From: Hygrocybe punicea
Lineage: Eukaryota > Basidiomycota > Agaricomycetes > Agaricales > Hygrophoraceae
Assembly: GCA_963556145.1 (NCBI GenBank)
Contig: OY744466.1
Coordinates: 372,001-436,000 of the forward strand
Direction of reading: 5' to 3'
DNA: 64,000 nt
Shown here: one piece after another, positions 1 to 64,000 of the stretch
How the letters are laid out: each line of letters starts with the position of its first letter
Numbering within the stretch: position 1 is the first letter of the stretch
The notes under the pieces: generated by a model
What the model was told of the DNA's origin: nothing
Database searches by the model: none
The model's input: the letters and a program-made list of their open reading frames with translations, nothing else
Translations under genes and position numbers: made by a program

Positions 1-1232
1 ATGACTCGGATGATTTGTCATCGGATCATGTGACAAGCAGAATTGCCAATTCGGGGTCTACACTTGCTGTAACAGGCAAGTGCGCAGTTTGGCAAGTGCG
101 TTGCACGGTCGGGTCAAAGATGGGTATCGTCCAGTGTAGGATTGGTGATGAGAATGTCTTGAGGTGGTGTGGATGTAATGGCAAGGTCGGTATGAAAGAA
201 AATGAAGGAATGTATAAAGGAAAAAACCAACTAGGACAGTGGGCTAGTCGAGGTCAGACATGTGAACAGCATAAGCTGTACCGGATGACGATGTCTGTTG
301 ATGACATATCGAGGAGCGGTGTCTTGTCCTGTTTGTGGAACAAGAAGGTCCACTTGATGTCGGTATTCGTCCAAGAAAGGGTATCATTGTAAACGAGTGT
401 GGGAGATATCAAGGTTATAGATGGAAAAGGTTAAATGAATGTGGGTCCAGGTTTCGAGTCATGGCACGAGTGACAAGCTGTGGGAACAAGTCATCGGGTA
501 CTGCATTGAAGCGGTGTCGTGCGAACAATATGCGATAGGGGTTGGTTCACTGTTTGGGAAGTTGTATGGTCTGTGGTCGAAGTCCAAAAGAATGTGCTTC
601 GGCAATGGTCGGATTAGAGAGAACAGTGAAATGTCCCGTGATCGAGGATTGTCCAGGGCATGCGTGCAGGTGAGGAATGTCGTCGGATCGTCAGGGAGGA
701 TAATGGTAGGCACAGAATACGAAAGTGGAAACCATATATCCGGGAATGGCAATTGTCAATTACGTGTCGAGATATTGTTGAGGTGGAAGTCAGAAGTATC
801 AATGGCGGAAGGGTTTCGATGCCGATGCCAAAGATAGATCATAACAAAGTAGAAACCGATCAGGAAGGTGATGGCAATGCTGCCAATAACAATTATGGTA
901 ATGAGCTGTGTCGGGAGTACAGCCATTGTGAATCGGTTTGTCGTGGGATGAAGTCAACAATATGTCAGGGCGAGGGAAAAGACAATAGCGATGATGTCCG
1001 TCGGCAAGGAGACTATTCGGGTACAGCAAGGTAACGTGGGGATGTGTCCATGGTCGGTCTGGATTGTTCTAGAAGAAGAAAGGAAGAAAAGAGAACAAGG
1101 ACAAGAATAAACAACAATGTCCAAAAGAAGACAAAAGGTAAAGGGGAACGAAAAAGGAAGGTATGGTAAAGTGGAATCGTCATCGTGGGTAGTGGAGTCG
1201 GAATCGGAGTTGCGGAGTTGAAAAATGTAACA
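1..1232 (-). repeat. 3' LTR of element B (truncated by window edge)
   Basis: This is the last 1232 bp, in + coordinates, of the 1650-bp LTR, ending in TGTAACA at 1232. It is read as the 3' LTR because the conserved polypurine-type tract lies directly to its right at 1233-1270. The LTR has several open stretches on both strands, but none resembles a known protein and I do not call genes in it. Confidence 0.88.
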
Positions 1233-1270
1233 ATACCCCCGGAACAAGGGGAATCGTCCCGATTAACCGG
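1233..1270 (-). other. Polypurine-tract region of element B
   Basis: The 38 bp next to the LTR are, base for base, the same as those at 29359-29396 beside the 3' LTR of chromovirus A (+ strand starts ATACCCCCGGAACAAGG). On the sense strand the piece touching the LTR reads CCGGGGGTAT, a short G-run that would serve to prime plus-strand DNA. Such identity between two elements with otherwise different bodies suggests selection for use by the same reverse transcriptase. Confidence 0.65.
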
Positions 1271-2354
1271 AAGAACAAAGAACAAGGGAAACAAAGAACA
1301 AGGAAAAAAATACAAGGAAAGAACAGACAGTTTAACGACATGATCAAGGCCGGCAAGAAATCAAAGACATGAAGAAGGAAAAAATGTCAGTCCAAAGGTC
1401 ATTGAATCATGAAGACGTTACTGAGTTACAAGGGTTTCAAAAGAAATATATCTGGGTTCGTCCAATTGTATTTTGTCATTTTTTGTCATTTTCAATAATC
1501 AGGGGTTGTTGTTTCTTTGTCATTAAATCGTCAAGGGTGTCGGGGTTGGAAGGAGTGAGGGGTTGTCGGGGTCCAGGTGGTTATTCAAGGTATGTCATAG
1601 TTTGATAACATTTCGGTTGTGTCGTCGGTCTGAAGGGGAGTAGGTGGTCGGCGTTTTGGGGATGAGGGGAGTTCTGGGTGTCAGAAGTTTATAGTCATTA
1701 CGGACACTTGAATGGGCATAGATTTATATCGTTTCAGATATCGGTGTTGTTGACTGATCGTGGATTTCCTACACTCAAATGGTGTGCGAGATTTCTTCAT
1801 ATTCCATGAATGCAACAGGGTCTGGTGTCGGCCAGAGGATGTTTGGGGATTTGGGATAAGGAAGGTGAAAGAATTGCCAGTTCCAAGTTGTACATTGGCA
1901 AAGGATTTCGGATGGGGATTCATTCTTCATCGTTTCTTTTTCTGGTGCATTTACTGCCTTACTGGTCAGCAGCACATCGGGTTCCTTTCCTATGTGGGAT
2001 TGGAGGTCATTGGTTTGATAACCAGTATCCTTCTGGTTCAGTTCTGGTGTCCATAGACATCAAGGTTCATTCTACGGCTTATAGCGATCATGCATGCGTC
2101 TGGGGGTCATAGATTTTATATCGTTTCGGATATTCATCTCTTACTGATATAGCTGGTGAGAGAACCTGCTGCTTCGTCTCTTATTTGTATAGCTGGTGAG
2201 AGAACCTGCTACATGTTTCTCTATGGTCATGTTCCATCTGTCCATTCCATTTCTGTTTCTTCTCTTCTGTTTCTGGGTATTCTGTTTCTTCTTCTGGGTG
2301 TTTTCGTTGGTGTAAATAATGTCGAGGTTGTTTGCATACAGGGGAAAGTCCATT

Positions 2355-2846
2355 CTATGAATCATACATGACAGGGGTGTATCCTTTCACAAACAACATC
2401 AATCTCCAATCCAATCCATGGATGTCATTCTCCTTCCCCATCACCATACGCTCATGCATTGCACGAAACAAGGCATGACGATGATAATCAGATTCTTTGG
2501 TCCCATGTCTCGAGCATTTGTTCTGCATGTTATGGCCGTCAGAACGGTGTGCACGGTCGAGTTTCTTTCTCTGGGATTGGGGAAGAAGTGGAGAGCGGTG
2601 ACGTGACTGGGTTTGGAGCGAGACAAGAGGTGGAGAATACAACCATGCTCGGTATTCATCATCCATCTCTATATGCAGTCGGTGGGTTACTTTTCGAGGG
2701 GGTGTCGGAAGATCAGTGAGACTGTCCATGTACGCATCAAAGTCATCAATGGGGGGAGTCGGATGTTCTTCACCGCAAATGTTCACTGCACCAAAATATA
2801 GCTCATTGTCCAGATCATCGAAGATAAAGGGTACGTCGAGACTCAT
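2355..2846 (-). CDS. Hypothetical ORF2 of element B (163 aa)
   Basis: A 163-residue frame starting with the ATG that overlaps the stop of ORF1. The N-terminal 60 residues are acidic (motifs DDLDNE, DDFDAYMDSL), the centre is basic, and His and Met are frequent near the end. No retroelement domain is recognisable. The ATGA coupling to ORF1 and the acidic-then-basic composition are the only signs that it is a real gene; its length alone could be chance. Confidence 0.38.
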   Translation of the reverse strand: MSLDVPFIFDDLDNELYFGAVNICGEEHPTPPIDDFDAYMDSLTDLPTPPRKVTHRLHIEMDDEYRAWLYSPPLVSLQTQSRHRSPLLPQSQRKKLDRAHRSDGHNMQNKCSRHGTKESDYHRHALFRAMHERMVMGKENDIHGLDWRLMLFVKGYTPVMYDS

Positions 2847-3316
2847 CGTCGATGTCGACGGTGGGGACGGTGTCGAGGATGCTGGACGATACGTGTGTCA
2901 CGATGATTCTGGGGTACGGGTGCAAGACGAGGAGCGGGGATGCGAACAACGAATCGATGATGAGGAAGTTCCTCGTCCAAAATGTATTGGAGACGCTGGA
3001 GGAGGAATTGGCTTCGACGATTTCTTTGCTCAGTGATCCGTAGACCACCCAGGAGACGGTGTAATTCGTCAAGGACCGGTGTCACGGATCGTGGAAGGAA
3101 GACGAGGTGTGGAATGCGAGGATCGTTCCAGCTGATGTAGTCGACCCAGTCGTCAGGTCGGTTGAGAGGGAACCAGGCAAGATCGCACTGCCACCAGCGA
3201 CGGGCAGGCCACGGGTAGGGATGGCCTGGAGGGCAGAGGTTGGCCAGGGTGACGACAGGTGGGTGGTTTAAAGAAGTTTTCCGTCTTCGGTAATTACCAT
3301 GCCTCGTTGTCAGCAT
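2843..3316 (-). CDS. Hypothetical ORF1 of element B (157 aa)
   Basis: A 157-residue frame with an ATG start, rich in Arg, Pro and Trp, ending in an Arg/His-rich tail. I do not recognise it. A central stretch (WFPLNRPDDWVDYISWNDPR) faintly resembles WFTDDPVDPYREFID in the extra frame of chromovirus A at 28977-29825, which may be a shared element protein or chance. Its stop overlaps the start of the next frame as ATGA (2843-2846), a layout used for coupled translation. It lies in the internal part of a recent element, so it could be expressed from the LTR, but it may also be a chance frame. Confidence 0.4.
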   Translation of the reverse strand: MLTTRHGNYRRRKTSLNHPPVVTLANLCPPGHPYPWPARRWWQCDLAWFPLNRPDDWVDYISWNDPRIPHLVFLPRSVTPVLDELHRLLGGLRITEQRNRRSQFLLQRLQYILDEELPHHRFVVRIPAPRLAPVPQNHRDTRIVQHPRHRPHRRHRR

Positions 3317-4267
3317 CGTGTCGGAGTTTCCAGTGATCGATCCATGTACCAGGGTCTTGGTTGCCTCGTGGATTCGTATGTATGATCGGGGATCAAACTT
3401 CTAGAAAAGAGGGTGTGTAGCGGGATATCACCTGATATGCCGATCCGCGCTATCCAAATCGGTAAGGAGTGGCGTTTCGTATGTGTTCCGTTCATGACAA
3501 TCATTATAGTCTTGGTCATTTGTTCATCCATGTCAAACAAAGAGGGTCCCCTTTCATCTGTTCCAACAGACTACTAAGATCAACCACTTCTCTTTGTCGC
3601 ATGTACAGGTCATTACAGGATTCGGGGTTTCATATGCATACTAGCTTTCTCTGGGCTTTCTGCATTTGGTGAGGAGATGGGAGGGAGGAGGTTGAAGGAA
3701 GAATAGGAAGGCGGCTTGAAGGGTTCGTTGATTTTCAGTTCGTCCAGGGAGAGGGAGTCGTAATATGTCTGGTACAACCAAAACATATTTGAATCATGAA
3801 GGTGGGATACCGAAGGCGATTGGTTTGTCTTGCAGTGTCCTTCTGCATCTGGGGCAATGACAAGTCTTGTCCATTGCATCATTTCATGTCGTAATTATCG
3901 TATCGAAATAGCGGAATGACAGTGGTGACGTTAGTCAGGGGTTTATTTCGATTCGGGTTCCAGGATTGGGCTTGAGCAATTATTATGGATAAACCATAAA
4001 TAATTCGCAGGGCGGCAGTCTTGAGGTTGACCATTCGGAGTATTCAACAATCATTCGGGGTCCGGGTGGCTAGTGTACATCAACAGATTTCAGGTCTGTA
4101 TCAGTAACAGGCTAGCATCGTTCGTTCGTCCATTCGTGTGGGGTCAGGGTTAAGGGATGAATAAAGTCGAGGGGAGGAGGAGAGGGAGAGGGTGTAGGGG
4201 AGGACGAGGGAGAGAGGAGGGGGTTCGTTCGTTCATGTCGAAAGTTGAATGTCGGGGGAGTTGGGAA
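3317..4267. other. Element B leader region without a recognised gene
   Basis: On the sense (minus) strand this is the 5' part of the internal region, between the primer site and ORF1. It holds only short frames. The stretch at 4160-4240 is purine-rich on + and gives a run of CCCTC/CTCCT on the sense strand. Nothing resembling gag was found. Confidence 0.5.
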
Positions 4268-4278
4268 ACGTTTAGTCT
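4268..4278 (-). other. Self-primer binding site of element B
   Basis: Sense strand AGACTAAACGT lies 2 nt from the end of the 5' LTR. The exact complement, ACGTTTAGTCT on the sense strand, occurs inside the same LTR at 4472-4482. An 11-nt match between primer site and the start of the transcript is the hallmark of Tf1/sushi-type self-priming retrotransposons. Chromovirus A has the same layout with a different 11-mer that also pairs. Confidence 0.7.
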
Positions 4279-4280
4279 TT

Positions 4281-5930
4281 TGTTACGGATCGCTTCTGCA
4301 GCGGGCTCCGGCAACAATCAACTTAACAGGGGATCGGCTTCCAGAGGGGAGAACAGCAGCTTTCATTGTTGCTTACAGCTAAGACAACACTGCTAACAGG
4401 GGGGGTCAAGGTCTAGTGTCATTGCGAGCCGTGGGGGTTACCCAAAACAAGATGAGTCTGCCCCAAGAACCAGACTAAACGTAAAGAAAGGAAAAGAAGA
4501 AAAAGTCCGAACCAACAACAAGAACAGTACATATAGTGGCTGGTCTTGAGGGGAGGTAAATAGGAATACAACCATGAAGCCACAACATGTCCAACTCTAC
4601 CATGTGTTCACCATGAGGCGTACATGAGGCGTCCTCATGTCGATGTTCTCGCGATCCAACTGGAGGCCCGGGTGTCATTGAGGATAGAAGAGGTCCGGAT
4701 GACTCGGATGATTTGTCATCGGATCATGTGACAAGCAGAATTGCCAATTCGGGGTCTACACTTGCTGTAACAGGCAAGTGCGCAGTTTGGCAAGTGCGTT
4801 GCACGGTCGGGTCAAAGATGGGTATCGTCCAGTGTAGGATTGGTGATGAGAATGTCTTGAGGTGGTGTGGATGTAATGGCAAGGTCGGTATGAAAGAAAA
4901 TGAAGGAATGTATAAAGGAAAAAACCAACTAGGACAGTGGGCTAGTCGAGGTCAGACATGTGAACAGCATAAGCTGTACCGGATGACGATGTCTGTTGAT
5001 GACATATCGAGGAGCGGTGTCTTGTCCTGTTTGTGGAACAAGAAGGTCCACTTGATGTCGGTATTCGTCCAAGAAAGGGTATCATTGTAAACGAGTGTGG
5101 GAGATATCAAGGTTATAGATGGAAAAGGTTAAATGAATGTGGGTCCAGGTTTCGAGTCATGGCACGAGTGACAAGCTGTGGGAACAAGTCATCGGGTACT
5201 GCATTGAAGCGGTGTCGTGCGAACAATATGCGATAGGGGTTGGTTCACTGTTTGGGAAGTTGTATGGTCTGTGGTCGAAGTCCAAAAGAATGTGCTTCGG
5301 CAATGGTCGGATTAGAGAGAACAGTGAAATGTCCCGTGATCGAGGATTGTCCAGGGCATGCGTGCAGGTGAGGAATGTCGTCGGATCGTCAGGGAGGATA
5401 ATGGTAGGCACAGAATACGAAAGTGGAAACCATATATCCGGGAATGGCAATTGTCAATTACGTGTCGAGATATTGTTGAGGTGGAAGTCAGAAGTATCAA
5501 TGGCGGAAGGGTTTCGATGCCGATGCCAAAGATAGATCATAACAAAGTAGAAACCGATCAGGAAGGTGATGGCAATGCTGCCAATAACAATTATGGTAAT
5601 GAGCTGTGTCGGGAGTACAGCCATTGTGAATCGGTTTGTCGTGGGATGAAGTCAACAATATGTCAGGGCGAGGGAAAAGACAATAGCGATGATGTCCGTC
5701 GGCAAGGAGACTATTCGGGTACAGCAAGGTAACGTGGGGATGTGTCCATGGTCGGTCTGGATTGTTCTAGAAGAAGAAAGGAAGAAAAGAGAACAAGGAC
5801 AAGAATAAACAACAATGTCCAAAAGAAGACAAAAGGTAAAGGGGAACGAAAAAGGAAGGTATGGTAAAGTGGAATCGTCATCGTGGGTAGTGGAGTCGGA
5901 ATCGGAGTTGCGGAGTTGAAAAATGTAACA
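4281..5930 (-). repeat. 5' LTR of element B (1650 bp)
   Basis: Starts TGTTACGGATCGCT and ends AAATGTAACA, giving 6-bp terminal inverted ends. The first 45 bp follow the LTR of chromovirus A closely (GGATCGCT, CTCCGGCAACAA). If self-priming is right, the transcript should start on the minus strand at about 4482. A diverged solo copy of this LTR lies at 45750-47250. Confidence 0.9.
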
Positions 5931-6815
5931 AGCTTCACAGAGCCACCGAAGTGGTGAGGGGGCAGGAGTTGGTGTTTGTCAGCCATGTGTGAGATGGTTT
6001 CTGAGATGATGGATGTTAGTAGTTTAGGAAGTGTGTTCAGTAGGGCTATGGGGGGGGTAAGCCTTAGGGATATCGTATCTTGGCTCATCTGGTTTACAAA
6101 GTGCACATATGATGAATTCTTTCCAAAGGTCATAGTAGATGTTGAGTGAGAGTATTGCATTGAAGATAGAGTGGATGCAGTCAGTAATGAGGGTGGAAGC
6201 TTCCTTGAGCATGATGTTTGGGATGCCATCTGGGCCTGGGGCCTTGTGGGGGTGAATCTTTGCGATGTGTCTGTTGATAGTTTCCTTGTGGATACTGGCC
6301 CTGTAGGGGGGTATATGAAGTCTGGAGGGACCATATAGATAGCTTGGGTGGGGGTGGGAAGAAGGCCTTGGCTATAGCTTGGCTTTTGGCTTTGTTTGAG
6401 GTTGTGTAAGTCTTGTGGCTGTCTGGTTATGTGAGCTCTAAGGCAGGGATAGCAGTCTTGCCTCCGTCTCCTCTGGGGTTGTCACTTATGGGGTTAGAGG
6501 CACATTTGTTGATCATCCAGATATCATGGTTGCTTGCCTCATTGAGGAAGGTGGCCCAGTGTCTTTCTTTTGCTTTGATTATCTCGTTGCCATAGTGGTT
6601 GCATGCCGTTCTGTGTGCTTCATGACTGGGATGAGTAGCATCTGCATGGTGTTGGTATGAGAGATGACTTAGCCTGTTCTTAGCTCATTTCAGTTTGTTT
6701 AGTTGGGGTGTCCACCATCGCTTAGAGTGTGGGCATGGGGTGGATAAGTGAACCACTGTGTCAATCATTAGTTGTAGCATATTTGTCGGCATGGTGATGG
6801 TGGCCCAGGTCAAAC
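5931..6815 (-). pseudogene. LINE reverse transcriptase, 5' segment in inverted orientation (decayed)
   Basis: The minus strand encodes the region between endonuclease and reverse transcriptase of a non-LTR retrotransposon. In order it gives SKRWWTPQL near 6720, HYGNEIIKAKERHWATFLNE near 6560, a linker ending AFFPPPP near 6350, then ICALCKPDEPRYDIPKAY and ALLNTLPKLL, and finally LLPPHHFGG at the LTR border. This is RT motifs 0-2 with frameshifts and stops. The continuation lies on the plus strand from 6799, so the 5' part is inverted relative to the 3' part. Such structures arise by twin priming during LINE insertion. LTR element B sits exactly at its left end. Confidence 0.75.
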
Positions 6816-7000
6816 TATGACTGACTCCATGCACATCCTTGTGCACCACATAAAACATGCCTGGCGAAACAAAGGCGTAGCAGCCATACTCTTCCTAGAC
6901 ATCGAGGGTGTCTTTCCAAATGCAGTCACTGACCGTCTCCTTCACAACATGCGTAAGCGGTGGATACCAGACCCCCTGATCCTCTTCTTAGGCAACTTAC
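6799..7000 (+). pseudogene. LINE reverse transcriptase, central segment (motif A region)
   Basis: Reads GGPGQTMTDSMHIL, then the catalytic motif A as AAILFLDIEGVFPNAV, which follows directly on the FGG motif that ends the inverted segment at 5931. The frame stops being LINE-like at 7000, where a hAT-type element is inserted. It resumes at 9817 after the 8-bp target duplication CAACTTAC. Confidence 0.75.
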
Positions 7001-7364
7001 TAGTGCTGCCAAAGTTCAGTTCAGAACCGATCCGAACCCGGTTCGAACTCTGAACTGAACCCTGGGTCCAGTTCGGGGTTCAGGCAACCCCCAGGTTGTC
7101 TAAACGGTTCACGAGCGGTTCAGAACTGCTGAACCGATGTCCGGAGGCATGTATATTTTGCTCACACGAAAGTTGTACTCACATGCCGATTTCGGCAAAT
7201 TTCCGTTTTTAGTCACCAAAGTTTAGTCTCAGCCACGACAACACCCTGACAAATCACCACAAGAGTGACCCTTGAACACAAGCATTTGAGGTAAATCAGT
7301 AAGTTTTTTACTTTTATTATCATTTGTTTTAAGTCAATGACACAGTTTGCTCTCAACCACCAAC

Positions 7365-7440
7365 AGCAATGGTGACAATAACAACAACAACGGCAACAAC
7401 AACAACAACAGACAATGGCAACAACAACAACAGATAACAA
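7365..7440 (+). repeat. CAA/CGG-type trinucleotide array
   Basis: A short block made almost only of CAA and ACA triplets with some GGC, inside the non-autonomous hAT element. It is followed within 30 bp by the hairpin module at 7468-7484. Confidence 0.7.
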
Positions 7441-7467
7441 TGGGACATGGGGAGAAGGGCAGTGGGA

Positions 7468-7484
7468 GGGTGGTGCACCCACCC
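7468..7484 (+). repeat. GGTGCACC hairpin module
   Basis: GGGTGGTGCACCCACCC is a near-perfect palindrome. It follows a CAA array and is followed by AGGTATGT-like sequence (7495-7503). The same order (triplet array, GC-rich hairpin around GGTGCACC, then AGGTAYGT) recurs on minus at 49698-49731 and 50058-50089, and weakly at 54944-54974. Its role is unknown. Confidence 0.5.
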
Positions 7485-7656
7485 CCCATTGCAGTAGGTA
7501 TGTTTTTTTTTTGTTTTTTTTCTCAGCTACTAATTACAGCCGTTTTCATAAATGATGGCAGTAAATGCACTTTTTTCAATTGATTGAGAAATATGGACTT
7601 AGAATAAATTTCAGTGCCATTTCTTGTATCTCATGAAATACTGCATGGATTAACAT

Positions 7657-8159
7657 GGTTATAGAGGGAAAGTTGTACTATTTTTGAAGGGCTATCAGGT
7701 TCTGGAATTACATCGGGACAACATTCAGTGTGTAGTGAGTTGTGGATGAAATAACAGGTAAACTAGTACTTTTTGAGACTCAAAATGATATTGTCAAATT
7801 ATGGCATCAAATGAGCTGCTACAAAGAAGATTGTAAGGAGAAAGTTGTTCATTTTTTCAAGGGCTAGAAGTACATATACCGTGTTTTTCTTTATTTTTCT
7901 CCCTTGAGCCAATATTTATAATTCTTGAAAAACACGGTATATGTACTTCTAGCCCTTGAAAAAATGAACAACTTTCTCCTTACAATCTTCTTTGTAGCAG
8001 CTCATTTGATGCCATAATTTGACAATATCATTTTGAGTCTCAAAAAGTACTAGTTTACCTGTTATTTCATCCACAACTCACTACACACTGAATGTTGTCC
8101 CGATGTAATTCCAGAACCTGATAGCCCTTCAAAAATAGTACAACTTTCCCTCTATAACC
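7657..8159. repeat. Large palindrome I (503 bp)
   Basis: Arms of about 230 bp starting GGTTATAGAGGGAAAG and ending in its exact complement, with a loop of about 37 bp near 7890-7927. I saw no mismatch between the arms on reading. Both sides are bordered by AT. It fits a fold-back MITE inserted in the mariner-like element. Confidence 0.8.
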
Positions 8160-8161
8160 AT

Positions 8162-9010
8162 CACAGGGTGCACAGTAGCATACCATGTCACACAGTATCT
8201 TGAAAGTACTTGACAAGTATACTAAATATCATTACCATAACATTCAACATGGTATTGTAACAGTATTCAGACATAAACTACAATACTTGTGCTCAAATTC
8301 ATCTGAAGGTATGAAGGCAAATGAGACTTATACCTTTTCAATAACATCAAGCCTTTTGTTTCACTACTTTTACTGTATTTACAGCAAAGTACTGTATAGT
8401 TTGGATAGAATACTTGCAGCCTAAGATGAATCAAAGTATTAAACCAGTAAGGAAGTTGGGCCACTTTTACTATTAGGATACCTTTTGAATCCTATCAAGA
8501 TACAGTGTGAAATAGTATAGTACTGTTGCCATATTGTGGATTTAAGATACTGTGTCAATACTTTTAAGATACTTTTATTATAATAAAAGTACTGAAACAG
8601 TATCTTAAAAGTATTGACACAGTATCTTAAATCCACAATATGGCAACAGTACTATACTATTTCACACTGTATCTTGAAAGGATTCAAAAGGTATCCTAGT
8701 AGTGAAAGTGGCACAACTTCCTTACTAGTTTAATACTTTGATTCATCTTAGGCTGCAAGTATTCTATCTGAACAATACAGTACTTTGCTGTAGATACAGT
8801 AAAAGTAGTGAAACAAAAGGCTTGATGTTATTGAAAAGGTATAAGTCTCATTTGCCTTCATACCTTCAGATGAATTTGAGCACAAGTATTGTAGTTTATG
8901 TCTGAATACTGTTACAATACCATGTTGAATGTTATGGTAATGATATTTAGTATACTTGTCAAGTACTTTCAAGATACTGTGTGACATGGTATGCTACTGT
9001 GCACCCTGTG
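8162..9010. repeat. Large palindrome II (849 bp)
   Basis: Runs from CACAGGGTGCACAG to its complement. The centre is at 8580/8581 in ACTTTTATTA|TAATAAAAGT, with no loop. The arms are nearly identical, with a few substitutions and a small indel. The same peptide frame therefore appears on both strands (8185 on plus, 8987 on minus), which is an artefact of symmetry and not a gene. Short repeats of AGTAC and AAGTAT types fill the arms. Confidence 0.8.
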
Positions 9011-9214
9011 CATGTTAATCCATGCAGTATTTCATGAGATACAAGAAATGGCACTGAAATTTATTCTAAGTCCATATTTCTCAATCAATTGAAAAAAGTG
9101 CATTTACTGCCATCATTTATGAAAATGGCTGTAAACAAATGACAATGAGATCAGTACCAACAACACAAACACCACACACCCGATGAGGACAACAGGCGGC
9201 GAGGACAAGGGTGA

Positions 9215-9385
9215 CAATGGCGGCCACCACCACCACTACGACAACGACAACCCACGGCCCTCCAAATACAACAACAACAACAACAATAACATCAACAACG
9301 ACCACCACAACGACCACAGTGTCCATGACCATGACCACTAGCACGACCACGACCACGACCATGACTGTGACCGTGATGAAGGCCA
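9215..9385 (+). repeat. ACC/ACA/ACG trinucleotide array
   Basis: Dense run of ACC, ACA and ACG triplets in the right part of the hAT-type element. It is open in more than one frame (Thr-rich on plus, Val-rich on minus) only because of the repeat, so no gene is called. Confidence 0.7.
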
Positions 9386-9816
9386 CTGTGCATCCCACCA
9401 CCAACATACCTCGTGGATGTGCACTGCCCCGTCAATTGACGTTGGTGCTGCAACCGCGAGGTAACCAGGAGGGTGGTGGTGTGCCAAACACCACCCGGTC
9501 ATGGCTGAGGACTCACGGATTAACCCCCACAAACCCGTGGCAATGGGTACGGGCTGCAGGAAAAAACCTGCGATAAATTAGATAGCTACAGTAATAAATT
9601 GTGATTTTTTTTGGTAAAATGCGTGATAATACTAAAATTAAGTGTCCGAACCGTTCATGAACTCGGTTCAGGCTCTGAAAAAAAAATCCGAACAGTTCAC
9701 AGCAGTTCAGGTTCAGTTCACATAAAATCCTGAACTGAACCTGGAGTTCAGTTCAGAGTTCAGCCAAAATGGGTCTGAACTGGCCTGAACTGAACTTCGG
9801 TAGCACTACAACTTAC

Positions 9817-11640
9817 TGGAGGGCTGGACAACCCGCCTCACTTTTGATGACTTTGTATCCAACCTGATCCACTTAGACAATGGCATAGGCCAGGGCAATT
9901 CAATCTCCATGATTATCTACCTATTCTATAATGCTGACTTGCTTGAAATACCCACAGGCCAACACAAACTGGCTGTTGCCTTCATCGATGATGTGGCCCT
10001 ATATGTAGAGGGCAAGGAATTTGCAGAAACCAACTTCATCAAAAAAATCATGAAAAAACAGGGTGGAGCCTACACTTGGTCTATGGACCACAATTCCAAA
10101 TTTGGAACCTCCAAGTTTGCGCTGATTTATTTCTCACAGCACAGCAACATAGATAGGTCCCCCTTGATCCTAAATGACACCACTATCAAGCCTGTCAGGA
10201 TGCATTGATTCCTAGGAATCATCATGGATCAACACCTACGATGGCACGAGCAAAGAGAGAACATGATAGCCAAGACCACCAAATGGATTCCCCTCTTCCG
10301 TTGACTGGCATGACCAAAATTGGGCATACCCAGGAAGCTAATGTGACAGCTCTACATGGTGGTAGCTGTCCTGAAAATGATGTATGCTGCAGATGTCTGG
10401 TACACCCCAATACACAAGCCAGCCAACAACTCCCATACAAGAGGGTCCATGAGGGCAATGCGAGAACTGACAAGGGTCCAATGAATTGCTCTGATCCCAA
10501 TCACAGGAGCCCTAAGGACAACCCTGAACAACCTACTTGACCTCCACACTGGTACCCTCCCCATTGACTTATTAATGCAGAAAGTTTGTCACAGGTCCAT
10601 CATCAGGATGGCAGCCCTCCTGGCATCGCACCCCCTGCATAAACCTTTAAGAACATGCACTCGGCACCTGGTATCCAGACACATATCTCCTACATTTGCT
10701 TACTCACTTATATCATATTGACCCCAACGAAATAGAGCCAATCCTCCCAATGCCCCCACCCCTGTCCCTGCACACATGCTTCACACTATGCACGTCCATT
10801 CCAGCCTTGAGAGAAGATTCCATTAAACTGCATGACGATGATGTAGCTGAAATAAAAGTTTACACAGATGGATCCACCCTTGATGGAGGAGTAGGGGTGG
10901 CAGCCATACTTTACCAAACAGGGTGTACATGACCCAGAATCCTGTGACTTCACCTCAGCTCCAGTGAAGACCACCACAATGTAGAAGTGAAGAACATAGC
11001 AGGCACCCTTGCCCTACACATTTTAAGCCAGGAAACTACACTATGTAATGTCTCTATCTGGTATCTACATAGACTGTCAGTCCACTATCTGTGCCCTGAC
11101 CTTGAACAGTGCTCACTCTGGGCAACATACCATAAGCATCTTTCAAAAAGCAGTGCAACGACTTATTGACACATCACCTCCTCACTATCGCTATCAACTG
11201 GATCTCGAGTCACAGTGGAGTCACAGGCAATGAGAAGATTGATGCTGAAGCTAAGAGGGCAGCAAGAGGACTCACCAGTCCATCATATTCCTTACCACCC
11301 CTCCACACATACCCCCTGCCATCCATCATTTCAGCTCTCAAGTTGACAATCAGCAAACACTTGGAACAATAGTGGAAGGAGGACTGGCTTCGCTTGCCGC
11401 ATTACATATGCTTTACACGTGTAGACCCAAATTTCCCCATCAGCAAATTTGTGGAATCATCAGCAAATTTAACATGCCCTCAGTTCAGCCTCATCACACA
11501 GATCTGCACCGCTCACCTCCCCCTGAACACTTATCTACACAAGATCAAAAGATCCAACACTGATGCATGCCCCAAATGCAAACAGGCTAAAGAGACCATC
11601 CACCACTACCTCTTCAACTGCCCTTGCTACTGAGGACCAT
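9817..11640 (+). pseudogene. LINE reverse transcriptase and RNase H, 3' segment (decayed)
   Basis: Continuation of the frame broken at 7000. RT motifs are visible as GIGQGNSIS (motif B) and AFIDDVALY (motif C, with IDD in place of ADD), then FLGI (thumb). An RNase H domain follows from about 10855 (YTDGSTLDGGVGVAAILYQ) to INWISSHSGVTGNEKIDAEA near 11200. The C-terminal zinc-binding motif CPKCKQAKETIHHYLFNCPC is at 11566-11630. This order, RT then RNase H then CCHC, is that of RNase H-bearing fungal LINEs. In-frame stops at 10206, 10302, 10311, 10344 and 10482 are all TGA at sites where Arg (CGA) is expected. Confidence 0.8.
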
Positions 11641-12760
11641 GTCACACACTAGTCAATGCACTCAGGACACATGCCGCCTCTCTCACCTACCTCCTTAACG
11701 AACCAAAAGGAATTGCAGAACTAATAAAATACATGTAATGCATGGGCAGGCTAAAAGATCTTTTCAGTGACCTCCACTCCCTGCCCAGCACCTAACTGAC
11801 CTACTACTCCACAGCATACTCTTCCTACATAACCATACACCTGCTCACTCACGTCCAGATACATGTCGCATTCATCACATGAACATTATGTCACCACACC
11901 AACACCAACACACGCTCATGTCACGATATGACCCATGGTCTCTCACCTACTGAAAAATGCCCCCACACCTTGCAATGTCACCCACCAAACACTCCCCCCA
12001 CCTTCCTCTTCCCCCTGCGGCGCTATCCCTACCATGCATGCCCATCTTGATGGCCAAGTACTTATCTGGTCCAGACCCTATCACACCACATCCCTCATTA
12101 GTAACCATCAGGCACCCTCACTAGGTTAGGTGACTAAAACAGCATTGGATAGGCTGGGCCACAGGAAACTTAATTAGTTATGGTTGCATTCACAACCTGG
12201 AGCACAGATCAAAGTCAGGCGAATATATCTCATCTATAGCTACATCTCCTCTGCCTCACATGTAATGTCTGATGTCATGACCCCAAATGGTTTTGGGTGT
12301 AATGTCATGGGTTTACCATTGGACCATGGACTTAGATATTTAAGTGCAAGCCTGTGGATGCACACCTACACTCATTAGTACCCATTCTATGCCTTTCCAC
12401 ATTACACATGCTAGTGAACAGACATAAATAGCATATATGCTTACCTTCATATTATTTATTATGGCTTCACTAGCAATGCCCAGACCTAGCCATTTATGTA
12501 TGGTGCATACAGGCACATCCCCCACTCATTAGTATTATTATATATTTCTCTGCATTGCGTGTACAAGGAGACAAGCCCAACTAGCATTCATATCTATATT
12601 GATTACAAATCTTGTTTACTTGTATTGATTAAAAGAGGCTCAGCTAGATAATGGGAAATGATTAGATAAGATATGAACAAGAGGATGATAAGATAGTGAT
12701 AAGATAGGATGCATCAGAGAGTGAATGTGATAGTTTGCTTACATAAAGACAATGGAGGTC
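11641..12760. other. LINE 3' tail and sequence without a recognised gene
   Basis: After the zinc-binding motif at 11630 the sequence has short broken frames rich in Pro, Thr and His codons, up to about 12130, which may be the LINE 3' untranslated part. No poly-A or tandem tail marks an end. From 12180 on I see only AT-rich unique-looking sequence. Confidence 0.4.
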
Positions 12761-12761
12761 T

Positions 12762-12920
12762 ATTGTTCTGATCAGTCCATTGTTCTAAACAGTCCAAATG
12801 GAGATAGAGCCCATTGTTCACAGCCTCTTTGATGCTATCCATTGTTCTTATGACTCAGTCCCATTGTTCTCACTTTCCTATTGTTCTCAGTCCCCCATTG
12901 TTCTCCAACAGTATAAATAG
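12762..12920 (+). promoter_or_regulatory. Promoter-like region: seven ATTGTTCT boxes before a TATA box
   Basis: ATTGTTCT or one-base variants occur at 12762, 12779, 12813, 12841, 12863, 12880 and 12897, many preceded by CC. The series ends in TATAAATAG at 12912-12920. The next 500 bp hold short repeats (CAGTAGTCAGTAG near 12935, TCAGCTTTAG near 13155) but no long frame. The layout suits the U3 part of an old solo LTR or a promoter whose gene is gone. I could not find matching ends or a target duplication. Confidence 0.4.
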
Positions 12921-14270
12921 GGCCCCGAATTCCAGTAGTCAGTAGGATTTCCCCCCTCACCAATCAGTAGTCAGTCTTAGTCTGGGTTCACACAGTGTGA
13001 TCTCTCATTCTATTAGTACTAGTAGTTACTCATTGTAGTAATTAGTGCTTGCAATTCAGTCCAGTGCACTCTCATTCTATCATTCTCTGAGTTCCCCTTG
13101 TCAATTAAGGAGAATTCACTCAGTTCACTCAGTCCAATCAATTCATTAGTCAGCTTTAGTCAGCTTTAGTCAGCTAGATACATTGCTAAGGTTAAGGTTT
13201 CATCCTAAACAAAACAGAGTATTCCAAAGGTATTAAAGATATCCCTGAACTAGTAGCCAATGTGCATTTGAAGCTTCAGATTTGAGTCAGATATTATAAT
13301 ACCCAGAGATACTCTTGATTGAATAGGCCCTGTAACCAAAACAATTCATATTAAATTGGTGAATATTGTTATCAGTATTCATTAATTCACGTTTCATATT
13401 CCAGTAGTGAATATATAGTATTTCCAGTACATCACACTTATCAACCATCATCCACACCCACTCAAAGTCTCACTTCTTATTGAAGAGACCTCACTATTCC
13501 AGCTCTATTGGCTCATACAATACGTAAACCCTCAATAACCCTTATTTTGGAACGGTTAATTAGATACTAAAACCCACAAACAACAAGAAGATACCTGAAC
13601 AAAGTCAACTCCAGTAATTCTTGGTGAAACAAACAGTCACATAACACCAACATAGGGTATAGCCCTGCAGGACAATGACAATTGACAAAGAAAGAAAAGA
13701 AATGCAATTATGCTTTCCTTCATTGATTGATGATATGTTGGATTTTAGGGTCAGCAGTATGTTTGCGCAGGAGAACTTGTCACCTGGCACATGACATCAT
13801 GTACACCCATATATATTATTATTGTTCAATCATCAGAAACTCCACTGGTCTGAGGATATCATGATGCCAAATCTAATTTCTGTGTTTATTGAGAACTCAT
13901 CCCACGATTCATTCTAGGGACTGGGTCCTGTCATGCCAACAATGTGGTAAGGCACTCACTCTGGTAGGCATTGAATCCTTGGCTGTCACACCAGCTTTGG
14001 GGATGAAGATAAGGTGATACAGTGGACAAGTTGTTGGCAGTACTGGTATTGGACATCTTGGAGACAACAGAAACTATTGCAGGCAAAGTCATGCCTCTAT
14101 ATACTACATTTGAGACTATCCCAATAAGCAACTAGTATTTCAATGAAGTTGAGACAGCATTTGTCACCAGAACCTGTTGTCTCCAGGAAATATCTGTACA
14201 TTGTTATGTCTGTCAGGCAAGGTGTGCAGATTCACATAAAGACATGGTGATGGAGAGACACATGTTCCAT
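12921..14270. other. No recognisable gene
   Basis: AT-rich sequence downstream of the promoter-like region. Short frames at 13605-13790 and 13931-14131 (minus) match nothing I know. No repeats longer than about 15 bp were noticed apart from TCAGCTTTAG. Confidence 0.4.
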
Positions 14271-14324
14271 GTAAATTAAGTATGCCAACTCCTCAAGCTT
14301 TTCCCCATAACGACATCTTGGTTT

Positions 14325-15440
14325 TCATTTATTGAGCAACACCGGATGGTTGAACATGTTATCCTTGGGAACACCACAATATTTGCATATGGTGTCATCT
14401 GGAAGGATAAGGCTGGTCTTGAACTCTTGCCAGTCCTTCGTCTTGCAAGTTCCTGAAGGGCAATTAAAAGCCCAGTGGTCAATGGTGCCCATTACTCCTT
14501 GGAACCAGCAGAGAGGGCATTTGTTCCCAAGCTTTCTTAATAGCCTTAGCAACTTGGCATATTTCTGGCGAACATCACTGTGAATGGGTTGGTTAGCAAC
14601 AGCAATATTGTGGGGAGAAAGGATAATGAACCGCTCAGGTGCACATTCCAAATTGCCATTCTGTTTGCATGCTGGATGGGTGGAAGGCGACGATGGGCTA
14701 ATGGTGGCAAAATCTGCATGCAGTTTACTATGGTCTGGTATGCACACAGAAGTTGCCAAAGGACAGTCGGTTTGCAGGAGCTGTGCTATGGCCTGGGGAA
14801 TTGGATTGTCACCATCCTGGGTTGGCATAGCAGGCACATCAGCTATGGGTCCAAGAGCAAAAAGGTGCACATTGAAATTCAGTAGGGGGACTTCCTGAAG
14901 CTGGCAAGCATTACTGATAACTGTGTCTTGAGCATAAACCCTTCTCGAATGCTCTCTGAAGTCACACAGATCTGAGAAAAGATGTTCACATTGCGAGCCT
15001 TGGAATATGACAACGACTCAAATGGGAAGCATCGCCTTTGATGAGACAGAAAATCTTGAACGAACATTTTTCTTTTTGAGAGAGAGTATGAGTAACTCAA
15101 TGTTGCCATGATAGTTATGCTCAGATTGGATGTGGTGTATCAATGCGTGAAGTGTATAGGCAGAGTGGCACGCGTGGCAAATAGCGAAGGGAGGGCAGGC
15201 TGATACACAGAAATTGGAGTGAAGCAAAACTAGATAGAATTCCGCCATGGAGGGGAACAAGGGGGTGAATAGAAAAACATACAGTTTTTATATTCACATC
15301 AGCCATCGGATTGAGCAAACTAAGCTGAGTCAAGGAAAACAACCTGGCAATAAGTTCAGGGAACAAAGAATAGAATAGAAACGGTGTTGATTGACACCAG
15401 TCATCAGAGCAAGTCCAGGTAGTCAAAGATGCAATCTGAG
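14325..15440 (-). pseudogene. Decayed zinc-binding protein resembling the C-terminal part of basidiomycete helicase-like genes
   Basis: The longest open piece is 14325-14870 (181 aa). It ends with paired motifs CPLCWFQGVMG, HWAFNCPSGTC and CKYCGVP, a C2/HC/C2 pattern I associate with C-termini of basidiomycete helicase-like proteins often found near mobile elements. Upstream on the same strand, in shifted frames, CPPFAICHACHSAYTLHALI and HIQSEHN (15100-15210) look like a degenerate C2H2 finger. Several frameshifts separate the pieces, and no helicase motif is seen. Family assignment is from memory of such motifs and is uncertain. Confidence 0.35.
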
Positions 15441-15640
15441 TCAAGCTAAATGACCAGGCCTATACTATGGAAATATCTGGATATCAGATAGGTTGCTGGA
15501 TGTGGGGAACAAAGAATCAAATAGAAAAATGTACATTTTTCATTGACACCAGCCATCGGAGCAAGCAAACCAAGGCGCAGTAGTCAAATGCGCAATCTGA
15601 GTCGAGGAAAACAACCAACACCAATAAATATCAGTGAGGA
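15250..15640. repeat. Three imperfect tandem copies of a ~110-150 bp unit
   Basis: The order GGAACAA..., AATAGAAA, TTGACACCAG or equivalent, ATCRGAGCAAG, then GTAGTCAA and GCAATCTGAGTC recurs starting near 15252, 15358 and 15506. Copies differ by substitutions and indels. No coding function is apparent; the unit overlaps the 5' end of the zinc-binding pseudogene. Confidence 0.5.
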
Positions 15641-17335
15641 CACCAGGGATCTGGACCCAGGGGTTGCTGTGACCACTGGAGTAGTATGGAGTTACCTCTC
15701 TGAGGGCTAGCTGGAGATTCTTGCTGAAGAGCTGGCAAGGAAGACTTGATTGGGAACTACTACCAAACAAGCGACTATCTACAACAAACTGTGGGAACCT
15801 CATCACGTGACTGGACACTCGCTACCACTCCACCACTCATGTAATGACAGGAAAGCAGTGTTGACTCACCAGATATTGGTTGCCAATCAAGCAGAGACTT
15901 GTGTGAGCAATGAAATTCAATAAAAGATGTTACCAGCAGTGTTGACTCCACAGAGGTTGGTTGCCAGTCTGGACCCAGCGTTTGGAATCCCAGGTACCCT
16001 ACACCATACCATAAGGGGCCACACCAATGGCTGTAAGGGGATAGAAACGATTTTTTATTGACATGAGTCAACAATATTATATTGAGCCAGTCCTCATGTA
16101 AGCAACAAGTCAGCATAGTCAGTCTTTTCCGACTTTGACAACATCAAAGCTTTGAATCTAACACCATCCAAACTGACCAATGTCTTTTGCTCGAATTCTC
16201 AAGACATCTACCATGATGTGCAGGGTGACCAAGGTCTGTATAATTCTGCAATTTCTTTGATTTGATTTACTTTATTCATCACCATCACTTTTTCAGTCAT
16301 TTGGAGCCTCCAAATGATTTCATCATGCCAATGATTAATTACTGACTACAAAACTAGGCAACAGTGACAGGGAGCAGTGCCATGACCACACCAACACCAT
16401 CCGCATTCTTGCTCAGCAATGCCATGCCACTCTGACATCATTGCCTGTAACCTCACCCTTCAGTGTTGTACACTCAGCATGTCAACATTCAACCAGCGAT
16501 GGTTTCCTGGTTGAACGAAGCTGTGATACTCAGTGACCGGGCCCTACTAAAACGACATGCAATTATGGTCACAGGCCAATGTCGCTGACAGAAGTATGCT
16601 GGTAATGGGGTGATAAATTGGATCAGATCTCGAGAACCCTGCTTAGCTAGGGCAGAGTATGGGTGCAGCAAGTGAACCTGACATATATACTTGAACTTGA
16701 ACTCACAGTTTACAGGTTTCAATGGTCAGCTAGTGTATCTGGTGCGTAGTTATCTTGCCAGAAAATCTTATGACTAATATTTCTACTAGTGACTGGGAAA
16801 AATACCGAACACTTAGGTAACTGCGTCACCACAACAATGACGATACCAACCATGATGAGTTCAATGAGTCAGTGACCTATACAGACAACGGCGCTGATAG
16901 GAAGGGTGACAAGTGGATGGCAACACCAGGGGAAGCCAATAAGCTGATGACAATATGACGCAGTGTGAAGTTGGAGAGTGACAGAATTATACCAGTACAA
17001 GATATGAAACAATACATGATTTATGTGCACAATGATAATGGTGTAAAACCAAATTACTATTGCGAACTTAACACAAAATATACAAATACTGAGTTAACGT
17101 GCCGCACCCACCACTATTGCAGTAGTGGGTACACACCTTACCTGTTCCACCTTGGGAAGGGTGGGTTGCCATATACCTCGTGAACAACATCCACATGTCA
17201 ATTGTGGTCCATGTGCATTCGCAAGGTGGAGACAGGATGCAGGCACCTCCCTTGTCCTCCTCATTGTTGTCACTCCGAGCCGTGTCATGATGTCAAACAC
17301 TTCATGAAGGACATTCATGTGTCAACTGATGTGAT
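15641..17335. other. No recognisable gene
   Basis: Only short frames, for example 16489-16722 on minus. At 17189-17228 there is one copy of the CAATTG-centred motif (ACATGTCAATTGTGG... GCAAGGTGG) described under findings, and near 17100-17150 a CACCCACCACTATTGCAGTAG stretch related to the GGTGCACC hairpin modules. Confidence 0.4.
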
Positions 17336-17775
17336 TAGGCAAATGCAAGGATATATCCTTGGTGTAACAAGGATTTTCAAGGATTTTGCTTTTACCATCT
17401 CAGATTTGAGATAATTGTGAATTTTTCTATATAACCAAGAAGATTATGTCTATCCCTTCCAGGATTCTTGATGCTTTGGGTAACATTAACATTCTATATG
17501 CTTTAATTCTTTGTATCAACTGCCAAGGATACACTATATCCATAACTCCGAGTAACTCTGAGTTTTCATGGATATAACATATCCTTGGCAGTTGATACAA
17601 AGAATTAAAGCATCTAGAATGTTAATGTAACCCAAAGCATCAAGGATCCTGGAAGAGATAGACATAATCTTCTTGGTTATATAGAAAAATTCACAATTAT
17701 CTCAAATCTGAGATGGTAAAAGCAAAATCCTTGAAAATCCTTGTTACACCAAGGATGTATCCTTGCATTTGCCTA
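17336..17775. mobile_element. Fold-back MITE (440 bp) with 8-bp target duplication
   Basis: A long palindrome with arms of about 210 bp beginning TAGGCAAATGCAAGGAT and ending in its complement. It is flanked by GATGTGAT (17328-17335) and GACGTGAT (17776-17783), 7 of 8 bases alike, the one difference being a CpG/TpG change. The 8-bp duplication suggests mobilisation by a hAT transposase. The arms differ at only a few sites. Confidence 0.75.
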
Positions 17776-17783
17776 GACGTGAT

Positions 17784-18600
17784 GCAGGTGTGTGCGTGAG
17801 GTGGAGATGACTTGGAAGCAGGCAAGGGGCAGGGACTTCTGGTCCACATTCCCCTCATCTCCCTGTCATCATTGAGCTTACTCCTGTCATCCTCCTCATT
17901 CCTCATCATCGTTGAGCTTGCAAATGTCGGACACATGTCAATTGATGTGATTGTTCCAGTTCATGATGTAGCTGGGCCAAAACGAAGGTGGGAGAAGCAA
18001 GGGCAGGGGCAAGGGTGGGGCCGTGCATGTCATGCCTAACAGTGTCATTATGTTCGTGTTTCTTGTTGTGTTTGCATCCCTGGTTGTGCCCATACCTCAT
18101 TTAGTGATAGACAGTGGGGAGGGATGGGACATACCTGGGCCAGAATGTGGGCACATCACCCTTCCGGCCTGTATGGCCACCCTTGTAGTATTGTCACCAT
18201 TGTCATTGCTGTCATCTTTGTCATTGGTAGTCATCTTCACCATCCTTATTGTTAGAGTCATTGCTGCTGATCATGGTGAGTCCTTATTAATAAACTTGAG
18301 TTACACGTAAATATTAGGAAAAATGTAAAGAAAATGGTAGAAAAATGTACCTGGGGGTGGGGGGGTACACCCTCAAGATAATGTGTGCAACAATAATATA
18401 ATAGACTTGAAGACTAACTTGAACTTGTGTGGTAGGACAAAGCTAAACAATAGCGGTGTTTGCTGCAGGGTAGATGGTTAAAAATTCTTGGGGAGTGGTC
18501 CACATTAAGACCGAGACCTAAATATAGGAGTTGGAATGTTCAGTGGCACTGAACCGGATTGCTATGGGTTGCAAAGGCAGAGTTGCACAGTAGATGTTTG
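17784..18600. other. Repeat-derived spacer
   Basis: Contains a CAATTG-centred motif (ACATGTCAATTGATGTG, 17933-17949), a GTCATT/CTCATC-rich stretch (17860-17910, 18180-18260) and a GGGGGTGGGGGGG run near 18355. No gene is recognised. Confidence 0.4.
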
Positions 18601-18669
18601 TGACACCCAGTGATATGCAAGTCTTCACGATTTCCATCATCTGCCTGTTACAGACGTAAACTAGATATG

Positions 18670-19083
18670 CCACTGGAAGTCATGTCTGACAATATTGACG
18701 ATACAACCCATTTATGCATGGATGAAGCAGTGTTCAGTAGTCATGTCAGGCATCAAGAACCTACCACAATTGATGCCTGTGTATCACTCATTGCCAATAT
18801 TACAGCGAACTTGGAAGGACTACTGGAGCCCAAGTATAAGGAAGCCAGTGAGGTGGACAATTTACTCAAAAGGCATCCCAAGTTAGAGGACATGCTGAAA
18901 GAGGGATGGAAGAAAAGAACTTTCAAGGAGATATGGAACCTGAGTGCGATATCTCTATTTTTCACCAAATGTTCCTCATGCTTTTGTTGTAGAAATACTT
19001 TGTCCCACTATGCCAGATTGACTATGCTTGCTCTTTCATCTGCAAGCCTCAGGACCCATGTGGTCAGAGCCACAAAGATGTAA
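18670..19083 (+). CDS. Open frame of unknown function, perhaps a 5' exon of the P-loop pseudogene
   Basis: From the ATG at 18670 a frame runs 137 residues with a helical, charged centre (ANLEGLLEPKYKEASEVDNL, RHPKLEDMLKEGWKK) and then a Cys-rich end that looks non-coding. The first part could be an exon of the P-loop gene whose sequence resumes near 19190. I do not recognise it, and no clear donor site is decisive. Confidence 0.3.
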   Translation, partial: PLEVMSDNIDDTTHLCMDEAVFSSHVRHQEPTTIDACVSLIANITANLEGLLEPKYKEASEVDNLLKRHPKLEDMLKEGWKKRTFKEIWNLSAISLFFTKCSSCFCCRNTLSHYARLTMLALSSASLRTHVVRATKM

Positions 19084-19670
19084 GTGATATAACAATATCT
19101 TGTTGTTGCACAGTTCTCATCGCATGTTCCTATGTTGAAGTAAAGGGTCTCAGTTTTAATATTTCTCTACCTACTTCATACTGAAATTGTTTTGACAGCC
19201 ACCCACAGGGCGTGGTCGGACAAATGGCCAGGCAATAGCCATATCCTTTAAGGCATGTCATGACTCCAGGTAACCCACGAGTCACAATGGGTTTACTCAT
19301 GGGAAAACTTGTGAGTATCTTACTCGTGAGTATCATTTACCTGTTGTCTGAAATACTCACAGATCTGGGTGTCCACATATATCTCTCAGGTACCTGTGTG
19401 AGTACTTGTGGGTCACAGTCAAAATTCCCAGATGTGTCACAAATAAGGTTGACCATAGGTGTAGTAATTTTTTTTTGCCATTTACATAATTTTCTGTGTT
19501 ATTATTAATACTAATTTCATTATTTTCAATAACTCACATTGAGATAACAAGCAATCACAACTATGACAAGACCAACACCAATGACTTGGACCCAGCAATG
19601 AAGATGATGGAACTGGACTCAGCAATGAAGACAACAGAACAAGGCTGGGAGGGTGGTGCATCCACCGAAC

Positions 19671-20452
19671 TAGTACATGACAGGGTACACCCGTACCCAT
19701 CACGGGTATGTACCCGAGGCCCAGGGGTACAGGTATCTGCAGGGGTATGCAGGGGTAAGGGTATACCCTTGATATTTGGTCATTTTTGCTGATTATTCAA
19801 TTTTTATTAAATCTTGTACATGTCGGATCACTTTGATATAAAGGAAGGAGTTATAGAGAACTCTCCTGAGAAGCTCTGGAACATTTCTGGTAATTTTATG
19901 AGACCTTGTTCCCATGTTATTCATCAAAAACCAGCAAATACCACCAAAATCAGCCAAAATAGCTTGTTTTTGAGGAAAATATATTGTAATGATGTTACTG
20001 GGCATGGGTGTAATGTGTTATCAACCCTTTATTAATACCTTACCAATGTAATACCATTGCCCAAACCACCAGAAGTATCCAGTTTCCTGTCATGCACTAA
20101 AGAAAATACCTTTTTTCATGATTTTTGGCATGTTTCTGATTTTTAGTAACTCAGATACCTCTCAGTTGGTTCTGATGTGGACTGAAAAGTTGTTTGAAAT
20201 GTTCTTTGGAGTGCTCTGAATTTTACTTTATGATTTTAGCAAGCCTGAGTGTTGAGATATCCATTAAAAACCATCAAGAAATCGAAAAAACCACTGTTTT
20301 TGGGCCCAAAAAGATGTTTTAAGGGTTCAGGCACATACCCCCACGGGTACGGCATGGGTATCACGGGTCAGGGACCCTGTACTCGTACCTGTACCCGTGC
20401 TGTACCCGCACTCTTTACCCCCGAGGGTATCAGGTACCCCTGTCATGCACTA
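19671..20452. mobile_element. Nested hAT MITE (782 bp)
   Basis: Ends TAGTACATGACAGGGTAC at left and, on the complement, TAGTGCATGACAGGGGTAC at right. Flanks CACCGAAC (19663-19670) and CACCAAAC (20453-20460) match at 7 of 8 bases. Subterminal GGGTAC/CCCGTA repeats resemble those of the complete hAT at 60612-63983, the probable source of transposase or a close relative. It splits a GGCTG...GGTGGTGCATCCACC...CAGCC hairpin. Confidence 0.72.
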
Positions 20453-20794
20453 CACCAAACAGCCCAAGTATATGCCCCCAACCAGGCCTCATTGACAATG
20501 GCTAACCTCCCAACAACCACACCTCACGGACATGTGTCAATGCATGTTTGTGAGGTCTCCAGCACAGAAGGACACATGAGGACCTCACGAACACATGCAG
20601 ATGCATCGACTGATGCATAGGCATTGTTCCTGAGGCCTCCAGCACCATGGCTCACACTTCCCCCCCACCCCTCACAAAAAAGCTTACCCCCAAGCATGCA
20701 GCCCACAGGAGACCCCCCTCTACCTTGTGAGGGTGACACCCCTTGTGAATGAGGTTACCCCTGAGCACACAGCCCACTGGCGACCCCCCCATCT

Positions 20795-20851
20795 ACCTTG
20801 CGAGGGTGACAATGACATCAATTGATGTGTGTCTGGCCTGCATGAGGTATG
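20795..20851 (+). repeat. CAATTG-centred palindromic motif, copy
   Basis: ACCTTGCGAGGGTGAC, then ACATCAATTGATGT, then GCATGAGGTATG. The outer ACCTTGC and the GCRAGGT-like end form an inverted pair around CAATTG. Related copies are at 20996-21052, 57862-57918 and 57983-58025 (middle deleted), with a truncated one at 20722-20757. Confidence 0.55.
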
Positions 20852-20995
20852 GGGCTCCCCAGGTGCCTGCGGTGTACCAGGTATCCGCCATCTACTGCCA
20901 TACCACCAGGATGGATGACGGGAACAGGGTGAGAAATCCAATTCCCATCGCGAGGTGTCAACCCCGGCATGCATGGCAGGGCCCCCCTCCCCTCC

Positions 20996-21052
20996 ACCTT
21001 GCTAGGGTGACAGCCAAGTCAAATGATGTGCGTCTGGCCTGCGCAAGGTGTG
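20996..21052 (+). repeat. CAATTG-centred palindromic motif, diverged copy
   Basis: ACCTTGCTAGGGTGAC, AAGTCAAATGATGTG, GCGCAAGGTGTG. Same order and spacing as 20795-20851, with the core changed to CAAATG. Confidence 0.5.
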
Positions 21053-23230
21053 TGGAGCTGTGTGTACCTGAGTATCCATGGGTAGCTGACCCGTGGATCT
21101 GAGTCCAGTGGGTTGAAAAACCCATGTGGATCTGAGTAAGTAGATTTTGATTAAAAAAACCTGCAAGTTCGGATCCAGATCACCCACAGATGCACTCGTG
21201 ACATGCCTTAATATCCTTTTAGCAGACCTAATGGATTGATTGCACAAGGCCCCTATGGACCCCAATTTAAAATTCTATAACCATACCATTTCTATCATTC
21301 AATCTTCTGGAATGGGTAAATCTCTCCTTGTTGATGGAGTCGCCAAGATGAAATTTTGCTTCCCATTTAACATCCATGGGGAAGGCTATCATGATCAATT
21401 TGGTAATGTTCATTGTCATTTCCATTGCTCAGCATATCTGCCAAGTGACTATGATATATATCAATTCTTCTACTACCCTCCAAGCTAAAGTCAAGGTGAT
21501 GAAGGTGAAATTGAATGCAAGTTCATCGCATTTTTTGTGGCACTCTTTGAATGTGCAGTGGGTGAATTGCAACAGGTACTGGACACCAGTTCAGATGCCA
21601 AGGGCACAGTTGCAGTCCAGCGGTGCAATTACCAGGGCTCAGGGGCAACTGAATCCACTGTGGGCAGAAACCAGCGGAATTTCTATCATAAGGTGGTGGA
21701 ACTTGCAGACAAGGTGCTTGTCATCCTTTGTACAAGTCTGCAGGCAACTGACTGTGCAAGCAGTACTATAGAGTGAACATGAGACATCTGGGGAGTATTG
21801 GTGTGTCTATCAATTTTTATTCAGTTTGAAACTTGATTATTCTTTTCTTCACAGAAAAGTTGAAAAATTTGCTTGAAACAAATGCCAAGAATTTTGAAGA
21901 CAATCTGTGTAACTGTCTCCTCAGGTCTACGAATGCTGCCAACAATGCACTTGCCAATGCAGAGGTTTTATACTTCATGTATTTCAACAAAGCCCATGTT
22001 TTAACCCATGTGGAACCAAACATCCTGCCTCCAGAGCAAAGCAAATATCACTTACTTGGACAAGTGCTATCAAACATGCTAACCGAGTCATTCTTCATTG
22101 TCTTCCTTTCAACCAACTCTTGGCTTGGTGCATTCACGCCATCTACCCACAAAATGCCTTCGCTGCATGACTGGAGCAACATTATCTTGCATGTCCCCTT
22201 TACAGAGCTTCCATTCAATACCTTTGCTGATGACTCCTTCAACCAGCTCTCGCAAAGGAATCCAGAAGGTGTACTGCTTCAAGATGTGTGCCACCTCGAT
22301 TACCTTGTCAAGTTTGGGCATCCTCTGTGAGTTCAACATCCCGTTCAACAGTGTTGTCCTTCTGATGAGCTATTAGGTGGGCTTCCCTCTATGAATTTGG
22401 AAATGGGGAAGTCAAATCTGCAATGGTTGACTTGGCAAAAAAAAAGCTCTCGTGTGGCAATATCAACACTGACGAAGCACAGACAGCCTGTCTCAGCGTC
22501 CATGTAATCCTTGACTTCGATTGCTGTCCAAGTTGATGGAAGGTAATCTTCTGGCCAGGAGAGAGCGAGGAGAGATGATTGGGTGCCTCCTCTGGACAAT
22601 TGCCCATGACAATGCTATTCAAGCCTTATTGCCGTCATTGCAGCGATTGGATCCAATGGAGCTTGTATTTCATTATACACCTTCTAGATTAGCTGAAAGA
22701 GCTCAGTCACCCTGGCTGGCATGATGTTGTCCTTAGTGCAATACCTGTTGCTGACCTGGACAGTCTTTCTTTGGCAATAGCATTCGAGAATTTCCATCTC
22801 AATTTCTCCCATTTCGCCAGAGCAGATGATGAATCTGTTCTCAGTCCAAACCTGCTGTGGAGCTGTTTGCCATGCCATATGGCTTACCAGTGTACCAGCA
22901 ATCAAAAATCAACAGACCTTGTAACTCCCATGCATCATGGAGGCCTTGAGGCTCCTATTTGCCTCAAGAATACATCTGCGCTATTTGGTCAAATGAAGGA
23001 TCGTGCAACATTTTCTAAAGTTTTGCTCAACCCTCACATTGGGGGCAAACCTTGCCATGCTTCTCCAGTATTTGTTGCTCATTCATGATCTTGGCCTTGG
23101 AAAAGCTAGGGTCTACCACCACCCCTCAGTAATTGCAAAGGAGTTGCACCCTATGCTTGCAAGTCAAAACGAAAATATCCACCTACAACACTACCAAATC
23201 CATATCGAAGACTCCACACAGTAACATGAC

Positions 23231-24200
23231 CACCACAATGGACCAAGCGTTGTATAATTAACCATGGGTGCTTGTTTGGCCCAGCAGATGTTGGTGAGTG
23301 GCTAGTGGTTCAAAGTTCCAATTCATTTGCTAATGTTCAATTTTGGCAGTTCCCATTTTCAAAGCCACCACACTCTTGCAACAACTTTCACCCTGCAACT
23401 GATATCAACATCAAGCTCCAGTAGGTAAGATGAGTTACCTTCTTTAGCCTTTCCCTCACGGTCACCACTACAGGCCTGAAAAATGAAGGTGAGTACAGAG
23501 AAAGATTGTCATAACTATGACGCTCACCTTCCTTAGCAAATGTTACATGCCTGTTTCGATGCATGCCACCAAGGCCGAAACCCAGAGAAACTGCTCAAAG
23601 GCAGCAAGGCAGGGATGGGTGCCTAGTCATTCAGAGGAATGGGAAACAGCATGGCAAGGTTTTGGCAGCAACAATGGTCGATCCGAGTGTGGACACTGGA
23701 GAGGATGTCATTGAGAGACTCCACAGGGACACTACAAAGAAAGGCTACATGTTCCATGAGCTGAAGCTGTTGATCTGTAAAATATTCTGGAGTGAAGATT
23801 TGCAGGGATTTGACATTTGGGAAGTGGTTTGATATGATTTGAATGAGGTTTTGCAAATTTATAATTATGTTGTGCACTTCACATCCATGAGTTATAGCCT
23901 CTTCCTTGACCTTATAAAAATGTCTGGAGCTTGATGGGAAGCTACCATCACAGAATAGTACCAGCCTAATATGCTCTTCCTATCTATGGGGAGGCTTATT
24001 CTCAGCCTCTTCACACATCCCTGACTATTTGGGTTCTGTAAAAGAAGTTGGAATAACAACAAGTCCAAATGGTGATCACCAATGACAATGAACTCAAATG
24101 GTGATCACCAATGACAATGAACTCAAATATTATTGTCATTATGATCTCCTGGAATTGTTGAGAGACCTCCTGGAGAACCTGGAAGTCCACCAGATCCCTC
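23231..24200. other. No recognisable gene; one 29-bp duplication
   Basis: Short frames only. Near 24064-24122 a unit TCAAATGGTGATCACCAATG plus ACAATGAAC is present twice in tandem. The frame at 23563-23832 (plus) has no known motif. Confidence 0.4.
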
Positions 24201-25060
24201 CAGCCAGAGCATTTGGATGATAAGGAAAAGGATATCATAGTGAAGTGTTTGATGATCTGAGAAAATGTCTGTTACTAAATGAATCTGACTTTGAAGAGTG
24301 AATGGTTTACAAATTGGTTGCATCCTTGTAAAGTAAATTGAAGTGTGTTCTTGAGATGAGTAATACATTTATTTTTGACTATTGTCAGACTGAACACAGT
24401 GTGGCACTCTTGAGAGAATTTCTGTAGCACATGGTGAGTTGAAGTCCAATTCTGGAAAAGTACATAAGTGTCATACAATCTATTCTTCTTCTAGCCCCAC
24501 ATAAATACAATAAATGGTCAAGAGCAGCATCAAATTATGTTCCCAAAACATGTCATGAGTTCCTGGCACTTTTTCACTGCCTCTGATTGGTGTCATGAAC
24601 AACTCAATTTAGCTGGTGGAACACCTTGATTGTGGAGTTGAAGAATTCCTTTCCACAATCTGAGCATATTGTTTGAGCTTAGGTTATGTCTGTGAGGTCA
24701 CCTACAACAAGGTCAATCTTTCAGTAAGTGGCCATGCTTGCCCTGGGTTACAGCAACTGACATGACTTTTCCAGTGCAGACCCCTTACAAATGTGGTTGT
24801 GGACTCTTGGTGATAAAATTTCAAGGCCTTCCACTAATTTTTGTGTTGACACCTCACAAATCACATCTAAGTGCAAATGTCCAAATCACCTGTGCCAAAG
24901 ATGGTGGCTCTAATCCCATCTATGATTTTGCAATCCCATAGCATATCCTCCATGTAGTGGTTGAAATCAAAATGTATTATAGCAAATTTGTGATCTAGGA
25001 AGCCACCTGGACACACCACCCCCAGGAAAGTCTGATCTAAAACTACTAAATAAGTCAATG
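24200..25060 (-). pseudogene. Ty1/copia integrase-region remnant (decayed)
   Basis: On minus, in shifted frames, pieces suggest a copia polyprotein: RVHNHICKGSALEKSCQLL and RASMATY..KIDLVVGDLT (end of the pre-integrase part and start of the core) and SDCGKEFFNSTIKVFHQLN (core motif around the second Asp). Stops and shifts break every frame, and no complete catalytic triad is visible. The assignment rests on these short resemblances. Confidence 0.4.
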
Positions 25061-25092
25061 CACATTAATTGGGCAATTACAGACACAGAAAT

Positions 25093-25689
25093 TCACCCAC
25101 CAAATGAGTTTAGTTGTCTGAAGGGATCCAGTGTGAAGGGGATTTTGTTTTGGCGTTTCAGAGGGACAGATTTTGAAGCAGAATGCAATTTGAATTGGTC
25201 TTCAATGATCCATTCATAAAAAACCAGAATACGAGTCTTGGGATTGAACTTCAACTCATCTAACTCCGCACAGGCTTCCAAAATCTTAGCCTTTGCAGTC
25301 GCGAGGTATGATATGTATTTCGCATGTATCTCGAGGCAGCTGTCGATGATTTCAAAGTCCTCATTTTCGTCTTGCCATTTTCAAAGCCAAGTGTAAACTT
25401 CCGCATAGTAAATTGCACTATAGTTGAGTTGGTTCCAGAATCGTTTGTAGTGAGATGGTAAAACGTGTGGGCCTTCAGCTTCGTGCAGATTGTGCATGTC
25501 CCTGGAGATGGTCAAGTAAACAGGATTGTTGGAGCCATCGAGGTCGATCATTTCACCCCATATTTCTTGGTAGCATATTAACATAACTAATTCTGCCTTG
25601 GATGGTGGAGTTTCTGGCCATCGCAATTGGAAGGTGCAGTTAGACATGTTGGTTGAAGTTAGGTGGTGGGGTAGATCATATGTTTGCAT
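25093..25689 (-). pseudogene. Gag-like or unknown ORF, 198 codons with one in-frame TGA
   Basis: An ATG at 25689 opens a frame that is continuous to 25093 except for a TGA at 25381-25383. The protein is acidic in the middle, with Tyr- and Trp-rich segments (ICYQEIWGEMIDLD, RFWNQLNYSAIYYAEVYTWL) and a basic end (SKSVPLKRQNK). It has no motif I recognise; its place upstream of the copia-like integrase scraps on the same strand suggests a gag or element protein. A TATATAAAC box lies about 25 nt upstream on the same strand. Confidence 0.45.
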
Positions 25690-25712
25690 GTGGGAATGTA
25701 ATGTGACCTTGT

Positions 25713-25723
25713 TTATATAGAGT
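25713..25723 (-). promoter_or_regulatory. TATA box upstream of the 25093-25689 frame
   Basis: The minus strand reads CTATATAAACAAGG ending about 25 nt before the ATG at 25689. That distance is short for a leader, so either transcription starts very near the ATG or the match is chance. Confidence 0.35.
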
Positions 25724-25757
25724 TCATTTTCTCTTTTTACTCTTCAACACTCCTCTG

Positions 25758-26390
25758 TGTGGTGTCCTCTGCTGTGAGCAGAGTGCCAGTGAAACGGAAA
25801 GTTTTGTCACCATACAGGGTTGCTGGACCTCAGCCCTGCGAAGCAGGTGGTGAATCCAGAACGGAAAGTTCTTGGTGGGTCTGGTGGGTTGTTCTTGGTT
25901 GTTCCGGTTGTTTGTTCTTGGTTAGCCTGGTAAGCCCGGTAGGTTGCTTGTTTTTTCTGTCTCTTTGCCTAATAACACCCCCCCCATATGGTGACCTCTG
26001 CTGTGAGCAGAGTGCCAGTGAAACAGAAAGTTTCATCACTATACAGGGTTGCCGGACCTCAGCCCCTGCAAAGCAGGTGGTGAATCCAGAACAGAAAGTT
26101 CTTGGTTGGTCCGGTGAGTTATTTGCTCTGGTGGGTTAGTCCGGTAGAATGTTCTCAGTTTTGCTGGTAGGATGTTCTTGGTTGGTCCAGTGGTTGTTTT
26201 TGGTTGACTCAGTGGGACATTCTTGGATGGCCTGGTAGGATGCTACTTCTCTGTTTCTGTTTGCCTCCCCTGTGTGGTGACCTCCACTGTGAGCAGAGTG
26301 CCCATGAAATAGAAAGTTTCGTCACCATATAAAGCTTGACCTGAGCCCCTGCCTAGCAAATGGTGAATCCAGAATGCAAAGTTCTTGGTT
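25758..26390 (+). repeat. Three tandem copies of a ~230-285 bp repeat with a hairpin
   Basis: Copies begin near 25760, 25989 and 26275. Each starts TGGTGACCTCTGCTGTGAGC or a variant and continues with AGAGTGCCAGTGAAAC, GAAAGTTTCGTCACCATA, a CCTCAGCCCC stretch and GGTGAATCCAGAA, followed by GTTCTTGG/GGT-rich filler. CTCTGCTGTGAGCAGAG forms a stem-loop in copies one and two and is weaker in copy three. No gene is evident. Confidence 0.7.
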
Positions 26391-26532
26391 GGACCCCTAG
26401 GTTGTTCCAACACAATTCAATTGTTATAACACCAGGATACTTTCAATTCATACACTGGAGGAAAGTTAAAGATAACTACAATTCCAAAATCAAATGAGCA
26501 ATGAACTGGAGATTTTAAACCTAAAAACATGG

Positions 26533-27866
26533 TTATGACTTCCAAATCTTCCTTAACCATGTAATGGCTCTCCTGACATGATCACATAACTTGATATGTA
26601 ACCCCACCCCTAACCCCTTATAAACCAGTGTTTCATTGATGCTAACCCATCGTGAAGATGTTGGAGTCCAATCATGACAAGACAGGTCACCTGCAGATAC
26701 CTTTGAGGTATTCCTCATTGGATCCCCCCACTTGGTTGGATCCACATTGTGACAACAGGGCTTCCATGCATTGAGAAACCAGACTATTTCATTGTGCCAA
26801 ACCCCTTGTGAATGCTTGTAACTGGAAGCAATCTCTGAGATTGCATAAATTGAGTTTAAAGTTGATAGGTCTGCATTGAAGAGACTATTGTGGGGTATCA
26901 GGATTGATTTGGGGTTCTTGCATGGCAGTCATGATGAAGAACTGAACCAAGGTCATGTTGATAGTGAACAGAAGCACTTGAGGTTCTGCTTCACCCAGTG
27001 ATATGTGCACACTGCACCAGCCATGATGACCTGGTTTAGTACTGCCACTTCAGTTGCATCAGGTTTTCCTTCACCAGCACATACACAGCAAGCCTTGATA
27101 GGATTGATAGCAATTGTGTTGCACTCTCCCTCCAGCTGATTGGTTATGGATCATATGAAATCAGGCATCTGGTACAGGCCCATCAACTCATCTGGCAGAA
27201 TAGTACCATAGATACCATTTGCCAGTTTCATCTTGAAGCTGCTGTTGCAAAGGGCTAAGTAAGTATCTACCACTAACTCAGTTAGAACTTGAAGTCACCG
27301 CAAATTCCACCCATCCCCACCAGGCTGGTTGACCCTGTTCCAAACCAACTCTTGCCAATCTGACTTCACCTTGTGTTGTTGGTCCAGGAAAGACTTCACT
27401 TTGTCACATGTCCGAATCATGTTACCAAGATCGAAAAATGTTATGGAGCCAAGCCATGGTTCCACACCTGAGTTAAACTGCAGTCCATTACTGACATCTC
27501 TCAAAATCGAAATCTCTCTCCAACTAGGCAGGCATGCATGAAGGTGGGGCAAGAGTTCATCAGGAATATGCTGAAGCTTATAAATATCAAAGGAGACAAT
27601 TTAGAAACCAATCTGAAGCTGAGGATGTTGGTGCTCACTACAAGATTCAGAGCTTCCTGAGTGCATTTAATCATTTGGCAAAACAATATCAGAATGTCTT
27701 GTGGAACATTTTGAAGTTGGAGTGTGTCTGAGATGGTGCAACTCATATGAAGTGACCAAGCTTTGAAGCTTTCTTGGTTATTGGCAATGCTTGAAAGTTG
27801 ACAAATAAGTTGATAACTAATGTTGCTTAAAGAGGAGTAAATCTGACTTGCTAGCACTTCTAACAC
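26533..27866 (-). pseudogene. Decayed coding region of unknown family
   Basis: Minus-strand pieces in shifted frames keep protein-like character: 27295-27552 (WREISILRDVSNGLQFNSG, IRTCDKVKSFLDQQHKVKSD), then LTELVVDTYLALCNSSFKMK and NAIAINPIKACCVCAGEGKP-like stretches near 27100-27300, and 26533-26745 (GLGVGLHIKLCDHVRRAITW). Stops separate them. I do not recognise the family. The Cys-x-Cys (CCVCAGEG) could be a metal site. It may be part of a transposon body. Confidence 0.35.
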
Positions 27867-28388
27867 TTTTGGTGGAGGAGACTGTACTAACAGTTAGACT
27901 GGAAGTGGTTGAGTTACATTTTGTCATCAGAGCTGGTCAATACTCACTGGCTGGAAGTTGAATGCAACCTGTTTAGGCTGGAAGCTGTGGAACTCATTGA
28001 TTAGAAAATGGAGTGAGATACTTAGAGGTTAGCAAACACAGAGCAAGATCAGATAATGTATTTTAAATGTATTATATACCCAACACATAAGATACATGAT
28101 AATTTCAAGTTTAAGGGACTTACTGGCTGTGATGATGATCTTGGCTGGACATTGTTTTGGGAGCACACTGTGAAAGTTCATTTCAACAGCAAGGTGAAGA
28201 TTGAAGTTGCCAATTTGGATCAGAGTTACTGCAGTACTGGAAGGTTTGATAGAATTCCTATGGTTTGAAGTGCCTAAGGTTTGATTATCATTGCTAGGTT
28301 TAACTTGAACAATAAAGTGCATGTGAACATTTTGGATGTGTTTTTTTGTTTACATCATTCTGAAAGCTAACATCAAATTAGTAGTGCA

Positions 28389-28733
28389 ATGAACTCCAAC
28401 ACTGAAGTCCCTGCACCTATTTCATACAAAGCCAAGTACCAGGTCAAGAAGAAACAAATACATTACACAATTTTCACCAGAAATCAAAAACCTGCAGATG
28501 ATATTGGTTCAACAGGCAACATCTACTGGGTGTGAGGTGACAATCAGAAGCTCTATGTTTGGTCTGTGAAAGGTTGGAAGGAGGTTGACCCTTCACAGTG
28601 TTTCTACCACCCCACCATTGGTAGAACTAGAATGCTTCAGCTAGAGCCAGTCATGTGGATAGTGCCCTCCACAGTAAGATCATGCAGGAAGTGTCATAAG
28701 GGTGTTGACACCAAGGAGAGTGAGGAAAGTTAG
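28389..28733 (+). pseudogene. 115-codon frame with one in-frame TGA, mobile-element-associated type
   Basis: Starts at ATG 28389 and ends at TAG 28731-28733, with a TGA at 28533-28535. The motifs GSTGNIYWV, KLYVWSVKGWKEVD and HPTIGRTRML resemble a small domain I have seen in basidiomycete element-associated proteins (glycine, aspartate or tyrosine, tryptophan, then HP..R.L). Function is unknown. Chromovirus A is inserted 63 bp downstream. Confidence 0.35.
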
Positions 28734-28796
28734 TGAAACCCTAAGACTCAATTTGCACAGAATTTACACCAATTTCCTAAGGCCAATCCAAAGGAT

Positions 28797-29358
28797 TGTT
28801 ACGGATCGCTGTTCTTATGGCGGACTCCGGCAACAAAGAACCAAACGAGGATGATTGATAAAGAGAGAACTGAGTACAAACAAATGTACGAAGAGGGAGG
28901 AGTCTAGGTATCTGGTAGCAATCGGGGGAAGAGTAGCTAGACTAAACTTAAGGCTATTGACTACAATTGTCCGTGACTAAATACTGTCGAACGACTTTAG
29001 GGCTGGCTTCTTCGTCATGTGTGGCTGCGTCGAGGATAAGCTCCGAGATGAACGGCGTCTTCGTGTACTTCGTGGTCTGTGCGTTTTAGGGTGCCAACGT
29101 GGTGGCCATCGGCTGCGTTGCATGTCTGGTGTCAACAGACAGCTGATCCGGTGATTATGCTGTGCGGTATTGTTAAGAGCTTGTAACAACGTGTATGATG
29201 TATCGGCGGCGATCGGATGACGAGGGTAGTCATGTGGATTCGGATATCGTCGTTGATTGTTGTCGATGATGTTTTGGACCCAAGCTATGACGTTGTTTTG
29301 TGACGTGGTGTCAGAGTCGGGGTCAGAAACGGGGGTTAGATCGGGGTAAAAGGTAACA
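28797..29358 (-). repeat. 3' LTR of chromovirus A
   Basis: Begins TGTTACGGATCGCT and ends AAAAGGTAACA. It is the 3' LTR because pol lies to its right on minus and the purine tract (29359-29396) adjoins it. Confidence 0.93.
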
Positions 29359-29825
29359 ATACCCCCGGAACAAGGGGAATCGTCCCGATTAACCGGAGGG
29401 AAAACGGAATCATACACGGCGGTGCAATCGATGAACTCGCGGTACGGATCGACGGGGTCATCGGTGAACCAGACAGGGACAGTCGGGGGAACAGCAGGAC
29501 GGGGAGGGCCAATGGGACGCACGGAGTAAAACGTACGGGGGGTGAAGAAGAGGTCAATGCCGAGATGAGCGATGTCAGACGTGAGGTGGGTGGAGCCAAA
29601 TGAAGAAGGGGGCATTAGGTCGACGGCGAAGCGAACATCGCGGCCACAGAGACGTCGTTTCGAACGAGGGATACGGAAGCGAGGAGGAAGGTGATGAAAG
29701 TATGGTGAGGAAGGAAGATAAACAGCGGAGGCAGACATAGAGGAATGAAGGCAAAGGGCGAAAGAAGGGAAAGAAAGGAAAACAAACGATATATACAAAA
29801 GAGAAAGATTAGGGTAGGCATTCAA
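28977..29825 (-). CDS. Third open frame of chromovirus A running into the 3' LTR
   Basis: A frame of up to 282 codons overlaps the last codons of pol and crosses the purine tract into the LTR. An ATG at about 29740 (MSASAVYLPSS) could start a 254-residue product. It is rich in Pro, Arg and Ser, with RSKRRLCGRDVRFAVDLMPP, VWFTDDPVDPYREFIDCTAV and a basic C-terminus encoded in the LTR. I recognise no domain. Its length, and a faint resemblance to ORF1 of element B, make it worth noting; it may equally be a chance frame. Confidence 0.35.
   Translation of the reverse strand: MNAYPNLSLLYISFVFLSFPSFALCLHSSMSASAVYLPSSPYFHHLPPRFRIPRSKRRLCGRDVRFAVDLMPPSSFGSTHLTSDIAHLGIDLFFTPRTFYSVRPIGPPRPAVPPTVPVWFTDDPVDPYREFIDCTAVYDSVFPPVNRDDSPCSGGIVTFYPDLTPVSDPDSDTTSQNNVIAWVQNIIDNNQRRYPNPHDYPRHPIAADTSYTLLQALNNTAQHNHRISCLLTPDMQRSRWPPRWHPKTHRPRSTRRRRSSRSLSSTQPHMTKKPALKSFDSI
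29359..29396 (-). other. Polypurine-tract region of chromovirus A
   Basis: Sense strand reads ...TTGTTCCGGGGGTAT directly before the LTR. The 38 bp are identical to the matching place in element B (1233-1270). Confidence 0.65.
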
Positions 29826-32800
29826 AACACGAGGTGATCGGGATTAACGGGATGATCGTGGGTAAAAGAGGAAGGAAGAAGGGAAAAACGATGTGGAGTT
29901 GAAATATCATATTCGTGAGAAAGGGCGGCAGAGGGGATTGGTGAGGGAAGGTGATAAAAATGAACAATAGGGAAAGCGTAAGGACAGAGTTTCTTGCGTA
30001 AATTGAAGTCGAGATTACCGAAGCCGGTAGTATTGGTGATTTGGGCAGGTGCGATGACGGGAGAGGAGATTTCGATGATGGATGTGACGGCATCAATGGG
30101 AGCGGTTTCATAGAGATATGCGTGAGTGATGCCGGGGGGAAAGAGGTATTTGCGGAATTCGTGGTCTTTCGAACCATCACGGATGAGGGCGGCATTGTGT
30201 GGGTAAATTGCAAGCAAAATAGAAGAGGAAGAGAAAGGAGGGATAAAGGAAGGGGGGAGAGTAAAAAGAGAACGAAGGGATAAAGAAGAAGGGGCGCGGG
30301 GATGTAATTTATGGAAATCATTGACGAGATCCTGGCAATATGCAGTTTCGGATGCAGGGATCCAGGAATCTTCGTCACGAGGATAGTCGAGCCAATGTAC
30401 CAAGTAATATAATTTGTTACGGCGTATGCGGGAGTCAAGGATATGTTCGATTTCGTAATGATCGTCGTTGTCGATAATATCAGGAGGTGGTCGAAGATGG
30501 TATTTCTGTTGTATGGAGGAAGAAGGCGGTTGGAATGGCGAAAGGAGAGCGACGTTAAATATGGGAAAGATCTTCCAGGTTTTCGGTAATTTCAACTTGT
30601 ATGACGATGACCCGATTTTGTCGAGGACGGTAAAAGGACCGAATTTTTGATTGTCAAGCTTTTTACTTGGACGATCTGTGGTCAGATTTTTTCCGTTTAG
30701 CCAGACTTTATCACCAGGAGAAAAGACAATTTTCTTGACATGACTGTCATACTTATCCTTCATGGTCTGTCTCGTAACGTCTGCAATTTCGCCTATTTTC
30801 TGTTGTATTGATTTCATTCGTGTGATGAAATCATTAACGGCTTCGTTTGCGATAGGAATATGCTTGTCGAAGGTGAGACCGGTCCAAGGATGTTGTCCTT
30901 GTGTGGCGAAGAAAGGGGAAGTCTTAATCGCGGATGATTCACGATTGGCTAATGCAAATTCGGCAAGGGCGAGCCATTCGTGCCAATCATCTTGTCGGTA
31001 ATTGGTGAAAAAACGAAGGAAAATTTCGAGTTCTTGATTCATTCGTTCTGTTTGTCCATCAGCGCGTGGATGATATGCTGTTGTTGGACGTCCTTTGATA
31101 CCGATCAAGGAATATAATTCAGTGATAAAACGTGAAATGAAGACCGAGCCACGATCAGAGATGATGAAGCGGGGCATGCCGAAACGTTTGAAGACGTGAT
31201 CCCGGAACAAGCGTGCCCATCCTTCTGATGTCAACGTTGTATTCGTGGCGATAAAGATCGGATGTTTTGATCGTTTGTCAACGATGACCAGAATGGCATC
31301 AAAGCCATGTGATTCAGGCAAAGGGCCAATCATGTCGACAGAAATCATATGCCAATTATACGGTGGTACATCGTGAGGGAAAAGTTGTCCAAATTGTTTT
31401 CCTCGTCGTGGCTTATTTTGTTGACATTCGGTACAACCAATAATATACCGTTCGACGTCTTCTCGGATGGTTGGCCATGTTGTTGTCCGTGAGATCAATT
31501 CAATCGTTTTATCACGTCCGGGATGGCCTGCGGTAGGATTATCATGATGTAGGGAAATGATATTGTCGTATGTAGAGGTTGCATGAAGTATTTGTCGGAT
31601 CGTTTGTTCTGGTAATATGAATAATGAGTCAGGAAGACCGATCATACCTTCATTGTCCTTTTCTTTGGGTTTATGATCGACGCGTCGTGAAAGGAGATCG
31701 GCTTTTTTGTTCTGCGATCCCTTGCGATATAATAAACGGAAATCACAGTCTTGTAGGAATGCGATCCAACGAGCCTGTCGTCGAGTGAGATCTTGCGGTT
31801 TACGGTAATATTCGAGGTTGCGGTGGTCAGTAAAAATATCAATTTGTTCTTTTGCGCCGAGAAGAAAATGTCGCCATTCTTCGAAACTTCGTATAATCGC
31901 AAGTAATTCTTTGTCGAAGATTTGGTAATTGCGTTCTGCTGGTGTCATTGTTGTTGACATGTATGCAACAGGGCGGAAAAGACCGTCGGGTTGTTCTTGA
32001 GATAGGATAGCACCGATCGCATAATCTGATGCGTCACATTCGATGATGAATTTCTTATCGGGGACAGGTAATACGAGGATTGGATCGGTAGTAATGATGG
32101 TTTTCAATCGATCGAATGCATTTTGTTGTTCTTCTGTCCAATCCCATTTTGCTTTTCCCGTTAATTTATGTAATGGGCTTGCGATCTGTGAGAAGTTTTC
32201 AACGAAACGACGATAGAAATTCAGGAAACCAATGAATCGTTGTAATTCGGTTTGGTTTGTTGGAACGGGCCAATCAGTAATGGCATTAGTTTTGATGGGA
32301 TCCATCTGAACTTGGCCATCCCCGACAATAAGTCCAAGATAATCGACCTTTTCCTTGTCGAATGTACATTTCTTTGGTTTCAAGAAAAGATTGTTCTCGC
32401 GAAAGATCTTCAGAACTTGTTTCGTTCGTTTCTGATTTTCTTCGAGGGATTTAGAGAAAATCAAGATGTCATCCATGTATACCAATAACCATCCTTCACG
32501 TATTTCATATCGGAAAACGTGATTCATCAACCGTTGAAATGTCGGCGGTGAATTCTTCAGGCCAAAGAACATGACCGTTGGTTCGAATAATCCTTTTGGT
32601 GTCAGAAAAGCGGCTTTATGCTCATCGCCTTCCTTGATACGGACATTGTTGAATCCCCATCGTACGTCCAATTTTGTAAAATATTTGGCTTCGGCTAATT
32701 GATTGATTATGTCATTGATCAGCGGTAATGGGTATTTGTCATCGATTGTCCATGAATTCAACCATCGATAATCCTGAATTGGTCGTCGTTCGGCGGCATC

Positions 32801-34102
32801 TTTCTTCGACACAAAGAAGAAAGGAGATGCGTAAGGTGATTTGGAAGGACGAATTCGTCCAGTCTTCAGATTTTCGTCTAAGAACTTGTCGAGGTCTTGT
32901 TTCTCGATTGGTGACAACGGATACAATTTACAATCATGATGATCCGGTGCATCTGGTTTCAACGTTATGGCGTGATCCCACGGTTTTCGTGCCGGTAATT
33001 CATCGAAACCGGATGGTTCGAAAACGTCGCGATATTCATGGTACGTTTCAGGTACTAATTCCTCGAACGTCTTTTCTTTTTGTTGCTCTTGTGCCTTGAT
33101 GGCGAGTTCTGTTGATTTCGTCATGAATGAGCGAAAGTGTATGGGATCCATTGTTTCTTCCATAACTTGATCGAACCAAAGGGGTCGTTCCCAAACTACC
33201 GTGTCAAATTCAGTTGAACGTATTGTTGATGACGTTCCGCAACCAGAAAGACATCGAGAAAACTTGATCTCGTTTTCTCGCCAATCAATTTCTGGGTTAT
33301 GCTTCTTCAACCAATCGTATCCGAGGAAAACATCCATCTTGGCCAATGTTGTTACTGCAAAACGAAGTAATTCCTGATGATCACCGATACGCATTTGCAA
33401 TTCACAATATTCCGTGATCTGTCCTGTTTTTGGTTGTGTTCCATCACTCATATAGGAATTGAACGGATTCAGGTATGGTTTCGTCAGAATGTTGTGTGCT
33501 TTAACGTATCCGACGTCGATGGCGCAAATAGTACATCCGCAGTCAATTAGACCCGTCATGGGATATTGTCGTCCATCCTGTGGAACGGAGACAAAACCAT
33601 GAACCAATAAGGCCATACGGAGTTCGGAATCCTTTTGTGTTAAAGCTCGTATTGGTTCCAATATCCGTGGTTCTTGCGGTGTATTCTGTGGCATGTTTTG
33701 TACTAACCATTGTACTGCTTCTGCGATAGGTCGTCGATTAAGTGTTAAGACGAGTCCTGGTGAAATCTTGTCCGTCCATTGGTCATGGATGTCCCAATCA
33801 TTCAAGATGTCAAGGGCATAACCCATCGTAGTCGAGCGAATAGCAACGATCGTTTCCATCGCATTGAATTCGGATTCGATTGTTGTTTTTCTTTTCTGGG
33901 ATTCGGTTTTCTTTTCTTCGTTTGCAACATGGGTATCTCGCCACGTGTTGCTTTCCTCTTTCGGCTCTGTTGTCGGTGTTTGTCTCAGTTCGTTGCGGAG
34001 GACTTTGAGTTTGGTGAAAACGTTGTCAAATTGTTTACATACGTATACATCTTTCTCGAGTCGTGCGATCGTGGCCTCCTGCGCTTCACGTCGCTTCTTC
34101 AA
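29822..34102 (-). CDS. pol: Chromovirus Pol polyprotein with C-terminal ASCH-like domain
   Basis: About 1426 residues. There is no ATG at its 5' end, so it is probably made as Gag-Pol. In order: aspartic protease with LIDCGCT (about 185-191; Cys in place of the usual Ser or Thr of D-S/T-G); reverse transcriptase (about 395-600) with KLDVRWGF and the catalytic YMDD near 542; RNase H from about 686 (ECDASDYAIG); integrase zinc finger (H852/H860, C890/C893) and D923, D983, E1019 core; a GPF/Y-like linker (KFGPF); chromodomain (about 1216-1265, YLVHWLDYPRDEDSWIP). Residues about 1294-1395 follow with ILLAIYPHNAALIRDG, HEFRKYLFP, AYLYETAPIDAV and a beta-rich tail, matching the ASCH/PUA-like fold pattern. 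No stop or shift interrupts it. Confidence 0.93.
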   Translation of the reverse strand: MKKRREAQEATIARLEKDVYVCKQFDNVFTKLKVLRNELRQTPTTEPKEESNTWRDTHVANEEKKTESQKRKTTIESEFNAMETIVAIRSTTMGYALDILNDWDIHDQWTDKISPGLVLTLNRRPIAEAVQWLVQNMPQNTPQEPRILEPIRALTQKDSELRMALLVHGFVSVPQDGRQYPMTGLIDCGCTICAIDVGYVKAHNILTKPYLNPFNSYMSDGTQPKTGQITEYCELQMRIGDHQELLRFAVTTLAKMDVFLGYDWLKKHNPEIDWRENEIKFSRCLSGCGTSSTIRSTEFDTVVWERPLWFDQVMEETMDPIHFRSFMTKSTELAIKAQEQQKEKTFEELVPETYHEYRDVFEPSGFDELPARKPWDHAITLKPDAPDHHDCKLYPLSPIEKQDLDKFLDENLKTGRIRPSKSPYASPFFFVSKKDAAERRPIQDYRWLNSWTIDDKYPLPLINDIINQLAEAKYFTKLDVRWGFNNVRIKEGDEHKAAFLTPKGLFEPTVMFFGLKNSPPTFQRLMNHVFRYEIREGWLLVYMDDILIFSKSLEENQKRTKQVLKIFRENNLFLKPKKCTFDKEKVDYLGLIVGDGQVQMDPIKTNAITDWPVPTNQTELQRFIGFLNFYRRFVENFSQIASPLHKLTGKAKWDWTEEQQNAFDRLKTIITTDPILVLPVPDKKFIIECDASDYAIGAILSQEQPDGLFRPVAYMSTTMTPAERNYQIFDKELLAIIRSFEEWRHFLLGAKEQIDIFTDHRNLEYYRKPQDLTRRQARWIAFLQDCDFRLLYRKGSQNKKADLLSRRVDHKPKEKDNEGMIGLPDSLFILPEQTIRQILHATSTYDNIISLHHDNPTAGHPGRDKTIELISRTTTWPTIREDVERYIIGCTECQQNKPRRGKQFGQLFPHDVPPYNWHMISVDMIGPLPESHGFDAILVIVDKRSKHPIFIATNTTLTSEGWARLFRDHVFKRFGMPRFIISDRGSVFISRFITELYSLIGIKGRPTTAYHPRADGQTERMNQELEIFLRFFTNYRQDDWHEWLALAEFALANRESSAIKTSPFFATQGQHPWTGLTFDKHIPIANEAVNDFITRMKSIQQKIGEIADVTRQTMKDKYDSHVKKIVFSPGDKVWLNGKNLTTDRPSKKLDNQKFGPFTVLDKIGSSSYKLKLPKTWKIFPIFNVALLSPFQPPSSSIQQKYHLRPPPDIIDNDDHYEIEHILDSRIRRNKLYYLVHWLDYPRDEDSWIPASETAYCQDLVNDFHKLHPRAPSSLSLRSLFTLPPSFIPPFSSSSILLAIYPHNAALIRDGSKDHEFRKYLFPPGITHAYLYETAPIDAVTSIIEISSPVIAPAQITNTTGFGNLDFNLRKKLCPYAFPIVHFYHLPSPIPSAALSHEYDISTPHRFSLLPSSFTHDHPVNPDHLVF

Positions 34103-35112
34103 AAACCCTCTTGCTTCAATTTCAACGCCGTCAACTCATCCATCAATGCGGCAATCTGGGCGTCTTTGCCATCGTCTTGCTGTTGTTTCGGTGTTTGTTG
34201 AACGGTTTCCATAGAACGAATCTGTTGCCGTCCTTGTTGTTCCGGACAGTTGCGTGAGATATGTCCGGGTTGTCGACATTTAAAACAAATTCCTTTCTTC
34301 ATGAAATCCAACCGTTGTTCATCTGTCAAGCGAGTAAACGTTTGCCGTTGAGGTAACGTTTGTCGTTTATCGATGTCCATCGGGACAGATTCCGACTGTG
34401 GGCGAGGTGCTGATGTTTGTTGTGTTCGAGGAGTACTCGATGTGGCTGTCGTGTTTGGGTTGTATCGTGTTTTTGCGGGTAGATTCATCGATCGTACTTG
34501 TTCCTGTCGACGTCGCCATTGCTGATCAAGCCTGACCGTTTGTTCGCGCCATTCTTCGATGGTAGTTGGGATCATCATCCCAGTATAGATCTGGTCGATC
34601 AATGGTTTGTTCATGTGGAGTTCGACGAGTTGAATGAGATAACTCTCGTTGAACATTTCGCTTAGCCCAGCAAGACGTCGGAGAGTATCAAACTCGATCC
34701 AGAATTCGTCTGCTGTCATTTTTCCTTGACGCAAGTCGTTCAACTTTGTCAATGCGTCCTTCTTCTGATCCGGTTTTTCAAAGTGACGTCTAAATTCCTT
34801 CGTGAAGTCGTCCAGACTTCCGAAGTTGACGGGGTCGTGCTGCAAGGCAATGTCGACGTACTCGTCCGCCCATCGTCCGGCGAGTCCGCCTTGTAAATAC
34901 GAGAGGATAAAAAGGATTTGCTTTTCCTCTGAATCGAAAGCGGTTCTGTTTGCTCGGATGTAGATATGGGCACTTCGGAGGAATGTTTTGAATCCCGCCC
35001 TGTTTCCATCATATTTAGCCGGCGGAGCGATATGAGATTTGGGAGATGACGGGGCTGCGGGTGCAATAGTGGTGGTGTCTTGGACTTCATGGTTTTCTTC
35101 GGTGTCTGACAT
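34099..35112 (-). CDS. gag: Chromovirus Gag
   Basis: 337 residues from ATG 35112 to TGA 34099-34101. Residues about 45-205 form the helical retrotransposon gag region (FILSYLQGGLAGRWADEYVD, FTKEFRRHFEKPDQKKDA, IEEWREQTVRLDQQWRRRQE). A Pro/Ser/Gln-rich linker follows. A CCHC zinc knuckle (CFKCRQPGHISRNC, 276-289) binds nucleic acid. The final residues are encoded by a slippery heptamer next to the stop, so most ribosomes should release Gag and a few continue into Pol. The leader from the LTR to the ATG is 246 nt. Confidence 0.92.
   Translation of the reverse strand: MSDTEENHEVQDTTTIAPAAPSSPKSHIAPPAKYDGNRAGFKTFLRSAHIYIRANRTAFDSEEKQILFILSYLQGGLAGRWADEYVDIALQHDPVNFGSLDDFTKEFRRHFEKPDQKKDALTKLNDLRQGKMTADEFWIEFDTLRRLAGLSEMFNESYLIQLVELHMNKPLIDQIYTGMMIPTTIEEWREQTVRLDQQWRRRQEQVRSMNLPAKTRYNPNTTATSSTPRTQQTSAPRPQSESVPMDIDKRQTLPQRQTFTRLTDEQRLDFMKKGICFKCRQPGHISRNCPEQQGRQQIRSMETVQQTPKQQQDDGKDAQIAALMDELTALKLKQEGF
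34102..34108 (-). promoter_or_regulatory. Programmed -1 frameshift heptamer G GGT TTT before the gag stop
   Basis: On the sense strand the last Gag codons are GAG GGT TTT TGA. The heptamer G-GGT-TTT is of the classical X-XXY-YYZ type in the gag frame. A slip of one base back reads GGG TTT TTG AAG and enters the pol frame, which is open from here. The first Met in the pol frame is about 80 codons in, so frameshifting is the simplest route to Pol. I cannot judge a downstream pseudoknot. Confidence 0.72.
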
Positions 35113-35345
35113 TCTGGTGTGTATGTGTGTTTGATGGTGAAGAGCAAGTGTTGAAGCAGAAAATGATGGCGGGGGGAAAGACGGGGGTCGGAAGGTAGTC
35201 TGTTCTGCGACATAGTGGTCGAAATCGTCGTCAGAGGAATCTGACGTCTCGGGTGCAAGGTGATATTCGTCGTCGTGTTCCCAGTTTGGGGTTCGGTATC
35301 GTCGCGGTTCCAGGTTGTTTTGGTTCGATGTCGGGGGAGTAAAGG

Positions 35346-35356
35346 AAGTTTAGTCT
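35346..35356 (-). other. Self-primer binding site of chromovirus A
   Basis: Sense strand AGACTAAACTT, 2 nt from the LTR border. The LTR contains the exact complement AAGTTTAGTCT on the sense strand at 35501-35511. This equals the Tf1 layout, in which the transcript's own 5' end folds back and primes. It predicts a transcript start near 35511 on minus. Confidence 0.75.
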
Positions 35357-35358
35357 TA

Positions 35359-35920
35359 TGTTACGGATCGCTGTTCTTATGGCGGACTCCGGCAACAAAG
35401 AACCAAACGAGGATGATTGATAAAGAGAGAACTGAGTACAAACAAATGTACGAAGAGGGAGGAGTCTAGGTATCTGATAGCAATCGGGGGAAGAGTAGCT
35501 AGACTAAACTTAAGGCTATTGACTACAATTGTCCGTGACTAAATACTGTCGAACGACTTTAGGGCTGGCTTCTTCGTCATGTGTGGCTGCGTCGAGGATA
35601 AGCTCCGAGATGAACGGCGTCTTCGTGTACTTCGTGGTCTGTGCGTTTTAGGGTGCCAACGTGGTGGCCATCGGCTGCGTTGCATGTCTGGTGTCAACAG
35701 ACAGCTGATCCGGTGATTATGCTGTGCGGTATTGTTAAGAGCTTGTAACAACGTGTATGATGTATCGGCGGCGATCGGATGACGAGGGTAGTCATGTGGA
35801 TTCGGATATCGTCGTTGATTGTCGTCGATGATGTTTTGGACCCAAGCTATGACGTTGTTTTGTGACATGGTGTCAGAGTCGGGGTCAGAAACGGGGGTTA
35901 GATCGGGGTAAAAGGTAACA
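35359..35920 (-). repeat. 5' LTR of chromovirus A
   Basis: 562 bp, TGTTAC...GTAACA, the same length as the partner. It carries the self-primer sequence at 35501-35511 and must hold the promoter. Confidence 0.93.
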
Positions 35921-35925
35921 AGGAT

Positions 35926-36724
35926 CACTCCAGAATCATACCATGGTTACCATACCAAGACAGGTTAGTGGCCCCCATGAGACCCTTAGCCTCTAAATCA
36001 ATCTTAACTCACCTAAAGTAGTGAATGACAGCACCTAACCTTGAGCTCGTACAGTAACCTGGACAGGACTGGTGACTGAACAAGGTTAGTGATCTAATCA
36101 GGAAGATTTAATAACAGGAACCATTTACCAATTCTTGAACCAGGACTTGGTTACACCCAAAGCTATGCTGCCTGGATCCAAGAACTTTTGGATGTGTGGA
36201 GTGCACCACTGCCCAACTGGATGTCTTTTGTAGCATGTGGGTTGGAAATTTTACACCATCTGCTGGAGTATCCTGTAGTGATTCCAATTCACAATGACAC
36301 ACTGGAGATCACCCACAAATCCACTCCTGCCTTGTCACACATGTTGTCAGACCTTATCAGCCTGGCTCCTGATAAGATGATGAATCTGGACATTGTAGAT
36401 GGAGCCCATGTTGATGTTTTCAACACTCGATCCATTGATATCCTTGATTCCATAATCCAAGGTCCCTATTGACTGGGAATCACTTCTGAGGAAACCTCTT
36501 CTCACAGCTCTCAGCATCCCTTGCAGGGCAAATGGGACATTGTCCTGTGGACTTAAGCTACCCAAAGATATAGGTTCTAGGCTGAATAGACATCAATTGC
36601 CTTGTGATTTTGATGTTGCCATTTTGATGTCTCGGGGACTGCTGGCACTGCATTATCAAGAGCATGCAAAAAGTATAGCAGGCTCCCAATGATTTTCCCA
36701 TGCTCAAAATAATGCAGCACAGCA
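35926..36724. other. No recognised gene; one open frame of 94 codons
   Basis: The plus frame 36188-36472 (MDVWSAPLPNWMSFVACGLE..., with LEYPVVIPIHNDTLEITHK) looks protein-like but matches nothing I know. It may be a relic of the unit that chromovirus A split, since old sequence lies on both sides of that insertion. Confidence 0.35.
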
Positions 36725-36893
36725 GGCAAAAATACCTTTTTGTATTTTACAAATAGCTTGAAAATATATTGCATAATTCAGACTTTGAAAGTTCTACAAA
36801 TAAGTAGCCTTATGGAGTAAGCTTGGTACTCCATATGATGGTGTCTCATCGGGGTGTGACTGTATTTGTAGAATACAAAAAGGTATTTTTGCC
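36725..36893. repeat. Short inverted-repeat element (169 bp)
   Basis: Arms of about 30 bp, GGCAAAAATACCTTTTTGTA and its complement near 36862-36893, separated by about 107 bp. It looks like a small MITE at the left edge of the host gene island. No clear target duplication was found. Confidence 0.5.
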
Positions 36894-37132
36894 CACTGTT
36901 GCGGGGCTTTTATAGCCAGAACATCGCAAAACTCCGAGCCACGTGTTTATGACCTCTTTTAGGACGAACAGTTACGATGGACCAGATTAGAGCAATCGTA
37001 AAGCGCCATCTACAAACTCTCAATCATAGTTAATTTTTTTGTTTTGTTTTTGTTTTACCTCCCTCGAATGGATCGTGTTTCTGGCCGGGTACCAGTTGTT
37101 GAGGCAACAATACCCAATCGAGATTCCTCATC

Positions 37133-37654
37133 ATGAGATCGTTCGCCATCGAGTTTCGGGCAGTACAGGTTATCAAGAAAAATGATGAAATTTTCGTATC
37201 GCATTGTCAAACATTCCTCAAAATGTATGGATTCCAGTGCACCAGCCCCATCTCTGACCATCTCCACCTCAAAATTCTTACAAGCCACCAGGAGCTCGAC
37301 CAATCCTACGAATCGTGGTTGAAGGACCTTACCCTCCCAGACGACCACATCACCAAACCGAGTCTCGTATGGACGTCGTTGATCGAGCAGCAAGGTATAC
37401 CAGTAATGCAGATATATCACCGGCACCTCGAGATCGTCGTGAAGTCGTTTATCGCACTTGGTGATCTGGAGAATTCGGTGAAGCATGGGACGAAGCTTGC
37501 CAGGGTTATGCTGGCGCTGACGGGTGCAGAACATCTGGTGAACGAGTATGCGGATCCTGGGTATTGTTTGCGTAACGGGGATTTTGGGACACGTCGTAAG
37601 GTTGGACAGGCGAAAGGGAAGGGGAAGGGGAAGGGTGTTCGTGTTGTTGCATAA
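37133..37654 (+). pseudogene. SET-domain protein, 3' fragment
   Basis: 173 codons. Near the start, FRAVQVIKKNDEIFVSHC is the end of a SET domain (the xxIKKGEEIxxxY type), followed by LKMYGFQCTSPISDHLHLKI, where SET/SMYD-like fungal proteins usually have a Cys cluster; two of the cysteines appear lost with a small deletion. The remaining helical part ends in a Lys/Gly-rich tail (KGKGKGKG). The catalytic SET core upstream is missing, so this should not methylate anything by itself. It starts the host gene island and is on the same strand as the ATPase. Confidence 0.5.
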
Positions 37655-38010
37655 GGATAAGAATGTGTTATTGGTAGGTATGGGTGAGATCCTGGACATT
37701 CCATACGGTCACGACAACCTGCTTGCCTCAGGCTCGTCATGTCGAGAAAGCAAATTAAAGATCACACCGCTAGAATTCCCGTCCTTGTACATGTGGCAGT
37801 CATGGACAAGTGCTGTGGTGAGGGCCGAAAATCCGAAGACCCTAGAGTTCATCCAAGTCACTGGTACTCGTAGCGGGACCGCCACTCAAGGCTGCGCTGT
37901 GCGGCCTCATTTGCACAGCCTCATAAGGGTTTTATCAACTCGCCATATAAAGGGCAAAGGAATGGGATTCTTTGTACTCCCTTGCCTTGCCTCCACTCTC
38001 CTAATCACTA

Positions 38011-40567
38011 ATGCGCGGTCCTCTCTCGCTGTTTGGGTTCAAATCCAGTTCGGTCACCCCTGACGCGACAACCACAACCTCTGAAAAGAATGTCGCCGGC
38101 GGGCAGGACACTGGCACTTCCACCACTTCCACTCTCCCGGTGCCCGTTCCTCCCAGCCTAAAGGTGAAGAGGGTCGACCACTATTATTCTCGTTGGCAGA
38201 AAAAGTGGAAATACGAAAACACCGGAATAAACATCATCCCGGAGCTTCGAACTCTCCCAGAGACATCGAGCGGAGGAGGAGATCCCTGGCAGGCGTTCTG
38301 CTTTGTCGTAATCCGCGAGATCCCCCGTGATCAAGACAGCGATCCGTACTTCAAGGTCCAGATTAAGAGTCCCTATCTTTCTCAAGCGTGTAAAGAAGTC
38401 ATCAAAGAGATGGTCGGGCTCAGTTGGACCGCTATTCCGCTTCAGGTGGGTCTCAATTTCTATTTTTATTTGCGGGGGGTATCCGCTTCACTGTTCGTAA
38501 CTCAGGAATCTTTCTTAGCTCGACCCTCAAGTCCTCATCGGCTTTCTTCCCCAATTCGTCACTTATAGGGATGCCCTCAAATCCAAGGATGACATCTCTG
38601 AAGAAGAATCCTACGTGCTCGCGACCGTGAACGTCCTTGTTGATTATATTCGCAAAGACTATCGCGCAACGATCGCCACCATCGATAACCTGACGTCCAA
38701 TGGCGAGATCACATTTGATCTCCTGTATGCTATCATGTTACCACGCACTGTCCTTGTGACGACTTGCCCATTGACAGAAGAACTTCAAGCATTGAAAGTC
38801 ATCTCTGGCAACACGGTCAGAAGCTCGAGCGGTATGGCCTTGTTCGTGTTGGTCCTAGAAGGCATCGGTTTGGAAGATGTAAAGGATCCCTCTGCACAAA
38901 GCTTCTTGAGGACACAGACGCGCCTCATAATTCCGGATTTTGACGGCGTCGTCAAGATCAATTCGTTGGATGCATATCCAATCCAATTTCACCCGTCCGA
39001 GGCTGAATTGCGTCAGTCCTTTATCACTCGAGGGCAGAAATGGTCGAAGCTTGCCGGAATTCACCATGCCAGCTATAAAGGGACTAGCGGAGTGAGAACC
39101 AAGGAAAAGATTCTCAAATACAATGTATGTCGTCTATACAGTTAGGCCAACTGTTAATGTTTTTTTTCTTTCGTTCTTCCTAGGTGAATTGTAGAGTCAT
39201 GATAGATAGAGGTTAGTCCCCCCTTTCCTCAAGTCAATTTTTATCTCTCTTTGACTATGGAATTGCAGGGAACTTCAGACGTATCAATCCAAATTATCCA
39301 TTCCCGATGCCGAAGCCAGAAGTAGTTAGTAAAGTGGGCGCTGACAGGACGAACGACTGTACGACTCTTGCCTTTCATTGCTGCACCTTTTTTTAAAATA
39401 AGTACTCTGACATAAAGCATCCCAAACGTCCCAACTACAAGAATCTGTTTACAACCACATCCCACTCCATGGCGAGGCAAGTCAAGGTAAAGGACATGAG
39501 TCCATCGAACTCACGGACGACGAACTTCTCCTTGCACCGCCTATCGTCTGGGGTTTCAGTCTGGCTGACAAGATGTGGTGTGAGCGTTTTTTTTTCCTTC
39601 CGTGGTCGAAACAGTTGTCTGACGTACTCCTTGTCTAATTTACGACACTTTAAACTTAAAGTGGAGTTTGACGTTACGAAAGTCCAGCCAATCGAATGGA
39701 ATGAAGATGCTTTTATCAACCTCGTGTTGCCTGCTGATCGGAAAATGCTTCTTCAGTCTCTCGTTGAAGCTCATAACGCCGAACTCAACGGATTCGATGA
39801 TTTCGTCAAGGGTAAAGGGCGGGGTCTCGTTATCAATCTTTTCGGACCCCCAGGCGTGGGCAAGACAATGTCTGCAGAGGCTACCAGCGAACGTAGGTTA
39901 TCTCTCTAGCACAAATGCTCCAAACTCACTCTTGGCAATTTTCCTCCCGGTAGATGTCAAACGGCCACTGTATGTTGTGGGAGCCGGTGATCTCGGCACG
40001 CGCGCTGTGGAACTCGACAAGCAGCTCCAGCAAGTATTTGAGCTGGCGACGGCGTGGAAAGCAATCGTACTCATCGACGAGGCGGACGTGTTTCTAGAGC
40101 AAAGGAGCCTTTATAACCTTGAACGGAACGCCTTGGTGGCCGTCTTCCTACGACATCTCGAGTACTACCCTGCAATACTCTTCATGACAACAAACCGCGT
40201 GAAGACATTCGACGAAGCCTTCCTATCACGCATCCACGTTGCTCTCCATTTCCAGTCCCTCACCACCGAGGCGCGGATGACCGTGTGGACTGCCTTCCTC
40301 GAGAAAGCCGGGGTGACGATTGGGGCAGAGGGGAGTATCTCACACGATGAACTTAAGCGATTATCGGATAAGGACATTAACGGGCGACAAGTGAAGAACG
40401 CCACCAGGACAGCGAAGTCACTGGCTTTGAGTCGTTGCGAACCGCTGCAGTTCTCGCATATCGCCGAGGTGCTGGGCATGATGGATCAGTTCACGACGGA
40501 TTTTATGAGCATGACTATCGATGTGGAAGGGCCGCTAGATAAACGAGTGTCACACTACTACGTGTAG
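38011..40567 (+). CDS. AAA+ ATPase, fungal type with long N-terminal region (7 exons, 703 aa)
   Basis: Proposed exons: 38011-38445, 38519-39124, 39184-39211, 39269-39328, 39442-39579, 39662-39892, 39954-40567. They total 2112 nt and stay in frame across all six GT..AG introns (50-113 bp). The N-terminal half carries the DUF7025-like region usual in this fungal family. The ATPase module has GPPGVGKT (Walker A, near residue 485), VVGAGDLG, IVLIDEAD (Walker B, near 540), FMTTNR (sensor 1) and the FDEAFLSRIHVALHF arginine-finger segment, then a helical lid. It probably remodels a protein partner; the substrate is unknown. The exon 4 to 5 junction is the least certain. No broken motif is seen, so it looks functional. 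Confidence 0.85.
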
Positions 40568-40739
40568 ACCCAGAATTTCTTCTATTTGATTTTGTATATT
40601 GAATCATGAATATTGCATGAATATGCATGAATAATCGCTGAGCAGACATTAGTATCACGCTCACGATCGCGGCTTTTCGGCTCCTAATTAGGCGGCGGGG
40701 GTCCACTTACTTCTCAACTTTTGATTCTGTGTGTTGAGG

Positions 40740-42934
40740 ATGACCATAGATGAAAACACCCTGCTCATACCCAATGTTGACAGGAAGAAACACGGAGTGC
40801 AACCTCAACCTTACGTTACACCCAACAATGGCGGCAGTTCTCGAGGAGAGGACATCGAGGAGGTGGCTTCAGCACAGACTGTTGCACTGGCACCTATAGT
40901 GCGTGCCACTAAATCTCTTTTTGTAATTCAGCACCGAGACGTAGGCGAGGTCGTATGATAGCAGGCTCCGCGTTGTCTACCGCCCGTTGCCAATGACACC
41001 AGCTGATTGAGTCTCATCTACAGATCGTGCCGATGTCCATTGGTATATTCTTGGTGGCGATGGATGGGACCATCGTCATATCCACGTATGCTGCAATCGG
41101 TAGCGAGCTCCACCAGCTGCAAAACACAAGCTGGATCGCCACGGGCTATATGTTGACGTTGACCAGTTTCCAGTCTGTATTCGATCTCTACATTGCAAAT
41201 AACTGATGCGAACTTACCAATATATACAAGACCTTTGTACGGGAAGCTGAGCGATATATTCGGTCGCAAATCTTGTTTGCTTTTCGCATACTCTACTTTT
41301 GCTCTGGGATGTTTGTTTTGTGGCCTGGCTCGCAATATGAATGAGCTGATAGCTGCGCGTATTTTTGCTGGGGTCGGTGGTGGGGGAATGACGACGTGAG
41401 TATACCCACAAAGTTTTTCGCATCAGGACTCACCCAAGATGATCAGTATGGTTTCAATCATCGTGTCAGATATCGTACCGTTACGATCTAGGGGGACGTG
41501 GCAAGGTGTCTTGTTTTACGATGGCCTTAAATATTAGTGCACGGACTAACAAAAGAAACTAGGAATTTTGAATGTCGTGTTTGCTGTCGGATCTGCAACA
41601 GGCGCACCGCTAGGGGGTTTGCTTGCCGATAGCGTGGGCTGGCGATGGTATTACTACCTTCCTTTTTTTACCTGGCAGCCGCTGACAGTGACGATAGGGC
41701 GTTCCTGATCCAAGTCCCTGCTACGCTGATCGCGATCATCGCTGTTGCTATCGCCCTGGTTTTGCCCAAAGCACCTATCTCAGATTTCAGAGCGGGCCTT
41801 AGGCGCGTCGACTTCAAAGGAGCGATCAGCCTTGTTTGTGCCATCTTCTTCCTTCTCTTCGGCCTGGATCGGGGCGCCAACACGGCCTGGAATGACACTC
41901 TGACCATACTTTCGCTCGTAGCATCCTTAGTGATGTCTCTCGCTTTTGTCATCATCGAGTTCAACTTTGCCAGTGAACCTTTTACACCCAAGCACATCAT
42001 CGTCAGTCGCTCATTGTTTGCGAGTTATCTGGTCAATTTCTTTGGAATGGCATCAATTCTTGCCATGATTTTTCATGTATCATTGTATCTTCAAGCAGTT
42101 CAAGGGAAAACCCCCTCAGAGGCGGGTCTGTGGTTATTGCCAAGCATTATTGGTGGTGTCTTTGGATCACTGGCTGGAGGATTGATTCTGCAGAAAACTG
42201 GGAAATATTATTATTTGACGGTCTGGGGACACATCATCTTCTTTGTCGGCACTACGGTGATTGCGCTTACGACGGGCGTTGTGGCACATTCCTTTATAGG
42301 CATTGCCCTTGGTGCGTTTCTGCTTCCTTCCTCAATATCGTCGTGGAGAAATTCATCGTCTCCTCAATTAGGTCTATTCTTGGCACAGTTTGGGAGTGGT
42401 ACGTGTGATATCTGGAGGCCGATCATCTCTAAAACTTCCCTTCTCGTAGGAAGCGGAGTGACAACATCCCTGGTTGCCCTGATAGCCAATGCAGGGCCAG
42501 AAGACCAAGCAATCGCTACCGCTGGTGTGTTTATTCTTATTTTTATTAGGTTTCATCCTGACTTCTCTCTCACCAGTTTCGTATTTATTCCGTTCTCTGG
42601 GATCCGTGGTTGGACTTTCCCTTGGGAGCACCCTACTGCAGGACGCTCTTGGAAGATATCTTCGGTCAAGACTCTCGGGTCATGATATCGACGAGGTACG
42701 ATCACGCATTTTAAGACTGTTCATATTGTGTTAATGCTATATATCTGTTATAAGATCATTCGGCGAGTAAGAGAATCACTCAGCTACCTCGATGAACTTG
42801 ACTCTATAACCAAAGCGATCGTGATACGTTCTTATGAGGATTCAGTACACATAACCTTGTGGTTTGCCGTCGTTGTGGCGGCCTGTGCCGTGATTGTTTC
42901 GGCCTTCATTCAGGAGAAGCCTTTGGCACGATAA
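40740..42934 (+). CDS. MFS transporter of the FNX/VBA vacuolar amino acid permease type (9 exons, ~552 aa)
   Basis: Proposed exons: 40740-40952, 41024-41172, 41231-41395, 41447-41505, 41563-41647, 41698-42311, 42450-42524, 42577-42695, 42755-42934, total 1659 nt in frame. Signature pieces: FLVAMDGTIVIST (helix 1), the MFS motif GKLSDIFGRK, ARIFAGVGGGGMTT, DIVPLRSRGTWQG and ATGAPLGGLLAD, many hydrophobic helices, then ALIANAGPEDQAIAT and YLFRSLGSVVGLSLGS. These fit proton-coupled carriers that move basic amino acids into the vacuole in yeasts; the substrate here is inferred. The donor of intron 1 has alternatives (40899, 40941), and the 138-bp intron 6 (42312-42449) may hide a small exon. It starts 172 bp after the ATPase on the same strand. 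Confidence 0.82.
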
Positions 42935-43318
42935 TGAGCGGCTGCGATCTACCCATCACCTCCCGTGGTTCTGGTAATCTAGCAATATCGGCAGAGGCTA
43001 CCTCCATAAAGGCATTTTAGAGGCTTCGAATAAAGACATTAGTGCACAGTCTAATGATAACAATTTATTTGCAATTAGAGGACTTCCGCAATGTTTTGAT
43101 GACAGCCTTTGACAGGGCATTTGCCACATCGGGAAATCGGGGAGGCGCCGGTATATCCAGGCGGAGTTGATAATTGATAAGCAGACTTGCAGCCGTTTGC
43201 AACGTCTTATCTAGCTAAATAAATGCATCCAAGTACAATATAATTGTTGTGATGGTTGATCATTTGCACTCAGATTTCTGAAAATTGATTGCTGTATATA
43301 AGGGGCTACCATATACAC
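42935..43318. other. Intergenic, no gene seen
   Basis: AT-rich sequence after the transporter, without a recognisable terminator or gene. Confidence 0.5.
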
Positions 43319-43618
43319 CTAGTTATTCTGCTGCAATCCCATTTTTTCACAGTCTTATAGAAACTTGGCCATATAATATAAGCCATTCTGATGAGCATTT
43401 AATTATTCCTGTGAAATACCATTTTTACACAGTCTTATAGAAGCTTGGCCATACAATATAAGCCATTCTCATGAAGATTTAATTATTCCTGTGAAATACC
43501 ATTTTTTTACAGTCATGTAGAGGCTTAGCCATACAATATAAGCCATTGTGATAAACATTTAGTTATTCCTGTAGAATACCATTTTTTTTACAGTCTTGTA
43601 GAACCTTGGCTCTAAAAT
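43319..43618 (+). repeat. Four tandem copies of an ~81-bp unit
   Basis: Each unit has TACCATTTTTTTACAGTC, then TTATAGAAGCTTGGCCATA, CAATATAAGCCATTCT and ATTTAATTATTCCTGTG. Copies begin near 43339, 43420, 43499 and 43580 and differ by a few bases. This is a minisatellite at the right edge of the gene island. Confidence 0.75.
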
Positions 43619-43639
43619 TATTGATAACTACAATAAACT

Positions 43640-44329
43640 AAGTCTTATAGTACTTAGTACCTGAACAAATCAAGGCCCCCCACGGCCCTCCCTGCATTCT
43701 ATTGCTAATAAAAACAATGGAGTCATCATCAATGATGTCCCCTACATCCCTGTTGTCATCCCAATGGATCCAATTGTTGAGCTGCATGAGGATGATGGTA
43801 CCAATGGTTGGAGCGGTGGTATCTTGATGACGACGATGACAATGATGACTACACTGATGACGGGATCGCTGTGGACAATCCTCCACATTTCCTGCATCTC
43901 CTTCATCACTGTGCACTCGGCCTGCCACTGCCAGTTCACCCTTCTCATCCTCTACTTCCACTCTCACCTCATAAATCGTGTCTCCTGCCCTTCATTGCTG
44001 CCAAATGCCTAAAGCTAAGCCTAAGGTGAGCATTTTTGGTGTATTACTATATCTATTCAATAATCCTCCTAGTCCACACCATCTCGACATGCAATCATTA
44101 TGTCCATCGCTCGTTGTTCTGCCACCGAGGATTGCTTCCTTGTGAGTGATCGAAACCTTCCGATATGCATGTGCTGACGTCAATGGTGACAGAGAGGACA
44201 GTCTGTCCATGTCTGCTATGGTAATCAATGGCGTACGGGAACTTACATCCAGGCCCTGATTTGGGTAAGTTTTTTGTGTGATAGCCAATTCCGATGCTAA
44301 TTCTGCCGCAAGGGCAACCACCGTGTCTG
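43640..44329. other. Old sequence without a clear gene, perhaps copia 5' part
   Basis: Frames on both strands are open because of GATGAC/CATCGT-rich stretches (43780-43870). Nothing is recognised before the zinc knuckle at 44372, but the copia gag would be expected here. Confidence 0.3.
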
Positions 44330-45749
44330 TGTTCGAGTGGAGAGTCTTGGTCAAATTGTTGTTGATGTTTCACTTGCTTGTGCTGGAACTGTGGTGAGGA
44401 AGGCCACCTTCAACGAAACTGCCCTCCAAGGAGCATCTGGCTCAAAGTCCAAAAGTGCAGCCAATGCTACTGCTGCTTGCGATTCCGACAGTGATGTGGC
44501 CTTTGTATCAAAGAATCACCTTAGAACAGTGCCTTCACCTCTCTGACTGATATCCCCCCTGAAAACATTTTGTGTGGTGAACAAACAACATTTTAGTGCT
44601 ACTGCCATCAGTTGGATCTTACCATTGACATTCCAAACAGCACCGATATCTCCAAACTCCACCTCACAGAAGTTTTATACTCTCTAGAAGTTGGCTACAC
44701 CCTAATCTCCATTGGAAGTTTGATGATCTTGGCTACTCCTTGACATTTGGCAATAGAAAGTGTGCCATTCTTGCCCCAAATGTGTATATGCACCAAAGCA
44801 CCAGGCTATGCTGACCCTGACACTCCCAACAAAGTGTGCTGTCTTTGGAAAGAGCTATATAGAGCAGCCATCACTGGTACCAGAAGCTCATGAAGATACC
44901 TGTCAACCACCTTGGGTTCACCCAATGCGAGGTAAGTAAAGCTGTCTTCTACCAAGAGAAGGGAATGATCTCACCATCGTTGTTGTCCATGTGGACAACT
45001 GTACCCTTGCCGCTACTTGTCTGTCCCTGATTGAAGGTGTGAAGGCTGGATTGCGCCAATATGTAGAGATAACAGACCTCAGAGAGTTACATTGGTTGTT
45101 AGATGTCGAGATAAAGTGAGATCACGAGGCATTTACTATTTCTTTATCATAGCACTCCCGCATCAAGTCTACCATCTGCCGCTATAACCTTGAAAATGCC
45201 AAACTTTACTTAATGCCTATGGAGACCAATATCAAACTCGCCACTGCCCAATCTCTGAAGACACCACAAGAGATAGCCAGGATGCATGATGTCCTATACT
45301 TTGAAGCCATAGGCTCATTAATATGGGCCTGCCTCAGCACTCGCCCCAACATTGCCTCTTCAGTCACCACACTCTCACGCTTCTCCAAGAACCCAGCGAA
45401 GCTCACTGGCAAGCTGCCAAACATGTTCCATGTTACTTGAAGGGCACAAAGGACCTCTTGTTGGCGTTTAGAGGAAGGGGTGAGGGACTTGTGAGCTATG
45501 CTGATACTGATGGAGTATGACCAAGGATTGATGTGCAATGCATTTCTTCTAAATGGAGGTGCAGTTTCCTGGAGCTCCAAATGGCAGGAGATGTTGACTG
45601 CTGAGAGTGAGTACATCACTGCTACCTCTGCCTCTAAAGAAGCGCTTTGGCTCTGAATGCTTGTTGCAAAGCTTTTCTTGCCTATGGATGGGCCAACTCC
45701 ATTGCTCTCTGACAACCAATCTGCCACCACCCTTGCCACAGACCAGCAG
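44330..45749 (+). pseudogene. Ty1/copia gag-pol remnant, left of a solo LTR
   Basis: A gag zinc knuckle CWNCGEEGHLQRNC at about 44370-44412 is followed, after loss of protease, integrase and most of RT, by the RT motif VVVHVDNCTLAAT (normally YVDD) at 44977 and LRELHWLLDVEIK. Then come VLYFEAIGSLIWACLSTRPN, the RNase H start (YADTDGV) and SDNQSATTLATDQQ. The frame has stops, for example TGA at 45117 in KRDRE. It is cut at 45749 by a solo LTR and continues at 47251. Confidence 0.75.
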
Positions 45750-47250
45750 TGTTACGGATCGCTTCTGCAGCAGGCTCCGGCAACAATCAACTTAACTAGG
45801 GATCGGATTCCAGAGGAGAGGAGAGCAGTTTTCATTGTTGCTTACAGCTAAGACAACACTGCTAAGAGGGGGGGGGTCAAGGTCTAATGTCATTGCAAGC
45901 GGTGGGGGTTACCCAAAACAAGATGAGTCTGCCCCAAGAACCAGACTAAACGTAAGGAAAAGAAAGAAGAAAAAGTCCGAACCAACAACAAGAACAGTAT
46001 ATATAGTGACTGGTCTTGAGGGGAGGTAAATAGAAATACAACCATGAAGCCACAACATGTCCAACTCTACCATGTGTTCACCATGAGGCGTACATGAGGC
46101 GTCCTCATGTCGATGTTCTCACGATCCAACTGGAGGCCCAGGTGTCATTGAAGATAGAAGAGGTCCGGATGACTCGGATGATTTGTCATCGGATCATGTG
46201 ACATGCAGAATTGCCAATTCGGGGTCTACACTTGCTGTAACGGGCAAGTGTGCAGTTTGGCAAGTGCAATGCACAGTCGGGTCGAAGAGGGGTATCGTCC
46301 AGTGTGGGATTGGTAAAGGGAGTGTCTTGAGGTGGTGTGGATACAGTGGCAAAGTGTGGATACAGCAGCAAGGTTGGTATGAAAGAAAATGAAGGAATGT
46401 ATGGAAGAAAAACCAACTAGGACAGTGGGCCAGTTGAGGTTAGACATGCGAACAGCATAAGCTGTACCAGATGATGATGTCTGTGTCGATGACGTATCGA
46501 GGGGCAATGTCTTGTCCTGTCTGTGGAACAATGCGGTCCACCTGATGTCGGTATTTGTCCAAGAAAGGGTATTGTTATAAACGAGTGTGGGAGGTATCAA
46601 GGTTATGGATGAAAAAGGATAAATGAATGTGGGTCCAGGTATCGAGTCATGGCACAAGTGACAAGCTGTGGGAATAAGATGTCGGGTACTGCAATGAAGC
46701 GATGTCGTGTGAACAATAAATGATAGGGGTCGGTTCACTGTATTGGGAAGTCGTATGGTCTGTGGTCGAAGTCTGAAGGTATGTGCTTCGGCAATGATCG
46801 GATTGGAGGGAACAGTGAAATGTCCTGTGATCGAGGATTGTTCAGGGCATGCATGCAGGTGAGGAATGTCGTCGGATCGTCAGGGAGGATAATGGTAGGC
46901 ACAGGGTATGAATATGGAAACCAAATATTCAAGATTGGCAATTGTCAATTATGTGGTGAGATATTGTCGAGGTGGAGGTTGGAAGTATCAATGGCAGAAG
47001 GGTTTCGGTACCGATGCCAAAGATAGATCATAACAAGGTAAAAACCGATGAGGAAGGTGATGGCGATGCTGCCAATGATGATTACGGTAATTATCTGTGT
47101 CGGGAGTACAGCCATTGTGAATCAGTTTGTTGTGGGATGAAGTCAACAATATGTCAGGGCAAGGGAAAAGACAATAGCGATGATGTCCATCGGCAAGGAG
47201 ATTATGGTAGCGGAGTCGGAATCGGAGTTGCGGAGTTGAAAAATGTAACA
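45750..47250 (-). repeat. Solo LTR of the element B family (1501 bp)
   Basis: TGTTACGG...TGTAACA with a perfect 5-bp target duplication AGCAG (45745-45749 and 47251-47255), and no internal region. It is clearly diverged from the LTRs at 1-5930, with many C-to-T or G-to-A changes at CpG (for example CAGCGGGC to CAGCAGGC) and deletions totalling about 150 bp. The same 11-mer AGACTAAACGT is kept near 45945. Orientation is as for the intact copies. Confidence 0.9.
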
Positions 47251-47440
47251 AGCAGTACCATGCTCATAAAAACCATATCGATATCCATTTTCACTTCATT
47301 CATTGGGTCATCAGCAAAAGCCACCTTTTTCTTATTTATTGTCCCACCACATGGTCGCTGACACCCTCACTAAAGCACTGCCATCTGCTCAAGTTAAGCA
47401 CTTCATAGCAGAACTTGGTCTCACAAGGAGAGTGTTGGAG
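47251..47440 (+). pseudogene. Ty1/copia RNase H end, right of the solo LTR
   Basis: Directly after the target duplication the copia protein resumes with YHAHKNHIDIHFHFI (the RTKHIDIRYHFIR motif) and IYCPTT, then MVADTLTKALPSAQVKHFIA in a shifted frame and ELGLTRRVLEGG. This proves that the LTR was inserted in the copia RNase H gene. Confidence 0.8.
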
Positions 47441-47744
47441 GGTGGCAGGTGCTGCTATGAGTGTTTCCTCAAATAGGTGCTTACACCATGCACTGATGCG
47501 ATCTCCACATGCTAATGTAAATATCACCTGCTGATGTGAGTTGCCTCTTTCATTGATGGCTCATGTTAACAAAGCTCAGTTATAATACTTACCTGTCAAC
47601 AAAGCTTGTATACTATTAGTACAATGAAATGTCTGTATATGTGGTGCCAACTCACCTCAGTTGTAATACAGACAACTGAGTTGTTTGTCTGTGTTACCTC
47701 TATCTAGTATTGTCCTTCACCTCCCAATCTCCCATTTCTCAACA
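47430..47744 (+). repeat. Possible 3' LTR of the copia remnant
   Basis: Starts TGTTGGAGGGTGGCAGG after a purine run (AAGGAGAG) just past the end of pol and could end in TCTCAACA at 47744, giving TGTTG..CAACA ends. No second copy is in the window, so the limits are a guess. Confidence 0.35.
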
Positions 47745-47776
47745 ACTTACTACTCCCATCTAAGCTGGATTCCACC

Positions 47777-48690
47777 ATGTCTGAGACTTCAAGTACTTCA
47801 GATTCTTGCATCTTCAGTGAATTAAATAATTTAGCTTTATGTCTCCAAAAGAATTTGCTAAAGAAATGCTCACATTCTGGTTCATCTGGTTCCTCCTCTG
47901 ACCCACTATCCTCTTTGACTCACAACCCCACGTGGGCAAAGATTCTCTGCCTAAATAATCAATCAGCTTCCCAATCAACTCAGATGACTTCACAGCAACT
48001 GCAAACAGCATTTGGAATCCTCTCTTCATTTCAATCTGAAGAAAATTCTTGTCCTAGCCTCTATTCTATTACAAATACAACAAGTAACATTGGTAATGAT
48101 ATCAACACTTCTGATGGTTACCAACCTTCATTGAAAATGGTTCCTTTGAATATATCTGACTGGGATGGCAACACAGATCCTGATGAGAAATTAGAGGAGG
48201 TTGCAGACATTGATGAAGAACTGTATAAGACAGGTATCACATTCTCTCTAGTAATCTTTGCCTGAAATGTGATCAGTGATAAATAAATTCTTAGATCTGA
48301 TTCTTTGTGATCCTTTGCTCTGGTGTGCCCCTGTACTTGAGATTGATAGCTTGGGGGATGGAAAGTGGGTTGACCAGAGCATATTCAACTTTTATCTCAT
48401 TCACCATGGCTTCAAAACCAAGATAATGCTTGCTGCTATCTTGTTAACCTTAAATTCACTTTGATCTGTGATGAATTACTGACTGCAGCACAATGTGAAT
48501 GCTACCAAGCACATAACAATCTTATCCCTCCTTTCCCCCTACATCCTGTCATTCTGGTGATATGTCATTCCAACCACTTCTTTGCTAGAGTTTTTGATTA
48601 TTCCACCTCTCTGTGTTATGTGTTCAGTTCCAGAATCTATTCTAGTGGTTATTTTGTCAATGTTTCTTGAATTTTGTAGCTGATCTTCAC
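47777..48690 (+). pseudogene. Unknown gene with a weak Ulp1-like stretch
   Basis: A 162-codon Ser-rich, acidic-ended frame from ATG 47777 (…ISDWDGNTDPDEKLEEVADI) stops near a GTATCACA donor-like site at 48235. Downstream scraps in shifted frames give WCAPVLEIDSLGDGKWVDQ, LLTAAQCECYQAHNNLI, FPLHPVILVICHSNHFFARV and FDYSTSLCYVF. The latter recalls the HF..V.FD core of Ulp1-type cysteine peptidases, though no catalytic set can be confirmed. Stops in every frame and the hAT element that begins 27 bp later mark it as broken. It may be the 5' part of the locus seen at 51520-54700. Confidence 0.4.
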
Positions 48691-49012
48691 AGCTGGCAGC
48701 CTGGAGACATGGACATCAGGAAAAACACTTTGGCTCTGTGACATCCTGGGAACTTATGAAATTCCCAGAGTGTCACAGTGGGCCACAGAGTGTCTCAGAG
48801 TGTCTCAGAGTGTCCCAGATTGCCTCATGTCATTATAAAATGTGGAAGCATAATTTAGTTCTCAACAACCTCATTGAAACATTGTTTAGACATTTATACA
48901 CCCATATTATATACCATATAGTCTTATATGAATACATACTATGAAAAAATCCCAGACCAGTTCAGTTTTGATCTGGACCATGCCCTTCCCCACACCATCT
49001 GACCTCACAACA

Positions 49013-49053
49013 GTGCTGCACATGTCAATCGACATTGTGAGCCTATGTGCAAG
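49013..49053 (+). repeat. CAATTG-type motif, diverged copy
   Basis: CACATGTCAATCGACATTG then TATGTGCAAGGTGGG. The core is CAATCG in place of CAATTG; the closing GCAAGGTGG is kept. A second partial copy, CACATGTCAATTGATATGG, is at 49188-49206. Confidence 0.45.
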
Positions 49054-49697
49054 GTGGGATGGGGGTGCTGGGGTGCTGGCTCTCTCCTCTCCTCTCTGAC
49101 CTCATGAATGCAGGGTTGTGACAAAACCCATTGGCGTCCTCAGACCCGTTGGTGTCCTGAGACCATGAGTCATCACAGACACCTGGCACATGTCAATTGA
49201 TATGGCTAGGTGTCGTGTGATGGCTTGGCAGCCCCTTGACGACCTCAACATCATTGACAGAATGGTCTGGCCAATAGGCCAGAGCCGATCTCGATGATGT
49301 TGCCATCGTGTTGCCGTTTGACGTCGTTGTGGGGTGGGATGGTAGCATAGGGTGTTAACGAGTTGTTAATGCCCTGTCGTGTTGTATGTGCCATCGCTGC
49401 ATGTCCTCGTCATCATGCCGTTAGCTGGGGTGGGAGATGTGAGAGGTGCCGGGGCGTTAAAGAGAGGGTGGGAGACGTTACTGAGAGATGTTGATGCGAG
49501 GGTAGGAAACATTGGTGAGGGTGCCGAGACATTGATGAGGGGTGCCAAGATGTTGACATGAGGGTGGGAGACATTGACGAGGGGGTGCCGAAATGTGACA
49601 AGGGTGCTAGGGCGTTGTTGTCTTCGTTTGGCAAAGACTACTAATGAAACTAAAATAATAAAGTAGCAAATAATTATAATGAGATTGACGTACCTGA

Positions 49698-49731
49698 CAG
49701 CCAGAGGGTGGGTGCACCACCTCTCTGGCTG
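49698..49731 (-). repeat. GGTGCACC hairpin module
   Basis: CAGCCAGAG...GGGTGCACC...CTCTGGCTG is a 34-bp stem-loop. On minus it is followed by TCAGGTACGT and preceded by the CAA array at 49765-49915, the same order as at 7365-7503. Confidence 0.55.
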
Positions 49732-49764
49732 TTTTCTTACATTCCTAGCCATGCAAACACTCCC

Positions 49765-49915
49765 GTCATTGTTGTTGTTGTTGTTGTTGTTATTGTTGTT
49801 GTAGTCATTATTGCTGTTGTTGTTGTTGTTGCTGTAGTTTTTGTATTAATAGTTGATGTTGTCGTAGTCATCGCGGTTGTTGTTGTTGTTGTTGTTGTTA
49901 TTGTTGCCATTGTCG
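49765..49915 (-). repeat. CAA trinucleotide array
   Basis: About 150 bp of GTT/GTC triplets on plus, that is CAA/GAC on minus, with single interruptions. The Thr- or Val-rich reading frames here are by-products. Confidence 0.75.
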
Positions 49916-50057
49916 TCGTGTGTTGGTGAAACCACAGAAACCCGTACACCACAGGTATGGGTGATGGTATGCGTACAGTGTCCGTGGGTGTCTGACAGAG
50001 TTAGTCAGTGTGATAAAAGAAAAATATAAACTATATAAAAGAAGTTACATACCTAGT

Positions 50058-50089
50058 GCAGCAGGGATGGGTGCACCATTCCCTGCTGC
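50058..50089 (-). repeat. GGTGCACC hairpin module
   Basis: GCAGCAGGGA..GGTGCACC..TCCCTGCTGC, followed on minus by ACTAGGTATGTAAC and preceded by CAACAGCAACC-type triplets (50105-50150). Confidence 0.55.
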
Positions 50090-51178
50090 TTCTCTTCCCT
50101 CCTCCATTGGTGTTGCTGTGGCTGCCGTTGTGGTTGCTGTTGGTGAGTATGTTGAGTCGATGTTACACATCTATGTTTAAGGTCACATGATGTAAGTTCA
50201 TGCGACTTCATATATGAAAGTATATATTTCAGTATCTACATAGCTAAATAGAGGTTGTGGTTTGCAGTTTGAACTGGGGTTGGATCAGTCCCTTTTGACA
50301 TCATTAACCTGGGGACTCTGACCCCTTTGAAAACTATGTCCTAAAAAGGTGTCAGTTTTATGGCGATAAAATGATTGCCTTTTTTGGACATCTTACCGCT
50401 ACATTGGCAATGTTTGGCATGCATTTCTATCAAACACAGACAAATGGTCCGTGCACATCTTCAAACACTATATAACTCACATGCTTTGCTTATTCTCTGA
50501 CTCACTTCTTAACTTAACGGTACTTTTTAAGTCAACCAGCTATATTGTCATTACTTAATTGATAATAATTTTAGAATGAAATATTATTTAATAATTGATA
50601 GTTAATACTTATTGTAGATTAAATATCTATTAAAATAAATGATAATTTCATATTCCAAATATTTCTATTATGAGCAAGTTGACCACCAACTTTTAATAAT
50701 AACTACATAAAATTTGAATTTGACTCGGAGGACTGTATGTCTGAGTGAATCAGAGTAAAAAAAAATGCCAGAAAGCTGAAAAAAACCAGCTTTCAGAGCA
50801 CTCTGTGTCCATCAAATGATGCTCTGAAGTGCTCTCAGAGTGGAGAGCCTCAAGCAGGTTGTTCTCAGAGCCACTCAGAGTGCTCTGGCAGCTTTGGCGC
50901 TTTCCTCACTCTGAGTGGCTCTGAGACTCTCTCAGAGTGCCTCAGAGCATTAGTGTTTTTCCTGATGGAGAAGGTGGTGGTGGTAGCAAGGCAGTGGTTA
51001 CAGGTTAGTATTATTAAATATTTTTGGACAATTGAGTTAACTAGCCTTGTAGAATGGTCAAGATTGTGCACCCCTAACAGCTCTTGTTGTGTTGGCCCTT
51101 TTGTCCGGGGGTTTGGAGTTTGATGATCTATGCTTTACCCTTAATTCCTTGTACCCACATTCAAAGAGAGCATATGCT

Positions 51179-51498
51179 TAGTGTATTGCATGGGTAACCC
51201 ATGGGTATTTTTGGCTGTACCCATACCCACACCCGTTGGATCCATGGGTACAATACCTGCGGGTTTTACCCACCATTTTAAGCCCTGGATCGTCCAAAAC
51301 GGTCAAGTATTGAACTAGATATGCTCAAAATACCTTAGTATTGGAGTATTTTGAGCATATCTAGTTCAATACTTGACCGTTTTGGATGATCCAGGGCTTA
51401 AAAAAAAGCTGGTGGGTCCAGGAATCTGTACATATACCCATACCCAAGGCTATACCCGTGGCAAAACACATGTTCACCTGCACCCATGCAATACACTA
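51179..51498. mobile_element. hAT MITE (320 bp) with GGGTA subterminal repeats
   Basis: Perfect 8-bp target duplication CATATGCT (51171-51178 and 51499-51506). Ends TAGTGTATTGCATGGGTA at left and, on the complement, TAGTGTATTGCATGGGTG at right, almost the ends of the complete hAT at 60612-63983 (TAGTGTATTGCACGGGTA). A palindrome fills its centre (51280-51399, arms of about 53 bp, AAGCCCTGGATCGTCC...). It is probably moved by that transposase. Confidence 0.85.
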
Positions 51499-51519
51499 CA
51501 TATGCTCAAGGTTATCACT

Positions 51520-54500
51520 GAACGTTCATATACTTGCTTCACAACTTGGAAGACAATGAGCAAGAAACAGCCTTATCCTTGGAATAGTGATCCCTTGGAG
51601 GCTGCTGTGGAGTTGTTGGAATCTGGAGTAGATCTCCTGACTACTAAGAGATGATTGTCTATTGGTTTAATGAAGTCCAAGTCCAAATGTCAACTATGCA
51701 AGGAAAGCCAAAGGCTTTCTAATGTTATGTCAGAGTCTTCTGGAAGTTCTAACCATACTGAGATTGAGAACAGTTGTGAGTACTTCCTTACATTTATGCA
51801 CAATATTCATTAAGCCCTTTATAAGGTTTAAAAACATTACTCATTCATCTTAGAAATAATCCATTAATGAAAGGTGTCTGAAACAGAGAATTTTTGGTTC
51901 CTCACTGCCTTCAAGCTAGTGTTAACCCAGTGCCTTTACCACTCCAACATTTCATCCCTCTTCTGTCTAATGCCAACTTTGATGAATACTACCTTGGTCC
52001 CACTATAGAAGACAATTCCAGCTACCCCAAATATCTTGACAATTTCCCAACCAATCCTTATACTATTCCCACAATCCACTCATCTTGGGAACATTTCAAA
52101 GATTATGATTATCGTCTAGAACCTAGCTTTGCCCTCATGTTTAATAACAGCAACCCAGTACTAGTTGAGGAACATCTATTGCCTATTGGAAACCTTTCTC
52201 TGGTTTCTGGTGAGATCACAGGTCATTATTCACTATCCAGGCATGGTCAGCTAGACTTTAAAGTTGATGCAAATGACGTTGTCACTATGGGAATGGAAGA
52301 TATGTTGTCACATGCTGGAAAAGAACTGTCATTTGACAGTTTTAATGCTTTCATCTGTGGTCACTCTTCTTATGGTCACCACATCCATCTGTCTCTGGAA
52401 TATGATGTGGTTACTTTGGACAAAGAAGAGGTGACAATATATTTCGACATTGACAGTATGATTTGGGTCACACACAGGCTTCACTTTCTCCAGTCCATCA
52501 AGATGTTTGTGTTACTTTATGAGCAGAAGCATGCTCCTATCTACTGTAACAATCATGACTATGTGGTGTATGCCTCGCTCTGATCTAGACAAGAATTCTG
52601 GATACCATTCTAAGTGGTTCTCTAAATCTTTTCCATTATCTGTCATACCCCACACCCATTTCACACATCTTGGAGAGGGGGCAGGAAGCATCAACATATA
52701 TGTTTTCTTCCCTAGGATGATTCACCAGGATGAGTTCAGGGGCTTTAGAGTTGACAGAATCCCTTTCAAGGTCCAGTCTCTATGGTTCACAGATGTCATT
52801 CTTCCATCCATCATTGCCTCCACAGCTCCAGGTGGCCTGGAATACACCGATTTTACCTTGGACGAGTGGAGGTGGAAAGCATCAGTCCATAATCATTTTG
52901 TGAACCCCAAGACCTCTCCTGTTTGGGCTTCTGCATTGGATGATTTGCAATATTGTATAAAGAAAATTATCCAGGAGAACCTAGATGACTTTGATATGTT
53001 TGGGTCATTCTTTTTTGTTTGTGACTTCAGAAGTTCGAAAGGACTCACCTTGCACAGTGATCCATATCAAGCTCTAATGAATGAATACCCTGCTATGGAT
53101 TGGGATTATGCCATGGATTGCTCCCATGGGCAACTTTTCCTCAACCTCGGAATTTCTTTCCATCCCAATCCTAAGGATGGAACTCCTTTAGTTGGCCTCT
53201 GGAATCTACCCTTTCTTCAATCTTCATACCAAGCTTCTGGGCTGAATAAGGGCACCATCCATTTTTCTAACACTCTTGGCCACTATGGGGGTATGCAGGC
53301 TGAAATGCAACAGGATGAAGGCCATACAATTCACATTTCATTCATCCTATTGTCTTCACTTTGAAGCTATTTGCCATCCTGGTTCAACTTCAGAAACTTA
53401 TTTTTGTGAAGATGCTGAAGCTTATTATGCATCACCTTCCTTTCTCAACTGCTGCAACAAATACTTGGACATGTTCAAAGGAGCTAAATGAAAATCTTTT
53501 GGAGTCAGGGAGGAGATAAATGGAAGTGGCCCTGCAATTAAGATTGCTTTGCAAGCTGGGAAAAAGGTATAAGTAAATTCTCTTATAAACTGCAACATCT
53601 TTTTGACATTGTGTTCTTGTTCAGGCTTTAGATTATCTTTGGGCTAAGCCTATATTATGGGTTAAATCTGATGTCTGGTTTTCTTTTGTTGGAAGACGAA
53701 TGTTGGAGCTACAAGCTCTTCAAGTCAAGATGGCCAAAGCATGTCCTCTGAATTATGGGATTATCACCCACCTGCTCATGTATATGATACACCATGTCAT
53801 TGTAACCCCTATAAATACCCACCATTACCTCAATACTGCTCTAATTGATCTCAGGTTTGGTCCATGCATTGAGAGGTTTGGGATGTTCTTTCTTCATGAC
53901 ATTGACATCAAAAACAATATCTTCCTACCAGAATTGGAGTCTGAAGATGACAATGAGGTGGCTAAAGTAATGAAAAAAGATGGAAAGCCACGTCAGTTGC
54001 CTAAATTAGTCCCTAAGGTCATCAACTCAGAGCTAAATGCTCAATATCCTTTTGGAGATTCTTCTAGCTGAAACACTGTGGTTCAAGCCATCAAAGATTC
54101 TCCAGAGAAGATCATAAAGAGTTGAGAGTGGAGCCCTTTGTTTGATCAGCACCCAAAATCTACAGAATTATTCATTAGATGACTGTGGATCTTTGGCTCA
54201 CTGTGGTCAACAATGTTTTATATGGGCCACCTCCAAAGCCAACCACCCTTCAAGAAGCTATGCATTGTTGGACAATAGAAGCCATTCAAGAAACATTTTG
54301 ACACTGTACATTTATCACTTCCAATTACAATCTACAGGGTTCTAAAACTGGCAAGACACTTCCATCTTTTCGATCCATGGTGTGGATATTTTTTCCACCC
54401 TCTGACTCTTCTTTCAATGAAAATTCTGTTTGGGTTCCATTGATTTCCAATGGCTACATTGGAGACTATCACCATCTCTGTCAAAATCTTTCAAAAACTG

Positions 54501-54700
54501 AGCTTTTGGAGATTCAGACTGGCCTCTCCATTATATTTTCCAACCTCCAATGCCTTCCTATGAGCGTTCGTTGTACCCCTGGTGGAAGAAGAACTGGAAG
54601 AAGATGGAAAACTTCCAATGGTTATGTGGAACTAATCACCAACTCCAGACACTACAAGCTTGTGAGGATTGGGAAGGCCATTAGAGAGTTGACACTAGGG
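51520..54700 (+). pseudogene. Large decayed gene of unknown family
   Basis: Protein-like sequence continues over 3 kb in one direction: 51894-52583 (229 codons) and 52507-53364 join by a one-base shift near 52580 (…CNNHDYVVYASL / DLDKNSGYHSKWFSK…). A second shift lies near 53330. A 58-bp GT..AG intron at 53567-53624 restores AGKK-ALDYLWAKP. Further motifs: FTHLGEGAGSINIYVFFPRM, SFFFVCDFRSSKG, INGSGPAIKIALQAGKK and WFSFVGRRMLELQALQVKMA. After 54060 stops accumulate. I recall similar long agaricomycete proteins of unknown function but cannot name a family. The well-kept intron shows that this was a real gene. Confidence 0.5.
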
Positions 54701-55664
54701 TGAAGGCTTCCACAGCAGTTATTGCTGCTAAATTGGATCAAGAATATCGTGGAATACCTTATAAAGTGACCAGATGTGAATACAGGCAATGGGTTAAGTC
54801 CCAGAAGAAGGCCAATTTTTGCCAACCTCCAAAGAAAAGAGAAAGTTGCTATGGGGCTGTTGCCATGTCCATGCTTGCAGGCATCATGGAGCTGTGGGTA
54901 AGTATAGATAAATAAATGAGATATAATAAAACAAGGTATCTTAGCAGCGGGGGTGGGCACACCACTCCCTGCTGTGTCCTGTTCTCACTACCATCCCTGG
55001 TTCCCATTATGGGCGTGGTGTTGGCATGGGCATGGTATCCCTACAACATAAAAAGTAATGCAAAGAAAAAAAGCCAACAATGAGAATGGTAATGGTCCAA
55101 TTAATCTACTCACAGCGGGTAATATCTGTGTCACTGTTGCTATAATTCTCTTGAACGGGTGGTGTGTTTGCTTGTGAGGAAGATGTGTGCGATGCCCCTG
55201 ACATCGATGATGATGTTGACAGTCGAACAGATCGATTCTGGCTTCACCCTCCACTCCCATCCATTGAGTCAATTGATACTCTGCTGCCTGTAACCGCCGA
55301 GTACACAAATTCAGCCTGAGATGGATTGAAGGTGTACTGGTCAACAGATGGCAACTGGATCATGCTTCACACACATGGGATTATGCCTGCATGGTGGTGG
55401 TCCTCATGTGGCTGTGGCAACATCAATGGCCGCTGCTGCTGAAGCTGATGCTGATGGTGTTGTCGTTGGTGTTTGTTGCTGTTGCTGTTGCTGTTGCTCC
55501 ACGTGTTCCATTGGTGGTGTTGGCATGGGCATGGGTGTGGGCATTGATGGTGCCACTGCCACTGCTGCTGCCGGCCATCCTCATCATGCTTCTCTGCATA
55601 AGAAAATGTCAGTAAAGTAAATATTATTGGATTAATTACTGTTTTTGCTTGTGAGTGTTGCTGT
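54701..55664. other. Repeat-derived region with GTT/GCT arrays and a hairpin
   Basis: A hairpin AGCAGCGGG..GGGCACACC..CCCTGCTG at 54944-54974 is a diverged copy of the GGTGCACC modules. At 55430-55500 lies a GCT/GTT-rich triplet array, open in several frames. No gene is recognised. The last part (from about 55640) is homologous to 50130-50180. Confidence 0.45.
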
Positions 55665-56512
55665 TCTTGTTGTTGAGTCAACATTTCACGTCTATGTTTA
55701 CAGCCGTTTGCATAAACCTTGACAGTCACGCGGAATTTTGGTCAATTATGAATTTTTGGACTTAGTCAGATTTTCACTCGCACTTCTCATTGATGTACCG
55801 CAAAATCAGCCGCGATGTCAAGATCGCAGCAATTCGACTGTATGAACATCACCTACTTGATCTAGACATCATCCTTGATTGTTGCTAGTAATGCCAAAGT
55901 TTGGTTTGGAACCGATCCGAACCCAGTTTGAACCGTGAACCGAACCAGAAGTTTGGTTCTGGTTCAGCCATTTGGCTGAACCGAACTGCTGGTTTGGTTT
56001 GCAGTTCTGGCACTGACATGTGGTTCAAACCGTGTTCAAATGTGGTTCAAACCGCAAACCGTAATATATATTTACCTACGTAGATACTCATTTAGATACT
56101 CAACTTTTCGCATTTTTTTGTATGCAGTCACGTGAACATAGGTCATGTGACCTTAAATATACCGCGTGAGACTTCAATTTCTAATGTTACTCAACAACCA
56201 TGGTAAGTAATGGCTTCATTTCATAATTTACTGACATTTTCTTACATAGAACAGCCCCCCATGGCCCACCTTGACCACATCAAGGCACCCGCAGTCAACT
56301 CCACCCAACAACCTCCCTCATATTGGAACGCAAGTCAGAGTGAATTGATGGCAGCAGCAGCAGCAGCAGCAACGGCAGTGGCAACACCACCAATGCCACC
56401 ACCCTGATGACGATGACGATGATGGCCAAATGACCCCCAGCGACAGCAACTGCAACAGCAGCAGCAGCAGCAGCAGCAACAGCAACGCCGGCAGCAGCAG
56501 CAGCAGAGCAAC

Positions 56513-57017
56513 TAGTGTTGCCGTAGTTCGGTTCCGAACCTAGCCGAACCCGGTTCAAACCCTGAACCGAACCCTAAGTTCGGTCTAAGTTCAGCCAAGT
56601 GCTGAACCGGACCGCGGGTTCAGTTCTGGGTTTCAAGGCCTGCTGGATTTCCTGAACGGCTCCAAACCGCGTTCAAACTGCGAACGCGGATATTTTTAAG
56701 GTATTGATTTCATTTGTTTTTCGTATTTCTTTACTTACTATTTCGTGTTAAACGGCATCATGTGACCGGCCGTGACCTTTCACGCAACACAGCAACATCA
56801 ACGCAGGTTGAACACAACACAATTTGTGTTGTGTTCATCAAGGTATGTTTTGATTTTTTCTTAACTTTACTAATGTTATTTGCGACAGGCAACTCGACCG
56901 CGACCACATCGCGACCACACCCACCTTGGCACAAGTTGAATGCCAACGCCAACGCAATGCCAAGGGACACAGGACAGCAGCAACACCACCACCACCACCA
57001 CCACCACCACCAGCGGT

Positions 57018-57064
<47 letters not shown>

Positions 57065-57658
57065 TGGCAACGGCAACCAGGCAACGACAACGGCAATGGC
57101 CAGCAGCAGCAGCAACAGCGGAAGCAGCAGCGCCGGCAGCAACGGCAGCAGCAGCAGTGGCAGCGGCAGCGGCAACAGCAAAAGCCATCCAACGGCAACG
57201 ACAACCACGATGGCCAGCAGCAGCAGCAACAGTGGCAGCAGCAACGGCAGCAACGGCGGCAGCAGCAACGGCGGCAGCAGCGGCAGCAGCAATGGCAGCA
57301 ACGGCGGCAGCAGCAGCAGCAGCAACGGCCACGACAGCAGCAGCAGCAGCAGTGGCAGCAGCAATGGCGACGGCAGCAGCAGCAGCGCCGGATGGCTCCC
57401 CCGCAGCCCAACTACCTCGCGAAGTGCAGCGCCGTATCAATTGATACGTGCCTGCCATTCGCGAGGAGAACAGAGCTCATGGGGTGAGCCCACCTCGGTC
57501 CGGGGTTCAGACCACGTCTGAACCCAGACCGAACACGGAGAGACGGTTCGATGCCGTCTGGGTTCCGGTTTGGCGCAGGGCCAAACTGGACCCGAAGTTC
57601 GGTTTGCGGTTCCACCAAAAAGGGTCGGAACCGGACCAAACTGAACTTCGGCAACACT
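56513..57658. mobile_element. Second-level nested hAT-type element (1146 bp)
   Basis: Flanks AGAGCAAC (56505-56512) and AGAGCGAC (57659-57666) agree at 7 of 8; the difference is a CpG/CpA change. Ends TAGTGTTGCCGTAGTTCGG and, on the complement, TAGTGTTGCCGAAGTTCAG. Most of the body is a triplet array. Confidence 0.82.
56980..57390 (+). repeat. CAC/CAG/CGG/CAA trinucleotide array (~410 bp)
   Basis: Almost pure triplets: a CAC run, then GGCAAC units, then mixed CAG, GGC and AAC. It is open in five or six frames at once (Gln-, Ala-, Ser-, Cys- or Leu-rich products), so none of these is evidence of a gene. Confidence 0.8.
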
Positions 57659-57861
57659 AAGAGCGACACCAGTGGCAGCAGCAACCTGCTGCCTCCAACG
57701 CGGATGATCGCGACCACTGCTGCCTCCACCATGACTTACAACACCAACACCAACACAACAACAACAACAATGACAACGACGTCCCCCCAATGGACACCAA
57801 CAGCCCAACCAACGATGGCCCCACATCCAACGATGATGGCAATGAGGATGGCCCCCCATCT

Positions 57862-57918
57862 ACCTTGCGAGGGTGACAACCACGTCAATTGATGTGCATC
57901 TGGCCCATGCGAGGTATG
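57862..57918 (+). repeat. CAATTG-centred palindromic motif, best copy
   Basis: ACCTTGCGAGGGTGAC, ACGTCAATTGATGTG, then CCCATGCGAGGTATG. It follows the same order as 20795-20851, in an unrelated host element. Confidence 0.55.
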
Positions 57919-57982
57919 TGGTGCCCCAAGTCATGGAAACCAGCGGGTTAAGGGCAATGGCCTCACATGAGGCACCCCCATC

Positions 57983-58025
57983 TACCTTGCAAGGGTGACA
58001 GCCGCATCTGGCCTGCGCGAGGTAT
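57983..58025 (+). repeat. CAATTG-type motif with deleted core
   Basis: ACCTTGCAAGGGTGACAGCC joins directly to GCATCTGGCCTGCGCGAGGT; the CAATTG core is missing, as if deleted at the hairpin tip. Confidence 0.45.
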
Positions 58026-59208
58026 TTGGAGGATGGTTCGTGGTTCGAACCACATTCGAATGCAGACTGAATGCCTTGAAACTGTTCGACGCGGTTCCGG
58101 TTCCGGTTTTTCAAAAATAGTGAAAACTGGACCAAACCAAACTTCGGCAACACTAATTGTTGCGGCTTTTCTGAAAGTACCTGGTATCGAATCCTCAGAC
58201 TTTGGCAAGAAACTGCAGATGTAGTCAAACATCAGTACAACCATGCTGGATGCCCTCGCTATCAAGATCATGATGACATTCAGTACCTTCTACGTTTGAT
58301 CCACGCCAACCCTGATTTCTTCCTCAATGAGCTTCTTTACTTGCTCCAGACCAATCAATTCATGATCATTCATCTCGGTTCACTATGTTACAATCCATCG
58401 TGCGCTTGAACAATCTCGTATTAGCCAGAAACGGCTTCAACGCATTGCACTGGAGCATAATGAAGACAAACGAGCAGATTTCATATGTCGCATGGCGCAG
58501 TACTCACCTGAAGAGTTGGGCTTTCTGGATGAGGTCTCCAAAGATGAGAGGACAATTGGGAGATGTTATGGACGGTTGAAGAGGGGTCAATGTTCCCGCA
58601 AATGACAGGTATTCGTGCGAGGACAACATACATCGACTGAGGCATTGTTGGACCTGACTGGTATTGCTACCGCTACCGTGGTTGAAGGCTCTATGACGAA
58701 GGAACTGTTTCTTCAATTTCTTGAGTTCCATGTTGTATGTCTTTCTCCTTTCTCCTTTCTCTTGTATCTCTTGCTAATCACCAGCACAATAGCTACCAAA
58801 ATGCTCTGCATACCCAGGACCATTGAGTGTCCTTGTCATGGACAACGCCAAGATCCATCATGGCGCTGAAATTGAAGATCTCATTGCTCATTTTGATGTG
58901 TCATCTCTTTTTTTTATCTACTTGCAATTTACTGATTCAGATGCCAGGTGTCCGTGTTGAGTATTTGCCACCATTCTCACTGGACCTCAATCCGATCGAG
59001 GAGGTGTTCTCTAAAATCAAACACTTCATTTGCTGTCATCAAAACTACTACAATGCTACCACCGATGATGGGATACTTTTTGACATGTTAGAAGTTGTGG
59101 ATGTCATCACGCCAGCTGACGCGGCTGGGTATTTCATGCATGCCGGTTATTTCTAGTGAGTATCTTTTTTTCTTATCTGTTTTATGTACACGCCAATTTC
59201 AAATAAAA

Positions 59209-60456
59209 TCATGTCTGGTGGTATTCCTGTTTGAGGAACTTGTCAAGTATTGCATCACTGAGAGAATAAAGCTTGCAGAAATTGGCCAGCAGCATGTTGT
59301 CCCCTGGTAACTGTCTTGGCTGGAGCAGGGTGGGACATGTGATATCATATGCTATGTGGGTAGCTGCGATTGCTATGGGGGTAGCTGCAACTGGATTGGG
59401 ATCTGCTACAGCAGCAGGGGCAGGACGGAAGAGATTGAAGAGATTGACGAGTTCATTGCCGATGGATAAATTGAAGACTGGGCCTTGAGCAGTTGTGTTC
59501 ATTTTGGTCTTGAGGTGCTGTTGAAGGACAGGGGAGAGTGGTTTTCTGGCATCAAAATACTTGTGGTTGGGTGGCTTGTATATTGTAGCATGTGCCTCTC
59601 CTCGAAGCATTGCTGATGCCCAGGTATCAAGCATCTCATGACTCAATGAAATGTGATTGCCCTCCTCATCGATGTAGCAGTGAGTACCAACACATGTCGG
59701 CTGTGGCTTGGGACACTTCCAGGCCTCGCATAATTCTTGGATCTTCTTATGTTTGCCTGTAGTGCCGCTGAAGGCTTGGCCTAGAGCGGAATCAGTTCAG
59801 TAACAGCACTCCATGCTGGTATCACACACCTTTGTTCCTGGAATGTCTTGTATTTCCTCTGGATTGTTCTCTTTGTCCTCCTCGTCAACTGGCTTTTCTG
59901 TTATCACAAGATTGAATGTTGGAGCCTTTGCAGATCCGCTGCGAAGTTGGTCTAGAAGAAATGTATAGTCCTCATCACGACAAAGTGGCACACCAGGCTT
60001 TGCTAAGCATTGGGGGATGGAAAACATGATGTCAAATAGGTCTAAGTCGGCAGAGGAAGGCCGGAGTGCAGCGGAAATCTTCGCAAGTATTTGTGCCTTC
60101 AATGTATCCCATGGTACATCCAAGCTGAGCTGAAGAGATGCACTTTTGGGAATGCATTTACTAAGGACCTTCTTCATCTCTACAGCTGAGAACATGTTGA
60201 GGATATAAGTGATCTTAGATGGAGCTAGAAAGGCTTAGTTGAGATAGGAATGGTAGGAGAAGTAAGCACCTGCTGCCGTTTTGTGTTTGCGCTTGACTGG
60301 CACCATCTCTGGACCAGAGGACTTGGAATCCTCAGGACCAGAGGATTCAGCATCACTGTCCTCCACATAATCTGAAGGAGTAGCATTGGATTCAGGAGCT
60401 TTGAGCTTCTTTTTGACATGAGATATGCGACTCAGAGTAAAATATGAGAAGCACAA
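59209..60456 (-). CDS. Accessory protein of the mariner-type element (3 exons, 385 aa)
   Basis: Exons on minus: 60456-60270, 60224-59826, 59780-59209, total 1158 nt, all in frame with GT..AG introns of about 45 bp. The N-terminus is basic then acidic (SHVKKKLKAPES, SDYVEDSDAESS). A middle block (about 75-195) has DVPWDTLKAQILAKISAALR and a DYTFLLDQLRSGS stretch. Next comes a Cys/His cluster (CEAWKCPKPQPTCVGTHC, HISLSHEMLDTWASAMLRG) and PPNHKYFDAR. The final 50 residues (LPGDNMLLANFCKLYSLSDA, ILDKFLKQEY) look like a SAM-type helical domain. I recall this layout from agaricomycete proteins of unknown function. It converges on the transposase inside the same inverted repeats, so it probably helps or controls transposition. 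No defect is seen. Confidence 0.7.
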
Positions 60457-60611
60457 GTGAAAATCTGACTAAGTCCAAAAATTTGTAATTGACCAAAATT
60501 CCACATGACTGTCAAGGTTTATGCAAACAGCTGTAAGATCACATGATCTACATTCCCATGTTTTCCTACCCAAAAATTAACACAAAAATTAATTATTTCA
60601 GTATCTACATA

Positions 60612-63600
60612 TAGTGTATTGCACGGGTAACCCCTGGGTATTTTTAGCCATACCCATACCCGTACCCAGTCAGTACCCGTACCCGACACCACGGGTACAG
60701 ATTTTTCACGGGTTCATAATTCTATACCCTCGGGTTACCCGGGACCCGTACCCGCCATGGGTTACCTGCAGATTCACAACTTGTACTACGTAGTAATGTC
60801 TACAGTGGTGGAAATCCTGTCCCACCCTTCTGGAAGCTCCTCCTCCTCACTGTCCTCCTCTTGCTCTGCAGTGACCGCTTGAATATCTTTGTCCTTGACC
60901 AGACCCAACAAACTCCAGTCACCAAGACACATCAGTGCACGTGTGGTCTGTGTGGACAGCCAATTGTGAAGGTGGGACAAGAGTATTCTACCCTGACTGA
61001 ATACGTGCTCGACGTCAGTTGATGTCGCTGTTCAGACAAGTATTTGTTAGTGATGATACAATGGTTTTGTTCACAGTTACCTGGGATTGTAAGATAGTCG
61101 AGCGCCATGCGAGAGAGACAAGGGAAGGTTGTCTTGTGCTTGTACCACCACATGAGCACGTCCTTGACCTGTTCAGGATCAGTACTGAGATAGCGTGCTA
61201 ATTCATCGCGAAGTTCTTCGCATCTCGGGGCACTAAGCGCTGGTAAATTGTCAAAAATATTTGTCGTCTTAAATTATCAATAGTCAGTGATAGCGAGAAA
61301 CTCAAAGAGTCCAAAAACATTTACCTTTTTTTTTCTGGAAGAAAGTGGGACCTCTGACGCGGGGGTATTGTTGTGGGTTTCTGCATATGAACGTTCAAAC
61401 TCGGCATGGACAATCGCTTCAGCGGTGGTGATCCAATCCCTCTCCCAGCCGACCTTTTCAAAGTACTTCAACTTGTGGTGGGGGTGTAGGACTGGAAGGT
61501 GTTTAGTGTAGATGCAGAGGCAAACTGAATACATACCCATAGCAATCCGGTAAACTTCGGAGTGGTCAGTCTTGTCATAGTATGAGTTGAGTGTTTTTTT
61601 GGCAAAGCTGATGGCGGCATGGATGGCAGGTTCGAGGTTGACATCCTGGGATTGTGTTGCGAGTGTCTCATCGATGTGATCCATAGCTGGGATCACAGTG
61701 GCAAGGTTCAGTGTTGAGCGCGAAAAGAATAGTGTAGCGTCCTTGAAAATCTAATCGGGTCCGATTAGTTGAACATTCTGACTCATTCCGGGAACAACAC
61801 ACTTTCAGCGTCTCACACAATTGCTCTGTGATCTTCCACTCTTCATTGCTAAGCTCATACTGGTGCAACTCAGCTGCCTTGTTCCCTGCAATGTCATCAA
61901 TTGCTGAGCGGTACTCAAGGGCAAACAGCAACAGATCGTATGTCGAATTCCACCTGGTTCTCATGTTGTGAGGCATTTTGGCTGCCTTCAATTCCAGTTT
62001 TTCCAGGGTTCTAAACCATAGTGGTAGAAGTTTTGTCGTTGAATGGATCAATCTGAATGATATTTTGCGAAGCTATCACAACCAGGTAAGGAATCATGTC
62101 ATATGATAAACTGGGGACTGACTTTCACCAGCAGCATCCGGGTCGGTCTCATACTCTCGTCGAGCAGCTCGCGGTCTATAACAGACAGCTTGGCCCGCTC
62201 ACCCATCCAATCTTCGACTTCGTCATCGGGATCGTCATCATCATTGACCTCCAGTTCCTGCAACGTCATGGCCTCTTCCAAGTCGATCCCCTCGGCAAGC
62301 TCTTGGAGTTCTCGCTCTGCCTCATCCAGGACGACTTCAGAATCACTGCTTGGAACATAAAATTGACGCACGAGCCTCACGGCAACAATTGCCAGGACGT
62401 GGTTGAAGCACCGTGTCTGATTCGATGGCCCAGGGTATTTCTCAAGGAGCTTGGGGAGCTCGGTGATCATCTTGTCATTTGGTGACGCGTTATCGCATGT
62501 TATGCTCAGAATCTATATGAAACTAGTAAGCATCATCATTCATGACAATATCAACTGCTAACTTTATCAGAAATACCAAATTCAGTCAATATTGCCGCAA
62601 AGGCAGCCGCCAGATTCACACCCGAGTGGGATGATGCGACCTCAACCATGTCCAACAACATCCGCATTGGCATGCCTTTAACCTCAAAGTGTACTGTCAC
62701 GGCGACGAAGGCCTTGTGGTTCGGCGAAGTCCAGGCGTCCGTCGCGAAATTCAGATCACCTTCATGCTCCTGCAGCATTTTTGCAAGTCGTTTGCGGACA
62801 TTGACAAAGACCTTCTTGGCGTCTCGGGATACAGTTGTTGGCGAAGGTATGTAATACTCCGGTCGTCCAGTTTTCATCAACAACTGAAACCCACGGTCCT
62901 TCACGATATTGAAGGGCCTTCTACTTTCAGCAACCCACCGGACAATCTCGGCCCTGTGAACACATCAAGGCGATTAGCCCTGCATCATGGCACCTACGTC
63001 TCTCGAGACCCACCTGGCTTTCGTCTTCGTGTGCTGTCTATGGGAGTATGTGACCTTCCCTTTGCCGTTCCTCTCAAATGCGGCTGTTATGGAACTGGGA
63101 TTCAAGATCCCCTTGACGGTGGTTGCGCGTACTTCATTTGCAGTGGCAGCATTATCAGCGGACATGACAACATCATTCCCCCAACACTTTTTAGCATGCT
63201 TCCGCATGTTACTTGTGGACTTGGCATCTCCCTTGTCCAGAAACCTTCGGACACCCCTCGATTTATGCTTACACATGGCAGCGAGACAGTGGAAAGTGTG
63301 CGAGCGGCGGCCCTCATCATATCCGACAGTAGGGGTGGGCTTGAAGAACGCACAAATGGGTGCAGTCCAATCTTTGGTGAGTCGTTCTAGATATTTATCT
63401 CATTTAACTGATGCACCATTGCAGTTCAAGTTGGCTTACTGATCTCGCTCTCTTCATCCTCTTTGTCTTCTGACTTGTCACTTAATTCCATTGGAGCATC
63501 CTTGGAGCCACTTTCCACCTCTTCCATAATGACATCCCTGTCAGCTGTGAGTATTTCACCCCTGGACGTAGGCTCCTCATCTTCAGAATCCTCAACTATA

Positions 63601-63983
63601 GTTCTCCTTGACGTTCTGGAGATAGCACCTGTCATTGCACGTTTATCAGGTTTTTTTTGGGATTTCGGTGCTGTTTTCTTTTGTTTGATGATTTTTTTGG
63701 ACTGAGCGGGGGCCATGATGAGGGGATTGTGAGGGTGGTGGCTTCTATTTTTTTGTAATTAAATGAATGAACTCCGTTGGATGTTTGTATCAAATTAACG
63801 GAGTTGATTTGAATTTGGAATTGAAGTCTGGCCACTATAATTGAAGTCCGGCCACTATTAGTGACGGGTACAAGTGACGGGTACAGGTAATTGCACGGGT
63901 ACAAATTGCTGTACCCGTACCCGCACCTGTGGCTGTACCCGTGGCAAAACCCGCGGGTTTACCCATACCCGTGCAATACACTA
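60612..63983 (-). mobile_element. Complete hAT transposon (3372 bp)
   Basis: Perfect 8-bp target duplication TCTACATA (60604-60611 and 63984-63991). Ends TAGTGTATTGCACGGGTA on both sides (right end on the complement). Subterminal regions are dense in GGGTA/ACCCGT motifs (60625-60770 and 63860-63975). An unfilled relative of the site, CAGTATCTACATAGCTAA, is at 50230-50247. It encodes one transposase without visible defects and shares ends with MITEs at 51179 and 19671. Confidence 0.93.
60786..63716 (-). CDS. hAT transposase (8 exons, 851 aa)
   Basis: Exons on minus: 63716-63440, 63386-63014, 62953-62563, 62512-62123, 62072-61803, 61750-61325, 61267-61081, 61027-60786. The sum is 2556 nt, in frame through seven GT..AG introns of about 50-60 bp. 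The first 92 residues are basic then acidic, probably nuclear targeting and linker. A BED-type zinc finger follows (C126, C131, H156, C160 in HCLAAMCKHK and MRKHAKKC). The RNase H-like core has NFATDAWTSPNHK (first Asp) and ITCDNASPND (second Asp, near 354), with insertion domain and RTRWNSTYDLL. The hAT dimerisation region ends the protein (VLMWWYKHKTTFPCLSRMAL, DVEHVFSQGRILLS). An acidic tail EEDSEEEELP follows. It cuts and pastes DNA at its TAGTGTATTG ends. Nothing looks broken. Confidence 0.92.
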
Positions 63984-64000
63984 TCTACATAGAATGAGTT

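Follow-up and report, generated by a model that had tools for sequence, protein, structure and literature searches.

An ASCH-fold domain at the C-terminus of Pol in a chromodomain-bearing Ty3/gypsy element of Hygrocybe punicea

The chromodomain is the textbook targeting module of the Ty3/gypsy class. Fungal chromoviruses, that is Tcn1-like and other Ty3/gypsy elements with a chromodomain, carry gag, a protease–reverse transcriptase–RNase H–integrase–chromodomain order and LTRs, and Pol of basidiomycete elements is reported to carry a dUTPase, a captured domain whose location varies (PMC2864245, available text). The element described here shares the gag, the Pol order and the LTRs but adds an ASCH domain after the chromodomain, a feature of which the available part of PMC2864245 makes no mention. 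According to the accessible text of PMC5615036, ASCH proteins have a GxKxxxxR motif in common, and in ZmASCH, a stand-alone bacterial protein of Zymomonas mobilis (PDB 5gus, 5guq), nucleic acids are bound and cleaved with the help of Tyr47, Lys53 and Ser128, of which Lys53 is required for binding. No report pairing an ASCH or PUA domain with a retrotransposon Pol was found in open-licence PubMed Central, and the accessible portion of PMC7641849 holds no mention of retrotransposons; across that literature, the statement in an earlier note on this DNA that no chromovirus with such a fusion had been described agrees with what we found.

The element lies in a window of 64 kb, the whole stretch of DNA that was analysed (contig OY744466.1), and all coordinates are positions within that window. 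The minus strand from 28797 to 35920 is a complete Ty3/gypsy element bounded by LTRs with TG...CA ends. The 3' LTR (28797–29358, 562 bp) and the 5' LTR (35359–35920), both on the minus strand and placed by blastn and by reading their termini, align by blastn over 563 bp at 99.47% with 3 mismatches and no gaps, and a 5 bp target-site duplication, AGGAT, can be read from the flanks at 28792–28796 and 35921–35925. The gag frame (34099–35112, minus strand, 337 amino acids) encodes a capsid and a CCHC zinc knuckle (Pfam Retrotrans_gag 8.3e-10, zf-CCHC 1.5e-6) and is followed by a pol frame of 1426 codons plus stop (29822–34102, minus strand). RVT_1, RNase H, Integrase_H2C2, SH3_Tf2-1 and Chromo score above the Pfam cut-offs in pol, while RVP_2 (aspartyl protease) and rve (integrase core) score just under them. 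On the minus strand the reverse transcriptase occupies Pol 432–592 (32327–32809; PF00078 7.6e-31), the integrase Pol 846–1190 (30533–31567) with its H2C2 zinc domain (PF17921 8.8e-18), core (PF00665 5.2e-7, score below cut-off) and SH3_Tf2-1-like C-terminal domain (PF24626 1.5e-16), and the chromodomain Pol 1216–1265 (30308–30457; PF00385 1e-11). The reverse transcriptase–RNase H–integrase–chromodomain order, the LTRs and the target duplication identify the element as a chromovirus. With its LTRs 99.5% alike and its frames intact, this copy looks young, and open pol frames of 1437 or 1439 codons occur in other copies too. The CpG observed/expected ratio is 1.34 in the element (28797–35921) against 0.39 and 0.60 in the flanks (1–28000 and 36001–64000 respectively). 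The low-CpG left flank also holds, at 25760–26406, units of 77 nt and 60 nt in three direct copies, spaced by about 230 and 285 nt.

A further frame, ORF3 (28977–29738, minus strand, 253 amino acids), begins 3' of pol and ends within the 3' LTR, so that its C-terminal half lies inside that LTR; the corresponding stretch of the 5' LTR is 35539–35920. ORF3 has many full-length matches in the genome and is free of stops in 19 of 21 family-1 loci, the window's copy counted. Its dN/dS was taken from a set of seven loci. For the diverged copies L009, L011 and L057, the part before the LTR has a dN of about 0.08 and a dS of about 0.8, and the part within it a dN of 0.09–0.10 and a dS of 0.50–0.59, against a dN/dS of 0.46–0.60 for the 28 codons preceding the ATG. 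The four closer copies gave dN/dS values of 0.12–0.27 before the LTR, 0.05–0.14 within it and 0.42–0.98 before the ATG. Judged by these substitution patterns, ORF3 is a putative conserved protein partly encoded in the LTR. It had no match in Pfam, and AF2 on the single sequence gave no usable structure (pLDDT 34.7). An additional ORF of unknown function is listed in a figure legend in the available part of PMC2864245.

The stretch of Pol beyond the chromodomain is almost certainly an ASCH domain of the PUA superfamily, as the earlier note had suspected. The frame had been said to stay open for some 160 codons past the chromodomain, and 161 residues follow Pol 1265; the tail peptides that were quoted are all present in it. 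The span that had been proposed, 29822–30225, corresponds to Pol residues 1293–1426 plus stop, and the predicted fold begins slightly earlier, at about 1290 (domain 29825–30235, minus strand; assigned by AF2, Foldseek and VIA, a profile against PDB, and homologues). When AF2 was given the tail with 60 database homologues, it returned a model with a pLDDT of 96.1 and a pTM of 0.89. In the fold check, which pointed to a PUA-like beta-barrel, ASCH structures headed both the Foldseek and the VIA searches with this model, ZmASCH coming first and EVE and YTH being matched too; the closest structures after ZmASCH were those of the TRIP4 ASCH domain, several of them with dsDNA. A profile of the tail also matched ZmASCH in PDB (E 1.7e-5). 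With the Pfam ASCH model, five of 15 tails scored at E<=10 (best 0.056), and among the 61 aligned homologues 19 did so at E<=1 (best 1.1e-5), but it detected none of the element copies in the genome; the window's own tail had no match to Pfam, ASCH (PF04266) included, at E<=10, nor any to NCBIfam. The PF04266 cut-off is a detection threshold of the library and not a biological definition. When the tail region of the family's full Pol served as query, a protein search found none among 310 candidates at E<=0.001, and this was outperformed by a piece of the second family described below (two of 308 candidates) and by a profile search, which gave 64 homologues, with stand-alone fungal proteins down to E 3.7e-36. 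(Alignment A2 omits P0016, P0049, P0055 and P0056 from these 64.) The predicted fold, the homology and the pN/pS rule out a chance frame or an unconstrained tail.

The tail is likewise no ordinary chromovirus C-terminus, an explanation that the frame ends of other chromodomain loci rule out. Fifteen regions were compared, L085 belonging to the window's family and the others surrounding other chromodomain matches. In ten of them (L074, L076–L083 and L086) the frame stops 22–54 residues beyond the chromodomain motif, although these represent about three families plus L086 and so are not ten independent cases; L081 has moreover lost most of its integrase. In L075 the frame continues for 95 residues past the chromodomain with no ASCH domain. 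The longest frame of L084, like that of L087, falls short of the chromodomain, and L088 resembles a host protein of the SNF2 type. Of the 17 loci L074–L090, against which both tails were run as a control, L085 alone matched (E 5e-64), the other loci giving nothing better than 0.36. L089, a chromodomain-less relative, has no ASCH domain.

The same fusion exists elsewhere. A search of the kind that the earlier note had suggested found it in P0044, where a Pfam chromodomain is followed by ASCH; P0024 and P0028 read as starting in the end of a chromodomain, an assignment made from their sequences, and P0024 had no match in Pfam. A second family in the genome (Pol frame 1491; L051, L068) carries an ASCH domain 37–40% identical to the window's at the C-terminus of Pol, 3' of the integrase C-terminal domain, and its Pol has no chromodomain match at E<=0.1. 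The genome holds at least 151 stretches matching the tail, some of them two pieces of one copy. For the family-2 domain, 47 of 151 stretches among the matches listed are at least 92% identical over nearly its full length; 13 of these 47, the query itself counted, are identical. P0066, a Pol of 1325 residues, has the family-2 layout with a domain 65% identical to that of family 2. The public protein P0067 begins with the end of a dUTPase (residues 2–44), continues with ASCH (about 51–190) and then integrase, and has no ASCH at its end. Two further loci, L052 (G000:C2:7558100-7561200) and L069 (G000:C40:2205700-2208600), are 93% alike and have an integrase C-terminal domain and an ASCH domain, the latter 75–81% identical to family 2, as their last 254 residues. 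Of their frames, 1659 and 1668 codons long, the last 651 and 625 codons were read, and the stretch upstream of the integrase C-terminal domain is unrelated, open and matched nothing in Pfam. They are possibly a non-autonomous derivative that retains the integrase C-terminal domain and ASCH only.

The nearest relatives of the tail outside elements are small stand-alone fungal proteins. The genome has such a gene of its own, L071, in two pieces 50–52% identical to a Hymenopellis protein and separated by some 80 bases that look like an intron. In a 73-row tree (which omits P0016, P0041, P0049, P0055–P0058 and P0063 and uses pieces of P0066 and P0067), 20 of the 21 element rows group together (89/93), P0044 standing apart without support, beside a mostly basidiomycete group of 27 stand-alone rows (98/92). 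In a 38-row tree with L071, which takes in 25 stand-alone database proteins and six of the 15 tails, the element rows do not resolve as one group, and with its long branches an AU test did not reject uniting the 12 element rows in a single clade (p 0.418). The stand-alone form is widespread, which points to a host-to-element direction, so that the ASCH domain would have been taken from a host gene. In an RNase H–integrase tree (14 rows, with long-branch warnings) a long branch separates the chromodomain lineages from the chromodomain-less ones, and with the two carriers split in this way the domain may have passed from one element lineage to another or been captured repeatedly.

From the fold family we infer that the domain may bind RNA, DNA or a modified base. 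We propose that it is a host-derived nucleic-acid reader riding on the integrase. Its most likely ligand would be DNA, modified or unmodified, at the chromatin target, and it would choose or hold the insertion site jointly with the chromodomain; pre-integration DNA would be an alternative point of action. That the domain rides on the integrase and binds target or pre-integration DNA is a claim to which we give about even weight. In every layout read, the ASCH module adjoins the integrase or the chromodomain belonging to it, in some cases before the integrase and in others after, which argues for a part in integration more than in packaging; in family 2 it occupies the place where the chromodomain would be. 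The genome also contains five C5-methylase matches and 138 Tet_JBP (PF12851) stretches (E<=0.01), of which the majority, though not every one, exceed the cut-off, both being counts of stretches and not of whole genes. Counted with the direction of mutation not polarised, the frequency of CpG transitions in six decayed copies was 1.80–2.58 times that of other C/G transitions; in eight less decayed copies, the window's excluded, the ratio was 0.87–2.10, and the two highest values, 1.53 and 2.10, came from young copies with few events. The excess is therefore not clean, and it fits, rather than proves, CpG methylation of relics. Together, the position of the module, the methylase and TET matches and the CpG pattern favour a DNA reader, with binding of RNA or cDNA as the main rival. 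Going further, the module may be a portable accessory one of fungal Ty3/gypsy elements, acquired from a host gene and handed between lineages with and without a chromodomain. It would recognise a DNA mark, such as cytosine in methylated or oxidised form, and so direct the integrase into chosen chromatin, replacing the chromodomain in family 2 and acting here as a histone-plus-DNA dual reader. We offer the dual reading of histone and nucleic acid as a hypothesis, and the portable mark reader as a whole as a speculative and rather doubtful extension.

Pol is packaged together with the element RNA, and this suits a domain whose ligand is the RNA or cDNA of the element itself, in packaging, reverse transcription or protection of cDNA in the particle, and which has no part in target choice. 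The single-stranded RNA and DNA binding of ZmASCH and the description of the PUA fold as RNA-binding (both from the available text of PMC5615036) agree with such a role. The layouts read, however, do not place the module beside gag or reverse transcriptase: it follows the integrase in the window's family, family 2 and P0066 and precedes it in P0067, and the dsDNA in several of the TRIP4 structures also points away from RNA. We regard binding of the element's own RNA or cDNA as possible, if on the whole improbable.

The tail could also be a passenger, an inherited C-terminal extension that folds with the integrase tail and has no binding function, which we think unlikely. Its faster evolution than that of the integrase is what a passenger would lead one to expect, and other chromodomain families in the genome do without it. 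Nei–Gojobori counts were made for 21 sequences across the C-terminal half of pol. The pooled pN/pS values, which take in copies that have stops in the stretch (L004, L008, L012 and L016), were 0.061 for RNase H–integrase, 0.031 for the chromodomain, 0.182 for the 27-codon linker and 0.134 for the 134-codon tail. Compared with the window's copy, the tail dN/dS was 0.03–0.04 and integrase-like for L008, L009, L011 and L017 (dS about 1), 0.13 for L085, and 0.14–0.31 for the closer copies L003, L007, L010, L013 and L020; when the diverged copy L085 was set against the rest, the pN/pS of the tail was 0.237, no lower than the linker's 0.213. The tail is thus constrained, yet more loosely than the integrase and the chromodomain, and the conservation check that the earlier note had called for found the segment maintained in relatives under purifying selection. 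Against a passenger stand the pN/pS of 0.13 over 134 codons, the retention of the module across lineages that differ in its position and neighbours, and the columns that are at least 90% conserved in the 61-row alignment (tail numbering: I14, P16, I22, K27, E30, R32, K33, Y46, E47, T48, P50 and F81), among them the positions of motif and pocket (I14, P16, K27, E30, R32, Y46, E47, T48 and P50).

Residue comparison with ZmASCH and YqfB indicates that the tail retains the ASCH motif and the pocket tyrosine but not the known catalytic sets. GxKxxxxR is intact in the window as G25-S-K27-DHEF-R32 of the tail (Pol 1310–1317); family 2 retains its K and R but not the G. The equivalent of ZmASCH Tyr47 is tail Y46 (Pol Tyr1331), invariant in all 15 aligned tails, and Ser128 falls outside the sequence-aligned stretch. 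An enzyme that cleans RNA or the nucleotide pool for reverse transcription, as a ZmASCH-like RNase or a YqfB-like amidohydrolase acting on modified cytidine, in parallel to dUTPase, would suit this invariant tyrosine and the ASCH domain directly after the dUTPase end in P0067, and the accessible texts describe a Mg-dependent RNase activity for ZmASCH (PMC5615036) and hydrolysis of N4-acetylcytidine by E. coli YqfB (PMC6972931). However, Lys53 is not kept: the window has Asp1337 at this position (tail 52) and family 2 a Ser, and a ZmASCH-type ribonuclease assignment was dropped on this account; of the YqfB triad, placed by motif spacing, Lys21 and Arg26 correspond to K27 and R32, but the nucleophile Thr24 is replaced by Glu30, and the amidohydrolase assignment was dropped as well. 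The activity of ZmASCH itself is described as weak (PMC5615036, available text). We consider an enzymatic role very unlikely. Any other reading of the domain's role is given next to no weight.

Among known ASCH proteins, the stand-alone fungal ones (P0002 of Ganoderma, P0005 of Hymenopellis, P0025 of Pleurotus and L071) belong to the same domain family as the tail but are host proteins without retroelement domains, their records reading 'hypothetical' or 'ASCH domain-containing'. The ASCH domain of human TRIP4 (ASC-1), 15% identical, is part of a transcription coactivator. Our preferred reading is that of a DNA reader on the integrase, and ASCH beside the integrase in several lineages suggests a second way to recognise insertion-site DNA; a probable nucleic-acid-binding module in lineages with and without a chromodomain would open a direct route to testing whether retroelements recognise marks on DNA besides those on histones. 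The captured dUTPase of basidiomycete elements (PMC2864245) and the ORFs that LTR elements of bdelloid rotifers share (PMC5408684), as the available parts of both sources describe them, are precedents for such a module. The rotifer elements likewise have accessory modules common to very different retroelement types, but these are separate ORF3 proteins, a DEDDy exonuclease and a GDSL esterase (PMC5408684, available text), whereas the ASCH domain of the window's element is fused inside Pol.
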